The notes beneath the pieces were generated by a model that was given only the letters and a program-made list of their open reading frames with translations, made no database searches and was not told the origin of the DNA. This document shows positions 1 through 64,000 of a DNA stretch of 64,000 nt, one piece after another. Numbering within the stretch: the stretch's first letter is position 1; the number at the start of each line of letters is the position of its first letter. Source of the stretch: Frondihabitans australicus (lineage in GTDB: Bacteria > Actinomycetota > Actinomycetes > Actinomycetales > Microbacteriaceae); NCBI RefSeq assembly GCF_003634555.1, contig NZ_RBKS01000001.1, forward strand, positions 1 through 64,000, written 5' to 3'. Made by a program: the position numbers and the translations under genes.

Positions 1-163
1 CGGCCAGATCCTCACCCTCTCGGCCCGTGGCTCCGACCTCCTGGCGAAGTCGCTCGAGGCGAACCACCGCGAGCTGCGCCGTCGCTTCGAGAGCTGGACG
101 GACGAGGAGATCGACGCGCTCGCCACGGGCCTGGAGAGGTTCAACGAGGTCGGCGACGTCTGA
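1..163 (+). CDS. MarR-family regulator, C-terminal fragment
   Basis: The last 53 codons of a gene that begins upstream of the window; frame 2 is open from the first complete codon to TGA at 161-163. The reading includes LTLSARGSDLL and then SWTDEEIDALATGLERFNEV. This is the usual end of MarR proteins: the 'LT..G..LL' strand after the wing, then the dimerisation helix 'WT.EEI..L...L.RFN'. The DNA-binding helices lie outside the window, so the ligand and targets cannot be judged. The Nramp gene starts about 60 nt downstream on the same strand. Confidence 0.75.
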   Translation, partial: GQILTLSARGSDLLAKSLEANHRELRRRFESWTDEEIDALATGLERFNEVGDV

Positions 164-223
164 CCGTGCGCCCGTGTCGGCGGCACCCCGTACTCTGTGA
201 GTCCCGAGCGGAACGGAGAGCGC

Positions 224-1447
224 GTGACCCTTCAGGCCGCACGTGCGCGCCCGGCGCCGCGCGTCGCCGCGCTGCTCGGCCCCGCCATCGTCGCGGGGGT
301 CGCCTACCTCGACCCGGGCAACGTCGCCAGCAACATGACGGCGGGGGCGCTCTTCGGCTACCTGCTCGTCTGGGTCGTGCTCGCCGGAAACGCGACCGCG
401 TGGCTCATCCAGTACCTCTCCGCGAAGCTCGGCATCGCCACCGGCGCCAGCCTGCCCGAGCTGCTCGGGCGGCGCATCGGCCGGCGGGGCGCGCGGATCG
501 CGTTCTGGCTGCAGGCCGAGGTCGTCGCGATGGCCACCGACATCGCCGAGGTGATCGGCGGCGCCATCGCGCTGAACCTGCTGTTCGGGGTGCCGCTGCT
601 CGTCGGCGGCATGGTGACTGGCGTCATCTCGCTCGCGCTGCTGCTCCTGCAGACCCGGGGTCGCGCTCAGTCGTTCGAACGGGTGGTGACCGGCATGGTC
701 ATCGTGATCGCTGTCGGCTTCTGCGCCGGGCTGGTCGTGGCTGGGCCCGACTGGGGGCAGGCGGCCGGCGGGCTCGTGCCGCGGTTCGAGGGGTCGCGCT
801 CGCTGCTGCTGGCCGTGTCGATCCTCGGCGCGACGATCATGCCGCACGCCATCTACGCGCACTCGGCGCTGGCGCGCGACCGGTTCGACGGGTCTCCCGC
901 CCCGAAGCGGCTGCTGCTGCGGGCGACCCGCATCGACGTCACGGTCGCGCTCGCCGTCGCCGGAACGGTCAACGTGGCGATCCTGCTCGTCGCCGCGGGC
1001 ACGCTTCGCGGGGTGGCGGGCACCGGCACTCTGGAGGGGGCGTATGCCGCGCTCCTGAGTCATCTCGGCATCGTCGTCGCCACCCTCTTCGCCGTCGGGC
1101 TCCTGGCGTCGGGCCTCGCGTCGACATCGGTGGGGGCGTACGCCGGGTCGGAGATCATGCACGGTCTGCTGCACGTGCGCGTGCCGATCCTCTATCGCCG
1201 TCTGGTCACGCTGGTGCCCGCCCTCGTGCTGCTCGGGGTGGGCGTCGACCCCACCGCCGCGCTCGTGATCAGCCAGGTCGTCCTGTCGTTCGGCATCCCG
1301 TTCGCCCTGGTGCCGCTCGTGCTGTTCACGGCGTCGCGCCGGGTGATGGGGGAGCTGCGGAACCGCTGGTGGACCAGCGTCGTCGCCGGCGTCGCGGCGG
1401 CCGCGCTCATCGCGCTGAACGTGATCCTGCTCGTGCTCGTCGCATGA
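224..1447 (+). CDS. mntH: Nramp-family divalent metal (Mn2+/Fe2+) transporter
   Basis: About 407 residues, a proton-coupled divalent metal importer of the inner membrane. Near residue 30 it has the Nramp helix-1 signature YLDPGNVASNM, and in the middle MPHAIYAHS, the helix-6 motif (usual form MPH..(L/Y).HS). Asp and Asn of DPGN and Met of MPH are metal ligands in known Nramp structures. About ten to eleven hydrophobic segments fill the protein. I prefer the GTG at 224 because GGAG (215-218) precedes it at good spacing; an in-frame GTG at 197 would add nine residues without a ribosome site. Residues before the first helix are basic, as expected for a cytoplasmic N-terminus. Mn2+ is the usual substrate, but Fe2+ is not excluded. 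Confidence 0.9.
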   Translation: MTLQAARARPAPRVAALLGPAIVAGVAYLDPGNVASNMTAGALFGYLLVWVVLAGNATAWLIQYLSAKLGIATGASLPELLGRRIGRRGARIAFWLQAEVVAMATDIAEVIGGAIALNLLFGVPLLVGGMVTGVISLALLLLQTRGRAQSFERVVTGMVIVIAVGFCAGLVVAGPDWGQAAGGLVPRFEGSRSLLLAVSILGATIMPHAIYAHSALARDRFDGSPAPKRLLLRATRIDVTVALAVAGTVNVAILLVAAGTLRGVAGTGTLEGAYAALLSHLGIVVATLFAVGLLASGLASTSVGAYAGSEIMHGLLHVRVPILYRRLVTLVPALVLLGVGVDPTAALVISQVVLSFGIPFALVPLVLFTASRRVMGELRNRWWTSVVAGVAAAALIALNVILLVLVA

Positions 1448-1497
1448 TCGATTTTTGAGGTTCGCTCAGAGCGTCGGCCGCCCGAGGGGGAGCGCGG

Positions 1498-1591
1498 CAT
1501 AATACCCCCCATTTATCGGGTAGAATGGCAAGACTGCCGAGATGATGCCCGGCATTGGTCGAAGCACTCAGGCACGAGATCACCTCGTGCC
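1498..1591 (+). promoter_or_regulatory. carD leader: possible promoter and hairpin
   Basis: The 183-nt gap before carD holds AT-rich hexamers unusual for this genome: CATAAT at 1498-1503 and TAGAAT at 1521-1526, either of which could be a -10 element. Further down is a perfect 8-bp hairpin, GGCACGAG (1571-1578), loop ATCAC, CTCGTGCC (1584-1591), inside the presumed 5' leader. AAGAGG at 1615-1620 is the likely ribosome site. No convincing -35 is visible; the promoter call is tentative. Confidence 0.35.
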
Positions 1592-1630
1592 GGGCGCGAA
1601 CTCTCACAACAGATCAAGAGGCACTACTAG

Positions 1631-2122
1631 ATGATTTTCGAAGTAGGGGAGACCGTCGTGTACCCCCACCACGGCGCAGCCACCATCACCGCGGTGAAGA
1701 CCCGCACCATCAAGGGCGCCGAGAAGAAATACATCACTCTGAGCGTGCACGCCAGCGACCTCGTCATCGAGCTGCCGGTCGACAACGTCGACCTGGTCGG
1801 CGTCCGTGACGTCATCGACGCCAAGGGCGTCGAGGCCGTCTTCGACGTGCTCCGCAGCGACCACGTCGAAGAGCCCGGCAACTGGTCGCGTCGCTTCAAG
1901 GCGAACACCGAGAAGATGGGCTCCGGCAGCGTCTACAGCGTCTCCGAGGTCGTGCGCGACCTCTGGCGTCGCGACCAAGACAGCGGTGTCTCCGCAGGTG
2001 AAAAGCGCATGCTGCTCAAGGCGCGCCAGGTGCTCATCTCCGAGCTCGCGCTCGCGCAGAAGTCCACCGACGAGGAGGCCTCGGCACTCCTCGACGAGGT
2101 GCTCGGCACCGTCGCGGTCTGA
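1631..2122 (+). CDS. carD: CarD/CdnL-type RNA polymerase-binding regulator
   Basis: 163 residues, full family length. It begins [19 protein letters not shown], the standard opening of the CarD RNAP-interaction (Tudor-like) domain, which binds the beta subunit. The helical C-terminal half (about residues 65-160) carries the LWRRDQ segment; the Trp in it corresponds to the residue that wedges into the upstream edge of the transcription bubble. In actinobacteria CarD stabilises open complexes at rRNA and many housekeeping promoters and is usually essential. It is a single-gene unit with its own leader, closed by a strong hairpin terminator. Confidence 0.95.
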
Positions 2123-2129
2123 CCCCGGT

Positions 2130-2177
2130 CGCACGAAGGCCCCCTCGCCCGTCTCGGGCAGGGGGCCTTCGTCGTGC
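2130..2177 (+). terminator. Terminator after carD
   Basis: Eight nt after the carD stop is a long near-perfect inverted repeat. The left arm contains GAAGGCCCCCTCGCCCG and the right arm CGGGCAGGGGGCCTTC, with outer extension CGCACGA / TCGTGCG and a tiny TCT loop. There is no long U-tract, which is common for high-GC actinobacterial terminators. It separates carD from the arabinan operon. Confidence 0.85.
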
Positions 2178-2195
2178 GGGGCGTCGCCTCGCCCC

Positions 2196-2248
2196 TTGAC
2201 GCGCGTGTACATCGTTGTAGAGAATCGAGCATTACAACGATGTACACG
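2196..2248 (+). promoter_or_regulatory. abfA promoter with paired LacI-type operators
   Basis: TTGACG at 2196-2201 is a good -35; TAGAGA (2218-2223) or GAGAAT (2220-2225) serves as -10. Two 16-nt arms form a perfect inverted repeat: CGTGTACATCGTTGTA at 2204-2219 and its exact complement at 2233-2248, 13 nt apart. Each arm contains TACA-N4-TGTA with a central CG, itself a near-palindrome of the LacI-family type. One site fills the -35/-10 spacer and the other lies just past the start point, so a bound repressor would block both. The natural regulator is the LacI protein encoded two genes down the same operon. Confidence 0.7.
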
Positions 2249-2265
2249 AGCCCTAAAGGAGCCCC

Positions 2266-3777
2266 ATGACCCACGCCCGCCTCAGCCTCGACCCGTCGTT
2301 CGTGGTCGCCCCCGTCTCGCGCAAGACCTTCGGCACGTTCGTCGAGCACCTCGGTCGCTGCGTCTACGGCGGCATCCACGACCCCGGCCACCCCACCGCC
2401 GACGAGGACGGTTTCCGCGGCGATGTGATCGACTTCGTCCGCGAGCTCGGCATCTCGACGGTCCGCTACCCCGGCGGCAACTTCGTCTCCGGCTACCGGT
2501 GGGAGGACGGCATCGGCCCGGTCGCCGACCGCCCCGCGCGCAAAGACCTGGCGTGGCACTCCACCGAGCCCAACACCGTCGGCGTCGACGAGTTCATGCG
2601 CTGGGCGGCGAAGGCGGGCGTCGAGCCGATGATGGCGGTCAACCTGGGCACGAGGGGCGTGCAGGATGCCGTCGACCTCCTCGACTATACGAACGGCCGG
2701 GGCGGCTCGTTCCACTCCGACCTCCGGAAGAAGAACGGCTCCGCCGACCCCTACGGCGTGAAGATGTGGTGCCTCGGCAACGAGATGGACGGCCCGTGGC
2801 AGATCGGCCACAAGACGGCGTACGAGTACGGCCGGCTCGCCGCCGAGACCGCCCGCGCGATGCGCCTCGTCGACCCCGACCTGACCCTCGTGGCCTGCGG
2901 CTCCTCCGGCTCGAGCATGCCCACCTTCGGCACCTGGGAGCGCCAGGTGCTCGAGGAGGCCTACGACGACGTCGACCTCGTGTCGATGCACGCGTACTAC
3001 TGGGAGGAGGACGGCGACCTCGCCAGCTTCCTCGCCTCGGGCGTCACGATGGACAACTTCATCGAGGACGTCGTCGCCAGCGTCGACCACGTGCGTGCCG
3101 CGAAGAAGGCGAAGAAGCGGATCAACGTCTCGTTCGACGAGTGGAACGTCTGGTACCTCACCGGCGAGGCGTCGCAGAACCCGACCGGCGACGACTGGCC
3201 GATCGCACCCGTGCTGCTCGAGGACCACTACTCCGTGGCCGACGCGGTCGTGGTCGGAGGCCTCCTCATCTCGCTCCTGCGCCACAGCGACCGCGTCGTG
3301 AGCGCCAGCCTCGCCCAGCTCGTCAACGTCATCGCGCCGATCATGACCGAGACCGGCGGCCGCTCGTGGAAGCAGACGACGTTCCACCCCTTCGCCCAGG
3401 CGTCGCGGTTCGCGACCGGCGACGTGCTGAGGGTCGAGGCCCAGTCGCCGACCCACGAGACGAAGAAGCAGGGCGACGTCGCCACCGTCGACTCCGTGGC
3501 GACGCACGATCCCGAGACCGGAGAACTCACCGTCTTCGCCATCAACCGCTCGCTCACCGACTCGGTCACGCTCGACGTCGACACGCGGGCGTTCGGCGCG
3601 ATGCGCCTCGTCGAGGCGACGCAGCTGTCGAACCCCGACCCGTACCTGAAGGTCACCGTCGACACGGCCGACTCGGTGGCGCCGGTCGCGAACCCCGACA
3701 CCGCCTGGAACGGCGCGGTGCTCGAGGTGACGATGCCGCCCCTGTCGTGGAACGTGGTGCGCCTGGCCCGTGCCTGA
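2266..3777 (+). CDS. abfA: GH51 alpha-L-arabinofuranosidase
   Basis: 503 residues, the usual length for intracellular GH51 enzymes, which remove terminal alpha-L-arabinofuranosyl units from arabinan and arabinoxylan oligosaccharides (EC 3.2.1.55). The N-terminal RKTFGTFVEHLGRCVYGGI and RYPGGNFVSGYRWEDGIGP are typical. The acid/base Glu is in WCLGNEMDGPWQIGH (about residue 173) and the nucleophile Glu in VSFDEWNVWY (about residue 291). A C-terminal beta-sandwich follows. There is no signal peptide, so it acts on imported oligosaccharides. AAAGGAG at 2255-2261 sets the ATG. It is the first gene of an operon with a LacI repressor and an aldose epimerase. Confidence 0.95.
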   Translation: MTHARLSLDPSFVVAPVSRKTFGTFVEHLGRCVYGGIHDPGHPTADEDGFRGDVIDFVRELGISTVRYPGGNFVSGYRWEDGIGPVADRPARKDLAWHSTEPNTVGVDEFMRWAAKAGVEPMMAVNLGTRGVQDAVDLLDYTNGRGGSFHSDLRKKNGSADPYGVKMWCLGNEMDGPWQIGHKTAYEYGRLAAETARAMRLVDPDLTLVACGSSGSSMPTFGTWERQVLEEAYDDVDLVSMHAYYWEEDGDLASFLASGVTMDNFIEDVVASVDHVRAAKKAKKRINVSFDEWNVWYLTGEASQNPTGDDWPIAPVLLEDHYSVADAVVVGGLLISLLRHSDRVVSASLAQLVNVIAPIMTETGGRSWKQTTFHPFAQASRFATGDVLRVEAQSPTHETKKQGDVATVDSVATHDPETGELTVFAINRSLTDSVTLDVDTRAFGAMRLVEATQLSNPDPYLKVTVDTADSVAPVANPDTAWNGAVLEVTMPPLSWNVVRLARA

Positions 3778-4858
3778 ACCGGACAGCGCTGACGAGACCG
3801 GAGGCGCAGGAGCCCGCGGAATCGACCCCGTGCCTCCTGCGCCCCGCCCCGACCCCACCATGCGCGACGTCGCCGCCCGCGCCGGCGTCTCGGTGAAGAC
3901 CGTCTCGAACTTCTTCAACGACTACCCGCACATGCGCCCGGAGACCCGGGCACGGATCGCCGCGGCCGTCGAGGAGCTCGACTACCGGGTGAACGCCAGC
4001 GCGCGGAGCCTCCGCGCCGGCCGCTCGGGGATGATCGCGCTGATCGTCCCCGAGCTGCAGGCGTACTTCGCCGAGCTGGCGCAGGACGTCATCGAGGCGG
4101 CCGCGCCGCACGGTCTCACGGTGCTCGTCGAGACGACGTCGGGCGACCGCGAGCGCGAGATCGAGGCCCTCGCGGGGGCCAGGCGGCAGCGGATCGACGG
4201 CGCGATCTTCGACCCCCTCGCACTCGGGCCCGACGACGTCGAGCACGTGCGCACCGGCCTGCCGCTCGTGATCATCGGCGAGCGGCAGTTCGACGGTCTC
4301 GCCGACCACGTGCTCATCGCCGACGTCGAGGTGGCTCGCACCGCCATGACCCATCTGCTCGAGACGGGCAGGCGCAGGATCCTGGTGGTCGGCTCCGCCC
4401 GCACGACCCCGTCGCACACCGCGGCCCTCCGCACCCGCGGGTGCGACCTCGCCCTCCGAGACGCCGGCCTCGAGCTCGATCCCGGGCTGATCGCCGCCGC
4501 GGTGCCCTGGACCCGCGCGGGCGGAGCCGACGCCGTGACCGAGGCGCTGGGCTCCGGGACCAGGTTCGACGCGGTGCTCGCCTTCAACGACATCCTCGCG
4601 CTGGGTGCCCAGTTCGCACTCTTCGAGGCGGGTCTGCGCGTCCCCGAGGACGTCGCCGTGGTCGGGATCGACGACACCGAGGACGCCCGCTACGCCACCC
4701 CGCAGCTCACGTCGATCTCGCCCGGCCGGGCCGAGATCGCGCGTCGGGCGGTCGACCTGCTCGTCGACCGGATAGCGTCGCCGGGGGAGCCGTTCGTCCA
4801 GGTCACGGTCGACTACGAGCTGAAAGTCCGCCGCTCCAGCAGCAGCGCCTCCTCCTGA
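3770..4858 (+). CDS. LacI-family repressor of the arabinan operon
   Basis: Up to 362 residues. The helix-turn-helix is MRDVAARAGVSVKTVSNFF, about 30 residues in, followed by the hinge region and a periplasmic-binding-protein-like sensor domain (VIIGERQFDG, FNDILALGA, VVGIDDTEDARY). The GTG at 3770 overlaps the abfA stop by 8 nt, which suggests coupling. The added N-terminus is Pro/Glu-rich, however, and the family norm would start at the ATG at 3860; neither has a clear ribosome site. Its position inside the operon and the paired operators ahead of abfA point to autoregulated control by arabinose or an arabino-oligosaccharide. The inducer is inferred. Confidence 0.9.
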   Translation: MPEPDSADETGGAGARGIDPVPPAPRPDPTMRDVAARAGVSVKTVSNFFNDYPHMRPETRARIAAAVEELDYRVNASARSLRAGRSGMIALIVPELQAYFAELAQDVIEAAAPHGLTVLVETTSGDREREIEALAGARRQRIDGAIFDPLALGPDDVEHVRTGLPLVIIGERQFDGLADHVLIADVEVARTAMTHLLETGRRRILVVGSARTTPSHTAALRTRGCDLALRDAGLELDPGLIAAAVPWTRAGGADAVTEALGSGTRFDAVLAFNDILALGAQFALFEAGLRVPEDVAVVGIDDTEDARYATPQLTSISPGRAEIARRAVDLLVDRIASPGEPFVQVTVDYELKVRRSSSSASS

Positions 4859-4879
4859 CACCACCCCGAAAGGCCCGCC

Positions 4880-5797
4880 ATGACCACGCCTCTCTCCGGC
4901 ACCCCGATCACCCTCCGCCGCGGCCGCTACGAGGCGCACGTCGCCAGCGTCGGCGCCAGCCTCCGCAGCCTCACCGTCGACGGCCGCGACCTCGTCGTGC
5001 CGTTCGAGGCCGACGAGATCCGGCCCGTGTTCCGCGGCGCGATCCTGGCCCCCTGGCCGAATCGCATCGTCGACGGCACGTACTCGTTCGACGGCGCCGA
5101 GTACCAGCTCGCCCTCACCGAGCCGTCCCGCGGCCACGCCCTCCACGGACTCCTCGCCTGGGCCGACTGGGCGGTCGTCTCCGCGACCGACGCCGAGGCC
5201 GTCCTGCGGGCCCACGTCGTGCCGAGCGACGGCTACCCGTGGCCGATCGCTGTCACGGTCACCTACGTGCTCGGCGACGACGGCCTCACGACGACCGTCG
5301 AGGCCGTCAACGAGGGGCGCGACGCAGCCCCGTGGGGCACCGCACCGCACCCGTACCTCAGCGCAGGCATCGGTCGCGTCGACGACTGGACGCTCACCCT
5401 CCCGGCGGGGAGCTATCTCGAGGTGACCGACGACCGCCTCATCGGCGTGGGCGTGAAGCCGGTCACGGAGCGGGCCGGATTCGACTTCCGTGAGGGCCAC
5501 GCCATCGGCGACCTCTTCGTCGACCACTGCTTCACCGACCTGGCGCGCGACGAGACGGGCGCCGCGACGGTGACCGTGGCGTCGCCCGACGGCGCCGGAG
5601 GGCGCATGACGTTCGGCACCGAGCTGCCGTGGGTGCAGATCCACACGGCCGACCGCCCCGAGGCCGACCTGAACCGTCTGGGGCTCGCCGTCGAGCCGAT
5701 GACCTGCCCGCCCGAGGCGTTCACCACCGGCGAGGACCTCGTGGTCCTCGCCCCGGGTGCGTCGCATCGCGCGAGCTGGACGATCGCCGACCTCTGA
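4880..5797 (+). CDS. galM: Aldose 1-epimerase (mutarotase)
   Basis: 305 residues of the GalM-like beta-sandwich family, which interconverts alpha and beta anomers of free sugars. Family features are APWPNRIVDGTYSFDG (substrate Arg), HALHGLLAWADW (catalytic His region), GTAPHPYL (second His) and the C-terminal LAVEPMTCPPEAF, with the catalytic Glu. GAAAGG precedes the ATG. It follows the repressor by 21 nt, so it is the third gene of the arabinan operon. Here it likely supplies the L-arabinose anomer used by the isomerase encoded at 39 kb. The next gene is convergent. Confidence 0.9.
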   Translation: MTTPLSGTPITLRRGRYEAHVASVGASLRSLTVDGRDLVVPFEADEIRPVFRGAILAPWPNRIVDGTYSFDGAEYQLALTEPSRGHALHGLLAWADWAVVSATDAEAVLRAHVVPSDGYPWPIAVTVTYVLGDDGLTTTVEAVNEGRDAAPWGTAPHPYLSAGIGRVDDWTLTLPAGSYLEVTDDRLIGVGVKPVTERAGFDFREGHAIGDLFVDHCFTDLARDETGAATVTVASPDGAGGRMTFGTELPWVQIHTADRPEADLNRLGLAVEPMTCPPEAFTTGEDLVVLAPGASHRASWTIADL

Positions 5798-5820
5798 GCG
5801 AGGCGCCGCCTGGCGCCGCG

Positions 5821-6726
5821 TCAGCGCCCGGCGTTGTAGTGGTTCTGGATCTGCGTCGTCGTGAGCACCGTGGAGTACACCGACGCCCAGCGCAGGCTGC
5901 CGGTGTAGAAGAGGTTCGACGGCGCGTTCGGCCAGCCGGAGAGCGAGTCGTAGCCGATCCGCCAGTAGCCGGTGAAGTTCTGCGCCACCGTGTAGGTGCT
6001 GTTCGACGCGACGAGGGCGCCGTCGAGGTACAGGTTCATGCCGGTGGAGGCCGAGAAGGTCGCCACGGCCTGATGCCAGGCGCCGTCGGTCACCGCCGAC
6101 GGCGACGTGATCGTCTTCGTCGCGGAGTTGTACGTGCCGAACACGAGCTTGCCGGTGGAGTCGATGTACAGGTGCCGGTCGTAGCTCCCCGAGGCGCCCG
6201 TCTGGGACGATCCGAAGCCGATCAGCTTGCCTCCTGCGACCGTGGTCTTGAACCAGATCTCGAGGCTGAACGTCTGCGGGTTGGCGAACGATGTCGCGGT
6301 CGACACGTAGCTCGTCGAGCCGTTGAGCACGTAGGCGCCGCCTGTGTCGCGGGAGCACGCGATCGGGGTCGCGGTCGACGTCGTCATCGCGCCGCGGTAG
6401 GTGCCGGGGTAGGCGCCGGAGTCGGTGTCGACCGCTGTCGTCGAGTTCGACGGCTCGTTCAGCGGCAGGGTGAAGAGGGAGGAGGCGCGATCGGCGGCGA
6501 GGGCTCCGGCGCAGGTGAAGTACGGAGCCGTCCCCGACACGTTGGACGTGTTGGTCACGCTGGCGACGTAGCCCGAGAACGAGCCCGGTGCGGCGAACAG
6601 GCCCGCAGCCAGCGCGAGCGACGCCGCCCCGGCGATCAGGAGCCCCGAGCGCCGGAACAGCCCCGCGCGCCAGAACAGCCCCGAGCGCCGCAGGAGTCCG
6701 GAGCGCCGCAGGAGGCGAGCGCTCAC
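5821..6726 (-). CDS. Exported LamG-domain protein with SipW-type signal region
   Basis: 301 residues from a GTG at 6726, whose TGA overlaps the peptidase stop (GTGA), so the two are coupled. A basic, repetitive N-terminus (residues 5-28) leads into a hydrophobic segment and then GSFSGYVASVTNTSN, matching LSGFVASITNSSN in the neighbouring 7734-8384 protein. This is the SipW-dependent style of signal region. The C-terminal half is one LamG/concanavalin-like fold with TFSLEIWFKTT, YDRHLYIDSTGKLVFG and GYWRIGYDSLSGWP, closely similar to both LamG domains of the giant protein at 15.7 kb. A cell-surface or pilus-associated carbohydrate-binding protein is likely; the ligand is unknown. Confidence 0.8.
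   Translation of the reverse strand: MSARLLRRSGLLRRSGLFWRAGLFRRSGLLIAGAASLALAAGLFAAPGSFSGYVASVTNTSNVSGTAPYFTCAGALAADRASSLFTLPLNEPSNSTTAVDTDSGAYPGTYRGAMTTSTATPIACSRDTGGAYVLNGSTSYVSTATSFANPQTFSLEIWFKTTVAGGKLIGFGSSQTGASGSYDRHLYIDSTGKLVFGTYNSATKTITSPSAVTDGAWHQAVATFSASTGMNLYLDGALVASNSTYTVAQNFTGYWRIGYDSLSGWPNAPSNLFYTGSLRWASVYSTVLTTTQIQNHYNAGR
6643..6714 (-). repeat. Four tandem 18-nt units in the LamG gene N-terminus
   Basis: Directly after the first four codons of the LamG protein are four 18-nt units encoding LLRRSG, LLRRSG, LFWRAG and LFRRSG. The first two units differ at only two bases. They form a long Arg-rich n-region ahead of the signal hydrophobic core. Copy number could vary by slippage and alter export. 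Confidence 0.75.
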
Positions 6727-7634
6727 GCGGCGGACTCCTCGTCCGGCGTCGACGGGAGCCCGACGATGAGCGTCCAGAGCAGAGGGATCGCGCAGATGGC
6801 GCCGAACAGGATCCACTCGAGCAGGGTCAGGTGGAGCGCCGACGAGAGCGCGTAGTGGCCGGAGCCGACGGAGGCCGGCACCGTGACCGTGCCGACCTGC
6901 CCGGCGGAGAGGTTCACGCTCGAGCCGCCCTGGGCGGTCGCCGTGATCGGCAGGATCCCGGTGGAGACGATCGTCGCGCTGACCCCGGCCTTCGTGGCCT
7001 GGGTGGTGAGCACCACGAGGCCGACGAACGGTCGCAGCACGTAGACGGTGACGGACAGCAGCATCGAGAAGCCGAGGATCCGGAACGACTGCCGACGCGC
7101 CCGGTTGGCGATGAGCCGAGTGGCGAACATCACGAACGCGAACCCGACGCCGAGGATCGGCAGCCCGCGCACGAGCCAGCCGACGGCCGGGAGGATCGTC
7201 GTGGTCTCGCCGATGAGGTCCTTCTGGTGCAGCTTCCAGCCGTCGTCGGCGCCGTTGATGTCGCCGCGGGTGGAGATGCCCGAGGCGTCGATCGCCGCGA
7301 TGCGGTGGGTGTACACCGAGGAGGGCTCGGTGGGCGGGTGGAACGTGATGATGTCGCCGACTCGCAGATCCTGCGCCTTCACCGGCGTCGAGAGGACGAG
7401 CGTTCCGACCGGGGCGGTGGTGCCCATGGAGGGCGTCTCGACGATGAACCAGCGGCCGCCCTGGGCGTGGAACACGAGGGCGAGGACGACGAGGGCGGTG
7501 ACGAGCGAAGCCCCCGCCCAGATCAGAAGGGTCTGAACTCGGTGGCCTCGGGGGGGATCGGCCACGGGTGTCGGACCCGAATGTCCGTCGCCCGTCGAGG
7601 CGGGGGGAACCTCGAGGGTGGTGACGTCCGACAT
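6723..7634 (-). CDS. SipW/ER-type signal peptidase I
   Basis: 303 residues. One membrane helix (about residues 35-55) precedes the catalytic core. The nucleophile is Ser69 in ETPSMGTTAPVG. The position that is Lys in bacterial-type enzymes is His110 in YTHRI, as in SipW and archaeal/ER signal peptidases; acidic residues follow in RGDINGADDGW. Two further hydrophobic segments lie at about 145-170 and 180-200. It sits between two genes whose products share a SipW-type signal region and overlaps the downstream one, so these are its probable dedicated substrates. Bacillus SipW processes TasA and TapA for matrix fibres in the same way. The extended C-terminus is unlike short bacterial SipS. Confidence 0.85.
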   Translation of the reverse strand: MSDVTTLEVPPASTGDGHSGPTPVADPPRGHRVQTLLIWAGASLVTALVVLALVFHAQGGRWFIVETPSMGTTAPVGTLVLSTPVKAQDLRVGDIITFHPPTEPSSVYTHRIAAIDASGISTRGDINGADDGWKLHQKDLIGETTTILPAVGWLVRGLPILGVGFAFVMFATRLIANRARRQSFRILGFSMLLSVTVYVLRPFVGLVVLTTQATKAGVSATIVSTGILPITATAQGGSSVNLSAGQVGTVTVPASVGSGHYALSSALHLTLLEWILFGAICAIPLLWTLIVGLPSTPDEESAA

Positions 7635-7733
7635 GAGTTCTGTTCTCTTCTGCCCGGGTGGGGGCTTCGGGTGGTTCGCCGGGCGGGTCCGCGGGCTGTG
7701 CGGACCCGACCGGCGAGTCTTGCGGGCCTACTG

Positions 7734-8384
7734 CTAGCTGTTGTAGGTCCAGGTCATCGGCTGCGAGGCCGAGAGACCCTGGTAGGTGTTGCCGGCGCTC
7801 GAGGGGAGCGTGACGGCGATCGAGAAGGTGGTCGAGGCGCCCGCGGCCTGCACCGGGAGGCTGATCGCGCCCTTGGCGGCGAACGCGGCGAGGGTGCCGG
7901 TGAAGACGCTCGACGAGGTGGTCGTGTTGGTGATCGCGACCGTCATCTGCGAGCAGAGGTCGGTGGCGGTACCGTTCAGCGCGCCGTTGGTGCCCTGCGT
8001 GCAGGCGCCGCCGGTGAGGGTGAAGGTGTTCGCCGTGACGGTGCCGGTGTTGTTGATCTTGATCGAGGTGGTGACCGTCTGGCCGGGGATCATCGTCGTC
8101 GACCCGCCGTACTTGTTGATGGTCGCGCAGGAGTACGAGTTGGTCGAGATGCCGCCGGTGCCGTCGGTCGAGTTGCACGAGACGGTGCCGGCCGCGTTCT
8201 GCTCCTGCATCACCAGGGCGCCGGAAGCGGCGGTGTTGCTGGAGTTCGTGATGCTGGCGACGAAGCCCGACAGGGTGCCGGACATCGAGACCGAGAGGAG
8301 GACCGCGCCGAGCACGCCGGTGGCGATGGCGAGGGGGGCGAAACGGAGGCGCTTGGCCTTCGCGACGTTCTGGGTGCTGGACAT
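7734..8384 (-). CDS. TasA/SipW-dependent-type exported protein
   Basis: 216 residues. The ATG at 8384 is preceded by AAGGA and fits a conventional signal region better than the open frame extending to 8465. A hydrophobic core (about residues 16-36) is followed by SGTLSGFVASITNSSNT, the box shared with the LamG protein. The mature part is Ser/Thr/Gly/Asn-rich beta structure with four cysteines (VSCNST, YSCAT, GACTQ, LCSQM) that could form two disulfides. The layout recalls TasA-like fibre subunits processed by SipW, and the peptidase gene follows 99 nt downstream. Fibre formation is inferred from the family pattern, not seen. Confidence 0.75.
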   Translation of the reverse strand: MSSTQNVAKAKRLRFAPLAIATGVLGAVLLSVSMSGTLSGFVASITNSSNTAASGALVMQEQNAAGTVSCNSTDGTGGISTNSYSCATINKYGGSTTMIPGQTVTTSIKINNTGTVTANTFTLTGGACTQGTNGALNGTATDLCSQMTVAITNTTTSSSVFTGTLAAFAAKGAISLPVQAAGASTTFSIAVTLPSSAGNTYQGLSASQPMTWTYNS

Positions 8385-8511
8385 GCCTGATTCCTTGATG
8401 GTTGAGGTTGTGGTCTCGAGTGAGAGTCTCGATGAGTGGTTTGTGGGAGCCGGTTGATTGCTCACTTGTGAAGCTACTCAATGATGGGGATACACGGTCG
8501 TCGGCCAAAAC

Positions 8512-8528
8512 CCCCACTAGTGGGGCAA
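8512..8528 (-). promoter_or_regulatory. Inverted repeat ahead of the TasA-like gene
   Basis: The + strand reads CCCC-ACTAGT-GGGG, a perfect 14-bp palindrome, in the divergent gap between the TasA-like gene and the MarR gene. On the minus strand it is TTGCCCC-N6-GGGG, one of a set of similar sites ahead of surface genes (11754, 15509, 29191, 61690). The rest of the 248-nt gap shows no other clear element. Confidence 0.45.
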
Positions 8529-8632
8529 ATCCGACCCCCCTCTCTCCTGCGAATATGTACGTGGGCCACAAAGCCCGTCCGTGTTCCCCCGCACGCGTAT
8601 CCCTCCCGACTTCTCTGCACCAGGAGTGCCCC

Positions 8633-9172
8633 GTGACCATCCCCGTTCCCGTCCCCGAACCAGCGGACGAGACGCCGACCCCTCGCGACGAGCAGCTCAC
8701 CCGCGAGAGCCCCGTCGTGCAGGCCGTCGCCGCCGCCACCGCGGCCGCCGACGCCGCACACCGCCGGCTCCGCACCGTCTTCGCCGCGAGCGTCGGCCTC
8801 AGCCCGCTCGAGTTCAACGCGCTCATGCACGTCGGCGCGGTCGCCGATCTGACCCCGAAGGCGCTCGCCGCCCACCTCGACATCACCACGGGCGCCGTGA
8901 CCGCCATGACCGATCGGCTGGTCGGCGCGGGCCTCGTCGAGCGCGAGCCGAACCCGAACGACCGCCGCAGCCTCCTGCTGGCCCTCACGGCCACGGGCGC
9001 GCGTGCGCGTCAGAGCATGATCGACCAGTACCACGACGCCATCGCCCGCGCGCTCGAGTCGAGCCCCGACGTGCGCATCGAGCGCCTCGTCGCGGTCCTC
9101 GACAACACCGCCTCGGCGATCGGCGAGACCTCCGACGCCATCGAGGGCACGCCCACGATCCACCCGCGCTGA
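8633..9172 (+). CDS. MarR-family regulator
   Basis: 179 residues from a GTG preceded by AGGAG (8623-8627). The winged-helix core includes LSPLEFNALMHVG, the recognition helix region LDITTGAVTAMTDRLVGAG, and the wing EREPNPNDRRSLLLALT with the conserved D-R pair of MarR proteins. It is encoded divergently from the TasA-like operon, so that operon is a plausible target, though no convincing MarR-style AT-rich palindrome lies between them. It ends in a shared bidirectional terminator. The ligand is unknown. Confidence 0.88.
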   Translation: MTIPVPVPEPADETPTPRDEQLTRESPVVQAVAAATAAADAAHRRLRTVFAASVGLSPLEFNALMHVGAVADLTPKALAAHLDITTGAVTAMTDRLVGAGLVEREPNPNDRRSLLLALTATGARARQSMIDQYHDAIARALESSPDVRIERLVAVLDNTASAIGETSDAIEGTPTIHPR

Positions 9173-9185
9173 GCGCATCCCGCCG

Positions 9186-9234
9186 CACGACGAGAGCCCC
9201 GCCGACCGAGAAGGTCGAGCGGGGCTCTGTCGTG
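9186..9234. terminator. Bidirectional terminator between convergent genes
   Basis: Long inverted repeat with outer arms CACGAC / GTCGTG, a main stem AGAGCCCCGC / GCGGGGCTCT, and inner CGACC / GGTCG closing on a small GAGAA loop. One side bulge interrupts it. It lies between the stops of the + MarR gene and the - beta-helix gene and could serve both. Confidence 0.8.
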
Positions 9235-9265
9235 GGCGCAGGATCGGGGAGGCCGCCCGTCAGGG

Positions 9266-11701
9266 CTAGAACGCCCCGATGTGCTTGAGCCCCGCGGACT
9301 GCCCGATGAGCGTCGCGATGTCGGAGGGCAGGGGCGTCGCGGTCGAGGGCGCCGCGGCGGACAGTGCCGACGTCATCTGCGAGAGCGTGAGCGCCTCGTC
9401 GGTCTGCTGGTTGACCCACGAGACCCCGGCGACCTGGTTCAGCTGCTCGGGCGATTGCACGTGGACGTAGTCGCCCGTCGTCGCCGAGGTTCCCCAGGCG
9501 ACGAGCGTGGGGTTGCTCGTCGTCACGCGGCGGTTGAACATGTTGCCCGTGATGGTCACCTGCTTGTCGACCATGTCGAGACCGTAGATCTGGTAGCCGT
9601 TGCCGCTCGTCCCGAAGGCGTTGTTCTCGATCTGCACGCCCTTCGTGAGCCACGGAACCGTCGGGTCGGGGTTCGGCTGCCTGGGGTCGTGGCCGGGCAC
9701 GCTGGTCTGCGCCGCGGTCCGGGAGTCCTGGGCGAGCCGGATCGCGAAGGTGGTCGCGCTGCCGAGGGAGTTGTTGATGATCCTGACGTCGCCGGTGTCG
9801 ATGATGTTGATGTCGGCGCCGGAGCCGGTGACCGTGTTGTCGGCGATGAGCACCTTCTGCGAGAGCTCGATCGAGAACCCGTCGTCGGTGTTGTCGGTGG
9901 CGGTGTTGCCGGTCACGGTGACGTCGTAGCAGGACTCGTCGCACCAGAACCCGGTGGAGTCGTTCCCGTCGAAGACGTTGTCGCTGACCGTCACGCCGCG
10001 CGACCTGGTCACCTTGACCCCGCCCGAGACGGGCGCGGCCTTGAAGTGCGAGAAGTTGTTGTCGTCGATCTCCGAGTTGGTCAGTGAGAAGCCGTAGGAG
10101 GCGTTGACGCCGACGCCGAGCATGCCGGCGCGCTTCACGGTGACGTGGTCGAGAGCGCCACCGTTGTTCGACACGTTGATGCCGATGTAGGAGGTGTCGT
10201 CGATCTCGACGTTCTGCACCTTCGCTCCGGTGTTCTCGAAGCGCACCGCCCCGATGGTCGCGGCGGTGCTGGCGTAGCGCCGCACGCCGATGCCGAGGAG
10301 CGTGTCGTTGGTCGACTTGAAGTAGAGCGCCTGGCTCTGGTTCGAGATGCGGAGGTCGTGGCCCGTGGGGTCGGTGCCGATCGTGATCGTCCGGCCCGAG
10401 GGGTCGGCGTAGAAGTCGCCGGCCTTCACGTCGGTGGCCGTCGCCACCTGCGTCATCTGCGAGCCGTCGAGGAACGCCATGTCCATGCGCGCCGCGAGCG
10501 GGTCGGTCGGCGACACGTAGCGGGGGTTGTCGGCGATGCCGTCGATGGCGTTGCTCGGGAAGAAGCTCCACGGGGTGGTCCAGCCGTGTGCCGTCCTGGT
10601 CCAGCTCGTCACGGCCTGCGAGCCGTCCATCCAGACCGCCTCGTGCGGGTACGCCTGGATCGTGAGCGACTTCGACGTCGGGACGGTCACCGACTCGTTG
10701 TAGACGCCGGCCCGCATCACGATCGTCTGCCCCGAGGCCGCCGCGTCGACGGCGTGCGCCAGCGTGCGGAACGGTGAGGTGAGGCCGCCCGAGGCGGAAT
10801 CGTCACCCGCAGGGGAGACGTAGAGGGCGCCGGCGGGCGGGGCGTAGTCGGTGGTGCCGATGGTCGCTGCTCCTGCGCTGGGATCGGCGTCGGTCGGCGG
10901 CGTCGAGACGACCGGCGGGCTGGTCGTCGTCGGCCCGGTCGCCGACTCGGGGTCGGCGGTGGCGGTGAAGTCGTCGACGGCGTTCTGGATCACGGGGCGG
11001 TTCGACGCGCTGGCGTACTCCCAGAAGCCGAGGTGGCCGCGCGCGGCGATCCGCGAGGATGACGAGTCGACCGTCTGGATCTGCCACCACGGGGCGGTGC
11101 CGGTGGTCCAGGCACGGCCGCGGACCGTCACCGGCGACGTGCCGGTCACCTCGTACTCGACGTGGACGCTGGCCCACGGCGCGACCGTGAACGGCAGCTT
11201 CACCGTCGCCAGGTTGCGCTCGGCCTTCTTGTTGACGCGCGAGATCGAGAGGACGGCCGTGCCGGTGCTGCCGAAGGTGAGGCGGCCGCGGTAGCGCGAG
11301 CCGTCGCTCTGGGTGCGCAGCTCGAGCGCCGTGTAGAGGCCGGCCCGCTGGTTCGGCGCGGTCACGACCGCGGACAGGTCGAGGTCGCCCGCCGTCGCGC
11401 GGCCGAGGGTCGCCGTCGCCGAGTTGCCGTGCTTGAGGTTCGAGATGATCCCGCGCCCGCCGGAGACCGAGAACCTGGCCGACCCGGCCTTCGACGTCGA
11501 CCATCCGCCACCCGTGGGGGCAGTGCCCCAGCCCGACGACACCGAGCGGGCGAAGAGGTCGCTCGCGACCGTCGTGGGCGTCGCGCTCGCGAGCTGGGAC
11601 GGCACGATGGCGGCCACGAGCACGCCCACCGCGAGACCGAGAGCCGGCGCGATCGTCTTGCGGAAGCGCGCGGGCCTTTGGCGGTGGGCTGGAGACTTCA
11701 C
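9266..11701 (-). CDS. Secreted right-handed beta-helix protein
   Basis: 811 residues from a GTG. It has a Sec signal peptide (basic start, hydrophobic stretch around residues 15-38, cleavage near SASA). Residues about 47-250 form a beta-rich module beginning DLFARSVSSGWG, which resembles the end of the giant protein at 15.7-20.9 kb. A Thr/Pro-rich linker follows, then from about 290 a parallel beta-helix: ALYVSPAGDDSASGGLTSPF, IVMRAGVYNESVTV, and repeated GVTVSDNVFDGND / VTVTGNTATDN / VLIADNTVTGSG units. Such folds occur in polysaccharide lyases, glycoside hydrolases and tail-spike-like adhesins. I see no definite lyase catalytic set, so polysaccharide binding or cleavage is an inference supported by the surrounding exopolysaccharide genes. 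Confidence 0.82.
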   Translation of the reverse strand: MKSPAHRQRPARFRKTIAPALGLAVGVLVAAIVPSQLASATPTTVASDLFARSVSSGWGTAPTGGGWSTSKAGSARFSVSGGRGIISNLKHGNSATATLGRATAGDLDLSAVVTAPNQRAGLYTALELRTQSDGSRYRGRLTFGSTGTAVLSISRVNKKAERNLATVKLPFTVAPWASVHVEYEVTGTSPVTVRGRAWTTGTAPWWQIQTVDSSSSRIAARGHLGFWEYASASNRPVIQNAVDDFTATADPESATGPTTTSPPVVSTPPTDADPSAGAATIGTTDYAPPAGALYVSPAGDDSASGGLTSPFRTLAHAVDAAASGQTIVMRAGVYNESVTVPTSKSLTIQAYPHEAVWMDGSQAVTSWTRTAHGWTTPWSFFPSNAIDGIADNPRYVSPTDPLAARMDMAFLDGSQMTQVATATDVKAGDFYADPSGRTITIGTDPTGHDLRISNQSQALYFKSTNDTLLGIGVRRYASTAATIGAVRFENTGAKVQNVEIDDTSYIGINVSNNGGALDHVTVKRAGMLGVGVNASYGFSLTNSEIDDNNFSHFKAAPVSGGVKVTRSRGVTVSDNVFDGNDSTGFWCDESCYDVTVTGNTATDNTDDGFSIELSQKVLIADNTVTGSGADINIIDTGDVRIINNSLGSATTFAIRLAQDSRTAAQTSVPGHDPRQPNPDPTVPWLTKGVQIENNAFGTSGNGYQIYGLDMVDKQVTITGNMFNRRVTTSNPTLVAWGTSATTGDYVHVQSPEQLNQVAGVSWVNQQTDEALTLSQMTSALSAAAPSTATPLPSDIATLIGQSAGLKHIGAF

Positions 11702-11753
11702 ACGGGGCTCGTTTCGTTGACGGCGACGACTGGTGAGGAATGCGGAGCCATGA

Positions 11754-11770
11754 CCCCCGGAAGGGGGACA
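11754..11770 (-). promoter_or_regulatory. TGTCCCC-N6-GGGG site upstream of the beta-helix gene
   Basis: Read on the minus strand this is TGTCCCC-CTTCCG-GGGG, about 53 nt ahead of the GTG. TATAGT lies on the same strand at about 11785-11790 and could be a -10. Over 24 positions (GTGTCCCCCTT..GGGGG..ATGG) it matches the site ahead of the 15.7-kb gene at 20. A second C5-GTC-G4 palindrome is at 11838-11849. The 223-nt gap holds no other gene. Confidence 0.5.
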
Positions 11771-11924
11771 CCGAAAGATTCGACAACTATAGCCCCGATA
11801 TGCATTCAGCCTTCCGGATCAGCAAAAATGCAGACAGCCCCCGTCGGGGTGGGGCCCGAACGGGGTACAGCGCCAGGGCACACGGGGGCTTCGACGAATC
11901 CTCGCCTGCGCTTATGCTCGTCGG

Positions 11925-13313
11925 ATGACCGACATCGACGAGGCTCCCCGAAGAGTCCGCGCCGGGTCCCCGACCCGCTCGCTCGTCACGGCCCGGATCC
12001 TCCGCGGCCGCGACCGGGTGATCACCGACCAGGTGGTCCGCGCGCTCGCGGCCGCCAGCGTCGTGGTGCTCGCCATGCGCATCACCCTTCCCCAGAGCGT
12101 CCTGGTCGGCTACCTCGTGGCCGCCGCGTTCTTCCCGCTCTGGCTCGGCACCGTGCGCCGGTACCGCTTCGCCCCGCTGATCCTGGCCACGGGCGCCCTG
12201 GCCGTCGTCTCGAGCCTCTGGCTGCAGATCGCAGGATCGGGCACCCGCACGGTCGACACCAGCATCGCCACGTCGACGACCGTCCTCCTCATCGGGTCGC
12301 TGCTCGGCGTCGGGCTGCTGCTCTGGGCGCGCTCCGTCCTCTCGCCGTCCTGGGTCGCGTTCTGGTTCGGGATCGGCCTGTTCCTCTCCATCGCGCCGTC
12401 GTCGAGCCTGTTCCACTCGAACCCGTGGAAGTTCGGGTTCTACTTCCCGGTCGCGATCACGTTCCTCGCGCTGGCGAGGATGACCCGGCGCTGGTGGGCC
12501 GAGGTGCTGGTGCTTCTGGCGCTGACCGGGATCTCGGCGGTGACGGATGCCCGGTCGGCGTTCGGCCTGCTCCTGCTCGCCGCCGTGCTCGTCGTGGCGC
12601 AGCTACCGTTCTTCCGCGCCGGGCACAAGGGCTCGGCGATCCTGGTCTTCGCCGGTCTCGTCGTCGTGTCGATCGTCGTGTGGGTCGTCGGCCAGGCTGC
12701 CATCCTCGGCGGCTACCTCGGGTCGGCGACGCAGGCGCGGTCGCTGGCGCAGGTGCAGGCGTCGGGCTCGCTGATCCTCGGCGGACGCCCGGAGCTCGCC
12801 GCGACGCTCGGCCTGATGCGCTCGAACCCCGGCGGGTACGGCGCGGGCGTCGCCCCCAGCTGGGCGGACATCGGCGTCGCGAAGTCGGCCCTGGCGGCGA
12901 TCGGCTACGACCCCGACAACAACTACGTCGACTCGTACATGTTCGGCGGGCACTTCGAACTGCACTCCGTCTTCGGCGACCTCTGGGCCGAGGCCGGCAT
13001 CGTGGGGCTGCTCTTCGTGGCGGTGACCCTGATCGCCCTGCTGTGGAGCCTCAGCCGGCGCATCGCTGACGGCACGGCCAGCGGCATATCGGTCTTCATG
13101 ACGGCGACGGCCATCTGGTTCACGCTCTTCGGCCCGTGGCAGACCGACGCGCCGTACATCGTCCTCGCGATCGCGCTGGCGGCGGTGCCGCGGAGGCCTC
13201 GTCAGCGGACGAACTCGACCACGCTGTCGGAAGGCCCGCGCCAGGTCGTCGAGGCCCGGAAGCCCGCTTTCTCCAGCAGCGCGTCGTCGGCGTCCGCGCC
13301 CGACGCCGGGTAG
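11925..13313 (+). CDS. O-antigen ligase/polymerase-like membrane protein (Wzy/WaaL type)
   Basis: 462 residues with about ten to twelve hydrophobic segments and a large loop after the middle (about residues 265-350). That layout, plus the two-gene neighbourhood of GT-C transferases and a flippase, matches O-antigen polymerases and ligases, which join lipid-linked repeat units outside the membrane. The loop includes NPGGYGAGVAPSWADIG and DNNYVDSYMFGGHFELHSVFG; 'G.G' and 'H(N/S)' loop motifs are typical of this superfamily. Sequence identity in the family is low, so the specific activity is inferred. The last 37 codons overlap the convergent GT-C gene, and the tail after VPRRPRQR looks unstructured. 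Confidence 0.65.
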   Translation: MTDIDEAPRRVRAGSPTRSLVTARILRGRDRVITDQVVRALAAASVVVLAMRITLPQSVLVGYLVAAAFFPLWLGTVRRYRFAPLILATGALAVVSSLWLQIAGSGTRTVDTSIATSTTVLLIGSLLGVGLLLWARSVLSPSWVAFWFGIGLFLSIAPSSSLFHSNPWKFGFYFPVAITFLALARMTRRWWAEVLVLLALTGISAVTDARSAFGLLLLAAVLVVAQLPFFRAGHKGSAILVFAGLVVVSIVVWVVGQAAILGGYLGSATQARSLAQVQASGSLILGGRPELAATLGLMRSNPGGYGAGVAPSWADIGVAKSALAAIGYDPDNNYVDSYMFGGHFELHSVFGDLWAEAGIVGLLFVAVTLIALLWSLSRRIADGTASGISVFMTATAIWFTLFGPWQTDAPYIVLAIALAAVPRRPRQRTNSTTLSEGPRQVVEARKPAFSSSASSASAPDAG

Positions 13314-14740
13314 TCGCTCGGCCGGATCACCCACACGGCCGAGAGGCCGTCGAGCCGTGACGTCGAGGACGCGAGCGGGTACGACGTGCCGCGGAGCGTC
13401 GCATCCTGCGCACCCGTCGTGCGCAGCGTGACGTCGACGAGGCCGTCGAACGCGCTCGGGTAGGCCGTGTCGATGTACCGCGTGGTGCGGCCGATCGCGG
13501 TGTCGGCCGTCGGCTCCAGCGGCGAGAAGTAGACCCCCTCGCCCGCCTTCGCGCGCGCGCCGACGAAGCCGGCCACCTGAGACCAGTCGGCGTCGCTCTT
13601 GCCGGTGGTCTGGCGCTGCGACACGTAGATGGGCACGCTGAGGCCGGCGATCGCCACCAGCGCCGTGATCCGCCCGATCTCCCAGGGGATCGCCCGCAGG
13701 CCCAGGGCGATCGCCAGGGCCACCGCCGGTGCGGCGAAGGTGAAGTACCGCGAGTTGTAGAGGGGGCTCACCGCCGCCGAGTAGCCGATGGCGATCAGGG
13801 TGGGCAGCAGGATCCAGGGCAGCGTCGCCGCGACCCCCGGCCGAGCCCCCGGCTCGCGGAGAGCCCGCAGCACCCCGGCGACCACCAGCACCCACCCGAT
13901 GACGGCCATGACCACGGCCGCGACGGCCCACGCCGACGTGCCCTGGTCGCTCTGCGTGACGGGGGTCGGCGTCGCGCCGAGGAACCACTGGTTGATCAGC
14001 GCCTGCCTCGCCATGGTGGCCAGCGAGAGCGCGTTGTCGCCGAGCTGTCCCTTCTGCGAGGCGGCCTCGAGGACGACCGGCGACGCGGCGAGCGTGCCGG
14101 CGGCGGCCGCGGCCAGCCAGAGGAGGCGGACTCGCCAGCGGGTGCGCGTGAGGAGCACGGTGGCCAGGTGCGCGACGACCAGGAGGGCGACGTAGATGTT
14201 GATCGCGATGCCGAGAGCGACGAGGACGCCGTAGACCGGCCAGCGCCAGCGACCGCTGCGGAGGGCGGTCACGAGGAGGACGGTCGCCCACACCGCGATC
14301 GTCGCGCTGAGTCCGAAGGAGCGCGCCTCGATGCCCATCCAGGTGATGCGGGGGAGCACGATCGCGATGATCGCCGCCTCGACGGCGACGTCGGCGCGGC
14401 CGACGGCCACCGCCAGGACGTACACGCCCACGACGGCGCCGCCGGTGGCGAGAGCGCTCGGGATCCGCAGCGCCACCTCGGAGTAGCCGAAGACTCCCGA
14501 CCAGACGTGGATGAAGAGGTAGTAGAGCGCGTGGACGGCGTCGTGGTGGCTCACCAGGGCGAACAGCTCGGGCAGCGTGCGCCGGGCCGCCGAGATGGTC
14601 GCGGCCTCGTCGGTCCAGAGCGAGACGTTCCAGGAGCCGAGGAACGCCACCACCGCACCGACCGCACCGAGGGCCGCCGCGAGTGCCCCGGACACGGGTA
14701 TCGGACGTCGGCGGCGGGCGTGCGATGATGAGGAGGCCAC
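13202..14740 (-). CDS. GT-C glycosyltransferase (GT39/ArnT-like, polyprenol-sugar dependent)
   Basis: 512 residues from a GTG. About ten to eleven membrane helices are followed by a soluble C-terminal domain of roughly 130 residues. The first extracytoplasmic loop has SLWTDEAATISAARRTL, the acidic DEA motif of GT-C enzymes, then HHDAVHALYYLFIHVWSGVFG. LPRITWMGIEARSFG and SPLYNSRYF are also typical of actinobacterial GT39-like proteins. These move a sugar from a polyprenyl-phosphate donor to an acceptor outside the membrane. The donor could be made by the GtrB-like enzyme at 30.9 kb. Its 3' end overlaps the convergent polymerase-like gene by 112 nt. Confidence 0.78.
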   Translation of the reverse strand: MASSSSHARRRRPIPVSGALAAALGAVGAVVAFLGSWNVSLWTDEAATISAARRTLPELFALVSHHDAVHALYYLFIHVWSGVFGYSEVALRIPSALATGGAVVGVYVLAVAVGRADVAVEAAIIAIVLPRITWMGIEARSFGLSATIAVWATVLLVTALRSGRWRWPVYGVLVALGIAINIYVALLVVAHLATVLLTRTRWRVRLLWLAAAAAGTLAASPVVLEAASQKGQLGDNALSLATMARQALINQWFLGATPTPVTQSDQGTSAWAVAAVVMAVIGWVLVVAGVLRALREPGARPGVAATLPWILLPTLIAIGYSAAVSPLYNSRYFTFAAPAVALAIALGLRAIPWEIGRITALVAIAGLSVPIYVSQRQTTGKSDADWSQVAGFVGARAKAGEGVYFSPLEPTADTAIGRTTRYIDTAYPSAFDGLVDVTLRTTGAQDATLRGTSYPLASSTSRLDGLSAVWVIRPSDYPASGADADDALLEKAGFRASTTWRGPSDSVVEFVR

Positions 14741-14830
14741 GGTCCGGTCATGCTAACAGCAGGTGTCGCTCGGCCCGTCGCGACACCGTCAGCCAGCGCC
14801 CGAATCGCTGCGTCTCGCCAAGGAGCCGGC

Positions 14831-15496
14831 ATGTCCGACAACTCTTCCCCCCAGCCCGCCGCCCGACGGATCACGAGGCGCGGCGTCATCGTCGTCTCGG
14901 CCATCGTGGTCGTCGTCGCCCTCGTCGTCGTCTTCCTGATCCGGTCGCTCGACCCGTCGCACGACCCTGCGCCATCGATCTCGCAGTCGGTCCTGCCGAC
15001 GCCGACGCCGTCGTCCGTCTACACGCCGGCCCCGACCACGAAGGCTCCGGCGGCGACCGGGAAGGTCGTCACGCCGACGGGCACGGCCAAGCCGGGCACC
15101 CAGGCGAAGGCCGTCCCCCTCACCGCCACGGCGACCCCGGTCTCCGGCGTCCACGTCACCCTCGCGCACCTCCAGGCCGTCCAGGGCAAGGGCGACGGGG
15201 TGGGGGAGATCTCCGGACCCGCGATCCGGTTCGACGTCGTGTTCCAGAACGACACCTCGGCCGCCATCCCGCTGTCGAGCGTCGTCGTCAACGTCACCTA
15301 CGGCTCGTCGAAGACGCCGGCCGACGAGCTGACCAGCAACGAGAAGCCGCTTCCCGCCTCCATCGACAAGGGCCAGTCCGGCACGGGCACCTACACGTTC
15401 ACGCTGCCGGAGGCCGACCGCTCCGACGTCCAGATCACGGTCGACTACCACGTCGGGATCCCGATCACGGTCTTCTCGGGCAGCGCCCCCAGGTAG
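14831..15496 (+). CDS. Single-pass membrane-anchored protein of unknown function
   Basis: 221 residues. The ATG at 14831 is preceded by AAGGAG (14820-14825); a longer frame from 14750 has no ribosome site. A short cytoplasmic tail is followed by one helix (about residues 17-40), a Thr/Pro/Ala-rich spacer (about 45-95) and an extracytoplasmic beta domain with HVTLAHLQAVQGKGDGVGEI, IRFDVVFQNDTSAAIPLSSV and DVQITVDYHVGIPI. The fold resembles DUF4352-like Ig-type domains, but I cannot assign it firmly. The stop lies inside a C5-AGGTA-G5 palindrome of the next promoter region, so this gene and the giant surface gene are directly adjacent. Confidence 0.7.
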   Translation: MSDNSSPQPAARRITRRGVIVVSAIVVVVALVVVFLIRSLDPSHDPAPSISQSVLPTPTPSSVYTPAPTTKAPAATGKVVTPTGTAKPGTQAKAVPLTATATPVSGVHVTLAHLQAVQGKGDGVGEISGPAIRFDVVFQNDTSAAIPLSSVVVNVTYGSSKTPADELTSNEKPLPASIDKGQSGTGTYTFTLPEADRSDVQITVDYHVGIPITVFSGSAPR

Positions 15497-15556
15497 GGGG
15501 TCACGGCGTGTCCCCCTTTAGGGGGGGATGGCACCTGAGTGGGGGTCATCTATAGT
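15486..15556 (+). promoter_or_regulatory. Promoter region of the giant surface-protein gene
   Basis: This contains CCCCC-AGGTA-GGGGG at 15486-15500, then TGTCCCC-CTTTAG-GGGG at 15509-15525, and a half site GGGGGTCAT at 15541-15549. TATAGT at 15551-15556 is a plausible -10 with no good -35, as expected for an activator-dependent promoter. The palindrome centres are about 25 bp apart. About 110 nt of apparently untranslated leader follow. Confidence 0.5.
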
Positions 15557-15666
15557 CGGGGTATTGCCATGGGACCCGAAACTCATGGCGACTGTGAGCC
15601 CGACACTCACCTCGCACCCACGTGATCCCGAAAATCACGGCTTACCCGAATCTGTGAGGCACCCCC

Positions 15667-18600
15667 ATGGGGAAAACCCTGCCGTCCCGCATCGCCGCTG
15701 GAGTCGCAGCAGCCGCTCTCGCCTTCTCCGCCCTCGTGGCGTTCTCGACGCCGGCCAACGCGGAGGGGAACCCCGCTGATCCGACGAACCCGGCGACCCC
15801 CGCCACGGTCACGGACGACGCCCTCTCGGCGCCGCAGATCGACGGCGTCGTGTGGTCGCAGAAGATCGTCGGCAACACGGTCTTCGCGGGCGGCAACTTC
15901 GCGACGGCGCGACCCGCAGGCTCCGCCTCCGGCGTCAACACCGTGCCGCGGACCGACATCCTGTCGTACAACCTCACGACGGGTGTCCTCAACACCGGCT
16001 TCGCTCCGACGCTGAACGGCCAGGTCAAGACGGTCGCCGCCTCGGCCGACGGCAGCATCATCTACATCGGCGGCACCTTCACCACGGTGAACGGCGTCGC
16101 GCGCAGCCGCCTCGCCGCGCTCAACGCCACCACCGGCGCCCTGATCACGACGTTCAATCCGTCGCCGAACTACACGGTGGCGGCCATCGCGGTCAGCGGC
16201 AGCACGGTCTACTTCGGCGGCGGCTTCACCAGCGTGGGCAAGTCGACCCGCAACCGCCTCGCGTCCGTCAACGGCACGACCGGCGCGCTGACGACCTGGG
16301 CCCCGGACGCCGAGGGCGGCGCGCCGACGGCTCTCGCGATCTCGCCGGACGGCACCAAGGTCGTCGTCGGCGGCGCCTTCACGACCCTCAACGGCTCGAG
16401 CAACCCGGGCTACGGCCTGGGCGAGGTGGACGCGACGTCGGGCGCGCTGCTTCCGTTCGCCGTCAACGGTCTGGTGCGTGACGCCGGAACCCAGTCGTCG
16501 ATCCTGAGCCTCGCCTCCGACGCCGACGGCGTCTACGGCTCGGGCTACGTCTACGGCGCCGGCGGCAACCTCGAGGGCTCGTTCCGCGCCACGTGGGACG
16601 GCGGCAACATCACCTGGATCGAGGACTGCCACGGCGACACCTACTCGGTCGCGACCACGGCCGACGCCGAGTACGTCGCGGGCCACCCGCACTACTGCGG
16701 CAACATCGGCGGCTTCCCGCAGACCAGCCCGACCTGGACCTTCCACCGCGGCCTCGCGTTCTCGAAGGCCGCCACGCAGACCATCACGAACGACCCGTAC
16801 GGCTACTACAACTTCGCCGGCAACCCCGCCCCGTCGCTCCAGAACTGGTTCCCCGACTTCAACGTCGGCACCTTCACCGGCCAGAGCCAGGGCCCGTGGA
16901 GCGTCGCGACCAGTGCCGACAGCAACTACGTCGTCTACGGCGGCGAGTTCACGACGATCAACGGGATCCAGCAGCAGGGCCTCGTCCGCTTCGCGGTGAA
17001 GTCGATCGCGCCGAACAAGATGGGCCCGAAGAACTCGGGCGCCAACTTCGTGCCGAGCCTCGTCTCGACCCAGGCCGGGAGCGTCCGCGTCTCCTGGACC
17101 GCGAACTGGGACCCGGACTCGACCAACCTCACCTACAACGTCTACCGCAACGGCGACCTGACGAAGCCGGTGTACACGACGACCCAGGCCTCCAACGTCT
17201 ACACGACGCCGCAGATGGGCTTCGTCGACACCGGGCTGACACCGGGTGCCACGGTGAGCTACCGGATCCGGGCGACCGACTCCGACGGCAACACCGTGAT
17301 CGGTGACGGCGTCAACATCACCGTCTCCAACGCGAACCCGTCGGCCTACTCGCAGACCGTCGCCGCCCAGGGCGCGACCGACTACTGGCCGCTCAACGAG
17401 GCCAGCGGCACCACCGTCTACGACAACGCGGGCTTCAACGACCAGGTCGCAGGATCCGGGGTCACCCGCGGTGCCGCCGGCTCCTCGTCCGACGGGACCA
17501 CCGCGTCGACCTTCGACGGCTCCACCTCCGGCTACTCCGCCGAGCAGGGCTCGCCGACGACCGGCCCGCAGACCTTCACCGAGGAGGCGTGGTTCAAGAC
17601 CACGACAACCGCAGGAGGCGTGATCCTCACCTTCGGCGACCAGAACACGCAGCTGTCGAGCAACTACGACCGCCGCATCTACATGACCACCGACGGCAAG
17701 ATCAACTTCGGCGTCTACGACGGCAACGCCGAGGTGCTGCAGTCGGCCGGCGCGCTGAACGACGGCAAGTGGCACCAGGTGGTGGGCTCGCTGAGCTCGG
17801 CCGGCATGGCGCTGTACGTCGACGGCAAGAAGGTCACGACGAACGCCAACGTCACGACGGCCCAGAACTACAAGGGCTACTGGCGCATCGGAGGCGACTC
17901 CGCCTGGAGCGGCGCGAACTTCTTCGCCGGCTCGATCGACAACGTGTCGATCTACCCGACCCCGCTCACCGCGGCGCAGGTCAACAGCCAGTACGTGGCC
18001 GCCGGCTACCCGTCGCAGCTGAACTCGTCGCCGAGCGACGCCTACGGCTCGCAGGTGTTCACCGACAGCCCCGTGGTCTACTACCGCCTCGGCGATGCGG
18101 CCGGTTCGACCTCCGCGGCCGACTCCAGCCTCACCAACACCCCCGGTGTGGTGTCGGGCGGCGTCACGTTCGGTCAGCCGGGCGCGATCTCGGGCACCTC
18201 GAACACGGCGGCGGCGTTCGACGGATCGAGCGGCCAGGTGGCTTCGGCGCAGTCGTTCAACGACCCCGAGGTCTACACCGAGGAGGCGTGGTTCAAGACG
18301 ACCACGACCACCGGCGGCAAGATCATCGGCTTCGGCAACGCCCAGACCGGACAGTCGTCGAACTACGACCGCCACATCTACATGCAGGACAATGGCCAGC
18401 TGGTGTTCGGCGTGTGGACGGGCTCGGCCCAGACGATCACGACCCCGGGCGCGTACAACGACGGCAACTGGCACTACGTCGCCGCGTCGCAGTCCTCGGC
18501 CGGCCTCGCGCTCTACGTCGACGGCAACCTCGTCGGCACGAACCCGACCACCCAGGCGCAGGCGTACTCCGGCTACTGGAAGATCGGCGGAGACACGACG

Positions 18601-20901
18601 TGGGGCTCCACGAGCGCCTACTTCAAGGGCACCATCGACGAGGCCGCGGTCTACGACCACGCTCTGTCGGCCTCGGCGATCGCCGCTCACTACGCGCTCG
18701 GCACGGGCTCGTCGACGAACAAGGCCCCGACGGCCTCGTTCACGAGCACCGCGGCGAACCTCAAGGAGTCGTTCGACGCCTCGGCCTCGACCGACCCCGA
18801 CGGCACGATCGCCTCGTACGCCTGGAACTTCGGTGACGGATCCACCGGCACCGGCGTGAGCCCGACGCACACGTATGCCTCTGCAGGCACGTACACGGTG
18901 ACGCTCACGGTGACCGACAACTCCGGCGCGACCGGGACGGCGACCAACCAGGTCACCGTGGCGGCTCCGGTGAACCAGGCGCCCACCGCCTCGTTCACGT
19001 CGAGCATGAACAACCTCCAGGTCGCCTTCGACGGCACCGGCTCGTCCGACCCCGACGGCACCGTGGCCTCCTACGCGTGGAACTTCGGCGACGGCTCGAC
19101 CGGCACCGGCTCGACGGTCAACCACACGTATGCCTCTGCGGGCACGTACAGCGTCAAGCTGACCGTGACCGACAACCAGGGCGCGACCGGCACGGCCACC
19201 TCGAGCGTGACGGTCGTGGCACCGCACGTGAACCAGCCGCCGAGCGCCGTGATCACGGCCTCGACGACGGGCCTCAAGGTGTCGGTCGACGGAACCGGCT
19301 CGTCGGATCCTGACGGCACCGTGGCCTCGTACGCCTGGAACTTCGGCGACGGCTCGACGGCCACCGGCTCGACGAGCTCGCACACCTACCTGGCGGGCGG
19401 CACCTACACGGTGACGCTCACGGTGACCGACAACTCGGGTGCGACCGGCACGGCCACGCAGTCCGTGACCGTCGCGGCCCCGAACCAGGCTCCGGTGGCG
19501 AGCATGACGCTCGGTGCGAACGCGCTCACGCTGACCGCCGACGGCTCGGCGTCGCAGGATCCGGACGGCACGATCGCGGCCTACAGCTGGAACTTCGGCG
19601 ACAACACGGCAGCCGCGACCACGAAGACGGCGACGCACACCTACGCCGCCGCAGGCACGTACACGGTGACGCTGACGGTCACCGACAACCAGGGCGCGAC
19701 GGGCACCTCGTCGCAGACCGTGACGGTCTCGAAGGCGCCGAACGTGCTGCCGACGGCCTCGTTCACGCAGTCGGCGTCGAACCTGAAGGTCTCGGTCGAC
19801 GGCACCTCGTCGACCGACCCCGACGGCACCGTGCAGTCGTACAGCTGGAACTTCGGCGACGGAACCGCCGCGGTGACCGGCGCCACGGCGACGCACACCT
19901 ACGCGTCGGCGGGCACCTACAAGATCACCCTCACGGTGACCGACAACGACGGCGGCCAGGGCTCCTCGTCGCAGAACGCGACCGTGACGGCTCCGGCGAA
20001 CCAGCCGCCCGTGGCCTCGTTCACGACGACGGCGTCCGGTCTCGCGCTGAGCGCCGACGGCTCGGGTTCGACCGACCCCGACGGCACGGTGGCCTCGTAC
20101 TCCTGGAACTTCGGTGACGGGACGGCGGCGGTGACCGGCAAGACGGCCAACCACACCTACGCGGCGGGCGGCACCTACACGGTGTCCCTCACAGTGACGG
20201 ACAACGGCGGAGCCACCAACACGGCGACCCAGTCGGTCACGGTGACTGCGCCGGCGGCCCAGGCCTTCGACCTCGACTCGTTCTCCAGGACGGTGTCGAA
20301 CGGCTGGGGCACGGCCGACGTGGGCGGCGCCTGGACGCCGACCGGATCCGCGAGCGTCCTCTCGGTCGCGAACGGCGCCGGCGTGATCGCCACCACCAAG
20401 GCGGGTGCGACCAACGGCGTGCAGCTGATGGGCACGACGTCGACGAGCACCGACCTGCGGGCGCAGTTCACGCTCGACAAGGCGGCCTCCGGCGGCGGCA
20501 CGTATGTGTACATCTCCGGTCGACGCGTCGACTCGAACAACGAGTACCGTGCCACGCTCCGCTTCTCGAACAGCGGCCAGGGCGTCCTCTCGCTCACGGC
20601 CATCTCGGGCGGCACCGCGACGAACCTCGGCAGCCAGGTCGTCATGCCGGGCACCATCACGGCAGGATCGAGCGTCAGCTTCCGGATGCAGGTCTCGGGC
20701 ACCGGCACGACGTCGATCAAGCTCAAGGCGTGGCTCACCGGCACGACCGAGCCGAGCGGCTGGAACATCAGCCTCACGGACTCGACGCCGTCGCTGCAGA
20801 AGGCCGGCGGCATCGCGATCCAGAGCTACGTCTCGGCCAGCGCCACCACGGTGCCGCAGAACCTCTCGGTCCAGCAGCTGAGCGCACTCCCGGTCCAGTG
20901 A
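15667..20901 (+). CDS. Giant secreted propeller/FN3/LamG/PKD surface protein
   Basis: 1744 residues. A Sec signal peptide ends near ANA at residue 34. Approximate order: beta-propeller-like repeats with YIGGTFTTVNGVARSRL, FGGGFTSVGKSTRNRL and VGGAFTTLNGSS (42-438); an FN3-like domain with VRVSWTANWDPDSTNLTYNV (462-555); two LamG domains (572-775 and 799-1012), each with TEEAWFKTT; six PKD domains (1019-1530) with DPDGT.ASY.WNFGDG; and a C-terminal beta module (1533-1744) starting FDLDSFSRTVSNGWG, like the N-terminal module of the 9.3-kb protein. No LPXTG or membrane anchor is present, so it is released or held non-covalently. Adhesion or polysaccharide binding is likely. Its TGA overlaps the GTG of a glycosyltransferase. 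Confidence 0.88.
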   Translation: MGKTLPSRIAAGVAAAALAFSALVAFSTPANAEGNPADPTNPATPATVTDDALSAPQIDGVVWSQKIVGNTVFAGGNFATARPAGSASGVNTVPRTDILSYNLTTGVLNTGFAPTLNGQVKTVAASADGSIIYIGGTFTTVNGVARSRLAALNATTGALITTFNPSPNYTVAAIAVSGSTVYFGGGFTSVGKSTRNRLASVNGTTGALTTWAPDAEGGAPTALAISPDGTKVVVGGAFTTLNGSSNPGYGLGEVDATSGALLPFAVNGLVRDAGTQSSILSLASDADGVYGSGYVYGAGGNLEGSFRATWDGGNITWIEDCHGDTYSVATTADAEYVAGHPHYCGNIGGFPQTSPTWTFHRGLAFSKAATQTITNDPYGYYNFAGNPAPSLQNWFPDFNVGTFTGQSQGPWSVATSADSNYVVYGGEFTTINGIQQQGLVRFAVKSIAPNKMGPKNSGANFVPSLVSTQAGSVRVSWTANWDPDSTNLTYNVYRNGDLTKPVYTTTQASNVYTTPQMGFVDTGLTPGATVSYRIRATDSDGNTVIGDGVNITVSNANPSAYSQTVAAQGATDYWPLNEASGTTVYDNAGFNDQVAGSGVTRGAAGSSSDGTTASTFDGSTSGYSAEQGSPTTGPQTFTEEAWFKTTTTAGGVILTFGDQNTQLSSNYDRRIYMTTDGKINFGVYDGNAEVLQSAGALNDGKWHQVVGSLSSAGMALYVDGKKVTTNANVTTAQNYKGYWRIGGDSAWSGANFFAGSIDNVSIYPTPLTAAQVNSQYVAAGYPSQLNSSPSDAYGSQVFTDSPVVYYRLGDAAGSTSAADSSLTNTPGVVSGGVTFGQPGAISGTSNTAAAFDGSSGQVASAQSFNDPEVYTEEAWFKTTTTTGGKIIGFGNAQTGQSSNYDRHIYMQDNGQLVFGVWTGSAQTITTPGAYNDGNWHYVAASQSSAGLALYVDGNLVGTNPTTQAQAYSGYWKIGGDTTWGSTSAYFKGTIDEAAVYDHALSASAIAAHYALGTGSSTNKAPTASFTSTAANLKESFDASASTDPDGTIASYAWNFGDGSTGTGVSPTHTYASAGTYTVTLTVTDNSGATGTATNQVTVAAPVNQAPTASFTSSMNNLQVAFDGTGSSDPDGTVASYAWNFGDGSTGTGSTVNHTYASAGTYSVKLTVTDNQGATGTATSSVTVVAPHVNQPPSAVITASTTGLKVSVDGTGSSDPDGTVASYAWNFGDGSTATGSTSSHTYLAGGTYTVTLTVTDNSGATGTATQSVTVAAPNQAPVASMTLGANALTLTADGSASQDPDGTIAAYSWNFGDNTAAATTKTATHTYAAAGTYTVTLTVTDNQGATGTSSQTVTVSKAPNVLPTASFTQSASNLKVSVDGTSSTDPDGTVQSYSWNFGDGTAAVTGATATHTYASAGTYKITLTVTDNDGGQGSSSQNATVTAPANQPPVASFTTTASGLALSADGSGSTDPDGTVASYSWNFGDGTAAVTGKTANHTYAAGGTYTVSLTVTDNGGATNTATQSVTVTAPAAQAFDLDSFSRTVSNGWGTADVGGAWTPTGSASVLSVANGAGVIATTKAGATNGVQLMGTTSTSTDLRAQFTLDKAASGGGTYVYISGRRVDSNNEYRATLRFSNSGQGVLSLTAISGGTATNLGSQVVMPGTITAGSSVSFRMQVSGTGTTSIKLKAWLTGTTEPSGWNISLTDSTPSLQKAGGIAIQSYVSASATTVPQNLSVQQLSALPVQ

Positions 20902-21956
20902 CCGACACGGGGTCCCCGGGTCGGGGCGGCGGGAGGAGGCTGGTCGTCCAGCAGTCCTTCCCGCGGCCCCGGCCCACCACGAACCCCTACCTCCGGCTCC
21001 TCGGCGACGCGATCGCCCGGCAGCCGGGGGTGGGGGTCCTCCCGTTCTCCTGGCGGTCGGCGCTCCTGGGGCGCTACGACGTCTTCCACGTGCACTGGCC
21101 CGAGATCCTGGTGCAGGGGGCGAGCCCCGTGAAGACGGCCGTGCGCCAGCTGCTCACCCTGGCGCTCGTGGTGCGGCTCGCCGCCACCCGGACGCCCGTG
21201 GTGCGGACGCTGCACAACGTGGAGGCGCACGAGGGGCTGAGCCGGCCCCGTCGGCTCCTGCTCGGTCTGCTGGATCGCCGCACGACTCTCGTGATCCGCC
21301 TGACCGACAGCACGCCGGTGCCTCCCGGGGTGCTCAGCGAGACGATCCCGCACGGCCACTACCGCGACTGGTATCCGCGCCCGGACGGCTCGGAGCGCCA
21401 GGCGGGTCACGTCGCCTACTTCGGCCTGATCCGGCCGTACAAGGGCGTCGAGGATCTCGTCTCGGTGTTCCGCGAGCTGCCCGGCGACGTCAGCCTCACG
21501 GCGGCCGGCAAGCCGTCGAGCGACGAGCTCCGCGACGAGCTGCGCCGGCTCGCCGACGGCGACGACCGCATCGACCTGGACCTGCGCTACCTCGACGACG
21601 ACGCCCTCGCGAGGACGGTCGGACGCGCCGAGCTCGTCGTGCTGCCCCACCGCAGCATGCACAACTCGGGCAGCGTGCTGGCCGCGCTCTCGCTGGATCG
21701 GCCGGTGCTCGTCCCCGCGACCGAGATCAACACCCGGCTAGCCGAGGAGGTCGGGCCGGAGTGGGTCTACGAGTACGATGACACCCTGCGCGCCAGCGAC
21801 ATCGAGCGCGCGCTCGAGGGGGCCTCCCGCCTCACCGGCGACGACCGACCCGACCTCTCCGGTCGCGAGTGGGACGACGCAGGCAGGCGGCACGTCGAGG
21901 CGTACCGGCGGGCGATCAGCGCGATGACGACGAGGCGGGGAGGGCGGTCAGCGTGA
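20898..21956 (+). CDS. Glycosyltransferase, GT-B fold (GT4-like)
   Basis: 352 residues from a GTG at 20898 that overlaps the previous stop (GTGA). The Rossmann-type N-half includes YDVFHVHWPEILVQG and VRTLHNVEAHEGL, and the C-half YFGLIRPYKGVEDLVSVFRE, LTAAGKPSS and LVVLPHRSMHNSGSVLAAL. The last resembles the donor-binding E-x7-E region, but the second acidic residue is not obvious. It is cytoplasmic and transfers a nucleotide-activated sugar to the lipid-linked repeat unit. It heads a tightly coupled set with the flippase and a second GT4. Acceptor and donor are unknown. Confidence 0.82.
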   Translation: MTDTGSPGRGGGRRLVVQQSFPRPRPTTNPYLRLLGDAIARQPGVGVLPFSWRSALLGRYDVFHVHWPEILVQGASPVKTAVRQLLTLALVVRLAATRTPVVRTLHNVEAHEGLSRPRRLLLGLLDRRTTLVIRLTDSTPVPPGVLSETIPHGHYRDWYPRPDGSERQAGHVAYFGLIRPYKGVEDLVSVFRELPGDVSLTAAGKPSSDELRDELRRLADGDDRIDLDLRYLDDDALARTVGRAELVVLPHRSMHNSGSVLAALSLDRPVLVPATEINTRLAEEVGPEWVYEYDDTLRASDIERALEGASRLTGDDRPDLSGREWDDAGRRHVEAYRRAISAMTTRRGGRSA

Positions 21957-23422
21957 GCCAGACCACCGAGCACGCCCCGGCGACCGGCTCCGTCGCCGTC
22001 GCAGGGGAGCACCGGCGTCACCGAGGCGGCCGCCCGGCCGGCGGCGCGATGAGGGCCGTCGGCTCGACCGCGGTGACGAAGGTCTTCGTCATGGCGATCT
22101 CCGGCATCCTCGGCATCATCACGAGCCGCCTGATCATCGCCCACTTCGGCACGGCCGCCTACGCGCAGTACGGCCTCCTCTCGACGTTCCCGACCCTCCT
22201 GCCGTTCGCCGACCTCGGCATCGCCGCCGTGGTGATCAACGCGGTCGCCGCCTCCGACGAGCCGCGCCGCGACGAGATGGTCAAGCGGACCATCGTGACG
22301 GCGTTCCGGATCCTCCTCGCCTCCGGCGGCATCATGGTGATCGTCGCCCTGGTGCTCACCGCGTTCGACCTCTGGCCGCTCCTGCTGGGCGAGGGCCTCC
22401 TGCCGGGCGGCAACCTCGCGGCCGGCCTCTGCCTCGCGGTCTTCGGCGTCGTGGTGCCGCTGACCGTCGGCCAGCGCGTTCTCGTGGGCCTCAAGAAGAC
22501 CACGACGCAGGTCGCGAGCCAGGCGGTCGTCGCGCCGTTCATGCTCCTGTGCATCGGCGTCTTCGTCATGTTCATGATCCCGGCGGGCACCTACCTCGCC
22601 GTGGCGTCGTACGTCGCGAACAGCCTGGTCTCGGTGATCTGCATGATCGTCGCTGCCCGCACCCTGCGCCCCCAGATCGGCCAGGCCGTCCGGATGATCC
22701 GGCACGTCCGCTCGTACGAGAGCGTCCCCGCGATCGGCCTCGCCTGGCCGATGCTCGTGCAGATGGTCGCCCTGCCGGTCGCGATGCAGACCGACCGGCT
22801 GCTGCTCAGCCACGTGTCGGGCGACGTGCAGCTGGCCCAGTACAACCTCGCCTCACAGCTCTTCGGCATCGTCCTGCAGACCATCGCCGCCGCCGGGGTC
22901 GCCCTGTGGCCGGTCTATGCGAAGGCCCGGGCGCAGGGCCGGGTCGAGTCGCCCACGAAGCCGACGCTGTGGTTCCTGCTCGGAGGCCTGGTCGTCGGCG
23001 GGTGCCTCGCGCTCGTCTCGCCGTGGCTGGTCGAGTTCGTCTCGAGCGGCAAGATCCACCTGCCCGTGCTGCTCGTCGTCTCGTTCGTCGTGTTCGTGGC
23101 GCTGCAGGCCTGCAAGTACCCGATCGGCATGTACATGACCGACAAGGGCGGTCTCGTCTTCCAGGTCGTGCCGATCCTGCTCATGGTGCCGCTGAACCTC
23201 GGCGTCTCGTGGCTGCTCATCGCTCCGTTCGGCGCCGCCGGCCCGGTCATCGGCTCGGCCCTGTCGGTCGCCGCCTGCCAGGTCGGGCCGAACTTCTGGT
23301 ACGTCTCGCGCGACCTGAAGCGCCGCCGGGCCGCTCAGGCCGCAGGAGCCGCCGCACCGCCGTCCGCTGACGAGGCCCGCGAGGCCGAGTCCGACTTCCT
23401 CGCCGACCAGACGGAGACGTGA
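21953..23422 (+). CDS. Polysaccharide repeat-unit flippase (Wzx/MATE-like)
   Basis: 489 residues from a GTG overlapping the previous stop (GTGA). A basic cytoplasmic N-terminus of about 40 residues is followed by some 12-14 helices, starting TKVFVMAISGILGIITSRLI and including YAQYGLLSTFPTLLPFADLG, the family pattern of Wzx/RfbX oligosaccharide flippases. SDRLLLSH-like AMQTDRLLLSHVSG in the middle is also typical. It should move undecaprenyl-linked repeat units across the membrane for the polymerase-like protein at 11.9 kb. It is coupled to glycosyltransferases on both sides. Confidence 0.88.
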   Translation: MSQTTEHAPATGSVAVAGEHRRHRGGRPAGGAMRAVGSTAVTKVFVMAISGILGIITSRLIIAHFGTAAYAQYGLLSTFPTLLPFADLGIAAVVINAVAASDEPRRDEMVKRTIVTAFRILLASGGIMVIVALVLTAFDLWPLLLGEGLLPGGNLAAGLCLAVFGVVVPLTVGQRVLVGLKKTTTQVASQAVVAPFMLLCIGVFVMFMIPAGTYLAVASYVANSLVSVICMIVAARTLRPQIGQAVRMIRHVRSYESVPAIGLAWPMLVQMVALPVAMQTDRLLLSHVSGDVQLAQYNLASQLFGIVLQTIAAAGVALWPVYAKARAQGRVESPTKPTLWFLLGGLVVGGCLALVSPWLVEFVSSGKIHLPVLLVVSFVVFVALQACKYPIGMYMTDKGGLVFQVVPILLMVPLNLGVSWLLIAPFGAAGPVIGSALSVAACQVGPNFWYVSRDLKRRRAAQAAGAAAPPSADEAREAESDFLADQTET

Positions 23423-24450
23423 CCGTGCTCGAAGTGCTCTTCCCCGAGGGACGCGACGTCGCCGGCTGGGCCGAGCGCCATGGCCGTGGCGAGACCCCGG
23501 GCCTGTGGCCCTACGGTCTCGACGGACTCCGCGCCCTCGACCCCGACGCCCGGATCGCCGAGCTCGCGAAGCCGACCCGCTTCGAGGCGGCGCGCGCCCG
23601 CCTCCTGCCCGGCCGCAGGCCGAAACTCGGGTCGGCGGCCACGGCGGAGGTCGGCATCACCTGGGACGAGAACACCGGCCGTCTCATGGCGCTGACGCGC
23701 CCGCACGAGCGCATGTACACCGGAGTGATCTGGGTGACCGATCTGGTCGCGCGCGGGCGTGACACGGGCAGGATGCGCGAGATCCTGCGCGAGATGGACG
23801 GCCTGTGGGTGATCTCCCGCGGCCAGCTGGAGCCGCTGCGCGACTTCGTCGGCGACGACGGGCCGCCGATCGCGTACTTCCGGTTCGGCGTGGACGCCGA
23901 CTTCTTCCCGTACCGCCCGTACCCGACCCAGCCCCTGGTCGTGAGCGTCGGCGGCGACCGCGACCGCGACGCCGCGACGCTGTTCGCGGCGCTCGAGCAG
24001 GTGCACGAGAGCGTGCCCGAGGCCCGGATCGTCGTGCAGACCACGTCGACGCTCACGGCTCCTCGCGGCGTCGAGACGGTCGCGCACCTGAGCCATCGGG
24101 AGCTCGCCGACCTCTACGCCGAGGCGTCCGTCGTCGCGATCGCGACCGGGCAGAACCTCCACGCGTCGGGCATGACGGTGAGCCTGGAGGCGATGGCCAC
24201 GGGGCGCCCCGTGGTCATGACGCGCACGCCCGGCATCGAGGACTACGTCGACCACGGCAGCACCGGTCTTCTCGTGCCGGTCGGTGACGCGGAGGCGCTC
24301 AGCGAGGGCGTCGTGCGCCTCCTCGGCGACCCGCGGCTGGCCGAGGCCTACGGTCGCGCCGGCCGTGCCGAGGTCGAGGAGTGGGGCACGACGCGGGCGA
24401 TGGTCGAGCGGATGGGGGCGTTCCTCGGGCTCACCGAGGACGCGCGGTAG
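23419..24450 (+). CDS. Glycosyltransferase family 4
   Basis: 343 residues from a GTG overlapping the flippase stop (GTGA). The C-terminal half has standard GT4 elements: VSVGGDRDRDAATLFAALEQ, VETVAHLSHRELADLYAEAS, and the donor-site region SGMTVSLEAMATGRPVVMT followed by IEDYVDHGSTGLLVPVGD. The N-terminal half is short and lacks a clear acceptor motif. It is the last gene of the PKD protein - GT4 - flippase - GT4 run, and the next gene is convergent. A cytoplasmic sugar transferase for the same polymer is the natural reading. Confidence 0.87.
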   Translation: MTVLEVLFPEGRDVAGWAERHGRGETPGLWPYGLDGLRALDPDARIAELAKPTRFEAARARLLPGRRPKLGSAATAEVGITWDENTGRLMALTRPHERMYTGVIWVTDLVARGRDTGRMREILREMDGLWVISRGQLEPLRDFVGDDGPPIAYFRFGVDADFFPYRPYPTQPLVVSVGGDRDRDAATLFAALEQVHESVPEARIVVQTTSTLTAPRGVETVAHLSHRELADLYAEASVVAIATGQNLHASGMTVSLEAMATGRPVVMTRTPGIEDYVDHGSTGLLVPVGDAEALSEGVVRLLGDPRLAEAYGRAGRAEVEEWGTTRAMVERMGAFLGLTEDAR

Positions 24451-24488
24451 CCTGCTCGCCGCGGCTGCGGGACGCGGCGCGGCGGCGG

Positions 24489-25409
24489 CTAGGGACGAGC
24501 GCGGCGGCGCAGCTCCTGCGCCGCGATGCCTCGGCCCTCGAGGACGGCCCGGAGACCCACCAGCAGTGTGCCGGGCGACGTGACGAACTGCCGGCGACCG
24601 CCCTGCAGCAGCACCTCCCACGCCACGCGCGGGGTGAGGCGCCGCCAGGCGACGAGAGTCGGCGTGTCGAGGTGCCGCGCGGCGAAGAGCAGCCGGTTGC
24701 GGATGTTGTAGCGGTAGTACGTCGCGGACTTCGCCTCGCCCGCCCCGTGCGCCCCGGCGGATCCCTGCGTGCCGCCCTGCGCGTGCACGGCGGTGGCCTC
24801 CTCGACGACCCGCAGCGCGCCTCCTGCGGCCCTGACGCGGTGGCTGAGGTCGACGTCCTCCCAGTAGAGGAAGTACCCCTCGTCGAACCCGCCTGTCACC
24901 TCCCAGAGCTCGCGCGAGAGCATGAGGCAGGCGCCGCTGAGCCACTCCTCGACCTCGGCGCCGTCGAGGCGCCGCCGCCGCGAGCGGATCCGGCCGTCGG
25001 CGAGGTACAGGTCGCTGCCCGCGAACCACACGGAGCCGTCAGGCCGCAGGATCCGAGGCGCCGCCAGAGTGAGCGCCTCCTCGTCCACCACCGCCGCCAG
25101 GCCCTCGACCGAGGCTTGGTCGACAGTGGCGTCGGGGTTCAGCAGCAGCAGGCGGTCGGCCCCGTCGTCGAGCGCTCGTGCGACGCCGAGGTTCATGCCG
25201 CCGCCGAAGCCGGTGTTCGAGTCGGGCAGCACGGTGGCCCAGCCCTCGCCGGCGGCCAGCGCGACGAGCAGGGCGCGCTCGGCGTCGTCCGTGCGGTTGT
25301 CGACGACGACGACGGAGAGGTGGGGTGCGCTGCGGGTGAGCGGCGCGAGATTCTCCCGCAGCAGAGCGGCGGAGCCGTAGCTCACGACGACGACGGTGAC
25401 CGGTCTCAT
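24489..25409 (-). CDS. Glycosyltransferase family 2 (rhamnosyltransferase-like)
   Basis: 306 residues. GT-A features in order: VTVVVVSYGSAALLRENL; SVVVVDNRTDD; NTGFGGGMNLGVA; LLLLNPDATV, where the usual DXD is NPD as in WbbL-type rhamnosyltransferases; WLSGACLMLSRELWEVTGGF; and the ED motif YFLYWEDVDLSHRV. GGGAGGG lies about nine nt before the ATG. It is divergent from the GT2 gene at 25.45 kb with only about 40 nt between. The NPD variant and the GGFDEGYFLYWED box suggest a deoxysugar such as dTDP-rhamnose as donor; this is inference. Confidence 0.85.
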   Translation of the reverse strand: MRPVTVVVVSYGSAALLRENLAPLTRSAPHLSVVVVDNRTDDAERALLVALAAGEGWATVLPDSNTGFGGGMNLGVARALDDGADRLLLLNPDATVDQASVEGLAAVVDEEALTLAAPRILRPDGSVWFAGSDLYLADGRIRSRRRRLDGAEVEEWLSGACLMLSRELWEVTGGFDEGYFLYWEDVDLSHRVRAAGGALRVVEEATAVHAQGGTQGSAGAHGAGEAKSATYYRYNIRNRLLFAARHLDTPTLVAWRRLTPRVAWEVLLQGGRRQFVTSPGTLLVGLRAVLEGRGIAAQELRRRARP

Positions 25410-25450
25410 CCGCGAAGCCCTCCCGAGAGACGCTCAGGTACGGAAGAATC

Positions 25451-26431
25451 GTGAGCATGACCCGCGCCACGCTCACCATCGCCGTGCTGACCTACCGTCG
25501 ACCCGACGACCTCGGCGCGGTGCTGCCGCTGCTGGCCTCGCAGGCCGTGGCGGCGGCTGCGGCGGACTACGACACCCGTGTGCTCGTCGTCGACAACGAT
25601 CCCGGCGCCTCGGCGCGCGACCAGGTGGCGGCGTTCGCGGCCACCGCCGAGGCGGCCACCGCCGGGTCGACCCCGGCCGGCGCGACCGTGGCGTACGCCC
25701 ACGAGCCCGAGCCCGGCATCGCCGCCGCCCGCAACCGCGCGCTCGAGGCCAGCGCCGAGAGCGACCTGCTCGTCTTCATCGACGACGACGAGCGGCCGAG
25801 CGACAAGTGGCTGGTCACCCTCCTCGACGCGTTCGAGATCGAGGGGCCGGCCGCCGTCGTGGGCCCGGTCGTCTCCGACTACTCGGTCGAGCCCGACCCG
25901 TGGATCGTGGCCGGCCGCTTCTTCGACCGCCGCCGACTGCCCACCGGCACCGAGGTCGACGTCGCCGCGACGAACAACCTGCTGCTCGACCTGCGCCTGA
26001 TGCGGAGCTGGGGGCTGGAGTTCGAGCGGTCCCTCGGCACGATCGGCCGCAGCGACACCGTGTTCACCCGCTCGATCGTCCGCCACGGAGGCCGCATGAT
26101 CTGGTGCGACGAGGCCGTCGTCACCGACGTCGTGCCACCGCACCGCCTGACCCGACAGTGGGTCGTGCAGCGCGCCTTCTCGAGCGGCAACGGCTGGAGC
26201 CTCACGTCGCTGCTCCTCGCGCCCGGCCGGGGCCTCCGCCTGCCGCTGCGACTCCGCCTCACCGGCAAGGGTCTCGTGCGTCTCGCCGGCGGCGGCGCGC
26301 GGGTCGTGGTCGGGTCCGTCGCCCGCTCGATGGGCCAGCGCGCCCGGGGCGTCCGCACCATCGCCCGCGGCGCCGGCATGGTCTCGGGCGCGTGGGGGCA
26401 CCGCTACCAGGAGTACCGCCGCAGCGCCTGA
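25451..26431 (+). CDS. Glycosyltransferase family 2
   Basis: 326 residues from a GTG with GGAAG at good spacing; an ATG two codons later is possible. GT-A motifs are LTIAVLTYRRPDDLGAVLPL, VLVVDNDPGAS, EPEPGIAAARNRAL, and LVFIDDDERPSDKW, where the DDD tract is the metal/nucleotide DXD site. AATNNLLLDLRLMRSWGLEF corresponds to the acceptor region. A basic, amphipathic C-terminus (from about residue 255) could sit on the membrane. It stands alone on the + strand between two minus-strand transferases. Confidence 0.83.
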   Translation: MSMTRATLTIAVLTYRRPDDLGAVLPLLASQAVAAAAADYDTRVLVVDNDPGASARDQVAAFAATAEAATAGSTPAGATVAYAHEPEPGIAAARNRALEASAESDLLVFIDDDERPSDKWLVTLLDAFEIEGPAAVVGPVVSDYSVEPDPWIVAGRFFDRRRLPTGTEVDVAATNNLLLDLRLMRSWGLEFERSLGTIGRSDTVFTRSIVRHGGRMIWCDEAVVTDVVPPHRLTRQWVVQRAFSSGNGWSLTSLLLAPGRGLRLPLRLRLTGKGLVRLAGGGARVVVGSVARSMGQRARGVRTIARGAGMVSGAWGHRYQEYRRSA

Positions 26432-26451
26432 GCCTGCAGCGCGTGTACGCG

Positions 26452-27606
26452 TCACGACGCCACCGGCTCTCGCACCCGCTCGAACAGGAAGTCGTCGGCG
26501 AGCAGCCGGGCGTCGACCGGGGGCAGCGTCGCGAGCACCTCGGCCCGCGACGGTCCGCCCTCCAGGGAGGCGACGATCGCGGCGGCCAGGGCCTCGGGCG
26601 AGGTGGCGGGCTCGCTGATCCTGTGCCCCGACTCTCTCAGCCACGACGCCAGGCCGGTCTCGTCGGTCGCCACCACGCGGCAGCCGTGCGAGAGCGCCTC
26701 GACGATCGGCAGCCCGATCTGCTCGCGCCACGTGGGCGACGGCTGCGACGGCAGGGCGAGCACGGCCGTGCGGGCGAGCTGCTCGTGGATCACCCGGCGC
26801 GCAGGATCGACGAGAACCTCGATCGATCCGTCGCCCGCCGCGACCTCGCGCATCTCGCCCTCGAGCGGCCCCTTGCCGAGCACCAGCAGCGTCGCGCCGG
26901 GCACCCGCTCGCGGACGAGCGGCCAGGCCGCGAGGAGCACACGCACGCCCTTCCGCTCCATGAGTGCGCCGAGGAAGGTGACGCCCAGCGGCCTCTGCTC
27001 CGCCTCGGGTGCCGTCACCGGATGGGGCGTCGAGAGCGCCAGGATCGTCGACACCTCGGCGCGCGGGGGTCGCCCGAGCACCTCGCCGTACACGTCGCGC
27101 GCGGCCGGGGTGCCGAACACCACCCGATCGACCCGGGCCCAGACGCGCCGTGCGACGACACGGTCGAGTGCTCGCCGGAGCCTCGTGCGCAGACCCCGGA
27201 GGCCTCCGCGCCGCGGGCCCTGCCGGAACGGGTCGGTGTTGCCGATGCAGTACGTCACCACCTGCGCGCGCCCGCGCCGGAGCACCCCGCGCAGCGAGAG
27301 CGCCGCGAGGGCCCACGCCGTCGAAGGCAGGCTCGAGAGCATGAGGGGCTCGTTGATCTCGATCCTGCGGACGGGGGAGCGCAGGAGCAGCAGGGCGCTC
27401 TTCAGGCCGCTCGCCTGCACCAGGTCGAGTCCGCGGGCGGCGTCCTCGTCGAAGTCGTAGCGCCGCACACCGTAGAGGATCGTCGCCGGGCTCAGCTCGT
27501 GCGCGCGCTCGAGGTGAGCGGTGCGGAGGGTCTGGTACAGGCGGACGTCGGGCAGCGTGCGCCCGACGCGGGCGGGCGCCGGGGGCGCTCCGCTCGACGT
27601 CGGCAT
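26452..27606 (-). CDS. Glycosyltransferase family 4
   Basis: 384 residues, with the ATG four nt after the Wzz/CpsD-like gene. The C-terminal donor domain has LGVTFLGALMERKGVRVLLA, LLVLGKGPLEGEM, ALPSQPSPTWREQIGLPIVE with the E-x7-E pattern, and GCRVVATDETGLASWL. The N-terminal domain is atypical: IEINEPLMLSSLP and VVTYCIGNTDPFRQGP suggest its own acceptor. It is part of the leftward operon of the exopolysaccharide locus. It is cytoplasmic; the sugar donor is unknown. Confidence 0.85.
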   Translation of the reverse strand: MPTSSGAPPAPARVGRTLPDVRLYQTLRTAHLERAHELSPATILYGVRRYDFDEDAARGLDLVQASGLKSALLLLRSPVRRIEINEPLMLSSLPSTAWALAALSLRGVLRRGRAQVVTYCIGNTDPFRQGPRRGGLRGLRTRLRRALDRVVARRVWARVDRVVFGTPAARDVYGEVLGRPPRAEVSTILALSTPHPVTAPEAEQRPLGVTFLGALMERKGVRVLLAAWPLVRERVPGATLLVLGKGPLEGEMREVAAGDGSIEVLVDPARRVIHEQLARTAVLALPSQPSPTWREQIGLPIVEALSHGCRVVATDETGLASWLRESGHRISEPATSPEALAAAIVASLEGGPSRAEVLATLPPVDARLLADDFLFERVREPVAS

Positions 27607-27610
27607 GCGG

Positions 27611-29014
27611 CTACTTCGCGTCGGTGCCCGTGACGGGGACCGGTCCGGTCGCCGGTGCGGCCGAGGTCGACGGCGCGGTCGCCGGGTGAGCGGTCGCGGC
27701 GTGCTCCTCGCGCGAGGGCGCCTTGACGTCGACCAGGACGACCCCGAGCACCGACGCCTGGACGGCGTGGATGGTCTCGATCGCGCGGACGAGCTGCGCC
27801 CGGCGCGTGCGGCGTGCCGAGGCGGCGATGAGCGCGCCCTCGGTCTGGTGGACGAGCGTGACCGAGTCGGCCGCCGAGAGGATGGCGGGCGAGACCACGA
27901 CGACGAGGTCGTAGCCGTTCTTCGCGGCGTCGAGAGCCTTGCCCAGGCCGCTGGAGCCGAGGATGAACGCGGGGTTCGACTGCGCCTGGCCGGCGACCAG
28001 CACGTCGACGCCGCCGGTCCACTCCTGGATCGCGTCTTCCAGCTTCGCGCCGCCGATGACGTCGCTGAGGCCGCGGGGGCTGGTGACGCCGGTGGCGGCG
28101 CCGACCTGGGGCGACCGGAGGTCGGCGTCGATCACGAGGACCGCCTTGCCGCGCTCGGCCGTGGCCAGGGCGAGGTTGAGGGCGAGGTCGGCCGCGTCGT
28201 GCCCGCCGAGCGGCGAGGCGACGAGGACCGACTCGAGGCTGCCGGCGACGCCCGTGTACTGCAGGGTGGCGCCGACGAGGCGGAAGTCCTCGGCACGGGC
28301 GCTCGCCGGCGACTTGACCAGCGACAGTCCGGCGGCCTCGGAGGGTGCGCGGCGGATCGTGCCGACGACGGGCGCCTCGAGCACGCGGTCGAGGTCGTGG
28401 CGGCTGCGGATCCGGGTGTCGACGAGCGCGCGGATGATGGCGACGATGACGCCGACGGCGAGACCGATGATCAGCGCCGTGATGTCGATGAGGTGGCGGT
28501 TGGGCGAGCGCGGGCCGGCCGGGGTCTGCGCGGGCTGCACGACCGAGAGGGCCACGGGCTCGGTGCCGGCCTTCGTCGACGGGCTGAGCTTGGGGGCGAC
28601 GACGCTCAGCGAGTGGGCCACGGCGTTCGCGATCGACGCGGAGCCGCGGGCGGTGGAGTCGGAGACGGTGATCTCGACGAAGACGGTGTTCGTCGGGCTC
28701 GTCGACGAGATGCTGCGCGCGAGCTTCGTCGGAGTCGTCGAGAGACCGAGCTCGTCGATCACCGGGTCGAGGACCCGGGCCGTCGTGGCCAGCTCGGCGT
28801 ACGAGGAGACGAGCGCGTGCGTGTACGTCGACCCCTGGGCGAGCTGGTCGATCGTCGAGCCCTCGGCCACCGAGACGAAGACCTTGCTGGTCGACTGGTA
28901 GACGTCGGGCTTCCCGTGGCCGTAGCCGTAGCCGGCGGCCAGGCCGACGAGGCCGAGCACCACGACGACGATCCAGCTCTTGCGGATCGCGGTCCAGTAA
29001 TCGCGAGGGTCCAT
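27611..29014 (-). CDS. Wzz/CpsC-CpsD-like chain-length protein with degenerate ATPase
   Basis: 467 residues from the ATG at 29014 (GGAG at good spacing); a longer frame to 29083 lacks a ribosome site. The Wzz domain is bounded by two helices: SWIVVVVLGLVGLAAGYGYG near the start and IIGLAVGVIVAIIRA near residue 200. The C-terminal part aligns with BY-kinases but the P-loop is lost: ASPLGGHDAADLALNLA stands where the family has G-E-G-K-(S/T). The Walker A' strand VLVIDADLRSP remains. The tail lacks the tyrosine cluster. It probably sets polymer length and assembly as a structural, non-kinase protein. Confidence 0.82.
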   Translation of the reverse strand: MDPRDYWTAIRKSWIVVVVLGLVGLAAGYGYGHGKPDVYQSTSKVFVSVAEGSTIDQLAQGSTYTHALVSSYAELATTARVLDPVIDELGLSTTPTKLARSISSTSPTNTVFVEITVSDSTARGSASIANAVAHSLSVVAPKLSPSTKAGTEPVALSVVQPAQTPAGPRSPNRHLIDITALIIGLAVGVIVAIIRALVDTRIRSRHDLDRVLEAPVVGTIRRAPSEAAGLSLVKSPASARAEDFRLVGATLQYTGVAGSLESVLVASPLGGHDAADLALNLALATAERGKAVLVIDADLRSPQVGAATGVTSPRGLSDVIGGAKLEDAIQEWTGGVDVLVAGQAQSNPAFILGSSGLGKALDAAKNGYDLVVVVSPAILSAADSVTLVHQTEGALIAASARRTRRAQLVRAIETIHAVQASVLGVVLVDVKAPSREEHAATAHPATAPSTSAAPATGPVPVTGTDAK

Positions 29015-29151
29015 GAAATCGCTCCCCAATCCATGTCGATGGGGCCTCGTGCTGGCGATCGGGATTTCGGGCTCCCGGGCCATCTCACGCAGAGGTCTCC
29101 CGAGAGCCTGACTAGCGAATCCCGCTCATCTTACGGCAGTGGCGGGAGTGC

Positions 29152-30867
29152 TCACGAGGCTCTTTCTGCTCTCACCGCGTCGGCAGGTGCCCCCAAAAGA
29201 GGGGACACATCGGGGGACGTCTCGTCGCGGCGGCGAAAGCGCTCCGCGAGCGATCGCATCGACACGCCCGCGAGCACCACGAAGAAGGGCACGTAGAGGT
29301 ACACGTAGCGCGAGCGACCCTCGAACAGCATGAGGAAGACGATGAGGCCCAGGATCGCGACACGCATCGCGACCGACGCGTCCCCGAACAGTCTCCGATC
29401 GCGGCGGAGCACGAGGGGCGCGGCGCCCAGAAGCAGCACCAGGGTCCACATCGCCTGCCACAGGTCGACGAGCGCCGGGTGGAGAGCGCCCGAGGGGCCG
29501 TAGACCGCCTGGGCGTCCTTCCCGAGCGAGTCGGTCACGATGAACGGCAGGTTGAGCTCGCCTCCTTCCTGCCACTGGTAGAAGGTGCCGTCGCCGAGGA
29601 ACCTGGCGGTCTTCTCGGCCAGGAACCCGGCGTACCTGACGGGGCCCTGCGCGGCCACGTTCGAGGCGTAGCCCTGAAGGCCCTCGGCGAACTTGCCGGC
29701 CTCGGTCGGGATCGCGCGGGTGACGGCGACGTCATGGGCGTCGTAGCCGCCGGTGCCGTGCGATCCCATCTTGAGGAAGTGCGTGAGCGGGAACTGCGTC
29801 GTGTCGTGCGCCAGCGAGAACGGGACCGTGCCGGAGCGATCGAGCACCGCGCCGATGCCGACGTGCGCCACTCCCAGCACGACGAGCGCCGCGACGATCG
29901 ACGCGACCGGAGGCAGCAGCGCCCGAGCGCCCGCGCGCCGCAGCGGCACCCGGATCAGCACGACGAGAGCGACGGCGACGACCGCGAAGACGGTCGTCGG
30001 CTTGATCTCGTACCCGACGGCCGTCACGAGTCCGATCCCGCCCCACCAGAGCAGCCGGGCGCGCGTCGTCCCGGCGGAGTCGGCCCTGAGGAACAGGTAG
30101 ATCACGAGGATCGGGAAGACCAGCCCCAGCGTGTCGGAGTACACCGTTCCGATCCACGGCGACAGGACCACGAGCACGGCGGTCGGCAGCAGGGTGAAGA
30201 TCGCCACCTGGCGTCCTGCGACCCGACGCGCCACGGTGAAGGTGAGGAGCACGCCGCACGCGAGCACGGCGGCGTTCGCCGCGACGGCGAGGGCGTAGAA
30301 GAGCGCCGGCGGCCCCGAGATGTGAGCGATCGCCTTGACGAGGGCGAACGACTTCCAGAGCGAGAAGGTGAGGAAGACGTTGTTCGGGTACATCGAGAAG
30401 TAGCGCACCTCCTCGCCGTTCAGGCCGTGGCCCGCGGTGAGGTTGATGGCGGCGCCGAACACGACCCCGGCGTCGAATCCCGGGCTCCTGAGCGTGAGCA
30501 TGCCGATGACCAGCAGGATCGCGAAGGCCGCGACCACGACACCCGCCACGGCCAGCCCGTTCGCCCGGCGAGACCGGCGCGCGAACCGGCGGTCGACGAC
30601 ACCCGCCCAGAGGTAGGCGAACGGCAGCGCGGCCGCCAGCACCACCGCCGTGATCGTCACGGCGATCATCGAGTAGCGGCGCGGGCCGAACCAGGGGTCG
30701 AGGACGAGGTTCGCCACCACGGCGGCGAGCACGACGGCCAGGACGAGCGACACGACGACGAAGGCGCCGCGGGGGCGCCGCTGTGACCCGTCGACGGTGG
30801 CGGAAGGCGTGGGGTCGGGATCCTGCGTCCCGGAGCCATCGACGGTGACGGCGGTGTCGGCGGTCAC
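29152..30867 (-). CDS. GT-C-type membrane glycosyltransferase (GT39-like)
   Basis: 571 residues from a GTG that overlaps the stop of the GtrB-like gene (GTGA). A cytoplasmic tail of about 35 residues is followed by around twelve helices. The loop SPGFDAGVVFGAAINLTAGH, then EEVRYFSMYPNNVFLTF, resembles actinobacterial mannosyl/arabinosyl GT-C proteins, with the Asp as candidate catalytic acid. SPWIGTVYSDTLGLVFPILV and EIKPTTVF are family-like. It should use the polyprenyl-phosphate sugar made by its partner gene and decorate a surface glycan. The extreme 3' codons carry the regulatory-looking motif at 29191-29207. Confidence 0.75.
   Translation of the reverse strand: MTADTAVTVDGSGTQDPDPTPSATVDGSQRRPRGAFVVVSLVLAVVLAAVVANLVLDPWFGPRRYSMIAVTITAVVLAAALPFAYLWAGVVDRRFARRSRRANGLAVAGVVVAAFAILLVIGMLTLRSPGFDAGVVFGAAINLTAGHGLNGEEVRYFSMYPNNVFLTFSLWKSFALVKAIAHISGPPALFYALAVAANAAVLACGVLLTFTVARRVAGRQVAIFTLLPTAVLVVLSPWIGTVYSDTLGLVFPILVIYLFLRADSAGTTRARLLWWGGIGLVTAVGYEIKPTTVFAVVAVALVVLIRVPLRRAGARALLPPVASIVAALVVLGVAHVGIGAVLDRSGTVPFSLAHDTTQFPLTHFLKMGSHGTGGYDAHDVAVTRAIPTEAGKFAEGLQGYASNVAAQGPVRYAGFLAEKTARFLGDGTFYQWQEGGELNLPFIVTDSLGKDAQAVYGPSGALHPALVDLWQAMWTLVLLLGAAPLVLRRDRRLFGDASVAMRVAILGLIVFLMLFEGRSRYVYLYVPFFVVLAGVSMRSLAERFRRRDETSPDVSPLLGAPADAVRAERAS
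29191..29207 (-). promoter_or_regulatory. TGTCCCC-N6-GGGG site upstream of the Wzz-like gene
   Basis: On the minus strand this is TGTCCCC-TCTTTT-GGGG, about 177 nt before the Wzz-like start. It lies inside the last codons of the upstream GT-C gene. Those codons (GAT GTG TCC CCT CTT TTG GGG GCA CCT) are mostly rare in this genome, as if the DNA itself were conserved. The 137-nt gap that follows shows no other clear element. Confidence 0.45.
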
Positions 30868-31907
30868 TGCGTGGCTGCGGTTCGGTCGTCGGCGGAGGCC
30901 GGCGTGCCCACGGGGGCGACGCTGGTCGCCTGCGGGGCCGACGCTGCGGCGGCGATCGGCGTCACGAGCGCGACGGGAGAGGGGCGCTCGTCGCGGAGGG
31001 CGTAGAGGGGGCGCTGCTGCACCTGCCGGTAGATCCGGCCGACGTAGCCGCCGAGGATCCCCAGCATGATCAGCTGCAGGCCGCCCATGAGCAGGATCGA
31101 CAGGACGATGAACGCCCAGCCCGCGACGACCACCTGTGGCACGAACAGCTTCATGACCAGCACGTAGACGATGCCGACGACGCTGAACGCGGCGGCGACG
31201 AAGCCGATGCGCGAGATGATCTTGAGCGGAAACGTCGAGAAGCCCATGATCCCGTCGGTGGCGAAGGTGATCATCTTGCCGAGCGGGTACCCGGACTCGC
31301 CCGAGTGGCGCTCGTCGCGGTCGAACTGCACGGCGGTCTGGTCGAAGCCGATGAAGCTCACCATGCCGCGGAGGAAGCGGTCGCGCTCCTTGTACTTGGA
31401 CAGTTCGTCGACCACGCGCCGGTCGAGGAGGCGGAAGTCACCCGTGTTCGCCGGGATGTCGACCTCCGACATGTAGCGGAGGCCCTTGTAGAAGGCCGCG
31501 GCGGTCGCCTTCTTGAACGGGGTGTCCTTCCGCGACCGACGCTGCGCGTAGACGACGTCCCAGCCCTCCTCCCACTTGGCGAGGAGGTCGATCGAGACCC
31601 GCGGGGGATCCTGCAGGTCGGAGTCCATGATGATCACGGCGTCGCCGGTCGACGCGTCGAGCCCCGCCGTCACCGCGATCTGGTGGCCGTAGTTCCGGGC
31701 GAAGTCGAGGACTTTCACCCGCGGGTCGTCGGCGGCCAGCGCGCGGAGCTTCGCCAGCGAGTCGTCGCGCGAGCCGTCGTTGACGAAGATCAGCTCGATC
31801 TCGTAGGGGAGGCCGCGCACGACCTCGTCGACCGTGCGGTAGAGCAGGTCGATGTTGCCGGTCTCGTTGTAGATCGGGAAGACGTAGGAGACTCGTGATC
31901 CGCGCAT
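30864..31907 (-). CDS. GtrB/DPM1-like polyprenyl-phosphate glycosyltransferase
   Basis: 347 residues. The ATG at 31907 is preceded by AGGA; the frame further upstream is a shadow. GT2 motifs are VSYVFPIYNETGNIDLLYRT, LIFVNDGSRDDSLAKL, ARNYGHQIAVTAGLD, and VIIMDSDLQDPP (DXD). Two C-terminal helices follow: FVAAAFSVVGIVYVLVMKLF and AGWAFIVLSILLMGGLQLIM, then GGYVGRIYRQVQQRPLY. This arrangement is typical of GtrB, which moves a sugar from a nucleotide to undecaprenyl phosphate. It is coupled to the GT-C gene that follows, so the pair forms a donor-maker and a user. Confidence 0.9.
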   Translation of the reverse strand: MRGSRVSYVFPIYNETGNIDLLYRTVDEVVRGLPYEIELIFVNDGSRDDSLAKLRALAADDPRVKVLDFARNYGHQIAVTAGLDASTGDAVIIMDSDLQDPPRVSIDLLAKWEEGWDVVYAQRRSRKDTPFKKATAAAFYKGLRYMSEVDIPANTGDFRLLDRRVVDELSKYKERDRFLRGMVSFIGFDQTAVQFDRDERHSGESGYPLGKMITFATDGIMGFSTFPLKIISRIGFVAAAFSVVGIVYVLVMKLFVPQVVVAGWAFIVLSILLMGGLQLIMLGILGGYVGRIYRQVQQRPLYALRDERPSPVALVTPIAAAASAPQATSVAPVGTPASADDRTAATQ

Positions 31908-32105
31908 CGCTGCATGTCCTGGGGTAAGCGAAGGGACCGCGTGCCGTACGCGGTACCGTCGGCGATCGCTCGGGTCCACCGCGGTTTCGGGTCGGGGCAG
32001 ACTCGTCGGGCACGATCGACGATGGCTCATTTACGCAGTCTCGGGGCCCGCTGTCAAGGGCTTGTGTGCACGCTGCGCAGCCGTCTCGTCACGCCGGCGC
32101 CCCGG

Positions 32106-32897
32106 TCATCGCCGGCGGAGCGCCCCGGTCACGACGGTCGCGTCGAGATCGTCGTCGCGCACGACCCTCGCCGCGAACCCGTTCGCCTCCAGATGCGCGA
32201 CGGTCGTCGCCGACTGGCGCTCGCTCGTCTCGATGGCGAGCACGCCCTCCGATCGCAGCCATTCCGGCGCCGTCTCGGCGATCCGGCGCTGCAGCTCGGT
32301 GCCCGTGGGGCCGCCGTCGAGGGCGTGGTTCGGTTCGTGCTCGCGGGCCTCGGCGGGCATGAAGGCGATCTCGCCGGTGGGCACGTAGGGTGCGTTCGCC
32401 ACGACGACGTCGAGCCGGCCGCGCCACTCGGGCGGCAGCGCGTCGAACAGGTCGCCGGTGAAGACGTGGCCTGCGTCGCGGACGTTCGTGCGGGCGTCGG
32501 CGGTGGCGCGCTCGTCGAGGTCGGCGGCGAGCACCCGCGCTCTCGGACGTGCGGCCTCGATCGCCGCGGCGACGGCGCCGGCCCCGCAGCAGAGGTCGAG
32601 CACGGCGGCGTCGGTCGCACGGTCGGCGAGTGCCGTTGCCGCCAGGGCGACCTCGACCAAGAGGCCCGTGCGCTGCCGCGGCACGAACACCCCCGGCGCC
32701 ACGTTCACCCGCAGCCCCCGGAACTCGGCCCAGCCCACGATCACCTCGAGCGGCTCACCGGCCTCGCGACGGCGCAGGCGCGCCTCCAGGGCGGCCTCGT
32801 CGGGGTCGTCGGCGAGCAGGATCCGCGCCTCGTCTTCTGCGAACACGCAGCCGGCCGCCCGGAGGCGTGCGACGACCTCGTCGACGGGAGCGTTCAG
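32106..32897 (-). CDS. PrmC-related protein-glutamine methyltransferase (TIGR03704-like)
   Basis: About 264 residues. It has a helical N-terminal part (RLRAAGCVFAEDEARILL), then FVPRQRTGLLVEVALA, SAM-binding VLDLCCGAGAVAAAI, LAADLDERA, and VVANAPYVPTGEIAFMPAE. The catalytic motif is NAPY where true PrmC has NPPY; this fits the related family of unknown substrate rather than the release-factor enzyme. No ATG or GTG lies at the expected start. The best guess is a CTG at 32897 overlapping the VOC stop (CTGA); the next in-frame GTG, at 32846, would cut the first helix. Confidence 0.75.
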   Translation of the reverse strand: MNAPVDEVVARLRAAGCVFAEDEARILLADDPDEAALEARLRRREAGEPLEVIVGWAEFRGLRVNVAPGVFVPRQRTGLLVEVALAATALADRATDAAVLDLCCGAGAVAAAIEAARPRARVLAADLDERATADARTNVRDAGHVFTGDLFDALPPEWRGRLDVVVANAPYVPTGEIAFMPAEAREHEPNHALDGGPTGTELQRRIAETAPEWLRSEGVLAIETSERQSATTVAHLEANGFAARVVRDDDLDATVVTGALRRR

Positions 32898-33373
32898 GAT
32901 CCTGCGCCCGATGCCGCGACAGCGGCCTCCACGGCCGACTCGAGGTCGGCGATGACGATCTTCGTCATGCCCATCATCGCCTGCATCGCGGCCTGGGCGA
33001 CGACCGGATCGGAGTCGCCCATCAGCTCGGGCAGGCGCGTCGGCACGATCTGCCACGCCATGCCGAACCGGTCGAACAGCCAGCCGCACTGGCTCTCGCG
33101 GCCGTCGCCGGCGGTGAGGGAGTCCCAGTAGTGGTCGACCTCGGCCTGGTCGGCGCACGAGACCATGAACGACACCGACTCGTGGAACGGCACCTCGTAG
33201 CCGTTGATCAGAGTCCAGGTCTGGCCGCCCATCTCGAGCGTCGCCGCCAGGAGCTTCCCGTCGGGGTAGCGGCTGCGATCGGTCACGATCGCATCCGGGA
33301 AGATGCCGCAGTAGTAGTCGAGCGCCTCTTCGGCACGGTCGCCGTAGAGGAGGGCTGGGGAGATCTTCGACAT
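32894..33373 (-). CDS. VOC-superfamily (PhnB-like) protein
   Basis: 159 residues; the ATG has GAGG at good spacing. Characteristic PhnB/glyoxalase-like text is ISPALLYGDRAEEALDYYCG, FPDAIVTDRSRYPDGKLLAA, FHESVSFMVSCADQAEVDHY, and GWLFDRFGMAWQIVPTRLPE. Such proteins were long annotated as 3-demethylubiquinone methyltransferase-like; the true role is usually unknown. The C-terminal MGMTKIVIADLESAVEAA is a common family ending. It precedes the PrmC-like gene, whose start overlaps its stop. Confidence 0.82.
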   Translation of the reverse strand: MSKISPALLYGDRAEEALDYYCGIFPDAIVTDRSRYPDGKLLAATLEMGGQTWTLINGYEVPFHESVSFMVSCADQAEVDHYWDSLTAGDGRESQCGWLFDRFGMAWQIVPTRLPELMGDSDPVVAQAAMQAMMGMTKIVIADLESAVEAAVAASGAGS

Positions 33374-33467
33374 GGTCACCTCGCTGGTCGCGGTCGTCGC
33401 CCGCCGCGTCGAGCGAGCCCGGGGACATCCTCGTCCGCCGTGAAGGCAACGATGCCACGATGGGAGC

Positions 33468-34493
33468 ATGACCGGCGACCCCGTCCTCACCGATCGCGCC
33501 ACCGCCTGCCTCACCGGGCTGGCGATCGGTGACGCCCTCGGCATGCCGACCCAGTCGATGTCGCGCGGCATGATCCTCCGCGACCACGGCCGCATCACCG
33601 ATTTCGTCGACGCCGGCCCGCACCAGCGGATCGCCGCCGGCATGACCGCGGGCAGCGTCACCGACGACACCGAGCAGGCCCTCCTGCTCGCCCGGCTGAT
33701 CGTGGACGGCCACGGTGTCGTCGACCCGCTGGAGTTCGCCGACCGCCTCGTCGAGTGGGAGCGCGGCATGCAGGCCCGCGGCTCCCTCGACCTGCTCGGC
33801 CCGTCGACGAAGGCCGCCGTGCAGAAGATCCTCGACGGCGTGCCCGCCTCCGAGGCCGGGAAGACCGGCACGACCAATGGCGCCGCCATGCGCATCGCAC
33901 CCGTCGGCATCGCCACGCCCGTCCACGACCTCGAGGCCCTCGTCGACGCGGTGGAGGAGGCCAGCGCGGTCACCCACAACACGGGCCTCGGCATCGCGGG
34001 AGCATCGGCCGTCGCCGCCGCGATCAGCGCGGGGCTCGACGGCGCGGGGGTCGAGGAGGCTCTCGACGCGGCCACCGACGCCGCCGCGATCGGGGCGACC
34101 CGCGGCTCCTGGGTCGTCGGTGGGAACGTCGCCGCCCGGATCGCCTGGGCTCGGGCGTTTCTCGCCGGAATCCCTGCCGACGAGCGCCTCGGCGCCGTCT
34201 ACGACGTGATCGGCACGTCGGTCGCCTCGCAGGAGTCGGTGGTCGCCGCGCTCGCCCTCGTCTCGATCGAGCAGGAGCCGTGGGTCACCCTGGGCGACGC
34301 CGCCTCCGTCGGCGGCGACACCGACACGATCGGGGCGATGGCCGGCGCCGTGCTGGGGGCGATCCACGGGTCGTCCGTCTGGCCGGGTGCCGCCGTCGAC
34401 ACCGTGACCCGGGTGAACGCCCTCGACCTCGCGCCGCTCGTCGACGGTCTGCTCGTGATCCGCGGGAGGCGGGCCGGGCGGGGGCTGTCGTGA
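33468..34493 (+). CDS. ADP-ribosylglycohydrolase family protein (DraG-like)
   Basis: 341 residues. It has the three metal-site motifs: LTGLAIGDALGMPTQS near the start, GSVTDDTEQALLLA, and SVGGDTDTIGAMAGAVLGA towards the end. These bind the two Mg2+/Mn2+ ions of DraG/ARH enzymes that remove ADP-ribose or related glycosides from proteins, nucleic acids or small molecules. The 1-nt-shifted overlap with the PfkB gene (GTGA) shows coupling. E. coli yegU-yegV has the same pairing, also of undefined substrate, so a nucleoside or ribosyl salvage role is an inference. Confidence 0.88.
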   Translation: MTGDPVLTDRATACLTGLAIGDALGMPTQSMSRGMILRDHGRITDFVDAGPHQRIAAGMTAGSVTDDTEQALLLARLIVDGHGVVDPLEFADRLVEWERGMQARGSLDLLGPSTKAAVQKILDGVPASEAGKTGTTNGAAMRIAPVGIATPVHDLEALVDAVEEASAVTHNTGLGIAGASAVAAAISAGLDGAGVEEALDAATDAAAIGATRGSWVVGGNVAARIAWARAFLAGIPADERLGAVYDVIGTSVASQESVVAALALVSIEQEPWVTLGDAASVGGDTDTIGAMAGAVLGAIHGSSVWPGAAVDTVTRVNALDLAPLVDGLLVIRGRRAGRGLS

Positions 34494-35452
34494 GTCGGCT
34501 CATCCACGTCGGCAACGCGATCGTCGACGTCGCCCTGACCGTGTCGGGACTGCCCGAGCGCGGAGGGGACGTGATCGCCTCGGCGACCTCGCTCACCGCG
34601 GGCGGGGCGGTCAACACCCTCGTCGCCGCCGCCCGCGACGGGCTGCCCGCAGTTCACGCCGGGGTCCGCGGCACCGGGCCCTTCGCCGACGTCGTCGCGG
34701 CGGCCCTCGAGACGGCCGGCGTCGAGGCGATCGGGCCCGTCGCTCGCGATGTCGACACGGGCTTCTCGATCGTTCTCGTCGAGCCGTCGGCCGAACGGAC
34801 CTTCGTCACGAGCGTCGGCGCGGAGGCTCGGCTCAGCCAGCCCGACCTCGCGCAGGTCGAGGTCGAGGCGGGCGACGTGATCGTCGTCACGGGCTACGCC
34901 CTGCAGCACTCGGGCGTCGCGATCGCGTCGTGGCTGTCGACCGTCCCCGTCGAGGCGACCGTCGTCGTCGACCCGTCGCCGATCGTCGCCACCCTCGACC
35001 CCGGCACGCTCGCGGCCGTGCTCGCGCGCGCCGACGTGCTCACGGCCAACGCGCGCGAGGCACGGCTGATGGTCGGCGGGGGAGCGGGCGCCGGTGCCGC
35101 GGGCGACGCCGTCGCCCTCGCCGCTCTGTTGCGTCCTTGCGCCGCCGCGCTCGTCCGCGACGGCGTCGACGGGTGCTGGGTCGCCGTGGCGCCCGGCGTG
35201 CCCGATGCCACCGACGTGCCTCGCGCGGCCGAGCGCGCCGCGCACCACGTGCCCGGCTTCGCCGTGACCGCCGTCGACACCACGGGCGCCGGCGACGCCC
35301 ACTGCGGCGTGCTCTGCGCAGCCCTCTCGCGCGCCGAGCCGCTCGTCGACGCCGTCCGCCGCGCGAACGCGGCCGCCGCGCTCGCCGTGACCCGTCGCGG
35401 CCCCGCCACGTCGCCCGCCTCCGCCGAGATCGACGCGCTCCTCGCCGCCTAG
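34490..35452 (+). CDS. PfkB-family carbohydrate kinase
   Basis: 320 residues from a GTG that overlaps the previous stop. PfkB features are IHVGNAIVDVALTVSGLPERG, the GG-rich LTAGGAVNTLVAAARDG near residue 40, TANAREARLM, and the C-terminal signature AVDTTGAGDAHCGVL with the catalytic Asp. It belongs to the ribokinase/sugar-nucleoside kinase group; the residue after GDA is His where Phe is more common. Coupling to the ADP-ribosylglycohydrolase suggests it phosphorylates the ribosyl or nucleoside product of that enzyme. The substrate is not visible in the sequence. Confidence 0.88.
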   Translation: MSRLIHVGNAIVDVALTVSGLPERGGDVIASATSLTAGGAVNTLVAAARDGLPAVHAGVRGTGPFADVVAAALETAGVEAIGPVARDVDTGFSIVLVEPSAERTFVTSVGAEARLSQPDLAQVEVEAGDVIVVTGYALQHSGVAIASWLSTVPVEATVVVDPSPIVATLDPGTLAAVLARADVLTANAREARLMVGGGAGAGAAGDAVALAALLRPCAAALVRDGVDGCWVAVAPGVPDATDVPRAAERAAHHVPGFAVTAVDTTGAGDAHCGVLCAALSRAEPLVDAVRRANAAAALAVTRRGPATSPASAEIDALLAA

Positions 35453-35472
35453 GGGCCCTCTAGAGTGAACGC

Positions 35473-36507
35473 GTGGCGAACATCTTCGACGTGGCCCAGG
35501 AGGCGGGGGTCTCCCACCAGACGGTCTCCCGTGTCGTCAACGGCGATCCCAACGTCCGCCCCGCCACCAGGCAGCGCGTCGACGACGCCATCGCCAAGCT
35601 CAACTACCGCCCCAGCGCCGCCGCCCGGGCCCTCGCCAGCCGCAAGACGCGGGCCCTCGGCCTCATCTCCACCGGCGGGCCCCTGTTCGGCCCCTCGAGC
35701 ATCATGCAGGGCTTCGACGGCGCCGCCCGCGAGGCCGGCTACCAGGTCTCGATCGCCTCGATCAACCGGCCCGAGACCGTCGCGCTGCGCGAGAGCATGC
35801 GCTCCGCCGTCGACGCGCTGCTCGGCCAGAACGTCGAGGCGATCGTGCTCATCGCCCCCGACTCGCGCGCCATCGACGCCATCGGCGAGCTCGCCGTGCC
35901 GGTGCCGCTCGTCACCGCCGACGCCGGCGACCACGCCGGCCTCGTGTCGGTCTCGCTCGATCAGTTCTCCGGGGCCGTGCTGGCCGCCGAGCACCTCGCA
36001 TCGCTCGGCCATCGGGCGATCCTGCATGTCGCCGGCCCCTCCGACTGGAACGACGCGGTCGAGCGCGAACGCGGATTCCAGGCCGCGGCCCAGCGCCTCG
36101 GGCTCGCGCCGCTGCCGAGCGTCCGCGGCGACTGGAGCCCCGAGTCCGGCTACCGGCTCGGAGCGGACCTCGCCGACCGGGTCGAGGCCGGCGAGCTGAC
36201 GGCGATCTTCTCGTCGAACGACCAGATGGCCCTCGGACTCCTTCACGCGTTCGCCGAGCGCGGCGTGCGCGTGCCCGAGCAGGTGAGCATCGTCGGCTTC
36301 GACGACGTTCCCGAGGCGGCGCACTTCTACCCGCCGCTCACGACGGTGCGCCAGGACTTCGGCGCACTCGGCCGGCAGATCATGCGCACGGTCGAGGCGC
36401 AGCTCGCGGGCCCGTCCGCCGAGCCCGCGGCGTCGGCTCCGCCGGAATCGGATCCGACCGCGCCGCAGCTGGTCGTGCGCGCGTCGACCGCCTCCGCGCC
36501 GCGCTGA
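35473..36507 (+). CDS. LacI-family repressor of araBDA
   Basis: 344 residues from a GTG. The DNA-binding head is MANIFDVAQEAGVSHQTVSRVVNG, with the hinge helix SAAARALASRKT. The sensor domain includes PLVTADAGDHAGLVSVSLDQ, HVAGPSDWNDAVERERGFQA, AIFSSNDQMALGLL and VSIVGFDDVPEAAHFYPPLT. It lies 105 nt ahead of the kinase gene, with a perfect lac-type palindrome in between, so it very probably represses araBDA and itself may be read through from the PfkB operon 20 nt upstream. The effector is presumably L-arabinose or a phosphorylated intermediate. Confidence 0.92.
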   Translation: MANIFDVAQEAGVSHQTVSRVVNGDPNVRPATRQRVDDAIAKLNYRPSAAARALASRKTRALGLISTGGPLFGPSSIMQGFDGAAREAGYQVSIASINRPETVALRESMRSAVDALLGQNVEAIVLIAPDSRAIDAIGELAVPVPLVTADAGDHAGLVSVSLDQFSGAVLAAEHLASLGHRAILHVAGPSDWNDAVERERGFQAAAQRLGLAPLPSVRGDWSPESGYRLGADLADRVEAGELTAIFSSNDQMALGLLHAFAERGVRVPEQVSIVGFDDVPEAAHFYPPLTTVRQDFGALGRQIMRTVEAQLAGPSAEPAASAPPESDPTAPQLVVRASTASAPR

Positions 36508-36581
36508 CCCGATTCCGGACTTCTCGACGCCACCTCCCCGGCAGCGCGGCCCTCGCGCCCGTGGTCCTTCCTGTGCAAGAA

Positions 36582-36595
36582 TGTGAGCGCTCACA
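36582..36595 (+). promoter_or_regulatory. LacI-type operator of araBDA
   Basis: TGTGAGCGCTCACA is a perfect 14-bp palindrome with the core of the ideal lac operator. It begins 31 nt before the kinase ATG, a position that would block transcription start or early elongation. It is unlike the abfA operator (TACA-N4-TGTA), so the two arabinose operons answer to different repressors. Confidence 0.85.
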
Positions 36596-36612
36596 AAGAT
36601 TGGATCCGCTCA

Positions 36613-38247
36613 ATGACGAACACCGATCCGGCCTCCACAGCCTCACCCGGCGGCTCCACCGCGCGCCTCATCGCCGACGGGCGCGCGACCCTCGGCATCG
36701 AGCTCGGCTCGACCCGCATCAAGGCCTGCCTCATCGACGACTCGTTCGAGACCGTCGCGTCGGGTTCCTTCGAGTGGGAGAACGAGAACGTCGACGGCGT
36801 GTGGACCTACGGTCTCGACACCGCGATCGAGGGCCTCCAAGCCGCCTACGCCGACCTCGTCGCCGACGTGCAGAAGCGCTACGACACCACACCGACGAGC
36901 TTCGCCGCCATCGGCATCTCGGCCATGATGCACGGCTACCTCGCCACCGACGCAGCGGGCGAGCTCCTGGTGCCCTTCCGCACCTGGCGCAACTCGTCGA
37001 CCGGTGTCGCGGCCGCCGAGCTCACCGAGGCCCTCGACTTCAACATCCCGCTCCGCTGGTCGATCGCCCACCTCGTCCAGGCCGCGATCGACCGGGAGGA
37101 GCACGTGCCGCGCGTCGCATCGGTCACCACTCTCGGCGGCTGGGTCCATCGCGCTCTCACCGGGCGGGATGTGCTCGGCGTCGGCGATGCGTCGGGCGTG
37201 TTCCCGATCGATCCTGCGACCCGCGACTACGACGAGCGCATGCTCGACATCGCGCAGCAGCACCTGGCCGAGCACGCCCCCGCGCCGACCCTGCGCGAGG
37301 TGCTGCCCGAGGTGCTCGAGGCCGGTGCGGACGCAGGATCGCTGACGCCCGACGGCGCGAAGCTGCTCGACCCCTCCGGCCGCCTCAAGCCCGGCATCCC
37401 GTTCTGCCCTCCCGAGGGCGACGCGGGCACCGGCATGGTCGCGACGAACTCCGTCGCGCAGCGCACCGGCAACGTGTCGGTCGGCACCAGCATCTTCGCC
37501 ATGATCGTGCTCGCCGAACCGCTGAAGACCGTGCACCAGGAGCTCGACGTCGTCACCACCCCCACCGGCGACGCCGTCGCGATGGTCCACTGCAACAACG
37601 GGGCGAGCGAGATCGGCGCCTGGGCGCGGGTCTTCTCGCAGTTCGCCGCCGCCCTCCCCGGGGCCGGCGAGGTCGACCAGGACGCCGTCTTCCAGACACT
37701 CCTCGACGAGGCGCTCACCGCCGACGCCGACGCGGGAGGGTTGCTGTCGTTCAACTACCTGGCCGGCGAGCCCGTGACGGGGGTCGAGGAGGGGCGTCCT
37801 CTGCTCCTGCGCACCCCGACCAGCAGGTTCACGCTCGGCAATCTCGTGCGCTCGGAGGTCGACGCCGCCTTCGCCACGCTCGCGATCGGCATGGAGGCGC
37901 TCGCCGACGAGGAGGTCGAGGTCGACCGGCTGCTCGCGCACGGTGGGCTGTTCCGCACGCCGGGCGCGGCCCAGCAGCTGCTGGCCGCCGCCCTGAAGAC
38001 GCCGATCTCGGTGCAGGCCACCGCCAGTGAGGGCGGGGCCTGGGGCGTCGCCGTGCTCGCCGCCTACCTGGCCGCGGCTTCCGAGAAGAGCCTGGCCGAG
38101 TTCCTCGACGACAACGTGTTCGCAGGAGCCGAGGCGGTCACCGAGACCCCCGACCCCACCGCCGTCGCCGGCTTCGAGTCGTACCTCGCGCGGTTCCGCG
38201 CGGCCCTGCCCCTGCAGGGTGCGGCCGCGGCCGCCACCCCCGCCTGA
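36613..38247 (+). CDS. araB: FGGY-family kinase, probable L-ribulokinase
   Basis: 544 residues. The ATG at 36613 is chosen because a GTG at 36583 would lie inside the operator. The N-terminal ATP domain opens GIELGSTRIKACLIDDSFE; then AIGISAMMHGYLATD, FRTWRNSSTG, and the C-terminal domain with GNVSVGTSIFAMIV and LLAHGGLFRTPGAAQQLLA. Position directly before araD and araA indicates phosphorylation of L-ribulose to L-ribulose 5-phosphate. The sequence is of the divergent actinobacterial type often labelled xylulokinase, so the substrate rests mainly on context. Confidence 0.82.
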   Translation: MTNTDPASTASPGGSTARLIADGRATLGIELGSTRIKACLIDDSFETVASGSFEWENENVDGVWTYGLDTAIEGLQAAYADLVADVQKRYDTTPTSFAAIGISAMMHGYLATDAAGELLVPFRTWRNSSTGVAAAELTEALDFNIPLRWSIAHLVQAAIDREEHVPRVASVTTLGGWVHRALTGRDVLGVGDASGVFPIDPATRDYDERMLDIAQQHLAEHAPAPTLREVLPEVLEAGADAGSLTPDGAKLLDPSGRLKPGIPFCPPEGDAGTGMVATNSVAQRTGNVSVGTSIFAMIVLAEPLKTVHQELDVVTTPTGDAVAMVHCNNGASEIGAWARVFSQFAAALPGAGEVDQDAVFQTLLDEALTADADAGGLLSFNYLAGEPVTGVEEGRPLLLRTPTSRFTLGNLVRSEVDAAFATLAIGMEALADEEVEVDRLLAHGGLFRTPGAAQQLLAAALKTPISVQATASEGGAWGVAVLAAYLAAASEKSLAEFLDDNVFAGAEAVTETPDPTAVAGFESYLARFRAALPLQGAAAAATPA

Positions 38248-38298
38248 CGAACGGGCCGCCGCCCGGCGCGCCCCCACCTTCGAGAGAGAAGCACCACG

Positions 38299-39060
38299 AT
38301 GACGACAGGATCCTGGACCCCCGAGGTCGAGGCCGCGATCGCCTCCACCCGCGAGCAGGTCGCCTCGCTGCACGCAGAGCTGACCCGCTACGGCCTGGTC
38401 GTCTGGACCGGCGGCAACGTGTCCGGCCGCGTGCCCGGCGCCGACCTGTTCGTGATCAAGCCCTCCGGCGTCTCGTACGACGAGCTGACGCCGTCGAACC
38501 AGATCCTCTGCGACCTCGACGGCAACGTCATCGCCGGGACGCCCGGCAGCGAGCGCTCGCCGTCGTCCGACACGGCGGCGCACGCCTACGTGTATCGCAA
38601 CATGCCCCAGGTCGGCGGCGTCGTGCACACGCACTCGACGTACGCGACCGCGTGGGCCGCCCGCGGCGAGGCGATCCCGTGCGTGATCACCGCGATGGCG
38701 GACGAGTTCGGCGGCGAGATCCCTGTCGGGCCGTTCGCGATCATCGGCGACGACTCGATCGGGCGCGGCGTCGTCGCGACCCTCGACGGGCACCGCTCCC
38801 GGGCCGTGCTCATGCAGAACCACGGCGTCTTCACGATCGGTCGTGATGCGCGTGACGCGGTGAAGGCCGCCGTCATGGCCGAGGACGTCGCCCGGACGGT
38901 CCACATCTCGCGCCAGCTGGGGGCGCCTCTCCCCATCGCCGAGGAGAGCATCGACGCCCTCTTCGATCGCTACCAGAACGTCTATGGGCAGAGCGAAGCT
39001 CTGCCCCGAAGCAGCAGCGCACACGGCGCCGCCGCGCCGGCCCGAAAGGAAGTCCAATGA
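38299..39060 (+). CDS. araD: L-ribulose-5-phosphate 4-epimerase
   Basis: 253 residues, a class II aldolase/epimerase fold. [20 protein letters not shown] and [16 protein letters not shown] form the phosphate site. The Zn ligands are the His pair of [20 protein letters not shown] and the later His of [10 protein letters not shown]. It converts L-ribulose 5-phosphate to D-xylulose 5-phosphate for the pentose phosphate pathway. The C-terminal ~20 residues (Ser/Ala-rich) exceed the family norm. Its stop overlaps the araA start (ATGA). Confidence 0.92.
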
Positions 39061-40571
39061 CACTGAAGACGACGCTTGATCACTACGAAATCTGGTTCCT
39101 CACCGGATCGCAGGGCCTCTACGGCCCCGAGACCCTGGAGCAGGTCGCAGCCCAGTCGAAGGTCATCGCCGACGCCCTCGAGGAGGACGACGACATCCCG
39201 GTGAAGCTCGTCTGGAAGCCGGTGCTCACCGATTCCGACTCGATCCGGGCGACGATGCTCGAGGCGAACTCGCGCGACGACGTCATCGGCGTCACCGCGT
39301 GGATGCACACCTTCAGCCCCGCCAAGATGTGGATCAAGGGCCTCGACGCGCTGCAGAAGCCGCTGCTGCACTTCCACACCCAGGCGAACGTCGAGCTGCC
39401 CTGGGGCGAGATCGACTTCGACTTCATGAACCTCAACCAGGCCGCGCACGGCGACCGCGAGTTCGGCTACATCCAGTCGCGCCTCGGCGTCGCCCGCAAG
39501 ACCGTCGTCGGCCACTTCTCCGACCCGCGCGTCGTCGCGCAGATCGCCACGTGGATGAGGGCGGCAGCAGGATGGGCGGCCACCCGCTCGCTGAAACTCG
39601 CCCGTTTCGGCGACAACATGCGCAACGTCGCCGTCACCGAGGGCGACAAGACCGAGGCCGAGCACGTGTTCGGCGTCTCGGTGAACACGTGGGGCGTGAA
39701 CGAGCTGGCCGCCGCGGTCGAATCCGCGAGCGACGCCGACATCGACGCCCTCGTGCAGGTGTACCTCGACTCCTACGACGTCGTCCCCTCACTCCGACCG
39801 GGAGGGGACCGTCATCAGTCGCTCCGCGACGGCGCCGCGATCGAGCTGGGCCTGCGCTCGTTCCTCGAGGCCGGCGACTTCGGCGCGTTCACGACCAACT
39901 TCGAAGACCTCGGCGCGCTCAAGCAGCTTCCCGGCCTCGCCGTGCAGCGGCTCATGGCCGAGGGCTACGGCTTCGGCGCGGAGGGCGACTGGAAGACGGC
40001 GATCCTGGTGCGGGCCGCCAACGTCATGGGTGCGGGCCTGCCCGGCGGCGCGTCGCTCATGGAGGACTACACCTACGACCTCACGCCAGGCGCCGAGAAG
40101 ATCCTCGGGGCCCACATGCTCGAGGTGTCGCCGACGCTGACCTCGGCCCGGCCGACACTCGAGATCCACGAGCTCGGGATCGGCGGAAAAGACGATCCCG
40201 TGAGGCTCGTGTTCACCGCGGATCCTGGGCCCGCCGTGGTCGTCGCCCTGAGCGACATGCGCGACCGGTTCCGGCTCACCGTGAACGTCGTCGACGTCGT
40301 GCCGCCGACGGCCGACCTGCCGAAGCTGCCCGTCGGCCGCGCCGTGTGGGAGCCCCGCCCGTCGTTCGCCGTCTCGGCCGAGGCCTGGCTGACCGCAGGA
40401 GCCGCGCACCACACGGTCATGTCGACCGCCGTCGGCCTCGAGGCGTTCGAGGACTTCGCGCTGATGGCCGGCACCGAGCTGCTGATCATCGACGAGAACA
40501 CCGGCCTCCGCGAGTTCCGGCGCGAGGTGCAGTGGAACGCCGCCTACTACCGGCTGGCCCGGGGCCTCTAG
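39057..40571 (+). CDS. araA: L-arabinose isomerase
   Basis: 504 residues, normal length. It opens [20 protein letters not shown], diagnostic for AraA, and has [47 protein letters not shown], the Mn ligand region [20 protein letters not shown], and GEGDWK-like [18 protein letters not shown]. It converts L-arabinose to L-ribulose in the cytoplasm. GAAAGGA precedes the ATG, which overlaps the araD stop. It is the last gene of the operon; a 58-nt palindromic repeat starts 7 nt after the stop and could end transcription. Confidence 0.96.
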
Positions 40572-40577
40572 CCCCCT

Positions 40578-40635
40578 GCGACAAAACGCGACACCTGCGA
40601 CGCCTCAGCGCGTCGCGGGTGTCGCGTTTTGTCGC
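40578..40635. repeat. 58-nt palindromic repeat, copy 1
   Basis: Two 25-nt arms separated by an 8-nt loop. The arm begins GCGACAAAACGCGACACC and ends TGCGACG; one base pair out of 25 is a G-T wobble. The same 25-8-25 element occurs at 41675 and 44803. This copy lies between araA and the AbiEi-like gene. It may act as a terminator as well as being a REP-type repeat. Confidence 0.9.
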
Positions 40636-40740
40636 GACGACGGGGAGTGAGCCCTCCACATCCACTCGCCTCGCCACGTTGTCCACAGTGTGCACGTCGG
40701 CCACTGCGGCCGCGAGCCGCCGCGCTGTCACGCTCGGCGC

Positions 40741-41673
40741 ATGACTGGACGAGAACTGCCGACCCTGATCCGTGCCGCCTCCTACCCCGCCGGAAGCACC
40801 GAGAGACGTCGTCTCGAGCGCCGTGCACGCGACGGAGGTCTCGTGCCCGTGCGTCACGGCGTCTTCGTCGCGACCGACGCCTGGGGACGTCTCGACGCCG
40901 ACCAGCAATACCTGCTCCGCGTTCGCGCCGCCGCGCTCAAGGTCGAACCCCGTCACGTCGCTTCACATGCCTCTGCCCTCGCCGTTCACGGCCTGACGTC
41001 GCTTCACGCTTGGCCGCGTGCGGTGCACCTGACCGATCCCGACGGCGGTCGTGGTCAGAGCCGCACGGGTCTGGTGAAACACGCGGGTCCGCTGGACGAG
41101 ACCGAGATCGAGAGCATCGACGGCATCCGGGTGACGTCGCCGATGCGGACGTGCCTGGACCTCGCTGTGACGGCTCCGTTCGAGATCACTGTCGCCTCGG
41201 TCGATCAGTACCTCCGGTCCGAACGGATTTCGCACGGCCAGCTCATGGCCGCATTCGAGCGCAGTCCGATCGATCGAGGCCGCGCCCTTGCAGAGCGCGC
41301 ACTCCGCTTTGCCAACGACCTCTCCGACTCAGCGGGCGAATCGTGGTGCCGTTGCATCTTGCACGACCTCGGCGCACCCACGCCGATCCAGCAGAAGGAG
41401 TTCCGCGACGCCCGAGGGCGCATCGCGTTCGTCGACCTCTGGTTCGAGTCGTGCGGGGTGATCGTCGAGTTCGACGGCGACCAGAAGTACTTCCAGCCTC
41501 GCTTCGCCAAGGGCCGGACGGTGAGCGAGATCATCGTCGACGAGCGCAAACGGGAGCGACGGCTCCTGGCCCTGCCGGAGGTGCGCGATGTCGTCCGCGT
41601 CGAGTGGAAGAACTTGCTTCAGCCGTGGCAGTTGCGTGTCATGGCAACCGACGCGGGCATACCTCTCGGCTAG
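40741..41673 (+). CDS. AbiEi-like winged-helix protein with PD-(D/E)xK-type nuclease domain
   Basis: 310 residues. The N-terminal part (about 1-80), with RRLERRARDGGLVPVRHGVF and QQYLLRVRAAALKVEPRHVA, resembles AbiEi antitoxin/regulator domains. The C-terminal part, with SAGESWCRCILHDLG, IAFVDLWFESCGVIVEFDGD and DERKRERRLLAL, resembles DUF559/Vsr-like endonuclease folds: Glu, then D-L, then E-F-D-G. No partner toxin of the AbiEii type is adjacent. It lies between two copies of the 58-nt palindromic repeat, the second only two nt from its stop, suggesting a small accessory unit. Codon use is somewhat less GC-biased than that of its neighbours. Function is unproven. Confidence 0.72.
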   Translation: MTGRELPTLIRAASYPAGSTERRRLERRARDGGLVPVRHGVFVATDAWGRLDADQQYLLRVRAAALKVEPRHVASHASALAVHGLTSLHAWPRAVHLTDPDGGRGQSRTGLVKHAGPLDETEIESIDGIRVTSPMRTCLDLAVTAPFEITVASVDQYLRSERISHGQLMAAFERSPIDRGRALAERALRFANDLSDSAGESWCRCILHDLGAPTPIQQKEFRDARGRIAFVDLWFESCGVIVEFDGDQKYFQPRFAKGRTVSEIIVDERKRERRLLALPEVRDVVRVEWKNLLQPWQLRVMATDAGIPLG

Positions 41674-41674
41674 C

Positions 41675-41732
41675 GCGACAAAACGCGACACCTGCGACGA
41701 GGTGGAACGTCGCAGGTGTCGCGTTTTGTCGC
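41675..41732. repeat. 58-nt palindromic repeat, copy 2
   Basis: Perfect 25-nt arms with an 8-nt loop (AGGTGGAA). The left arm is identical to that of copy 1. It begins one nt after the TAG of the AbiEi-like gene and ends 18 nt before the convergent small membrane-protein gene stops, so a bidirectional terminator role is possible. Confidence 0.92.
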
Positions 41733-41749
41733 GGAGGGGGAAGACCGAC

Positions 41750-42040
41750 CTACTGGTGGAACTGCGGGATCAGCAGGTACAGCGCGTAGAGCACCGCGAG
41801 CCCGGCCACTCCGATGCACGCCCAGCCGCCGAACGTGCGGCCCGCGGGCCGCCCCGCTGCCGACGTCGCGTGCCCCTTGCCCGCCGCGGCGCCCGCGCCG
41901 AGCGTGGCCACGGTCTCCTCCGTCTCGCCGTTCGACAGCAGGCGCAGGCCCACCGAGTACAGCACCACCACGGCGGCGGTCGCAGCCAATGCCACGAGGA
42001 ACACCACCACGAACACGCCCCAGTCCACTCCGAGGAACAT
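41750..42040 (-). CDS. Small two-helix membrane protein paired with the phosphate transporter
   Basis: 96 residues. The helices are WGVFVVVFLVALAATAAVVV near the start and ACIGVAGLAVLYALYLLIPQ at the end, joined by a basic Gly/Ala-rich loop. Its ATG shares one base with the Pit stop (TGATG), so it is translated with the transporter. Small membrane partners of Pit occur in actinobacteria, but I do not know a defined function; it may stabilise or modulate the transporter. Confidence 0.78.
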   Translation of the reverse strand: MFLGVDWGVFVVVFLVALAATAAVVVLYSVGLRLLSNGETEETVATLGAGAAAGKGHATSAAGRPAGRTFGGWACIGVAGLAVLYALYLLIPQFHQ

Positions 42041-43221
42041 CAGGCCACCGTCCCTTCAACTGAGGTCGAGCCCGAGCTACCGGGGCCGGCGCCGACGCCG
42101 GCCAGGGCGGGCTCAGGAGCCGCGACATCCGCCGACGTGATGGGCTTCCTCCGCGCGAGAGCGTAGAACGTGACGCCGCCCGCGGCGAGCAGCACGGCGA
42201 CGATGATGAGGCCGACCGTCGAGGTCGACGCGATGAACGCGGCGACGCCTCCGACGAGGGCGGCGGCGGGCAGCGTGACCACCCAGCCGGTGGCGATCCT
42301 GCCGACCACGTTCCAGTGGACGACGGCGAGGCGCTTGCCCAGGCCCGCGCCGATGACGGAGCCGCTGGTCACCTGCGTGGTCGAGAGCGCGAAGCCGAGG
42401 TGCGACGAGATGAGGATGGTGGCCGCCGACGACGTCTCGGCCGCGAATCCCTGGGGCGACTGCACATCGGTGATGTTCTTGCCGACGGTCTTCATGATGC
42501 GCCAGCCGCCGACGTAGGTGCCGGCGCCGATCGCGAGCCCGCAGGCGAGGATCACCCAGAGCTGCACGCCCGATCCTGATGCCTGGTACTTGGCGGCGAT
42601 CAGGGTGAGGGTGATGACGCCCATCGTCTTCTGCGCGTCGTTGGTGCCGTGCGCGAGCGAGACGAGCGACGCCGAGATGGTCTGGCCGTGTCGGAATCCG
42701 GCCTCCGACCCCTTGGCGCGGGCGTTCTTCGTGATGCGATAGGCGGCGTAGGTGGCCAGCAGCGCGACGGCACCGGCGACGAACGGCGACACGACGGCGG
42801 GCACCACGATCTTCGACAGCACGACGCCGAAGTCGACCGAGTTGAAGCCTGCGCCGATGATCGCCGCGCCGATCAGGCCGCCGAACAGGGCGTGCGTCGA
42901 CGACGACGGCAGGCCGAGGTACCAGGTGGCGAGGTTCCAGAGGACGGCGCCGCAGAGGCCCGCGAAGATCATGGTCGGCGTGATCTCGATGCCACCCGGA
43001 CCCTCCCGGATGATGCCGTTCGAGATCGTCGAGGCGACGGCGGTCGAGATGAACGCGCCGACGAGGTTCAGCACGGCCGAGATGAGCACCGCCTGACGCG
43101 GCTTCAGCGCCCCGGTCGCGACCGAGGTCGCCATCGCGTTCGCGGTGTCGTGGAACCCGTTCGTGAAGTCGAAGACCAGGGCGACGACGATCACGAGGGT
43201 GACGGTGATGAGCACGGCCAT
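42040..43221 (-). CDS. pitA: Inorganic phosphate transporter (Pit family)
   Basis: 393 residues, ten to eleven helices in two related halves. The PHO4 signatures are ALVFDFTNGFHDTANAMATS in the first half and SLAHGTNDAQKTMGVITL in the second. TWYLGLPSSSTHALFGGLIG is the usual half-repeat box. It imports metal-phosphate complexes with protons at low affinity. GGAAGGGG sits before the ATG. It forms an operon with a small membrane protein. No PhoP-type box was obvious in the 180-nt upstream gap. Confidence 0.94.
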   Translation of the reverse strand: MAVLITVTLVIVVALVFDFTNGFHDTANAMATSVATGALKPRQAVLISAVLNLVGAFISTAVASTISNGIIREGPGGIEITPTMIFAGLCGAVLWNLATWYLGLPSSSTHALFGGLIGAAIIGAGFNSVDFGVVLSKIVVPAVVSPFVAGAVALLATYAAYRITKNARAKGSEAGFRHGQTISASLVSLAHGTNDAQKTMGVITLTLIAAKYQASGSGVQLWVILACGLAIGAGTYVGGWRIMKTVGKNITDVQSPQGFAAETSSAATILISSHLGFALSTTQVTSGSVIGAGLGKRLAVVHWNVVGRIATGWVVTLPAAALVGGVAAFIASTSTVGLIIVAVLLAAGGVTFYALARRKPITSADVAAPEPALAGVGAGPGSSGSTSVEGTVA

Positions 43222-43401
43222 GGGCGAACCCCTTCCGGTGTGAGCCCGGCAGACGCCCGGCCTGGCCGCGACGCTAACCGTGTCCCGTGAACGGGGGGTG
43301 AATCATCCTCGGGTCGGTCAGGGCCAGGGCGCAGGATCCGACGTGGTCGGCGTCGAGCGACCTCATTCGATGCATCCGGTCAGATTGTCTATGCTCGTTC
43401 C

Positions 43402-44754
43402 GTGCTCGTCCGTTCCTCCCGTCGCTCCGACCGGTCGACGCGCGGCCGAGAGTCGGGCGCCGTGTCGACCTACGTCCGCGAGCGCCCCGACCGGACGACC
43501 GTGGCGCTCTGGGGGATCATGATCCTCACACACGTCGTCATCTTCGTCGCCGTTCTGCCCGCCATGCTGGCCGGCCAGTACGTCGGCGACATCAACGTCT
43601 ACAGCAACTGGGCGACCGATGCGCTCTCCGGGCACGGGTGGCCCGTGTTCGCGCACGACTGGGTGTATCCGGCGGGCGCACTGCTGCCGGTGATGCTGCC
43701 GAAGGTGTTCGGGGCGTGGGCCTACGAGATCGTCTGGTTCGTCATGATCCTGGCGGCCAACTCGTTCGCGCTCTGGGGCCTGATCCGCTGGGGCCGGAAG
43801 CTCCGCGATCAGACGGCCGCCATCTTCTGGGTGGCCACGGTCGCGATCCTGTCGCCGGTCGCTCTGCTGCGCCTCGAGGGGTTCACCGCGCCGGCCGTCA
43901 TCTTCGGTCTCCTCTTCCTCGCCACACGCCCCAAGCTCGCGGGCGCTCTCCTGGCCGCCGCCACCTGGATCAAGGTCTGGCCGGCGGCCGTTCTCGTCTC
44001 TGTCGTGGTGGTGTCGACGAAGCGCTGGGTCGTGGTCGTGATGGGCTTCGCGGTCACGGCCGTCGTGACGCTCGTCGTGTGGCTCGGGGGCGGGATCCAC
44101 CACCTCACGAGCTTCGTCAACGCGCAGAACGGCCGCGCGCTCCAGATCGAGGCGACGCTGTCGACGCCGTGGCTGTGGATGGCCGTGTTCCACGTGCCGG
44201 GCGCGCACCACATCCACGATACGGCCCTCGTCACCGAGGAGATCACGGGGCCGGGCGACCAGTGGATGATCCAGAACGCCACGTGGCTCCTGCTCGTGGT
44301 GATGGCGGCGATCATCGTGCTGCTCGTCACGGCCACGCTGAGACTGTCGCGCCTCACTCACCCGATGGGCAAGGAGGTCGACCTCGTGCTCGTCGGCGCT
44401 CTCAGCCTCGCCAGCGCCTTCATCGTCTTCAACAAGGTCGGCTCGCCGCAGTACATGCTGTGGCTCACGCCGATCGTCGCCGTCGGGCTCGTCGTCCGGC
44501 CGCCGGACTGGAAGGTCCCGGCGATCCTCATGGTCGCCATCGGGGTGCTCACGACACTCGTGTTCCCGTGCTTCTACAACTCGCTGCTCGACCTCAACCC
44601 GCTGCTGGCGCTCGTGCTCGGCGCGCGCAACCTGCTGCTCATCGTCGTGCTCGGGTGGTCGATCTCGAAGCTCGGGCAGGCGGCGTTCGTGCGGCACGCG
44701 ATCCCGCTGGGCACGCGGCCGCTCGGTGCGGCGATCCGCAGCACGAGCTACTGA
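43402..44754 (+). CDS. GT87-like membrane mannosyltransferase
   Basis: 450 residues, about ten helices. Features of the GT87 (DUF2029) GT-C family are VGDINVYSNWATDALSGHGW after the first helix, with the catalytic-type Asp; DWVYPAGALLPVMLPKVFG; LRLEGFTAPAVIFGLLFLAT; and LAAATWIKVWPAAVLVSVV, the 'K.WP' box. These enzymes use polyprenyl-phosphomannose outside the membrane, for example in lipomannan synthesis. The start is uncertain: GTG 43402 or GTG 43462, neither with a ribosome site. A copy of the palindromic repeat follows 48 nt after the stop. Confidence 0.82.
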   Translation: MLVRSSRRSDRSTRGRESGAVSTYVRERPDRTTVALWGIMILTHVVIFVAVLPAMLAGQYVGDINVYSNWATDALSGHGWPVFAHDWVYPAGALLPVMLPKVFGAWAYEIVWFVMILAANSFALWGLIRWGRKLRDQTAAIFWVATVAILSPVALLRLEGFTAPAVIFGLLFLATRPKLAGALLAAATWIKVWPAAVLVSVVVVSTKRWVVVVMGFAVTAVVTLVVWLGGGIHHLTSFVNAQNGRALQIEATLSTPWLWMAVFHVPGAHHIHDTALVTEEITGPGDQWMIQNATWLLLVVMAAIIVLLVTATLRLSRLTHPMGKEVDLVLVGALSLASAFIVFNKVGSPQYMLWLTPIVAVGLVVRPPDWKVPAILMVAIGVLTTLVFPCFYNSLLDLNPLLALVLGARNLLLIVVLGWSISKLGQAAFVRHAIPLGTRPLGAAIRSTSY

Positions 44755-44802
44755 GGCCGGGTCCGCCGCGCTACAAAGCTGCGTCCCGACGTCCCCGCGT
44801 CC

Positions 44803-44860
44803 GCGACAAAAAGCGACACCTGCGACGTGTCAGGGCGTCGCAAGTGTCGCGTTTTGTCGC
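44803..44860. repeat. 58-nt palindromic repeat, copy 3
   Basis: Same 25-8-25 architecture as the copies at 40578 and 41675. The left arm differs by one base (AAAAAGCG for AAAACGCG), and the right arm has AAG for AGG at one site, giving two imperfect pairs. It lies between convergent genes (GT87 and metY). Confidence 0.88.
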
Positions 44861-44892
44861 AGGGACCCGGACGTGAACACACGCAAGCCGCG

Positions 44893-46215
44893 CTACACCG
44901 CCGCGACGGGCCGCGCGAAGCCGGCGGCCTCCACGGCCGCGAACGCCTGCTCGAGGTCGCGCCGCAGGTCACGCACGCTCTCGAGGCCGACGGAGAGCCG
45001 CACGGTGCCCTGCGTGATGCCGCGCGACAAGCGCTCGGCGTCGGTGAGGTGACCGTGGATCGTCGAGGCCGTGTGGATGGCGAGCGTGCGGACGTCGCCG
45101 AGGTGGGTCATGCGGCTGATGAGCCGGAGCGAGTCGATGAACACCTCGGCGGCCGGGCGACCGCCTGCGAACTCGAAGGTGACCACGGCGCCCTGGCCGC
45201 GGGGGAGGTACTTCTGCGCGCGGGCGTAGTAGGGGCTGGCGACGAGGCCGGGGTAGTCGACGGTGGCGACCTGCTCCTGGTGCTCGAGCCACTGCGCGAT
45301 CTCGAGCGCGTTCGAGACGTGGCGGTCCATGCGCAGAGAGAGCGTCTCGATGCCCTGCAGGAGCAGGAACGCGCTCGTCGCGGGCAGCGTGGGGCCGTAG
45401 TCGAGGGCCATCACCGTGCGGAGATACGTGAGGAACGCGAACTGCCCGTAGCGCTCGACGAACGACGGGACGCCGTGGTCGTTCGGAAGCGCGATCTGCG
45501 GGAAGCGCGACGCGGAGCCCTGCCAGTCGAAGGTGCCGCTGTCGATGACGACGCCGCCTAGGACGGCGCCGTGGCCGGAGAGCCACTTCGAGGTCGAGTG
45601 GATGACGATGTCGGCGCCGTGCTCGATCGGGCGGCAGAGGTACGGGGTGGCGACGGTGTTGTCGACGACGAGCGGCACGCCGTGCTCGTGCGCGAACGCG
45701 GCGACGCGGGCGAGGTCGACGACGTCGTTCTTCGGGTTCGGGATCGTCTCGGTGAATACCGCGCGGGTCGTCGGCCGGAAGGCGCGGCGCCAGACGTCGT
45801 CGGGGGAGTCGGCGGGGATGAGCTCGACCTCGATGCCCTGGCGCGACAGGCTCCTGGCGAAGAGCGTCTTGGTGCCCTCGTAGAGGCTGGCGGTGGCGAG
45901 AACGTGGTCGCCGGTGGAGGCCAGGGCCGACAGAGTCAGCGCGATCGCGGCCGTGCCGCTCGCCGTGAGGAGCGCACCGGCGCCCCCGTCGAGGTCGGCC
46001 AGCCTTCGCGCCACGGAGGCGTTGGTGGGATTGTCGGTGCGGGCGTAGGCACCGCGGTCGCTCTCGCCGCTGAAGCGCGCCTCGCCGTCCGCGAACGAGT
46101 CGAAGACGAACCCCGCCGACTGGTACACCGGCGTCATTCGCGCCCCGAAATCGCTGTCGAGTCGGGCGCCGGCGTGGATCTGACGGGTCTCGAAGTCGAG
46201 CTCGGGGGTGGACAT
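44893..46215 (-). CDS. metY: O-acetylhomoserine sulfhydrylase / Cys-Met metabolism PLP enzyme
   Basis: 440 residues, the long type of the family. The ATG at 46215 begins MSTPELDFETRQIHAGARLD. ARTDNPTNASVARRLADLDG is the PLP phosphate-binding region, and the Schiff-base Lys is in IVIHSTSKWLSGHGAVLGG. VFTETIPNPKNDVVDL and SRMTHLGDVRTLAIHTAST match O-acetylhomoserine aminocarboxypropyltransferase (EC 2.5.1.49), which makes homocysteine from sulfide. It stands alone, with no metX beside it. No SAM riboswitch could be recognised in the 130-nt upstream gap. Confidence 0.9.
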   Translation of the reverse strand: MSTPELDFETRQIHAGARLDSDFGARMTPVYQSAGFVFDSFADGEARFSGESDRGAYARTDNPTNASVARRLADLDGGAGALLTASGTAAIALTLSALASTGDHVLATASLYEGTKTLFARSLSRQGIEVELIPADSPDDVWRRAFRPTTRAVFTETIPNPKNDVVDLARVAAFAHEHGVPLVVDNTVATPYLCRPIEHGADIVIHSTSKWLSGHGAVLGGVVIDSGTFDWQGSASRFPQIALPNDHGVPSFVERYGQFAFLTYLRTVMALDYGPTLPATSAFLLLQGIETLSLRMDRHVSNALEIAQWLEHQEQVATVDYPGLVASPYYARAQKYLPRGQGAVVTFEFAGGRPAAEVFIDSLRLISRMTHLGDVRTLAIHTASTIHGHLTDAERLSRGITQGTVRLSVGLESVRDLRRDLEQAFAAVEAAGFARPVAAV

Positions 46216-46345
46216 GGGGCGGTTCTCGCGATTCTGGAGGAGCACGGGGTGCTGGCGGTGGTGCGTGGCGCATTCCGGCTGTCGGCCGGGTTCAGACGAG
46301 GCTAACCGAGTCGGGCACGGTCGTCATGCACCCCGTCACACGCGT

Positions 46346-47026
46346 TCACGCGACGGCGCGCAGCCGATCGTGGAAGAGTTCGAGCGGCCCGTCGTAGAAC
46401 GCGGCCAGCCGGGTGGCCGCGGCGTCGGCGTCGCACCGCAGCACGGCCTCGACGACGTCGAGCATGCCGGCGTCCATCTCGCGCGCGGGCATGAGGTGGG
46501 CGAACTGCCCGAGCACGCGCTGCAGAGTGGGCCGCAGCCGCTGAAGGGTCTTGTCAAGGGGTGCGTTCTTCGTCGAGTCGACGAAGACCTGGAAGAAGCC
46601 GATCTCGGCCCGCCCGGTGAAGACCGGCTCGGGGTCGATCGTGTCGCGATCGCCGAGGTGCTCCGACCAGTCGCGCATGCGCTCGAGGAGGTCCTCGGTG
46701 ATGAGCGGCGTGCCGTAGCGGGCGGCGAAGACGTAGAGGGCTCTCGCGGTGTCCTGCGCCTCCAGGTAGCGACGCAGGTCGATCTCGGTGACGCGCGTGT
46801 ACAGGTTCGGCACCGCTTCGACGAGGCCGACGTGGGCCAGGCGCAGGATCGCGGTCCGCACGGTCGCGCGCGAGAGTCCGAGCGACTGTGCCAGCTCCAG
46901 GTCGTGGATCCGCTGCCCGCCGGCGAGGTAGCCGCGCACGATGTCGTCTCGGAGACGGTCGAACACGTCGTCCGTCAGGAGCCGGCGCTGCGGCAGCTCG
47001 ACCTTCTCACCGTCCGGGATCGGCAT
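46346..47026 (-). CDS. GntR-family regulator (FadR-like), second of a tandem pair
   Basis: 226 residues. The winged helix has LTDDVFDRLRDDIVRGYLAG, QRIHDLELAQSLGLSRATVR and TAILRLAHVGLVEAVPN. The C-terminal all-helical FCD-like domain follows, but I cannot find its full metal-binding Asp/His set. It starts 20 nt inside the end of the preceding GntR gene, so the pair is cotranscribed. No enzyme or transporter operon sits beside them in the same direction, so the target is unknown. Confidence 0.85.
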   Translation of the reverse strand: MPIPDGEKVELPQRRLLTDDVFDRLRDDIVRGYLAGGQRIHDLELAQSLGLSRATVRTAILRLAHVGLVEAVPNLYTRVTEIDLRRYLEAQDTARALYVFAARYGTPLITEDLLERMRDWSEHLGDRDTIDPEPVFTGRAEIGFFQVFVDSTKNAPLDKTLQRLRPTLQRVLGQFAHLMPAREMDAGMLDVVEAVLRCDADAAATRLAAFYDGPLELFHDRLRAVA

Positions 47027-47714
47027 CGGGCACCTTCCCCTCGGAGTAGATGCGGTCGGCGTAGCCGTCGGTCATCCGTGCGATGAACGCCGTCATCGGT
47101 CCGCCGAGGAACCCGCGGATCTCCGCCTCGAACCCGTCGGCGTCGTTCCGGGCGCAGCGGTCGATGATCACGGTGAAGAAGTCGGCGATCGGCGCGGCCT
47201 CCATCCACCCCTTGTACGTGTTGACGCCGAGCTGCAGGAGCGGAGCGTGGATCGCGATGCTCTCGAGCAGCACCTGGTTGGGGCAGTGACGCAGGATTGC
47301 GGCCATGAAGTGGTCGACGGGCGTCGGGCCCGGTGGGAAGTCGCGCGGATCCATGACCCGCATGTCGTCGCGGATGCTCTCGAGCAGGGGCAGCTCGTCG
47401 GCGGGGAAGGAGCGCACGCCCCAGTTCAGCCCGCGACTGACCAGCGCCGCCCACACCGCGGTGCTCTCGGCGTACAGCCGCGGCGAGATCGTCGCGACGC
47501 GGGTGTAGCGGTTCGGCGCCATCTCGACCAGCCCGATGTCGGCGAGTGTGCCGAGGGCCTCGCGGATGGGGGCGCGGCTCGTGCCGAGCCAGGCGATCAG
47601 CTCGTCGTCGCGGAGGCGGGTGCCCGGCTTCAAGGTGCCGTCGAGGATCGCCTGGGTGATCTCGTTCAGGACCCGCTCGCGAAGCAGGGTGCGCTCAGAG
47701 GTGCCCGTGGCCAC
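47007..47714 (-). CDS. GntR-family regulator (FadR-like), first of a tandem pair
   Basis: 235 residues from a GTG. The DNA-binding part has LRERVLNEITQAILDGTLKP, TRLRDDELIAWLGTSRAPIR and EALGTLADIGLVEMAPNRYT. The effector domain is all-helical, with PVDHFMAAILRHCPNQVLLE. It is paralogous to the overlapping downstream gene: both share the A-W/A-L segment after the wing and a closing 'F..DR' region. Two GntR paralogues in tandem without an obvious client operon are unusual; they may act as a heteromer or at a distant site. Confidence 0.85.
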   Translation of the reverse strand: MATGTSERTLLRERVLNEITQAILDGTLKPGTRLRDDELIAWLGTSRAPIREALGTLADIGLVEMAPNRYTRVATISPRLYAESTAVWAALVSRGLNWGVRSFPADELPLLESIRDDMRVMDPRDFPPGPTPVDHFMAAILRHCPNQVLLESIAIHAPLLQLGVNTYKGWMEAAPIADFFTVIIDRCARNDADGFEAEIRGFLGGPMTAFIARMTDGYADRIYSEGKVPDADPGR

Positions 47715-47804
47715 TCAGCCAGCACTCCCCGTCGTATACCGCTCTTCGCACATCTTCCGAACGTACACGTATACGACGCCGACTGGCCGGAAAACGAACC
47801 CCGT

Positions 47805-47853
47805 AAAAAGAGGAAAGGCGGGAGTCTCTTACCCGAATAAAAGAGCTCCCGCC
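47805..47853 (-). terminator. Rho-independent terminator after the EEP gene
   Basis: On the minus strand a stem GGCGGGAG-CTCTT, a 10-nt AT-rich loop, and AAGAG-A-CTCCCGCC are followed by TTTCCTCTTTTT. This is the only hairpin I saw with a classical T-tract. It ends the leftward endonuclease-family transcript ahead of the GntR pair. The surrounding 256-nt gap is AT-richer than the window average and holds no gene I can support. Confidence 0.9.
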
Positions 47854-47970
47854 ACCGCCGGATCAGTGGCGTAGTCAAAATAGTAATCAGATCACCACGC
47901 CGGAGCAAGTCGCCGAGAAACATTCTTGCCGGTACGTTATCGACGGGTGTCGTTCGGCTGCTCCTGCGAT

Positions 47971-48648
47971 CTAGGCGACGCTCGCAAGCAGCAGGATCGG
48001 CCGGTGGTCGGACTTCCCCTGCGGCAGTGACAGCACGCTGCCGATCGACATGCCCATGGTCGTGGCGAAGTCGAAGTGGCCGCTGAAGCCGGTGCGCGAG
48101 TACGTGGGCTCCTCCGTGATCGAGAGCTCGTAGCCGCTCTTGAGCAGGTGGCGCCGAAGCCCCTGCCGGAACCACGGGTAGTTGAAGTCGCCCACCATGA
48201 CGGTCGGCACGCCGTTCGCGAGCTCGCTCAGCTTCTGGTGCGCCAGCCCGATCTGCTTGCGCCGGAGCGAGTTCGTGGCCGTCAGCGGCGCGGCGTGGAA
48301 GTCGGCGACGATCAGCTCGTGGCCCGTGGCGAGGTCGCGCAGGCGGGCGGCGAGCAGGCGCTCGTGGGCGGGCTGCATGACGCGGTCGTGCATCGACTTC
48401 ATCAGGGCGTAGAGGCTGGTGCCGAGCAGTTCGAAGCGGTCGGTGCGGTAGTAGAGGGCCAGGCCCAGCCGGTTCGTCTTCGTCGACGCGGCGAGCCTCA
48501 GGCCCAGGATCTCGTCGGGGATGTCGGTGCTGTCGCACTCCTGCAGGCAGAGGACGTCCATCGCGTGGGTGTCGACGAGGTCCGACAGCTCTCCGATGGC
48601 GAGGTGCTCGCGGAGGTTGTAGCTGACGATTCGAAGATCCGAGTCCAT
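47971..48648 (-). CDS. Endonuclease/exonuclease/phosphatase-family hydrolase
   Basis: 225 residues. EEP motifs in order are LRIVSYNLREH (Asn), DVLCLQECDST (Glu metal ligand), VADFHAAPLTATNSLRR (His region), VMVGDFNYPWF (Asp/Asn), and GKSDHRPILL (Asp-His pair). The set is complete, so a Mg2+-dependent phosphodiesterase acting on DNA, phospholipid or a small phosphate ester is expected. There is no signal peptide. It is a single-gene unit with a strong terminator; substrate unknown. Confidence 0.88.
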   Translation of the reverse strand: MDSDLRIVSYNLREHLAIGELSDLVDTHAMDVLCLQECDSTDIPDEILGLRLAASTKTNRLGLALYYRTDRFELLGTSLYALMKSMHDRVMQPAHERLLAARLRDLATGHELIVADFHAAPLTATNSLRRKQIGLAHQKLSELANGVPTVMVGDFNYPWFRQGLRRHLLKSGYELSITEEPTYSRTGFSGHFDFATTMGMSIGSVLSLPQGKSDHRPILLLASVA

Positions 48649-48710
48649 CCCTTCATTCTGGCCCGGGGGCTCTTGAGGGCTTCCAGCGAATATCCGAATT
48701 CACGAGAACG

Positions 48711-49334
48711 TCACACGCGGCGTGCCGACGGCCCTGCCACGTCGAGCACTTCGCGGCACTTCTCGCCGAAGGCGGCCAGCATCAGCTCGTCGGCGTCGGC
48801 CGACTTCCCGAACGTGCGAGGCAGCTCGATGCCGAGCAGCACGCTCAGCAGCATCCCGTAGCCGAGGAACTCGCTCACCTGCGCCGGCTCGAAGTGCGCC
48901 TCGTCGCGCAGAAAGCGGTAGATCGACACGAAACCCTCGCGGGCGGCGTCGCCGATGACGGGGTCGTTTCCCGAGACGAACGCCTGGAGGAGTGTGCGGT
49001 GCACGCCGGCCCGATCGACGAGGTCGATGTAGGCGGCGCCGAGGCGCTTCTCGAGGATCGTGCCGTCGCCCGGGTCGGGCAGAGCGGCGCGGAATCGCTC
49101 GAGCAGCGCCCCGAGCGCGCCGTTCATCACCTCGAGGAAGAGCTTCTGCTTGGTGCCGAACATGCGCACGACGTACGGCTGGCTGATGCCCGCGGCCTGT
49201 GCCACCTGGTCGGTCGTGGCGCCCGCGTAGCCGTTCTCGCCGAAGACCACCGTCGCGGCGGCGAGGATCTGCTCACGCCGATCCGCAGCGCTGAGTCGTC
49301 CCGTCGTGCCGCTCGGAAGATCCGTCGAAGTCAT
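48711..49334 (-). CDS. TetR-family repressor of the adjacent MFS pump
   Basis: 207 residues. The N-terminal helix-turn-helix is REQILAAATVVFGENGYAGA, TTDQVAQAAGISQPYVVRMF, then GTKQKLFLEVM. The C-terminal ligand domain is helical, with LQAFVSGNDPVIGDAAREGF. It is divergent from the MFS gene across 74 nt that contain GATTACT/AGTAATC operator arms. The ATG lies only a few nt after a TGATAAC -10-like element, so its mRNA may be nearly leaderless. Confidence 0.9.
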   Translation of the reverse strand: MTSTDLPSGTTGRLSAADRREQILAAATVVFGENGYAGATTDQVAQAAGISQPYVVRMFGTKQKLFLEVMNGALGALLERFRAALPDPGDGTILEKRLGAAYIDLVDRAGVHRTLLQAFVSGNDPVIGDAAREGFVSIYRFLRDEAHFEPAQVSEFLGYGMLLSVLLGIELPRTFGKSADADELMLAAFGEKCREVLDVAGPSARRV

Positions 49335-49336
49335 GC

Positions 49337-49385
49337 TTGACAGGTTATCAGCCGATTACTTAGTGTCTAGTAATCATCCGATTAC
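49337..49385 (+). promoter_or_regulatory. TetR operator and MFS promoter
   Basis: TTGACA at 49337-49342 is a consensus -35; TTAGTG/TAGTGT at 49360-49366 serves as -10 at 17-18 bp. GATTACT (49354-49360) and AGTAATC (49369-49375) form an inverted repeat with 8 nt between, covering the -10. A third GATTAC half lies at 49380-49385. A bound TetR dimer would close the pump promoter and probably its own. Confidence 0.75.
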
Positions 49386-49408
49386 AACCGATTTCAGGAG
49401 CCGCGAAA

Positions 49409-50863
49409 ATGTCCGCCACGACAACGTCACGCCGCATCCCGACCTGGCTCGCGATCCTCGCCGCCAGCCTCCCCATGTTCATGGCGACCCTCGACAACCT
49501 CGTCGTCACGAGCGCCCTCCCGGTCATCCACGAGAAGCTCGGCTCGTCCGTCGAGAGCCTGCAGTGGATCACCAACGCCTACACGCTCGCCTTCGCGTCG
49601 CTCATGCTCCTCGCGGTCAGCCTCGGCGACCGCCTCGGGCGTCGCCACCTGTTCCTCGCCGGCCTCGTCATCTTCACCGGCGCCTCCGCCTTCGCGGCGC
49701 TGAGCACCACGACGACGGCCCTCATCGTCGCCCGCGCGCTCGAGGGTGTCGGCGCCGCGGCGATCATGCCGCTCTCGCTCACCCTCCTCGTCGGCTCGGT
49801 CAGCGCCAAGGCCCGCCCGATGGCGATCGGCATCTGGGGCGGCGTCTCCGGTCTCGGTGTCGCGCTCGGCCCCCTCATCGGCGGCGCGGTCGTCGAGGGC
49901 TGGAGCTGGGAGTCGATCTTCTGGCTGAACGTGCCCGTCGGCATCATCGCCATCCCGCTGGCCCTGCGGGCGCTCCCGAACAGCCTCGGCGACCGGGTGC
50001 GGGCGGACTTCCTCGGCGTCGTCCTCGTCGGCCTCGGCGTCGTGGGCGTCGTCTTCGGCATCGTCCGCGGCAACGACAAGGGCTGGTCGAGCGCTCAGGT
50101 GCTCGCGTCGCTCATCGCGGGCGGCGTGCTGCTGATCCTGTTCATCTGGCGCGAGTCGCGCGTCAGCGCCCCGCTGCTGCCGCTCCGGTTCTTCCGCGAC
50201 CGCAGCTTCACGGTGGCGAACGCCGTGGCGATGACCTTCACGTTCGGGTCGTTCGGGTCGGTGTTCATCCTGATCCAGTTCCTGCAGGTGGTGCAGGGCA
50301 AGTCGCCGCTGGCCGCCGGCGTCGAGACGATGCCGTGGACCCTCGCGCCCATGGTCATCGCGCCGCTCACCGGCTTCATCGTGCCGCGCATCGGCACCAG
50401 GGTCGTGATCGTCGCCGGCATGGTGTTCCTCTCGGCCGGCCTGTTCGAGCTCGCCCTGACCATGACGGCGACCGTGTCGTTCGCCGTGATGCTGCCCGGT
50501 TTCATCCTGGCCGGCATCGGCATGGGCATGGCGTTCGCGCCGCTCTCGACGGCCGTGCTGGTGAACATGCGCGAGCAGGATCACGCGAAGGCCTCGGGCA
50601 CCAACTCGACCCTCCGCGAGATCGGCGTCGCCCTCGGAATCGCCGTGCTGACCGCGGTCTTCACCGGCGCCGGCGGGCAGCTGACGCCGACCGGCTACGT
50701 GCACGCGGCGATCCCCGCCGTGATCGTCGGCGCGAGCGTCGTGGCGGGCTCCGCGCTGCTGGCGCTGATCCTGCCCTCGGGTCGGGTGCTCCGGTCGGCG
50801 GCTCCGGATTCCGCGACCCTCGTCGCCGGCGAGTCGCCCCTGGAGCCCGTCGCCGCGCACTAG
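49409..50863 (+). CDS. MFS drug-efflux transporter, DHA2 (14-helix) family
   Basis: 484 residues; AGGAG precedes the ATG. Typical DHA2 text is FMATLDNLVVTSALPVIHEK in helix 1 (motif D1-like), ESLQWITNAYTLAFASLMLL, GDRLGRRHLFLAGLVIFTGA (motif A), ARALEGVGAAAIMPLSLTLL (motif B) and GIWGGVSGLGVALGPLIGGA (motif C, antiporter). It exports drugs or toxic compounds using the proton gradient. The divergent TetR gene and operator indicate inducible expression. Its stop codon lies at the edge of a 59-bp repeat copied from the acetyltransferase gene end. Confidence 0.92.
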   Translation: MSATTTSRRIPTWLAILAASLPMFMATLDNLVVTSALPVIHEKLGSSVESLQWITNAYTLAFASLMLLAVSLGDRLGRRHLFLAGLVIFTGASAFAALSTTTTALIVARALEGVGAAAIMPLSLTLLVGSVSAKARPMAIGIWGGVSGLGVALGPLIGGAVVEGWSWESIFWLNVPVGIIAIPLALRALPNSLGDRVRADFLGVVLVGLGVVGVVFGIVRGNDKGWSSAQVLASLIAGGVLLILFIWRESRVSAPLLPLRFFRDRSFTVANAVAMTFTFGSFGSVFILIQFLQVVQGKSPLAAGVETMPWTLAPMVIAPLTGFIVPRIGTRVVIVAGMVFLSAGLFELALTMTATVSFAVMLPGFILAGIGMGMAFAPLSTAVLVNMREQDHAKASGTNSTLREIGVALGIAVLTAVFTGAGGQLTPTGYVHAAIPAVIVGASVVAGSALLALILPSGRVLRSAAPDSATLVAGESPLEPVAAH

Positions 50864-50920
50864 CGGAGCTCGAGCGGCTCGCCCTCGTCCGAGGGGGCGA
50901 GCCGCTTCTGCATCCACGCC
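50860..50920 (-). pseudogene. Remnant of an acetyltransferase 3' end (59-bp repeat copy 1)
   Basis: Positions 50862-50920 match 51782-51840 at 57 of 59 bases. On the minus strand they read AWMQKRLAPSDEGEPLELR then stop, the same as the end of the GNAT protein at 51.8 kb. Upstream of this the similarity stops abruptly, so only the gene end is present. The piece contains a 12-bp stem, AGCGGCTCGCCC / GGGCGAGCCGCT, and may now serve as a terminator for the MFS gene. Confidence 0.85.
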
Positions 50921-51003
50921 TTGCGAATATGCATATCGGCCCTACGCTCGCGAGGTGGGCTGCTGTGAGAACAGCTTTGCCCGCCACAAGCAAAGGAGCC
51001 AGC

Positions 51004-51546
51004 GTGAACACACCATTCCGTGGAGCAGCCCTCGCGGCCTTGGCGACAGCCGCGATCATCGCGGCGACACTGACAGTCGCCACGCCTCAGGCGCAGGCGT
51101 CCGAAGCCCCTCAGTCGGACACGACCGTGAGCCCGTCGATCACGCAGAGCCAATTCGACCAGGCGCTCGTCGAAGCGCGTGAACAGGGATTGATCGAGCG
51201 TCAAGGTATCAACGGCGATGGAGATCTCTCGACCACCGTCGATGCGGGTCAGGGAATCAAGCTCGATTTCGTCGAACCCCGGGGCTCTCGACTTGCTGCG
51301 GGCAGCGACGGTTACGGGGCCTGCGTGGCCCTGAACAACTTCGACCAGGACGCCGTGATCTCGGGCGGACTCTTCGGCGTCTCTGCGGGGCTGTGCGTGG
51401 TCAGCGCTGGTGTGTTCTGCGTGGTGGCGGGCGCCATCCTCACTGCTGCCGGTCTTGCACTGTCTGCGAACAACAATCAGAAGTGCTCGGGTGGGCGCTC
51501 TCTACGGGTCTATCCGTTCAGCGGGCACAAGCCGCGATGCGCGTGA
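51004..51546 (+). CDS. Secreted Cys- and Gly-rich small protein, bacteriocin-like; function unknown
   Basis: 180 residues from a GTG with a perfect AAGGAG (50993-50998). The signal peptide is about 32 residues, with cleavage expected after AQA. The mature part has a polar, acidic N-half (residues 33-105), then a strongly hydrophobic Gly/Ala/Val segment at 117-153 containing SGGLFGVSAGLCVVSAGVFC, and a basic tail ending SGHKPRCA. Cysteines are at 107, 131, 139, 161 and 179. I do not recognise the family. A hydrophobic core framed by Cys and a cationic tail recall membrane-active bacteriocin precursors; a small two-helix gene overlapping region follows. The function is inference only. Confidence 0.7.
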   Translation: MNTPFRGAALAALATAAIIAATLTVATPQAQASEAPQSDTTVSPSITQSQFDQALVEAREQGLIERQGINGDGDLSTTVDAGQGIKLDFVEPRGSRLAAGSDGYGACVALNNFDQDAVISGGLFGVSAGLCVVSAGVFCVVAGAILTAAGLALSANNNQKCSGGRSLRVYPFSGHKPRCA

Positions 51547-51560
51547 GAGCGGGTGGAACC

Positions 51561-51752
51561 ATGCGTGTCGTACGAAGTCCTTGGTTCGCCGCGGTGGTCG
51601 CCCTTGTAGCCATCACGACGGGCGTGGCTGTCGCGAATGCGTCGAGCGCCGAGTCCGTGCGGGTGGCCGGGCGAATCATGATCGGCGTCGCATCGTTCTT
51701 GGGTGCGGTTTTCGTGGGCATCCCCGTGAGGCGCCGCCGTTCTTCTCGGTAG
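51561..51752 (+). CDS. Small two-helix membrane protein, possible immunity partner
   Basis: 63 residues from the ATG at 51561 (GGTGGA upstream), or 71 from the ATG at 51537. It starts 14 nt after the secreted-protein stop. The helices are PWFAAVVALVAITTGVAVAN and RVAGRIMIGVASFLGAVFVG, ended by a VRRRRSSR basic tail, which should be cytoplasmic. Size, topology and position directly after a membrane-active-looking secreted protein fit bacteriocin immunity proteins, but no known family is recognised. Confidence 0.55.
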   Translation: MRVVRSPWFAAVVALVAITTGVAVANASSAESVRVAGRIMIGVASFLGAVFVGIPVRRRRSSR

Positions 51753-51779
51753 GAGCCAGCGGGCGCGGCCGCACGCCGA

Positions 51780-52313
51780 TCAGCGGAGCTCGAGCGGCTC
51801 GCCCTCGTCAGCGGGGGCGAGCCGCTTCTGCATCCACGCCGTGGTGTGCCAGGCTCCGAGCTTCCAGCCGACGTCGGGGTAGGTCGCAACGGTCTCGAAC
51901 CCGAAGGAGCGATGCAGCCCCACGCTCGCGTCGTTCGGCAGCGTCATGCAGGCCATGGCGATGCGGAACCCACGGCGCAGGAGCAGCGGGAAGAGCGCCT
52001 CGTAAAGAGCCCGGCCGCCGCCGCGCCCGCCCGCGGCGGGATGCAGGTACACGCTCACCTCGGTCGCCCACCGGTACGCCGCCCGCTTGGCGAACGGCCC
52101 CGCGTAGGCGTAGCCGATGACGCCCCGGTCGGGATCGTCGAGCACGAGCCAGGCGTGGGCGGCCTGGGCGTCGATGATCCTGGTCGCCATCTCGGCGGCC
52201 GTCGGTGCGACCTCCTCGAAGGTGATCGCGGTGCCGGTGACGTACGGCTCGTAGATGGCGGCGCAGGCCGCCGCGTCGTCAGGTGTCGCGTCGCGGACGG
52301 TGAAGTCGGCCAT
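51780..52313 (-). CDS. GNAT N-acetyltransferase (phosphinothricin-acetyltransferase-like)
   Basis: 177 residues. FTVRDATPDDAAACAAIYEP and ITFEEVAPTAAEMATRI are the opening of the PAT/bar-like subgroup. Then VIGYAYAGPFAKRAAYRWAT, VSVYLHPAAGGRGGGRALYE (acetyl-CoA pyrophosphate loop, with G-G-R-G-G-G for Q/R-x-x-G-x-G/A) and HRSFGFETVATYPDVGWKLG. It transfers acetyl from acetyl-CoA to an amino group, for example of methionine sulfone or phosphinothricin. The ATG lies inside a 13-bp hairpin. Its 3' end is duplicated 920 bp away beside the MFS gene. Confidence 0.88.
   Translation of the reverse strand: MADFTVRDATPDDAAACAAIYEPYVTGTAITFEEVAPTAAEMATRIIDAQAAHAWLVLDDPDRGVIGYAYAGPFAKRAAYRWATEVSVYLHPAAGGRGGGRALYEALFPLLLRRGFRIAMACMTLPNDASVGLHRSFGFETVATYPDVGWKLGAWHTTAWMQKRLAPADEGEPLELR
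51782..51840. repeat. 59-bp repeat copy 2 (end of the acetyltransferase gene)
   Basis: The right-hand copy of the 59-bp direct repeat; the left copy is at 50862-50920, offset by exactly 920 bp. Only two bases differ, both in the hairpin loop, so the stem AGCGGCTCGCCC / GGGCGAGCCGCT is kept. Here it encodes the last 19 residues of the GNAT protein. Confidence 0.9.
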
Positions 52314-52336
52314 GCCAGCAGTCTGGCATGGCCGAC
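52305..52336 (-). promoter_or_regulatory. Hairpin enclosing the acetyltransferase start codon
   Basis: Perfect 13-bp arms GTCGGCCATGCCA and TGGCATGGCCGAC with a 6-nt loop. In the GNAT message the ATG and first codons (ATG GCC GAC) lie in the 3' arm, so the start would be sequestered. It may double as terminator of the gene ending at 52369. Confidence 0.6.
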
Positions 52337-52368
52337 GGGTGTGGGCGAGGCCCCTCAGGCGGTGCCTT

Positions 52369-52797
52369 CTAGCTCGCCGCGCCCGGGCCGTGGGGGAGTG
52401 CGTACGCCGTGGCGACGCCGACGACGCCGTCCTTCTCGGCGGTGACGGTGACGGTGCCCGCGGCGCCGATCTTCATGCCGCCGAGTTCGACGCTCCAGGA
52501 CCCGCCGAGGGCGTCCGTGCTCGCCGAGGCGACCGTCGAGCCGATGATCCCGCCGTCGGCGTCGAGGACGGTGATGATCGTGCCGGGCGCGGCCGAGCCG
52601 ACGAGGTTCGCCGTGCGCTTCACGAAATCCGGGTTGACCCCGACGATGCGGAAGGCCGGCGCGTCGGCGGAGGGCGCGACGACGGCCTGGCTCGCCGCGG
52701 CGGTGGCCGCCGGGGCCAGCGCGACGCCCGCTCCGACAGCGGAGGCGGCGATGAGGAGGGTCGCGCCGAGGCGCGAGGGGAAGGTTACAGAACGCAT
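52369..52797 (-). CDS. Small secreted Ig-like domain protein
   Basis: 142 residues. The signal peptide covers about residues 1-34 (basic start, LGATLLIAASAVGAGVALAP, cleavage near ATA). The rest is one bacterial Ig-like domain: FRIVGVNPDFVKRTANLVGS, APGTIITVLDADGGIIGSTV, WSVELGGMKIGAAGTVTVTA. Such repeats usually occur in arrays on adhesins; here there is one, with no anchor. The 85 nt upstream are AT-rich and probably hold its promoter. It follows the M1 peptidase gene on the same strand but is not tightly linked. Confidence 0.75.
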   Translation of the reverse strand: MRSVTFPSRLGATLLIAASAVGAGVALAPAATAAASQAVVAPSADAPAFRIVGVNPDFVKRTANLVGSAAPGTIITVLDADGGIIGSTVASASTDALGGSWSVELGGMKIGAAGTVTVTAEKDGVVGVATAYALPHGPGAAS

Positions 52798-52882
52798 GAT
52801 TCTCCATTCGTGCGAGAGGCTTTCTCTCCCCTCGAACTTAGCGAGAATACGAATGCAAAATATTACAATTCGTGGCCAAGGC

Positions 52883-54172
52883 TCAGAGCGCGGGCAGCGG
52901 CCTCCGCGTCAGCCAGTCGTCGAACAGGGCGGGGAGCTCGCGGATTCCGGAGACCTCGACGCACAGTCCGACGAAGTCCTCCGTCGTCACCACGCCGTGG
53001 CGATGCCTGGCCGTCCACTCGCGGAGAACGCGGAAGAAGGCGTCGTCGCCGATCCGCGCTCGCAGAGCCGCGAGCGTCAACGCCCCGCGCTTGTAGACGC
53101 GGTCGTCGAACATCGCGCGCGCCCCGGGGTCGCCGACGATGATGTCCTGCGGCAGACCCTTGAGGCGCGCGTGCGTCTCGGCGGCGAGACGTGCGGCCGA
53201 GGTGCGGCCGGAGGCCTCCGACCAGACCCACTCGGAGTAGCAGGCGAAGCCCTCGTTGAGCCAGATCTCGCTCCAGGAGGCGACGCCGACGCTGTTGCCG
53301 AACCACTGGTGCGCCAGCTCGTGGGCGACGAGCCGCTCGGCGGCGTCGTGGCCGTCGGCGTGGTTCGCGCCGAAGATCGCCATGCCCTGGGCCTCGAGCG
53401 GGATCTCGAGGTCGTCCTCGGTCACGACCACCGAGTACGACGGGAACGGGTAGGGCCCGTAGGCGTCCTCGAAGCAGGCCATCATCTCGCCGACGCGGCC
53501 GAAGTCGTGGGCGATGCGCGACCGCAGGGCGGGCGGCCCGGCGAGCACGCCGGGGACCTCGGCGAAGGTCGCGGGGACGAGCTCGTAGCGGCCGATCTGG
53601 ACGGTCGCGAGGTAGGTCGACGTCGGCTCCTGCTGCTCGTAGACCCACGTGGTGCGGCCGGAGCGCGTGCGCCTCGAGGCGAGCGTGCCGTTGCAGACCA
53701 CGGCGTACGACTGCTCGGTCGAGATCGCGATGCGGTACGACGCCTTGTCGGCGGGGTCGTCGTTGCAGGGGAACCAGGTGGGGGCGCCGGACGGCTGCGA
53801 GGCGACGATGACGCCGTCGGTGAGCTCTTCCCAACCGAGAGCACCCCAGGTCGACGAGCGCGGGGCGGGGGAGCCGCCGTACTCGATCGTGGCGACGAAC
53901 TCCTCGCCGGCCTCGATCGCGCTCGCCGGCGTCACGACGAGCTTCGCCGCGGACTGCGTGAACCGTGCGGCCTTCGTGCCGTCGACGCGCACCTTCGAGG
54001 CGCGCAGGCGGACCAGGTCGAGGCTGAATCGCTGCAGGTCGGCGAGTGCGCGCAGGCGGATCGTGGCGGTGCCGTCGAGCCGGTTCGTCGCCACGCGGTA
54101 CGTGAGGTCGAGGTCGTACGCGAGCGCCGTGTAGCCGTCGTTGCCGGAGTCGGGGAGGTAGGCGACCGCCAT
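52883..54172 (-). CDS. M1-family zinc aminopeptidase of the Pls operon
   Basis: 429 residues, lacking the large C-terminal domain of PepN. The N-terminal beta domain is followed by substrate-site PLEAQGMAIFGANHADG (variant of GAMEN), Zn-binding VAHELAHQWFGNSV with downstream LNEGFACYSEW, and the later YKRGALTLAAL containing the catalytic Tyr. No signal peptide is present. Its ATG shares a base with the Pls stop (TGATG). Known epsilon-poly-lysine producers carry M1-type epsilon-PL-degrading peptidases, so self-protection or product trimming is the likely job here. Confidence 0.9.
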   Translation of the reverse strand: MAVAYLPDSGNDGYTALAYDLDLTYRVATNRLDGTATIRLRALADLQRFSLDLVRLRASKVRVDGTKAARFTQSAAKLVVTPASAIEAGEEFVATIEYGGSPAPRSSTWGALGWEELTDGVIVASQPSGAPTWFPCNDDPADKASYRIAISTEQSYAVVCNGTLASRRTRSGRTTWVYEQQEPTSTYLATVQIGRYELVPATFAEVPGVLAGPPALRSRIAHDFGRVGEMMACFEDAYGPYPFPSYSVVVTEDDLEIPLEAQGMAIFGANHADGHDAAERLVAHELAHQWFGNSVGVASWSEIWLNEGFACYSEWVWSEASGRTSAARLAAETHARLKGLPQDIIVGDPGARAMFDDRVYKRGALTLAALRARIGDDAFFRVLREWTARHRHGVVTTEDFVGLCVEVSGIRELPALFDDWLTRRPLPAL

Positions 54173-57100
54173 CAGGAGCTGGCCACCGAGTGGTAGTCAG
54201 CGAACCGCACCTCGCGCCACGGCCCGATCGGGTTGCCCGACCAGCGGCTGCCCACGGGGACGCCCTCACCGCGCATGACGAGCGAGGCGGGGCCGACGGT
54301 GGCGTGGGCGCCGATCTCGGCGGCGGGCAGCACGACGCTGTGGGGACCGAGGGTGGCGCCCGCGTCGAGGGTGACGGTGTCCATGCTCATGATTCGATCA
54401 TGAAACAGGTGCGTCTGCACGACGCAGCCCCGGTTGACGGCCGAACCATCCCCGAGACGCACCAGGTCGGCCTCGGGCAGCCAGTAGCTGTCGGTCCAGA
54501 CGCCCTTGCCGATCGAGGCGCCGAGCGAGCGGAGCCACCACACGAGCGCGGGGGTGCCGGCCGCGGGCTGCGCGAACCACGGGGCGGCGCACAGCTCGAC
54601 GAAGACGTCGGCGACCTCGCTGCGCCAGACGAAGCTCGACCACAGCGGCTTCTCGGAGACCTTGATCCGGCCGATGAGGGCCCACTTCGCCGCGGTCGCG
54701 ACGAGAGCGGCCACGGCGCCGACGGCGAGCATGACGGCTCCGGAGACGAGGATCGTCCAGCCTGCGCCGATCTGGCCGACGAGCCAGAACAGGGCGAAGA
54801 AGAGCGTGAGCCCGATCAGGCAGGTGACGAACACCGGCACGATGCGGCCGAGCTCCCAGAGGATCCTGGCGAGACGGATCGCCGTGGGCGGGTGGAACGT
54901 GCGCGCGTCGTCGGTGACGGCGACGGTGCGCCGCAGCCGCACGGCGGGCGAGCCGAGCCACGACGACCCCGCCTTCGACTTCTTCGGCGCGGCGCTCAGC
55001 ACGGCGACGAGGCCGTCGCGCGGAACCTTGTGCCCCGGCCCGGTCATGCCCGAGTTGCCGAGGAACGCGCGCTCGCCGATCTCCGCCTCGGCCACGCGCA
55101 GCCAGCCGCCGCCGAGCTCGTACGAGGCGACCATGGTGTCGTCCGCCAGGAACGCCCCGTCGCGGATCGTCGTCATGGCAGGCAGCAGGAGCACGGTCGA
55201 CGCCTCGACGTCACGCCCCACCCGAGCTCCCAGCATGCGCAGCCACACGGCCGTGAACAGTCCCGAGTACAGCGGGAACAGGAAGGTCCGCGCGAGGTCG
55301 AGAAGCCGCTCGGTGCTCCACACCTGCCAGCCCACCCGGGATCGCACGGCGAACGTCCCCTCGCGCACGCCGATGCCGAGCAGGCGCACGAAGAGCACGA
55401 CGAGCACCGCAGCGGTGAAGCCGGCGAGCAGCGTCGCGGGCACGAGCCACGCGAGCGCCCGCAGGTACGCCTCGCCGAGCGTCGCCGAGCCCTGCACGCC
55501 GAGGGCGATGACGGCGGCGCCGCCGGCCAGCGACGCCACGGGCAGCAGGGAGAGCAGGATCGACGACACCCCGTACAGCGCCAGCCACCCGCGATGCGAT
55601 CCTGGCCGGTCGGACGGCCACCACGCGCGGTTCTTGCCGACCCGGGCGGCGGGCGAGCCTGCCCACTCCTGGCCGGAGGGGACGCGGCCGAAGACGGCCG
55701 AGCCGGGTGCGACCGAGGCGTTCTTCCCGATCCTGGTGCCGGGCAGGAGCGTGGAGCGCATGCCGACTGTCGAGCCCGCGCCGATCCGGACGGCGCCGAT
55801 TCGCACGGTGTCGCCGTCGATCCAGTAGCCCGACAGGTCGACTTCGGGCTCGATCGAGGCGCCGCGCCCGATGCGCAGCATGCCTGTGACCGGCGGGATC
55901 GCGTGCAGGTCGACGTCGGCCGCGATGCGGGCTCCGAGGGCGCGGGCGTAGTAGCTGATCCACGGCGCTCCCGCGAGGCCGACGGCGCCGATCTGGTGGG
56001 CGACCTGCTCGGCGAGCCACAGGCGCAGGTGCACGCCGCCGCCGCGCGGGTAGTCGCCGGCCTTCACGCCGCCGACGAGCGCGCGGGCGAAGAGCACCGA
56101 GATGGCCATGCGCCCGAACGGGGTGACGAAGACGATCAGCAGGATCGCGAGGAGCCACGGGTTCGCCGCCGGGAGAGCATCGAACGCGCGGCTGTGCGAT
56201 CCTGCGCTCCAGTGCAGCACCGACGAGGCCGTGAGCGCGTAGGTGACCCAGCGCACCCCGCTCAGGATGTGGAGGGGCAGGCCGAGGAGGGTCTGCAGCC
56301 ACTGCATCCGCACCGGCGTCGGCGTCGAGCGGTGGTAGTCGTCGTTCGGCACGGCCTGCGTACCGACACGGGCGGCGAGGGCGTCCGACATGGCGCCGAG
56401 CCGCGGGTGGGAGTAGATCTCGGCGACGGTGAACTCGGGGTCGCGCGCGCGGATCCGGGCGACGAGCTGGGCGGCCGCGAGCGAGCCCCCGCCGAGGTCG
56501 AAGAAGTTCGCGTCGGCGTCGTCGACGGGCAGGCCCAGCACGGCCTGCCAGTCGGCGGCGAGGATCAGCTCGTCCGGGCTCATGCCGGTGTCGTCGGGCC
56601 CGACGGAGGTGGGCGGCAGCGGCCACGGCAGCGCGTCGCGGTCGATCTTGCCGCTCGTCTTCGTCGGCAGGTCGCCCTCGACGAGGGCGAGCAGGGGCAC
56701 GAGGGCCGCGGGGAGCTCCTCGCGGAGGCGGGTGAGAGCGGCGTTGCGGTCGAAGGCACTCGGATCCTGCACCGCGAGGTAGCCCACGATGACCTGGTTG
56801 CCGGCGTCGGTCTTCCGCACGGCGGCCGCGGCCCCGCCGACCCCGTCGAGGGCGAGCAGCGCCGCCTCGATCTCGCCGAGCTCGATGCGCCGGCCGCCGA
56901 CCTTCACCTGGTCGTCGGCGCGGCCCTGGAAGACGAGGCCGTCGCGCTCGAAACGCACCAGGTCGCCGGATCGGTAGGCGCGCTGCCACCCCAGCTGCTC
57001 GTGCGGCGCGTACTTCTCGGCGTCCTTCGCCGGGTCGAGGTAGCGCGCGAGACCCACGCCGCCGATGATGAGCTCGCCGACCTCGCCCTCCCCGACGGGC

Positions 57101-58158
57101 TCGCCGGTGGTGACGTCGACGACGGCGGCGTCCCAGCCGTCGAGCGGGAGCCCGATGCGGACCAGCTCGCCGGCCTGCACGAGCGAACCGGTGGTGACGA
57201 CGGTCGCCTCGGTGGGGCCGTACGTGTTCCAGACCTCGCGGCCCTCGCCGGTGACCCGGTCGACCGTCTCGGGAGGCAGCGCCTCGCCGCCGAAGATGAG
57301 CAGGCGGACGCTCTCGAGCGCCTCGATCGGCCAGAGCCCCACGAGGGTCGGCACGGTCGAGACGACGGTGATGTCGTGCAGGACGAGCCAGGGGCCGAGG
57401 TCGGCTCCGGTGCGGACGAGGCTTCGGGGCGCAGGCACGAGGCAGGCTCCTGAGCGCCAGGCCAGCCACATCTCCTCGCAGGAGGCGTCGAAGGCCACGC
57501 TGAGCCCCGCGAGCACGCGATCGCCCGGGCCGAGCGGATCGATGCCGGGGGAGCGGAGGAAGAGGCGCGACTCGGCGTCGGCGAACGCGGCGGCCGAGCG
57601 GTGGCTCGCGGCGACGCCCTTCGGGGTGCCGGTCGAGCCCGAGGTGAAGATGATCCAGGCGTCGTCGTCCGGGAGGGGCGCAGTGGGCGTCGCCGCCGCG
57701 GCTCCGGTGGCCCGGCTCGGGTGGGGTGCGACGGGCTGGAAGATGCCGGTCTCGGCTCCTGCCGCATCGCGGTAGAGCCCCCTGGCGCCGATGATGCCGA
57801 CGACGTTCGCCTCGCCGAAGACGAGGTCGGCGCGCTCCTGCGGGTCGTCCGCGTCGACCGGGACGTACGCGGCTCCCGCGGTCAGCACGGCCAGGATCGC
57901 GATGTACAGCCACCGGTCGCCCGACGGCATCCGCACGCCGACCTTGTCGCCCCGTCGCACGCCGGCCGCCGTGAGCGAGGCCGCCGCCGCACGCACGCGC
58001 ACGGCGAGCTCGCGGTAGCTGAGGGCGCCGTCCTCGTCCTCGAGCGCCGACGCCTCCGGGTATGCCTCCACGGTCGAGCGCAGCACGTCGACGAGGGTGC
58101 GCGTCTCGGGAGCACGCTCGGAGCCGAGCAGAAGGCCGGGGGTGTGCACGTCGGTCAT
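54172..58158 (-). CDS. Pls-type non-ribosomal peptide synthetase (epsilon-poly-lysine synthetase-like)
   Basis: 1328 residues, nearly the length of known epsilon-poly-L-lysine synthetases. The adenylation domain (about 1-510) has TSGSTGTPKGV, FDASCEEMWLAW, NTYGPTEATVV, YRSGDLVRF and SGKIDRDALP. A carrier domain (about 525-600) has NFFDLGGGSLAAAQ, Ser bearing phosphopantetheine. Then six helices in three pairs (about 623-693, 853-933, 1100-1160) alternate with three left-handed beta-helix-like tandem domains (723-840, 963-1076, 1186-1320). There is no condensation or thioesterase domain. In Pls the tandem domains join free amino acids to carrier-bound ones by isopeptide bonds. A PPTase and an M1 peptidase are in the same operon. 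The polymer is predicted, not proven. Confidence 0.9.
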   Translation of the reverse strand: MTDVHTPGLLLGSERAPETRTLVDVLRSTVEAYPEASALEDEDGALSYRELAVRVRAAAASLTAAGVRRGDKVGVRMPSGDRWLYIAILAVLTAGAAYVPVDADDPQERADLVFGEANVVGIIGARGLYRDAAGAETGIFQPVAPHPSRATGAAAATPTAPLPDDDAWIIFTSGSTGTPKGVAASHRSAAAFADAESRLFLRSPGIDPLGPGDRVLAGLSVAFDASCEEMWLAWRSGACLVPAPRSLVRTGADLGPWLVLHDITVVSTVPTLVGLWPIEALESVRLLIFGGEALPPETVDRVTGEGREVWNTYGPTEATVVTTGSLVQAGELVRIGLPLDGWDAAVVDVTTGEPVGEGEVGELIIGGVGLARYLDPAKDAEKYAPHEQLGWQRAYRSGDLVRFERDGLVFQGRADDQVKVGGRRIELGEIEAALLALDGVGGAAAAVRKTDAGNQVIVGYLAVQDPSAFDRNAALTRLREELPAALVPLLALVEGDLPTKTSGKIDRDALPWPLPPTSVGPDDTGMSPDELILAADWQAVLGLPVDDADANFFDLGGGSLAAAQLVARIRARDPEFTVAEIYSHPRLGAMSDALAARVGTQAVPNDDYHRSTPTPVRMQWLQTLLGLPLHILSGVRWVTYALTASSVLHWSAGSHSRAFDALPAANPWLLAILLIVFVTPFGRMAISVLFARALVGGVKAGDYPRGGGVHLRLWLAEQVAHQIGAVGLAGAPWISYYARALGARIAADVDLHAIPPVTGMLRIGRGASIEPEVDLSGYWIDGDTVRIGAVRIGAGSTVGMRSTLLPGTRIGKNASVAPGSAVFGRVPSGQEWAGSPAARVGKNRAWWPSDRPGSHRGWLALYGVSSILLSLLPVASLAGGAAVIALGVQGSATLGEAYLRALAWLVPATLLAGFTAAVLVVLFVRLLGIGVREGTFAVRSRVGWQVWSTERLLDLARTFLFPLYSGLFTAVWLRMLGARVGRDVEASTVLLLPAMTTIRDGAFLADDTMVASYELGGGWLRVAEAEIGERAFLGNSGMTGPGHKVPRDGLVAVLSAAPKKSKAGSSWLGSPAVRLRRTVAVTDDARTFHPPTAIRLARILWELGRIVPVFVTCLIGLTLFFALFWLVGQIGAGWTILVSGAVMLAVGAVAALVATAAKWALIGRIKVSEKPLWSSFVWRSEVADVFVELCAAPWFAQPAAGTPALVWWLRSLGASIGKGVWTDSYWLPEADLVRLGDGSAVNRGCVVQTHLFHDRIMSMDTVTLDAGATLGPHSVVLPAAEIGAHATVGPASLVMRGEGVPVGSRWSGNPIGPWREVRFADYHSVASS

Positions 58159-58862
58159 GAAGCGCCTTCCGGTCGGGATGAGAGCGCCCGTACCTTACCG
58201 GTCGCCGGTGGCGCGCCGGTGAACCACGATGCCGGGGCCGTCACGGCGACCGCCCCCACGAGGCGACCTGCCAGGGCGACGGGCAGGTCGAGGTCGCGCA
58301 GGATCCCGGCCCGCACGGCCTCGGCGACACTCACCTCCGCCATCGGCCGGGTCAGACCCTCGCCGGTGGCCTTGAGCAGGGCCTCTTTGCGCACCCACGT
58401 GGCGAGGAGGTCGTCTCCGCTCTCGCCGGGCGCCAGGACCCCGTCGCGGAGCGGGGCGAGTGCCGCCGGCTCCTGCGCCCCGCGCTCTTCGATGTCGACG
58501 CCGCACGGCACAGGGCCCAGCGCGATGGCCGCGAAGGCTCCGCTGCGACTGAGGCTGAACTCGACGCCGTCGGCCTGCGGCTTGCCGTGGGGGCCGCCGC
58601 AGGCGAGGCAGGCAGCGCGCAGGATCCGCACGTCGCCCGGCGCCACGCCCACGGCGTCGCCCAGCAGCCGCCGCAGCACGCGGTGCGCCTCGATGTAGCG
58701 GCGGCGGTCGACGGGGCTGCGCAGACGGCCTGCGCGCTCGCGTTCGGCGGCGTCGAGAGTGCTCGCCGCGGCGCTCGCGGCGGCGTAAGTGTCGGTTCCT
58801 ACGGAATCGGGTGCGAGCGCGTCGAGGTCGACGACGTGCACCGTGATGTCCGCGAGCCCCAT
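58155..58862 (-). CDS. 4'-phosphopantetheinyl transferase (Sfp-type)
   Basis: 235 residues. Family signatures are RRRYIEAHRVLRRLLG, FSLSRSGAFAAIALG, CGVDIEERG (Mg-binding Asp and Glu) and WVRKEALLKATGEGL with the catalytic Glu/Lys set. It transfers phosphopantetheine from CoA to the Ser of a carrier domain. The ATGA overlap with the Pls gene shows its client: it activates the carrier of the synthetase. It is the first gene of a leftward three-gene operon PPTase - Pls - M1 peptidase. Confidence 0.92.
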   Translation of the reverse strand: MGLADITVHVVDLDALAPDSVGTDTYAAASAAASTLDAAERERAGRLRSPVDRRRYIEAHRVLRRLLGDAVGVAPGDVRILRAACLACGGPHGKPQADGVEFSLSRSGAFAAIALGPVPCGVDIEERGAQEPAALAPLRDGVLAPGESGDDLLATWVRKEALLKATGEGLTRPMAEVSVAEAVRAGILRDLDLPVALAGRLVGAVAVTAPASWFTGAPPATGKVRALSSRPEGAS

Positions 58863-58976
58863 GCGCTCGACGCTATCGCCGATTCCGGATCTGCCGACGC
58901 AACCCCACCGCGGGATGACGCGGTCCACTCTCGAGGACGACGCGTCCGGGCCCCAGCTCACCGTAGAGTGGCCTGC

Positions 58977-59549
58977 GTGAACAGAAGTGAGATATTCCAG
59001 GGGAACGACTCTCGTGCGGGCGCGATCGGCCGCGGCGCCGTCGCAGTCCTCATGGCGGTCGGCGGCGGCCTCGTGATCGGCGGCCTGTCGAGCCCGGGCC
59101 AGCAGTACCTTCCCGAGTCGGTCGGCTCGATCGCCAACTCGGTGGGCGGCTGGAGCATGTTCACGTTCCTGCTGGTCTGGCTGTCGCGGGCCCGCCCCGT
59201 CCTGGGTGCGATCCTCGGCGTGGCCGCCTTCGAGGCGATGCTCGAGGGCTACGCGATCGTCAGCGAGTGGCGCGGGTTCTACTACTCGGCGCCGTTCTCG
59301 AGCATGTGGGTGATCCCGGGAATCCTGGCGGGACTCGTCCTCGGCTTCGGGGCGGCGACCGTCCGCCACACCCGGCGACCGCTGGGCCGCTGGCTCTCGG
59401 TCGTGCCGCTCAGCCTCGTGCTCGTCGTCGAGGGCGCCTACGGCCTGCTCGTCATCTCCGACACCACCAGCCCGGTCTACTGGACGATCGAGGTCGTCGC
59501 CGGCGCTGTGTTCCTGGCGCTCGCCGTGTGGCGACGACGGCGCGCCTGA
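58977..59549 (+). CDS. DUF6518-like integral membrane protein
   Basis: 190 residues from a GTG; the frame continues upstream only as a shadow. About six hydrophobic segments, including AVAVLMAVGGGLVIGGLSSP, MFTFLLVWLSRARPVLGAIL and VIPGILAGLVLGFGAATVRH. GYAIVSEWRGFYYSAP is a distinctive loop. This layout is seen in small actinobacterial membrane proteins of unknown function. It is divergent from the PPTase operon with 114 nt between; no regulatory element stands out there. Confidence 0.7.
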   Translation: MNRSEIFQGNDSRAGAIGRGAVAVLMAVGGGLVIGGLSSPGQQYLPESVGSIANSVGGWSMFTFLLVWLSRARPVLGAILGVAAFEAMLEGYAIVSEWRGFYYSAPFSSMWVIPGILAGLVLGFGAATVRHTRRPLGRWLSVVPLSLVLVVEGAYGLLVISDTTSPVYWTIEVVAGAVFLALAVWRRRRA

Positions 59550-59586
59550 CCACTTCCGTTCACCTCCGGGCGGCACGATGTGCCGC

Positions 59587-60585
59587 ATGCCTCTCATCGA
59601 CAACGGCGTGTATGTCGCCGGCCGGCGAATCGAGGACCCCCGCAGCCTCGACGCCACCTACGCGCTCATGCGGGAGCACGACGGCATGGGCTGGATCGGC
59701 CTCTATCGCCCGAGCCCCGACGAGGTGCGCAGCGTCGCGCGCGAGTTCGATCTGCACCCCCTCGCCGTCGAGGACGCCCTGCTCGGCCATCAGCGCTCGA
59801 AGCTCGAGCGCTACGACGAGATCCTCTTCGCCGTCCTGCGACCCGCCCGGTACGTCGACAGCGAGGAGACCGTGGAGTTCGGCGAGCTCCACATCTTCCT
59901 CGGGCCGGAGTTCGTGGTGACGATCCGCCATGCGGAGTCGCCCGACCTCATGCAGGTGCGCAAGCGCATGGAGGCGAACCCGACGCTCCTGGCGCAGGGG
60001 CCCGAGGCGGTGCTGTACGCGATCCTCGACCAGGTCGTCGACGAGTACGAGCCCGTCATCGCCGGCCTCGAGAACGACATCGACGAGATCGAGAACGACC
60101 TCTTCACGGTCGAGTCGATCGGGCTCTCGGAGCGCATCTACAACCTCTCGCGCGAGGTCATCAACTTCCAGCGCGCGGTCGTGCCGCTCGTGAAGATGCT
60201 CGACAACCTCCAGCGCGGAAGCGACAAGTACGGCGTCGACGTCGAGCTGCAGCGCGGTCTCCGCGACGTCCAGGACCACACCCTGCTCATCGCCGAGCGG
60301 GTCGCGTCGTTCCGGCAGATCCTCGACAACGCACTCACCGTGCACGCGACGATCGTCACGCGCCGGCAGACCGACCAGAGCATCCAGCAGAACGAGGAGG
60401 TGAAGAAGATCTCGTCCTGGGCCGCGATCCTCTTCACCCCGACGCTCATCGCCTCGATCTACGGCATGAACTTCGTGCACATGCCCGAACTGGAGTGGGC
60501 GTTCGGGTACCCGTTCGCGCTCGGGCTCATGCTCGCCCTAGGGATCGTGCTGTACGCGGTCTTCAAGAAGCGGAAGTGGCTGTGA
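59587..60585 (+). CDS. corA: CorA-family Mg2+/Co2+ transporter
   Basis: 332 residues from the second ATG (MPLIDNGVYV); an ATG three codons earlier (59578) is possible. The cytoplasmic domain has WIGLYRPSPDEVRSVAREFD, LHPLAVEDALLGHQRSKLER and long helices (ENDIDEIENDLFTVES). The two C-terminal helices are joined by SIYGMNFVHMPELEW, the GMN signature, and the protein ends KKRKWL. It forms a pentameric divalent-metal channel in the inner membrane. A strong terminator follows. It is a single-gene unit. Confidence 0.93.
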   Translation: MPLIDNGVYVAGRRIEDPRSLDATYALMREHDGMGWIGLYRPSPDEVRSVAREFDLHPLAVEDALLGHQRSKLERYDEILFAVLRPARYVDSEETVEFGELHIFLGPEFVVTIRHAESPDLMQVRKRMEANPTLLAQGPEAVLYAILDQVVDEYEPVIAGLENDIDEIENDLFTVESIGLSERIYNLSREVINFQRAVVPLVKMLDNLQRGSDKYGVDVELQRGLRDVQDHTLLIAERVASFRQILDNALTVHATIVTRRQTDQSIQQNEEVKKISSWAAILFTPTLIASIYGMNFVHMPELEWAFGYPFALGLMLALGIVLYAVFKKRKWL

Positions 60586-60598
60586 TCGCACGGCGACA

Positions 60599-60637
60599 GT
60601 GGTGCCCCCGACCGGCCGGGACGGCCGGGAGCACCAC
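60599..60637. terminator. Bidirectional terminator between corA and the ferritin-like gene
   Basis: Outer arms GTGGTGC (60599-60605) and GCACCAC (60631-60637) with an inner stem CCGGCC / GGCCGG. It lies 14 nt after the corA stop and 18 nt from the end of the convergent gene. There is no T-tract. Confidence 0.78.
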
Positions 60638-60654
60638 GCTTCGAGCGGGAGCCG

Positions 60655-61596
60655 CTAGGCGGTCGGGCTCGACGGCGACCCGGACGTGTTGATCGTGCCG
60701 TTCACGCCGTTCGGGTAGAAGCCGCCCTTCGTGGCCGCGTTCGGCGTGAGGTAGACGATGTTCAGCACGCGCGGCGCCGTCCGGCCGAAGGCGACGCTGT
60801 TCGCGTCGGTCGGCACGAGGTTCGTCGTCGGCCCGTCGGCGACGCCCTGGTCGTCGTCGGTCGGCCCGTCCAGGCTGTCGCGGGCGCTCGAAATCGCGTC
60901 GGCCTGGTGATACAGGTCCTCCGCAACGATCCGGTCGCGGATGATGCCCGCGTGGTACGCCTCCACCGCCAGGATTCCGGCGGCCGCCCCGAGGTACGTC
61001 TTGTTCGTGATGAGCGGCGCGGCGCCCTTGTAGGCGGTCACCCCGACGTCCTCGAACAGGAACGCCCCCAGCAGGAAGTTGTCGTCGCTCGCGAACGGGT
61101 CGAATGTCTGCCCAGCCTTGATGAGCCCGGCGGCGGTGGCGGCCGCGTTGAAGCTCGACTGCAGGTCGATCGACGGCCGCGCCACCTTCGCCGAGCCCAG
61201 CGCGGAGCGCAGGAACGCCACGTGAGCCTTCTCGTCATTGGCGATCTCGGTCGCGATCCGCTGGATCGTGAGCGACTTGAACGGCACGGCGTGACCGCCG
61301 ACCACACCGCCGAGCTTTCCCGAGCCGTCCGTCATGTTCGACGCGAGGCCGGTGCCCGTGACGGCGTGCAGGTAGAACTCCGCCTCCAGGTATTCGAGGT
61401 TGAGCGCGAAGTTGAGGATCGCGCCGTCGGTGATCGCCCCCGTCGAGCTGTCGGCGTGGGCGGGAGCCGCGGCGGCGAGGGTGGCGACGCCGACCCCTGC
61501 TCCGGCGATGCCCGCGGCGGTGAGGAACCGCCTCCGGTCGAGCGGGTTCTCGGCGCTCCTGCCGATGGCATTGCTGATGAAACGCTTGTCGAACAT
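60655..61596 (-). CDS. Tat-exported ferritin-like domain protein
   Basis: 313 residues from the ATG at 61596 (AAAGGGA upstream). The N-terminus has the twin-arginine motif [20 protein letters not shown] and cleavage near AHA (about residue 48). The mature part is a ferritin-like four-helix protein with helices [40 protein letters not shown] and [15 protein letters not shown], whose Glu and His residues could bind two metals. The C-terminal 60 residues are extended and polar. Export folded through Tat fits a metal cofactor. Relatives are linked to desiccation or stress in some bacteria; the function here is unknown. Confidence 0.85.
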
Positions 61597-61689
61597 CGTT
61601 GTCCCTTTCTGGGCGCAGTGCGGAGCATGCCACGGTGGGTGTGACCGGTCGCCCCCAGATAGCGATCGTCCGTGCGACGGGGTGCATGG

Positions 61690-61706
61690 ACCCCGTCTGG
61701 GGGACA
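61690..61706 (-). promoter_or_regulatory. TGTCCCC-N6-GGG(T) site upstream of the ferritin-like gene
   Basis: On the minus strand TGTCCCC-CAGACG-GGGT, followed by CCATG, about 94 nt ahead of the ATG. It matches the sites ahead of the beta-helix and PKD genes, including the following (T)C(C)ATG. The 218-nt gap to the next gene is otherwise without clear elements. Confidence 0.4.
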
Positions 61707-61814
61707 AGCTAGACCCCTTTTCGACCCACCGATACCCCCTGTCCGGCGAACGTCCGGGGTCGGCCGTGGCGCGGCGGGCACCGCGCGGTGCTGAGACGAG
61801 AGCATGATGTTCCT

Positions 61815-62168
61815 GTGCTTCACGACTTGATGACCCCAGAGAAGAACGTCCAGCGGATCATGTGGACCGGCACCGCCTGGTTCATCGGCGCGGCGGCGAC
61901 GACTGCCGTCTTCCTCGCGGTGATGCTGTCGTCGGGCTGGCGTCCCGGAATCCTGCCGCCCTTCCTCGGCTTCGTGTGGTGGTTCGGCTCGGTGCTGACG
62001 GCGCTCGCCATCGGGCTCATCGGCTGGTCGGGCTGCCCGATCCTCGAGGTGAACGTGCCCATCGCCGACCGCAACAAGACCCGCACCATGCAGGTCGGCA
62101 CGCTCTTCTACATCGTCGGCGGCGTCCTCTGCGTCTTCGCCGTCATGCAGGGCCCGGTCGCGCACTAG
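61815..62168 (+). CDS. Small membrane protein of unknown function
   Basis: 117 residues if started at GTG 61815; ATG 61830 or GTG 61788 are also in frame and none has a good ribosome site. Three hydrophobic segments: [40 protein letters not shown] and [20 protein letters not shown] loop [20 protein letters not shown] separates the last two. I do not recognise a family. It is divergent from the ferritin-like gene. Confidence 0.6.
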
Positions 62169-62216
62169 ACGCCGCAGCGCAAGGCACAGGCCAAGGCCCA
62201 GGGCGCAGGAGCAGCG

Positions 62217-62840
62217 TTACGCGCCCTCGGGCCGCACGCCCGCCGCGCTCGCCCAGTACGCCGCCCCCGCCGCCGGCCCGCCCGCGTCGTGGAGTCGGCG
62301 GGCCTGGGACGCCGGCTTCCGCCGGGCCTGCGCCGCGATGAGCCCGGTGAAGCGGTCGCCGAAGTCGAGCCGCGGCGCTCGCCGGAGGACGTCGGCGACC
62401 AGCGTGGGGGCCCAGCCGTCGGCTCCTGCGCCCCGCACGTCGAACGACGTCGCGACCTCGAGCAGGTGACCTTCGGGGTCGTCGGCCGGGTCGACGGACG
62501 GCAGCATGTGCCGCTGGATCACCTCGCGCACGCGCTCGCGCCGGTCGGCGGGCCAGCCGGCCCCGGCGGCGAAGACCCAGCCGACGGCGCCGCCGGCGTC
62601 CTCGAACGGCTGGTCGTGCGAGTCGAAGAGCGGCACGACGCCGAGGTCGTGCAGCATCGAGCTCACGAACAGGAGCTCGGCGTCGTAGTCCAGCCCGAGG
62701 GCGTCGGCCCGCGCGACGCCCCAGGCGTACGACCGCAGGCAGTGGTTCACGAGGCCCGGGTCGGCCATCGCCCGCACGGTCTCGAGCGCGAGGGCGGCGG
62801 TGGGGGTGGGCGGGGCCAGGAGGGCGTCGGCGGTGCTCAT
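62217..62840 (-). CDS. HD-domain phosphohydrolase-like protein
   Basis: 207 residues. The HD-type helices include VNHCLRSYAWGVARADALGL (first His), LLFVSSMLHDLGVVPLFD (the His-Asp pair) and a later IQRHMLPSVDPADDPEGHLL with further His/Asp candidates. The order H...HD...H...D is complete enough for a metal-dependent hydrolase and resembles the cyanamide-hydratase-like group of HD proteins. The C-terminus is Ala/Gly/Arg-rich. The substrate is unknown; it is a single gene, convergent with the membrane protein before it. Confidence 0.82.
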   Translation of the reverse strand: MSTADALLAPPTPTAALALETVRAMADPGLVNHCLRSYAWGVARADALGLDYDAELLFVSSMLHDLGVVPLFDSHDQPFEDAGGAVGWVFAAGAGWPADRRERVREVIQRHMLPSVDPADDPEGHLLEVATSFDVRGAGADGWAPTLVADVLRRAPRLDFGDRFTGLIAAQARRKPASQARRLHDAGGPAAGAAYWASAAGVRPEGA

Positions 62841-62925
62841 GCGCCCACGGTACGGACGAGGCCGGGTGCGGGGCGAGTGGCTGTCTGCCGTGGTGCGTCG
62901 AGATCCTGCCAGTGTCGCCTCGGCG

Positions 62926-63375
62926 TCAGCGACGCCGGGGCACGCCTCGCGTGACTCGCACGAGTGCCGCGTGGTCGACCTCGCTCGACCCCGAGAGGAG
63001 GTCGCCGACGCCTGCCTCGTACGCCGCCTCGAGTGTCGCGCCGACGCGTCGGCCTTCGTCGGTGAGGGCGACGGTCGTGCTGCGGGCGTCGTGGAGCGAG
63101 GGGGCGCGCCGCACGAGGCCGCGCTTCTCGGCGCGGTCGACGAGGCCGGTGACGCTCGATCGGTCGAGGCCGAGCCGGTCGGCGAGGTCGGCCATGGTCG
63201 GCTCGCGGTCGCGCAGGATCCCCAGCACGCGCAGCTGCGTCACGGAGAGGTTCTCGGTCGCCGAGACGCGAGTCAGCACCTCGAGCACGGCGAACGAGAG
63301 CTGCGCGGCCGCGTCGACCACGCTGAGCTCCTGCGGCTCGTCGGGTCGCGTGCGCCCGGGTTCGACCTGTGTCAT
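62926..63375 (-). CDS. MarR-family repressor of the adjacent oxidoreductase
   Basis: 149 residues. Core winged helix: LSVTQLRVLGILRDREPTMA, LADRLGLDRSSVTGLVDRAE, KRGLVRRAPSLHDARSTTVA with the D-x-R wing motif, LTDEGRRVGATLEAAYEAGV. It is divergent from an NAD(P)H-type oxidoreductase, and the 77 nt between hold a near-perfect 28-bp palindrome over the promoter. It is therefore a local repressor, probably released by an electrophile or phenolic compound, as is common for MarR proteins paired with oxidoreductases. Confidence 0.9.
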   Translation of the reverse strand: MTQVEPGRTRPDEPQELSVVDAAAQLSFAVLEVLTRVSATENLSVTQLRVLGILRDREPTMADLADRLGLDRSSVTGLVDRAEKRGLVRRAPSLHDARSTTVALTDEGRRVGATLEAAYEAGVGDLLSGSSEVDHAALVRVTRGVPRRR

Positions 63376-63388
63376 TCCTCCACCCTAC

Positions 63389-63428
63389 TTGACATGGTTG
63401 GTGTCGCCAACTATATAGTTGGTGACAC
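63389..63428 (+). promoter_or_regulatory. MarR operator covering a consensus promoter
   Basis: TTGACA (63389-63394), 17 bp, TATATA (63412-63417). The palindrome at 63401-63428 has arms GTGTCGCCAACTAT / ATAGTTGGTGACAC, with only one unmatched pair of fourteen, centred on the -10. This is the best promoter in the window and the strongest candidate for tight MarR control. Confidence 0.88.
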
Positions 63429-63452
63429 AAACTACTTGTCGAAGGGAACACC

Positions 63453-64000
63453 ATGAAGGCAGCACTCGTCACCTCGTTCGCCGAGCCGCCCCGCTATGCC
63501 GACGTGCCCGAGCCGGTTCCGGTCGCAGGAGCCGGCGACGTGCTCGTCGAGGTCCTCGCCTCGGGCCTCCACCCGCGCATCCGCTCCCAGGCCGACGGCT
63601 CGCACTACACCTCCGGCGACGCTCTGCCGCTCGTCCCCGGACTCGACGGCGTCGGGCGCACGCCCGACGGCCGCCTCGCGTACTTCGTGCTGGGCGACAC
63701 CCCGCTCGGGGCGATGGCCGAGAAGACTCTGGTCGACCCGCGGCGCATGATCCCGCTGCCCGACGACGCCGACCCGGTGCTCATCGCCGCCGCCATGAAC
63801 CCGGCCATGTCGTCGTGGGTGGCTTTCCGCCGCAGAGTGACGTTCGAGCCGGGCATGTCGGTGCTGATCCTGGGCGCGACCGGATCGGCCGGGCAGCTCG
63901 CCGTGCAGATCGCCCGGCACCTCGGCGCCCGCGACATCGTGGCCGCCGGCCGCGGGCAGGAGAGGCTCGACGCCCTCCGGCCACTCGGCGCGACCGCCAC
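63453..64000 (+). CDS. Zinc-type alcohol dehydrogenase/quinone oxidoreductase-like protein (3' truncated by window)
   Basis: The first 182 residues are present; the gene runs off the window. GAAGGG precedes the ATG. The GroES-like N-terminal domain has MKAALVTSFAEPPRYADVPE and VLVEVLASGLHPRIRSQADG. The Rossmann nucleotide-binding loop is MSVLILGATGSAGQLAVQIA, G-x-x-G-x-x-G/A as in NADPH-using MDR enzymes. The usual catalytic Zn ligands are not evident (no Cys in the first third), so a zinc-free quinone or enone reductase is more likely than an alcohol dehydrogenase. Controlled by the divergent MarR protein. Confidence 0.85.
   Translation, partial: MKAALVTSFAEPPRYADVPEPVPVAGAGDVLVEVLASGLHPRIRSQADGSHYTSGDALPLVPGLDGVGRTPDGRLAYFVLGDTPLGAMAEKTLVDPRRMIPLPDDADPVLIAAAMNPAMSSWVAFRRRVTFEPGMSVLILGATGSAGQLAVQIARHLGARDIVAAGRGQERLDALRPLGATA

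Follow-up and report, generated by a model that had tools for sequence, protein, structure and literature searches.

A three-gene operon of Frondihabitans australicus with a predicted epsilon-poly-L-lysine synthetase and an M1 peptidase

What product is to be expected from an operon that joins a phosphopantetheinyl transferase (PPTase), a nonribosomal peptide synthetase (NRPS) and an M1 metallopeptidase? Such an operon lies in the first 64,000 nt of contig NZ_RBKS01000001.1 of Frondihabitans australicus, the stretch analysed here (the window), and an earlier sequence-only reading had described it as three leftward genes with overlapping ends. The coordinates and the junctions read in the sequence agree with that description, with an ATGA overlap between the PPTase gene and pls and a TGATG overlap between pls and the M1 gene. 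The genes and regions are as follows.

58155..58862, minus strand: PPTase gene, Sfp-type 4'-phosphopantetheinyl transferase, 235 aa (Pfam ACPS and sequence)
54172..58158, minus strand: pls, NRPS of the Pls/PosA family, predicted epsilon-poly-L-lysine synthetase, 1328 aa (TIGR02353, 7wew, specificity code)
56611..58113, minus strand: adenylation (A) domain, synthetase residues 16-516 (alignment to 7wew)
56377..56559, minus strand: carrier (PP-binding) domain, residues 534-594 (Pfam PF00550, 47.9 bits)
54226..56298, minus strand: membrane/polymerisation half, with hydrophobic helices and domains C1-C3 (TIGR02353 range, hydropathy, AlphaFold2 pTM 0.88)
54394..54417, minus strand: QTHLFHDR motif in domain C3, synthetase residues 1248-1255, put forward as a candidate site of acyl transfer (invariance, with a putative role)
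52883..54172, minus strand: M1 metallopeptidase gene, 429 aa, predicted epsilon-polylysine-degrading enzyme (Pfam PF01433, 6a8z, motif, N-terminus)

All three genes are under purifying selection, with dN/dS values of 0.19-0.23 for pls and 0.32-0.37 for the M1 gene, both against four same-genus loci, and of 0.53-0.61 for the PPTase gene against three. Together with the linkage across loci described below, this rules out a chance juxtaposition of the PPTase, pls and M1 genes. Within positions 52300-59200, a scan for sigma-70 promoters found none, and there was one terminator-like site against 0.8 expected; both scans are uninformative here.

Judged by its sequence, the 1328-residue protein is a full-length synthetase of the Pls/PosA family. 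The earlier reading had recognised in it the architecture of epsilon-poly-L-lysine synthetase, and had tied this to a Pls-family match outside the A domain. Such a match is present and bears out the architecture: TIGR02353 spans the C-terminal half with 699 bits (cut-off 423.1), covering positions 2-695 of 695. Likewise, the proposal of one A domain and one carrier, with neither condensation (C) nor thioesterase (TE) domain, is borne out by Pfam (E 0.001), which detected a single AMP-binding domain, a single PP-binding domain and a Hexapep stretch, and no condensation or thioesterase domain. Six helices alternating with three domains had also been proposed; hydropathy gives six hydrophobic segments, but they are spread 1+2+3 before C1, C2 and C3, and not 2+2+2. 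When residues 601-1328 were modelled with AlphaFold2 (mean pLDDT 84.8, pTM 0.88), groups of long helices alternated with three strand-rich stretches, with helices before each. The best 60 of 183 PDB sequence matches, all A-domain or A-T structures, include no full-length Pls.

Lysine is strongly predicted to be the substrate of the A domain, because its ten specificity residues, DAESIGTVVK, read from the alignment, are identical to those of 7wew, an epsilon-poly-L-lysine synthase. In the PDB sequence search, 7wew matched this domain with 583 bits, and the next row among the matches listed, a two-module gramicidin synthase, reached 385 bits as two stretches of 189 and 193. The same code is present in 110/110 close loci and in 57 of the 73 loci of a wider hand-picked set; seven other loci of that set carry DFE-type codes. 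Spacing of the code residues agrees with the PosA numbering of PMC10522769, except for one inserted residue.

The Pls/PosA family, as described in PMC10522769, includes members for other diamino acids, and the code covers ten pocket residues, with further pocket residues outside the comparison; these two points leave some room for a polymer of ornithine, diaminobutyrate, diaminopropionate or beta-lysine. Nevertheless, the window's code is that of 7wew, and those reported in PMC10522769 for other substrates differ, with DMEHNGTVSK for PosA and ornithine, DGESISVVNK for poly-beta-lysine, and a phenylalanine at the second position in PDAP and PDAB synthetases, where Lys-activating members have alanine. 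We thus consider another diamino acid very unlikely, and a non-lysine polymer is disfavoured by the code shared with 7wew. An epsilon-poly-lysine-like or other poly-diamino-acid, as first suggested for the operon, is consequently supported, with the predicted monomer narrowed to lysine. PosA, the delta-poly-L-ornithine synthetase of Acinetobacter baumannii, shares family and architecture with the window's synthetase, but has a different code and is described as a single-gene operon (PMC10522769).

In a quick A-domain tree (midpoint root, with long-branch warnings), the window falls inside a starred clade of 86 rows that includes 7wew and in which every code-labelled row is DAESIGTVVK. A smaller starred clade, of 82 rows, contains the window but neither 7wew nor L185, a Streptomyces plasmid locus with which 7wew forms a pair. 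The Streptomyces Pls to which the 7wew A domain belongs, the synthetase that is accompanied by the peptidase PldII, shares its code with the window's synthetase, and its domain order as well according to the descriptions in PMC8117764 and PMC9205021, but forms with L185 a branch apart from the window.

The polymerisation step of Pls is described as poorly understood (PMC9205021), and the membrane half offers a candidate site for it. This half contains three invariant histidines, two of them within a single motif of C3, QTHLFHDR, whose eight residues are all invariant in 56 aligned relatives. Structural comparisons pointed to hexapeptide-type enzymes: Foldseek with the whole C-terminal model retrieved hexapeptide acetyltransferases (best E 2.2e-4), and a structure search with the same model gave a best Z of 7.2 (model residues 565-728), which is modest by the tool's own scale (Z < 8). 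A PDB profile search placed its best stretches, judged from the best 60 of 131 rows, within C1 or C3, and not one of them within C2. One alignment, with 9rmq, a gamma carbonic anhydrase, places QTHLF beside an HTD stretch that we take to be the active-site loop of hexapeptide-type enzymes; because the two stretches are aligned with an offset, we only infer that the C3 histidines are equivalent to the catalytic residues of these enzymes. The site of acyl transfer would most likely reside in C3, with C1 and C2 as supporting copies. The C3 motif offers a cluster of residues to mutate for studying polymerisation.

Taken as a whole, the operon is best explained as one that very probably makes epsilon-poly-L-lysine (epsilon-PL). 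In the proposed pathway, the PPTase would arm the carrier domain, as its family suggests, and the A domain would adenylate L-lysine and then load it on the carrier, as its code predicts. In the membrane half, with its three hexapeptide-type domains, the carboxyl of the loaded lysine would be joined to the epsilon-amino group of an acceptor, either free lysine or a nascent chain held without a covalent bond, with export of the polymer to follow; these joining and export steps are described for the S. albulus Pls (PMC9205021) and are transferred here by homology. Finally, the M1 peptidase would hydrolyse the polymer.

A synthetase-peptidase operon like this one has been described in a coryneform actinobacterium, Corynebacterium variabile, although its description in PMC8117764 does not appear to name a PPTase. 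Expressed in S. coelicolor, the C. variabile Pls yielded epsilon-PL of 26 to 35 residues, but no epsilon-PL was detectable in C. variabile itself or with its gene in C. glutamicum (PMC8117764), which indicates that such operons can be silent. The lack of a secreted polymer in C. variabile (PMC8117764) would also fit a short or cell-bound oligomer of lysine that serves inside the cell or in its envelope, and is not a secreted antimicrobial. A gene as common as this (165 of 398 family genomes) suits a physiological role no less than an antibiotic one, and 161 of 165 linked M1 proteins have no signal-peptide-like start. However, with the same C. variabile enzyme able to make the 26 to 35 residue polymer in S. 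coelicolor, we regard this explanation as unlikely.

The M1 peptidase itself has a PF01433 match of 95 bits and the motif HEXXHX18E. Its closest PDB sequence match, over residues 6-427, is 6a8z, which we take to be an M1 zinc metalloprotease from Deinococcus and for which we know of no tie to polylysine. As had been proposed from the family, an M1-type peptidase does accompany the synthetase: its gene lies downstream of pls on the same strand in all 110 close relatives and in 51/57 lysine-code loci of the wider set, the other six having no M1 gene detected within the fetched flank. The peptidase has a general aminopeptidase fold and the genome carries two further M1 genes, but linkage on this scale (110/110 and 51/57) makes it extremely unlikely that the peptidase is unrelated to the polymer and adjoins pls by chance.

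A home-made rule (not SignalP) found no signal-peptide-like start in 161 of the 165 linked M1 proteins, the window's included, and found one in the remaining four. Among the latter is the M1 of L185, beside the synthetase nearest 7wew; there, as in the window, the peptidase gene adjoins pls; it is annotated M1 and overlaps pls by 4 bases, and its protein shares 41% identity with the window's. Since this protein has no recognisable export signal, its most likely role would be to clear or recycle cytoplasmic polymer, and not the external trimming reported for PldII. The suggestion that the operon both makes and trims its polymer thus stands for the making, as predicted from family and code, whereas trimming of secreted polymer is not established, given the absence of a signal-peptide-like start.

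An M1 enzyme is not expected to hold two zinc ions. PldII of S. albulus has been modelled with two (PMC9223678) and is reported on the outer face of the membrane (PMC9223678; PMC9205021). That report, and the M1 genes that adjoin pls on Streptomyces and Kitasatospora plasmids, would be consistent with an M1 that acts outside the cell like PldII, through an export route invisible to the sequence rule. The distribution of signal-like starts, present in L185 and absent from the window's M1 and most others, speaks against this, and we consider it rather improbable. We tentatively suggest, as one possibility, that a cytosolic recycling M1 is usual in actinobacterial epsilon-PL systems, this operon included, with the external PldII of S. 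albulus as the exception, and that C1-C3 of these enzymes form an intramolecular pseudo-trimer with a single working site in C3. The division of linked M1 proteins into those with and those without a signal-peptide-like start opens the role of the degrading enzyme to experiment.

The Pls family was found in 7/7 Frondihabitans genomes (F. australicus included, two of them partial), in 165 of 398 genomes of Microbacteriaceae and in 105 of 394 genomes of the class Actinomycetes. Pls in Microbacterium and other coryneforms, as well as a synthetase-peptidase operon, had been reported previously (PMC8117764). With the published record and the class-wide frequency, a self-contained unit in this lineage is not unusual, contrary to the special interest that it had been assigned; this kind of system is already known, and the operon is another intact example. 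Small new points are the prevalence of M1 proteins without a signal-like start, the genus-specific position of the PPTase gene and the two invariant histidines of the C3 motif. Epsilon-polylysine is a commercial food preservative from Streptomyces fermentation (PMC8117764, PMC9205021), and finding the operon intact in one more genus of actinobacteria provides new enzymes for studies of chain length and mechanism.

The PPTase, predicted to arm the carrier domain, was recognised by Pfam ACPS within a longer ORF, 58155-59657, at 27 bits against a cut-off of 25, and with 29.2 bits in a genome search, where it is one of three ACPS-family hits; a role as sole activator is accordingly rejected. It is not a conserved operon member either. 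A tblastn match to the window's PPTase (E up to 1e-3) was absent from 119 of the 153 loci scored (L033-L185), although the gene may lie outside the fetched flank. One locus of the same genus, L115, gave no hit. A match lay upstream of pls on the same strand in only four loci, which represent three genomes (L033 and L113 being from one), all of Frondihabitans; among the loci scored, a PPTase gene at the head of the operon is thus confined to this genus. Elsewhere, the match was downstream of pls, on the opposite strand and thus convergent in 29/153 loci, and on the same strand in one.

The operon of three overlapping leftward genes proposed in the sequence-only reading was confirmed by coordinates, by the ATGA and TGATG overlaps read at the gene junctions and by Pfam domains:

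58155-58862, leftward: PPTase (ACPS in the ORF containing the gene)
54172-58158, leftward: synthetase (AMP-binding, PP-binding and a hexapeptide stretch)
52883-54172, leftward: M1 peptidase (Peptidase_M1 and its N-terminal domain)

That reading was supported overall, with low novelty: the operon is a further example of an already known type of system. The genome is a single contig of 4.04 Mb; among named relatives of the synthetase, the best (82%) comes from Frondihabitans sp. Leaf304 (L033). Directly downstream of the M1 gene, 52369-52797 (minus strand) encodes a small 142-aa protein with a signal-peptide-like start, for which neither Pfam nor NCBIfam gave a match at E 0.001.

The synthetase matched TIGR02353, titled 'Pls/PosA family non-ribosomal peptide synthetase', over residues 621-1311 (profile positions 2-695 of 695; 699 bits, cut-off 423.1), a near-complete match beyond the A domain that bears out the proposed Pls relationship. 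Against the PDB, the A domain placed the epsilon-poly-L-lysine (epsilon-PL) synthase 7wew on top (583 bits), followed by linear gramicidin synthase A, whose 385 bits are the sum over two modules (189 and 193). The specificity code, DAESIGTVVK (residues 224, 225, 228, 267, 288, 290, 312, 320, 321 and 504), has identical letters at the aligned positions of 7wew in the PDB alignment. Its spacing is, bar one inserted residue, that of PosA residues Asp217, Met218, Glu221, His260, Asn280, Thr304, Val312 and Ser313, and members that activate lysine carry alanine at the second position (PMC10522769, in excerpt). We found DAESIGTVVK in 110/110 close loci (L003-L112), comprising the 30 best-scoring loci of the search in the taxonomic family and the 80 best of 587 from a second search and, because they were chosen as best-scoring, not a random sample.

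Counting as presence a TIGR02353 match at E 1e-50 or better, the family occurred in 7/7 genomes of the genus (own genome included), 165/398 of the taxonomic family and 105/394 of the class. In two genomes of the genus, G246 (L200) and G285 (L201), the match spans only part of the profile, and these copies are possibly broken or frameshifted. Relatives were also present in 19 plasmid records; those on Mycobacterium avium and M. intracellulare plasmids are ~55% identical. An A-domain tree of 95 rows, a quick build with long-branch warnings and an arbitrary root, grouped the window with its own genus (100) within a starred 82-row clade; just outside it, 7wew paired with L185, a Streptomyces plasmid locus (99), and a starred 86-row clade takes in both.

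An M1 gene lay on the same strand downstream of the synthetase in 110/110 close loci, mostly adjacent and at most ~2.2 kb away (L069). The wider set of 73 loci (L113-L185) consisted of four genus loci (one from the same genome as L033), three plasmid loci and 66 hand-picked from 121 listed places, with same-family places and many others omitted; 57 had the lysine code, 7 a DFE-type code, 7 an unreadable code and 2 DIWQ-type letters. In this set, M1 was detected at 51/57 lysine-code loci (not at L143, L147, L153, L173, L181 and L183), at 3/7 DFE-type loci and at 0/9 of the remainder (unreadable or DIWQ-type). L183, a lysine-code synthetase on the Rhodococcus opacus plasmid NZ_CP095404.2, typed as mobilizable, has regulators and phosphate genes nearby and no M1 within ~6 kb either side. 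At L178, L180 and L182, DFE-type (non-lysine-code) synthetases are followed ~950 bases downstream by a same-strand M1 with a signal-peptide-like start.

HEXXHX18E was found in the window's M1 and in 164/164 retrieved M1s (>200 bits). A home-made rule, applied to in-frame starts <=150 bases from the core, scored a signal-peptide-like start in 4/165 M1s and found none in the window's M1. The positives are that of L185, whose synthetase is the nearest to 7wew among 183 compared (A domain 82.7%), and three adjoining DFE-type synthetases. A quick tree covering 95 of these 165 M1s put the four on the same side of a branch with support 82, a grouping that may be false because long branches meet there. 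PldII, the epsilon-PL-degrading peptidase of S. albulus, is reported outside the membrane and modelled with two zinc ions (excerpts of PMC9223678; location also PMC9205021, in excerpt). The window's M1, with no signal-peptide-like start by the rule above, looks cytosolic from its sequence and merits a second look. The M1 assignment of Streptomycetaceae peptidases comes from annotation, and two zinc ions would not be expected in an M1 enzyme.

PPTase placement, scored at 153 loci by match to the window's PPTase, was opposite-strand downstream at 29/153, same-strand downstream at 1/153 and same-strand upstream in 4/153 rows, representing three genomes, all of this genus; at 119/153 no match was detected. 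Two further ACPS-family matches occur elsewhere in the genome, and therefore the operon is not strictly the self-contained unit previously suggested.

The AlphaFold2 model of the membrane half (56 sequences) had a mean pLDDT of 84.8 and a pTM of 0.88. Of the three hexapeptide-type domains of the membrane half (C1-C3), C1 and C3 matched hexapeptide enzymes in profile searches, and C3 resembled maltose and galactoside O-acetyltransferases in structure (Z up to 7.2). Across residues 601-1328 of the 56 sequences, the invariant histidines were H752 in C1 and H1250 and H1253, both inside QTHLFHDR, in C3, with none in C2. We infer that C3 probably holds the site of acyl transfer, with C1 and C2 as copies in a supporting role. 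Hexapeptide-type enzymes generally act as trimers and, by analogy with the fold family, our guess is that C1-C3 might pack as a pseudo-trimer. A single-site reading of the three domains also merits a second look. In the published mechanism, C1-C3 couple the loaded lysine either to a free one or to a chain held non-covalently, and much of Pls catalysis is described as unclear (PMC9205021, in excerpt). The Corynebacterium variabile enzyme yields epsilon-PL in S. coelicolor, with none detected from C. variabile itself or from its gene in C. glutamicum (PMC8117764, in excerpt). The same paper describes Pls in Microbacterium and further coryneforms, and an operon of synthetase and peptidase.

Elsewhere in the window, 51004-51546 (plus strand, start by eye) encodes a putative secreted small protein in which a signal-peptide-like start precedes a hydrophobic, glycine/valine-rich stretch containing cysteines; its sole Pfam match was a sub-threshold DUF4148, and a bacteriocin-like peptide would be a guess. 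At 48711-50863, the genes for a DHA2-type efflux transporter (TIGR00711) and a TetR-like regulator (by eye) are divergently oriented.
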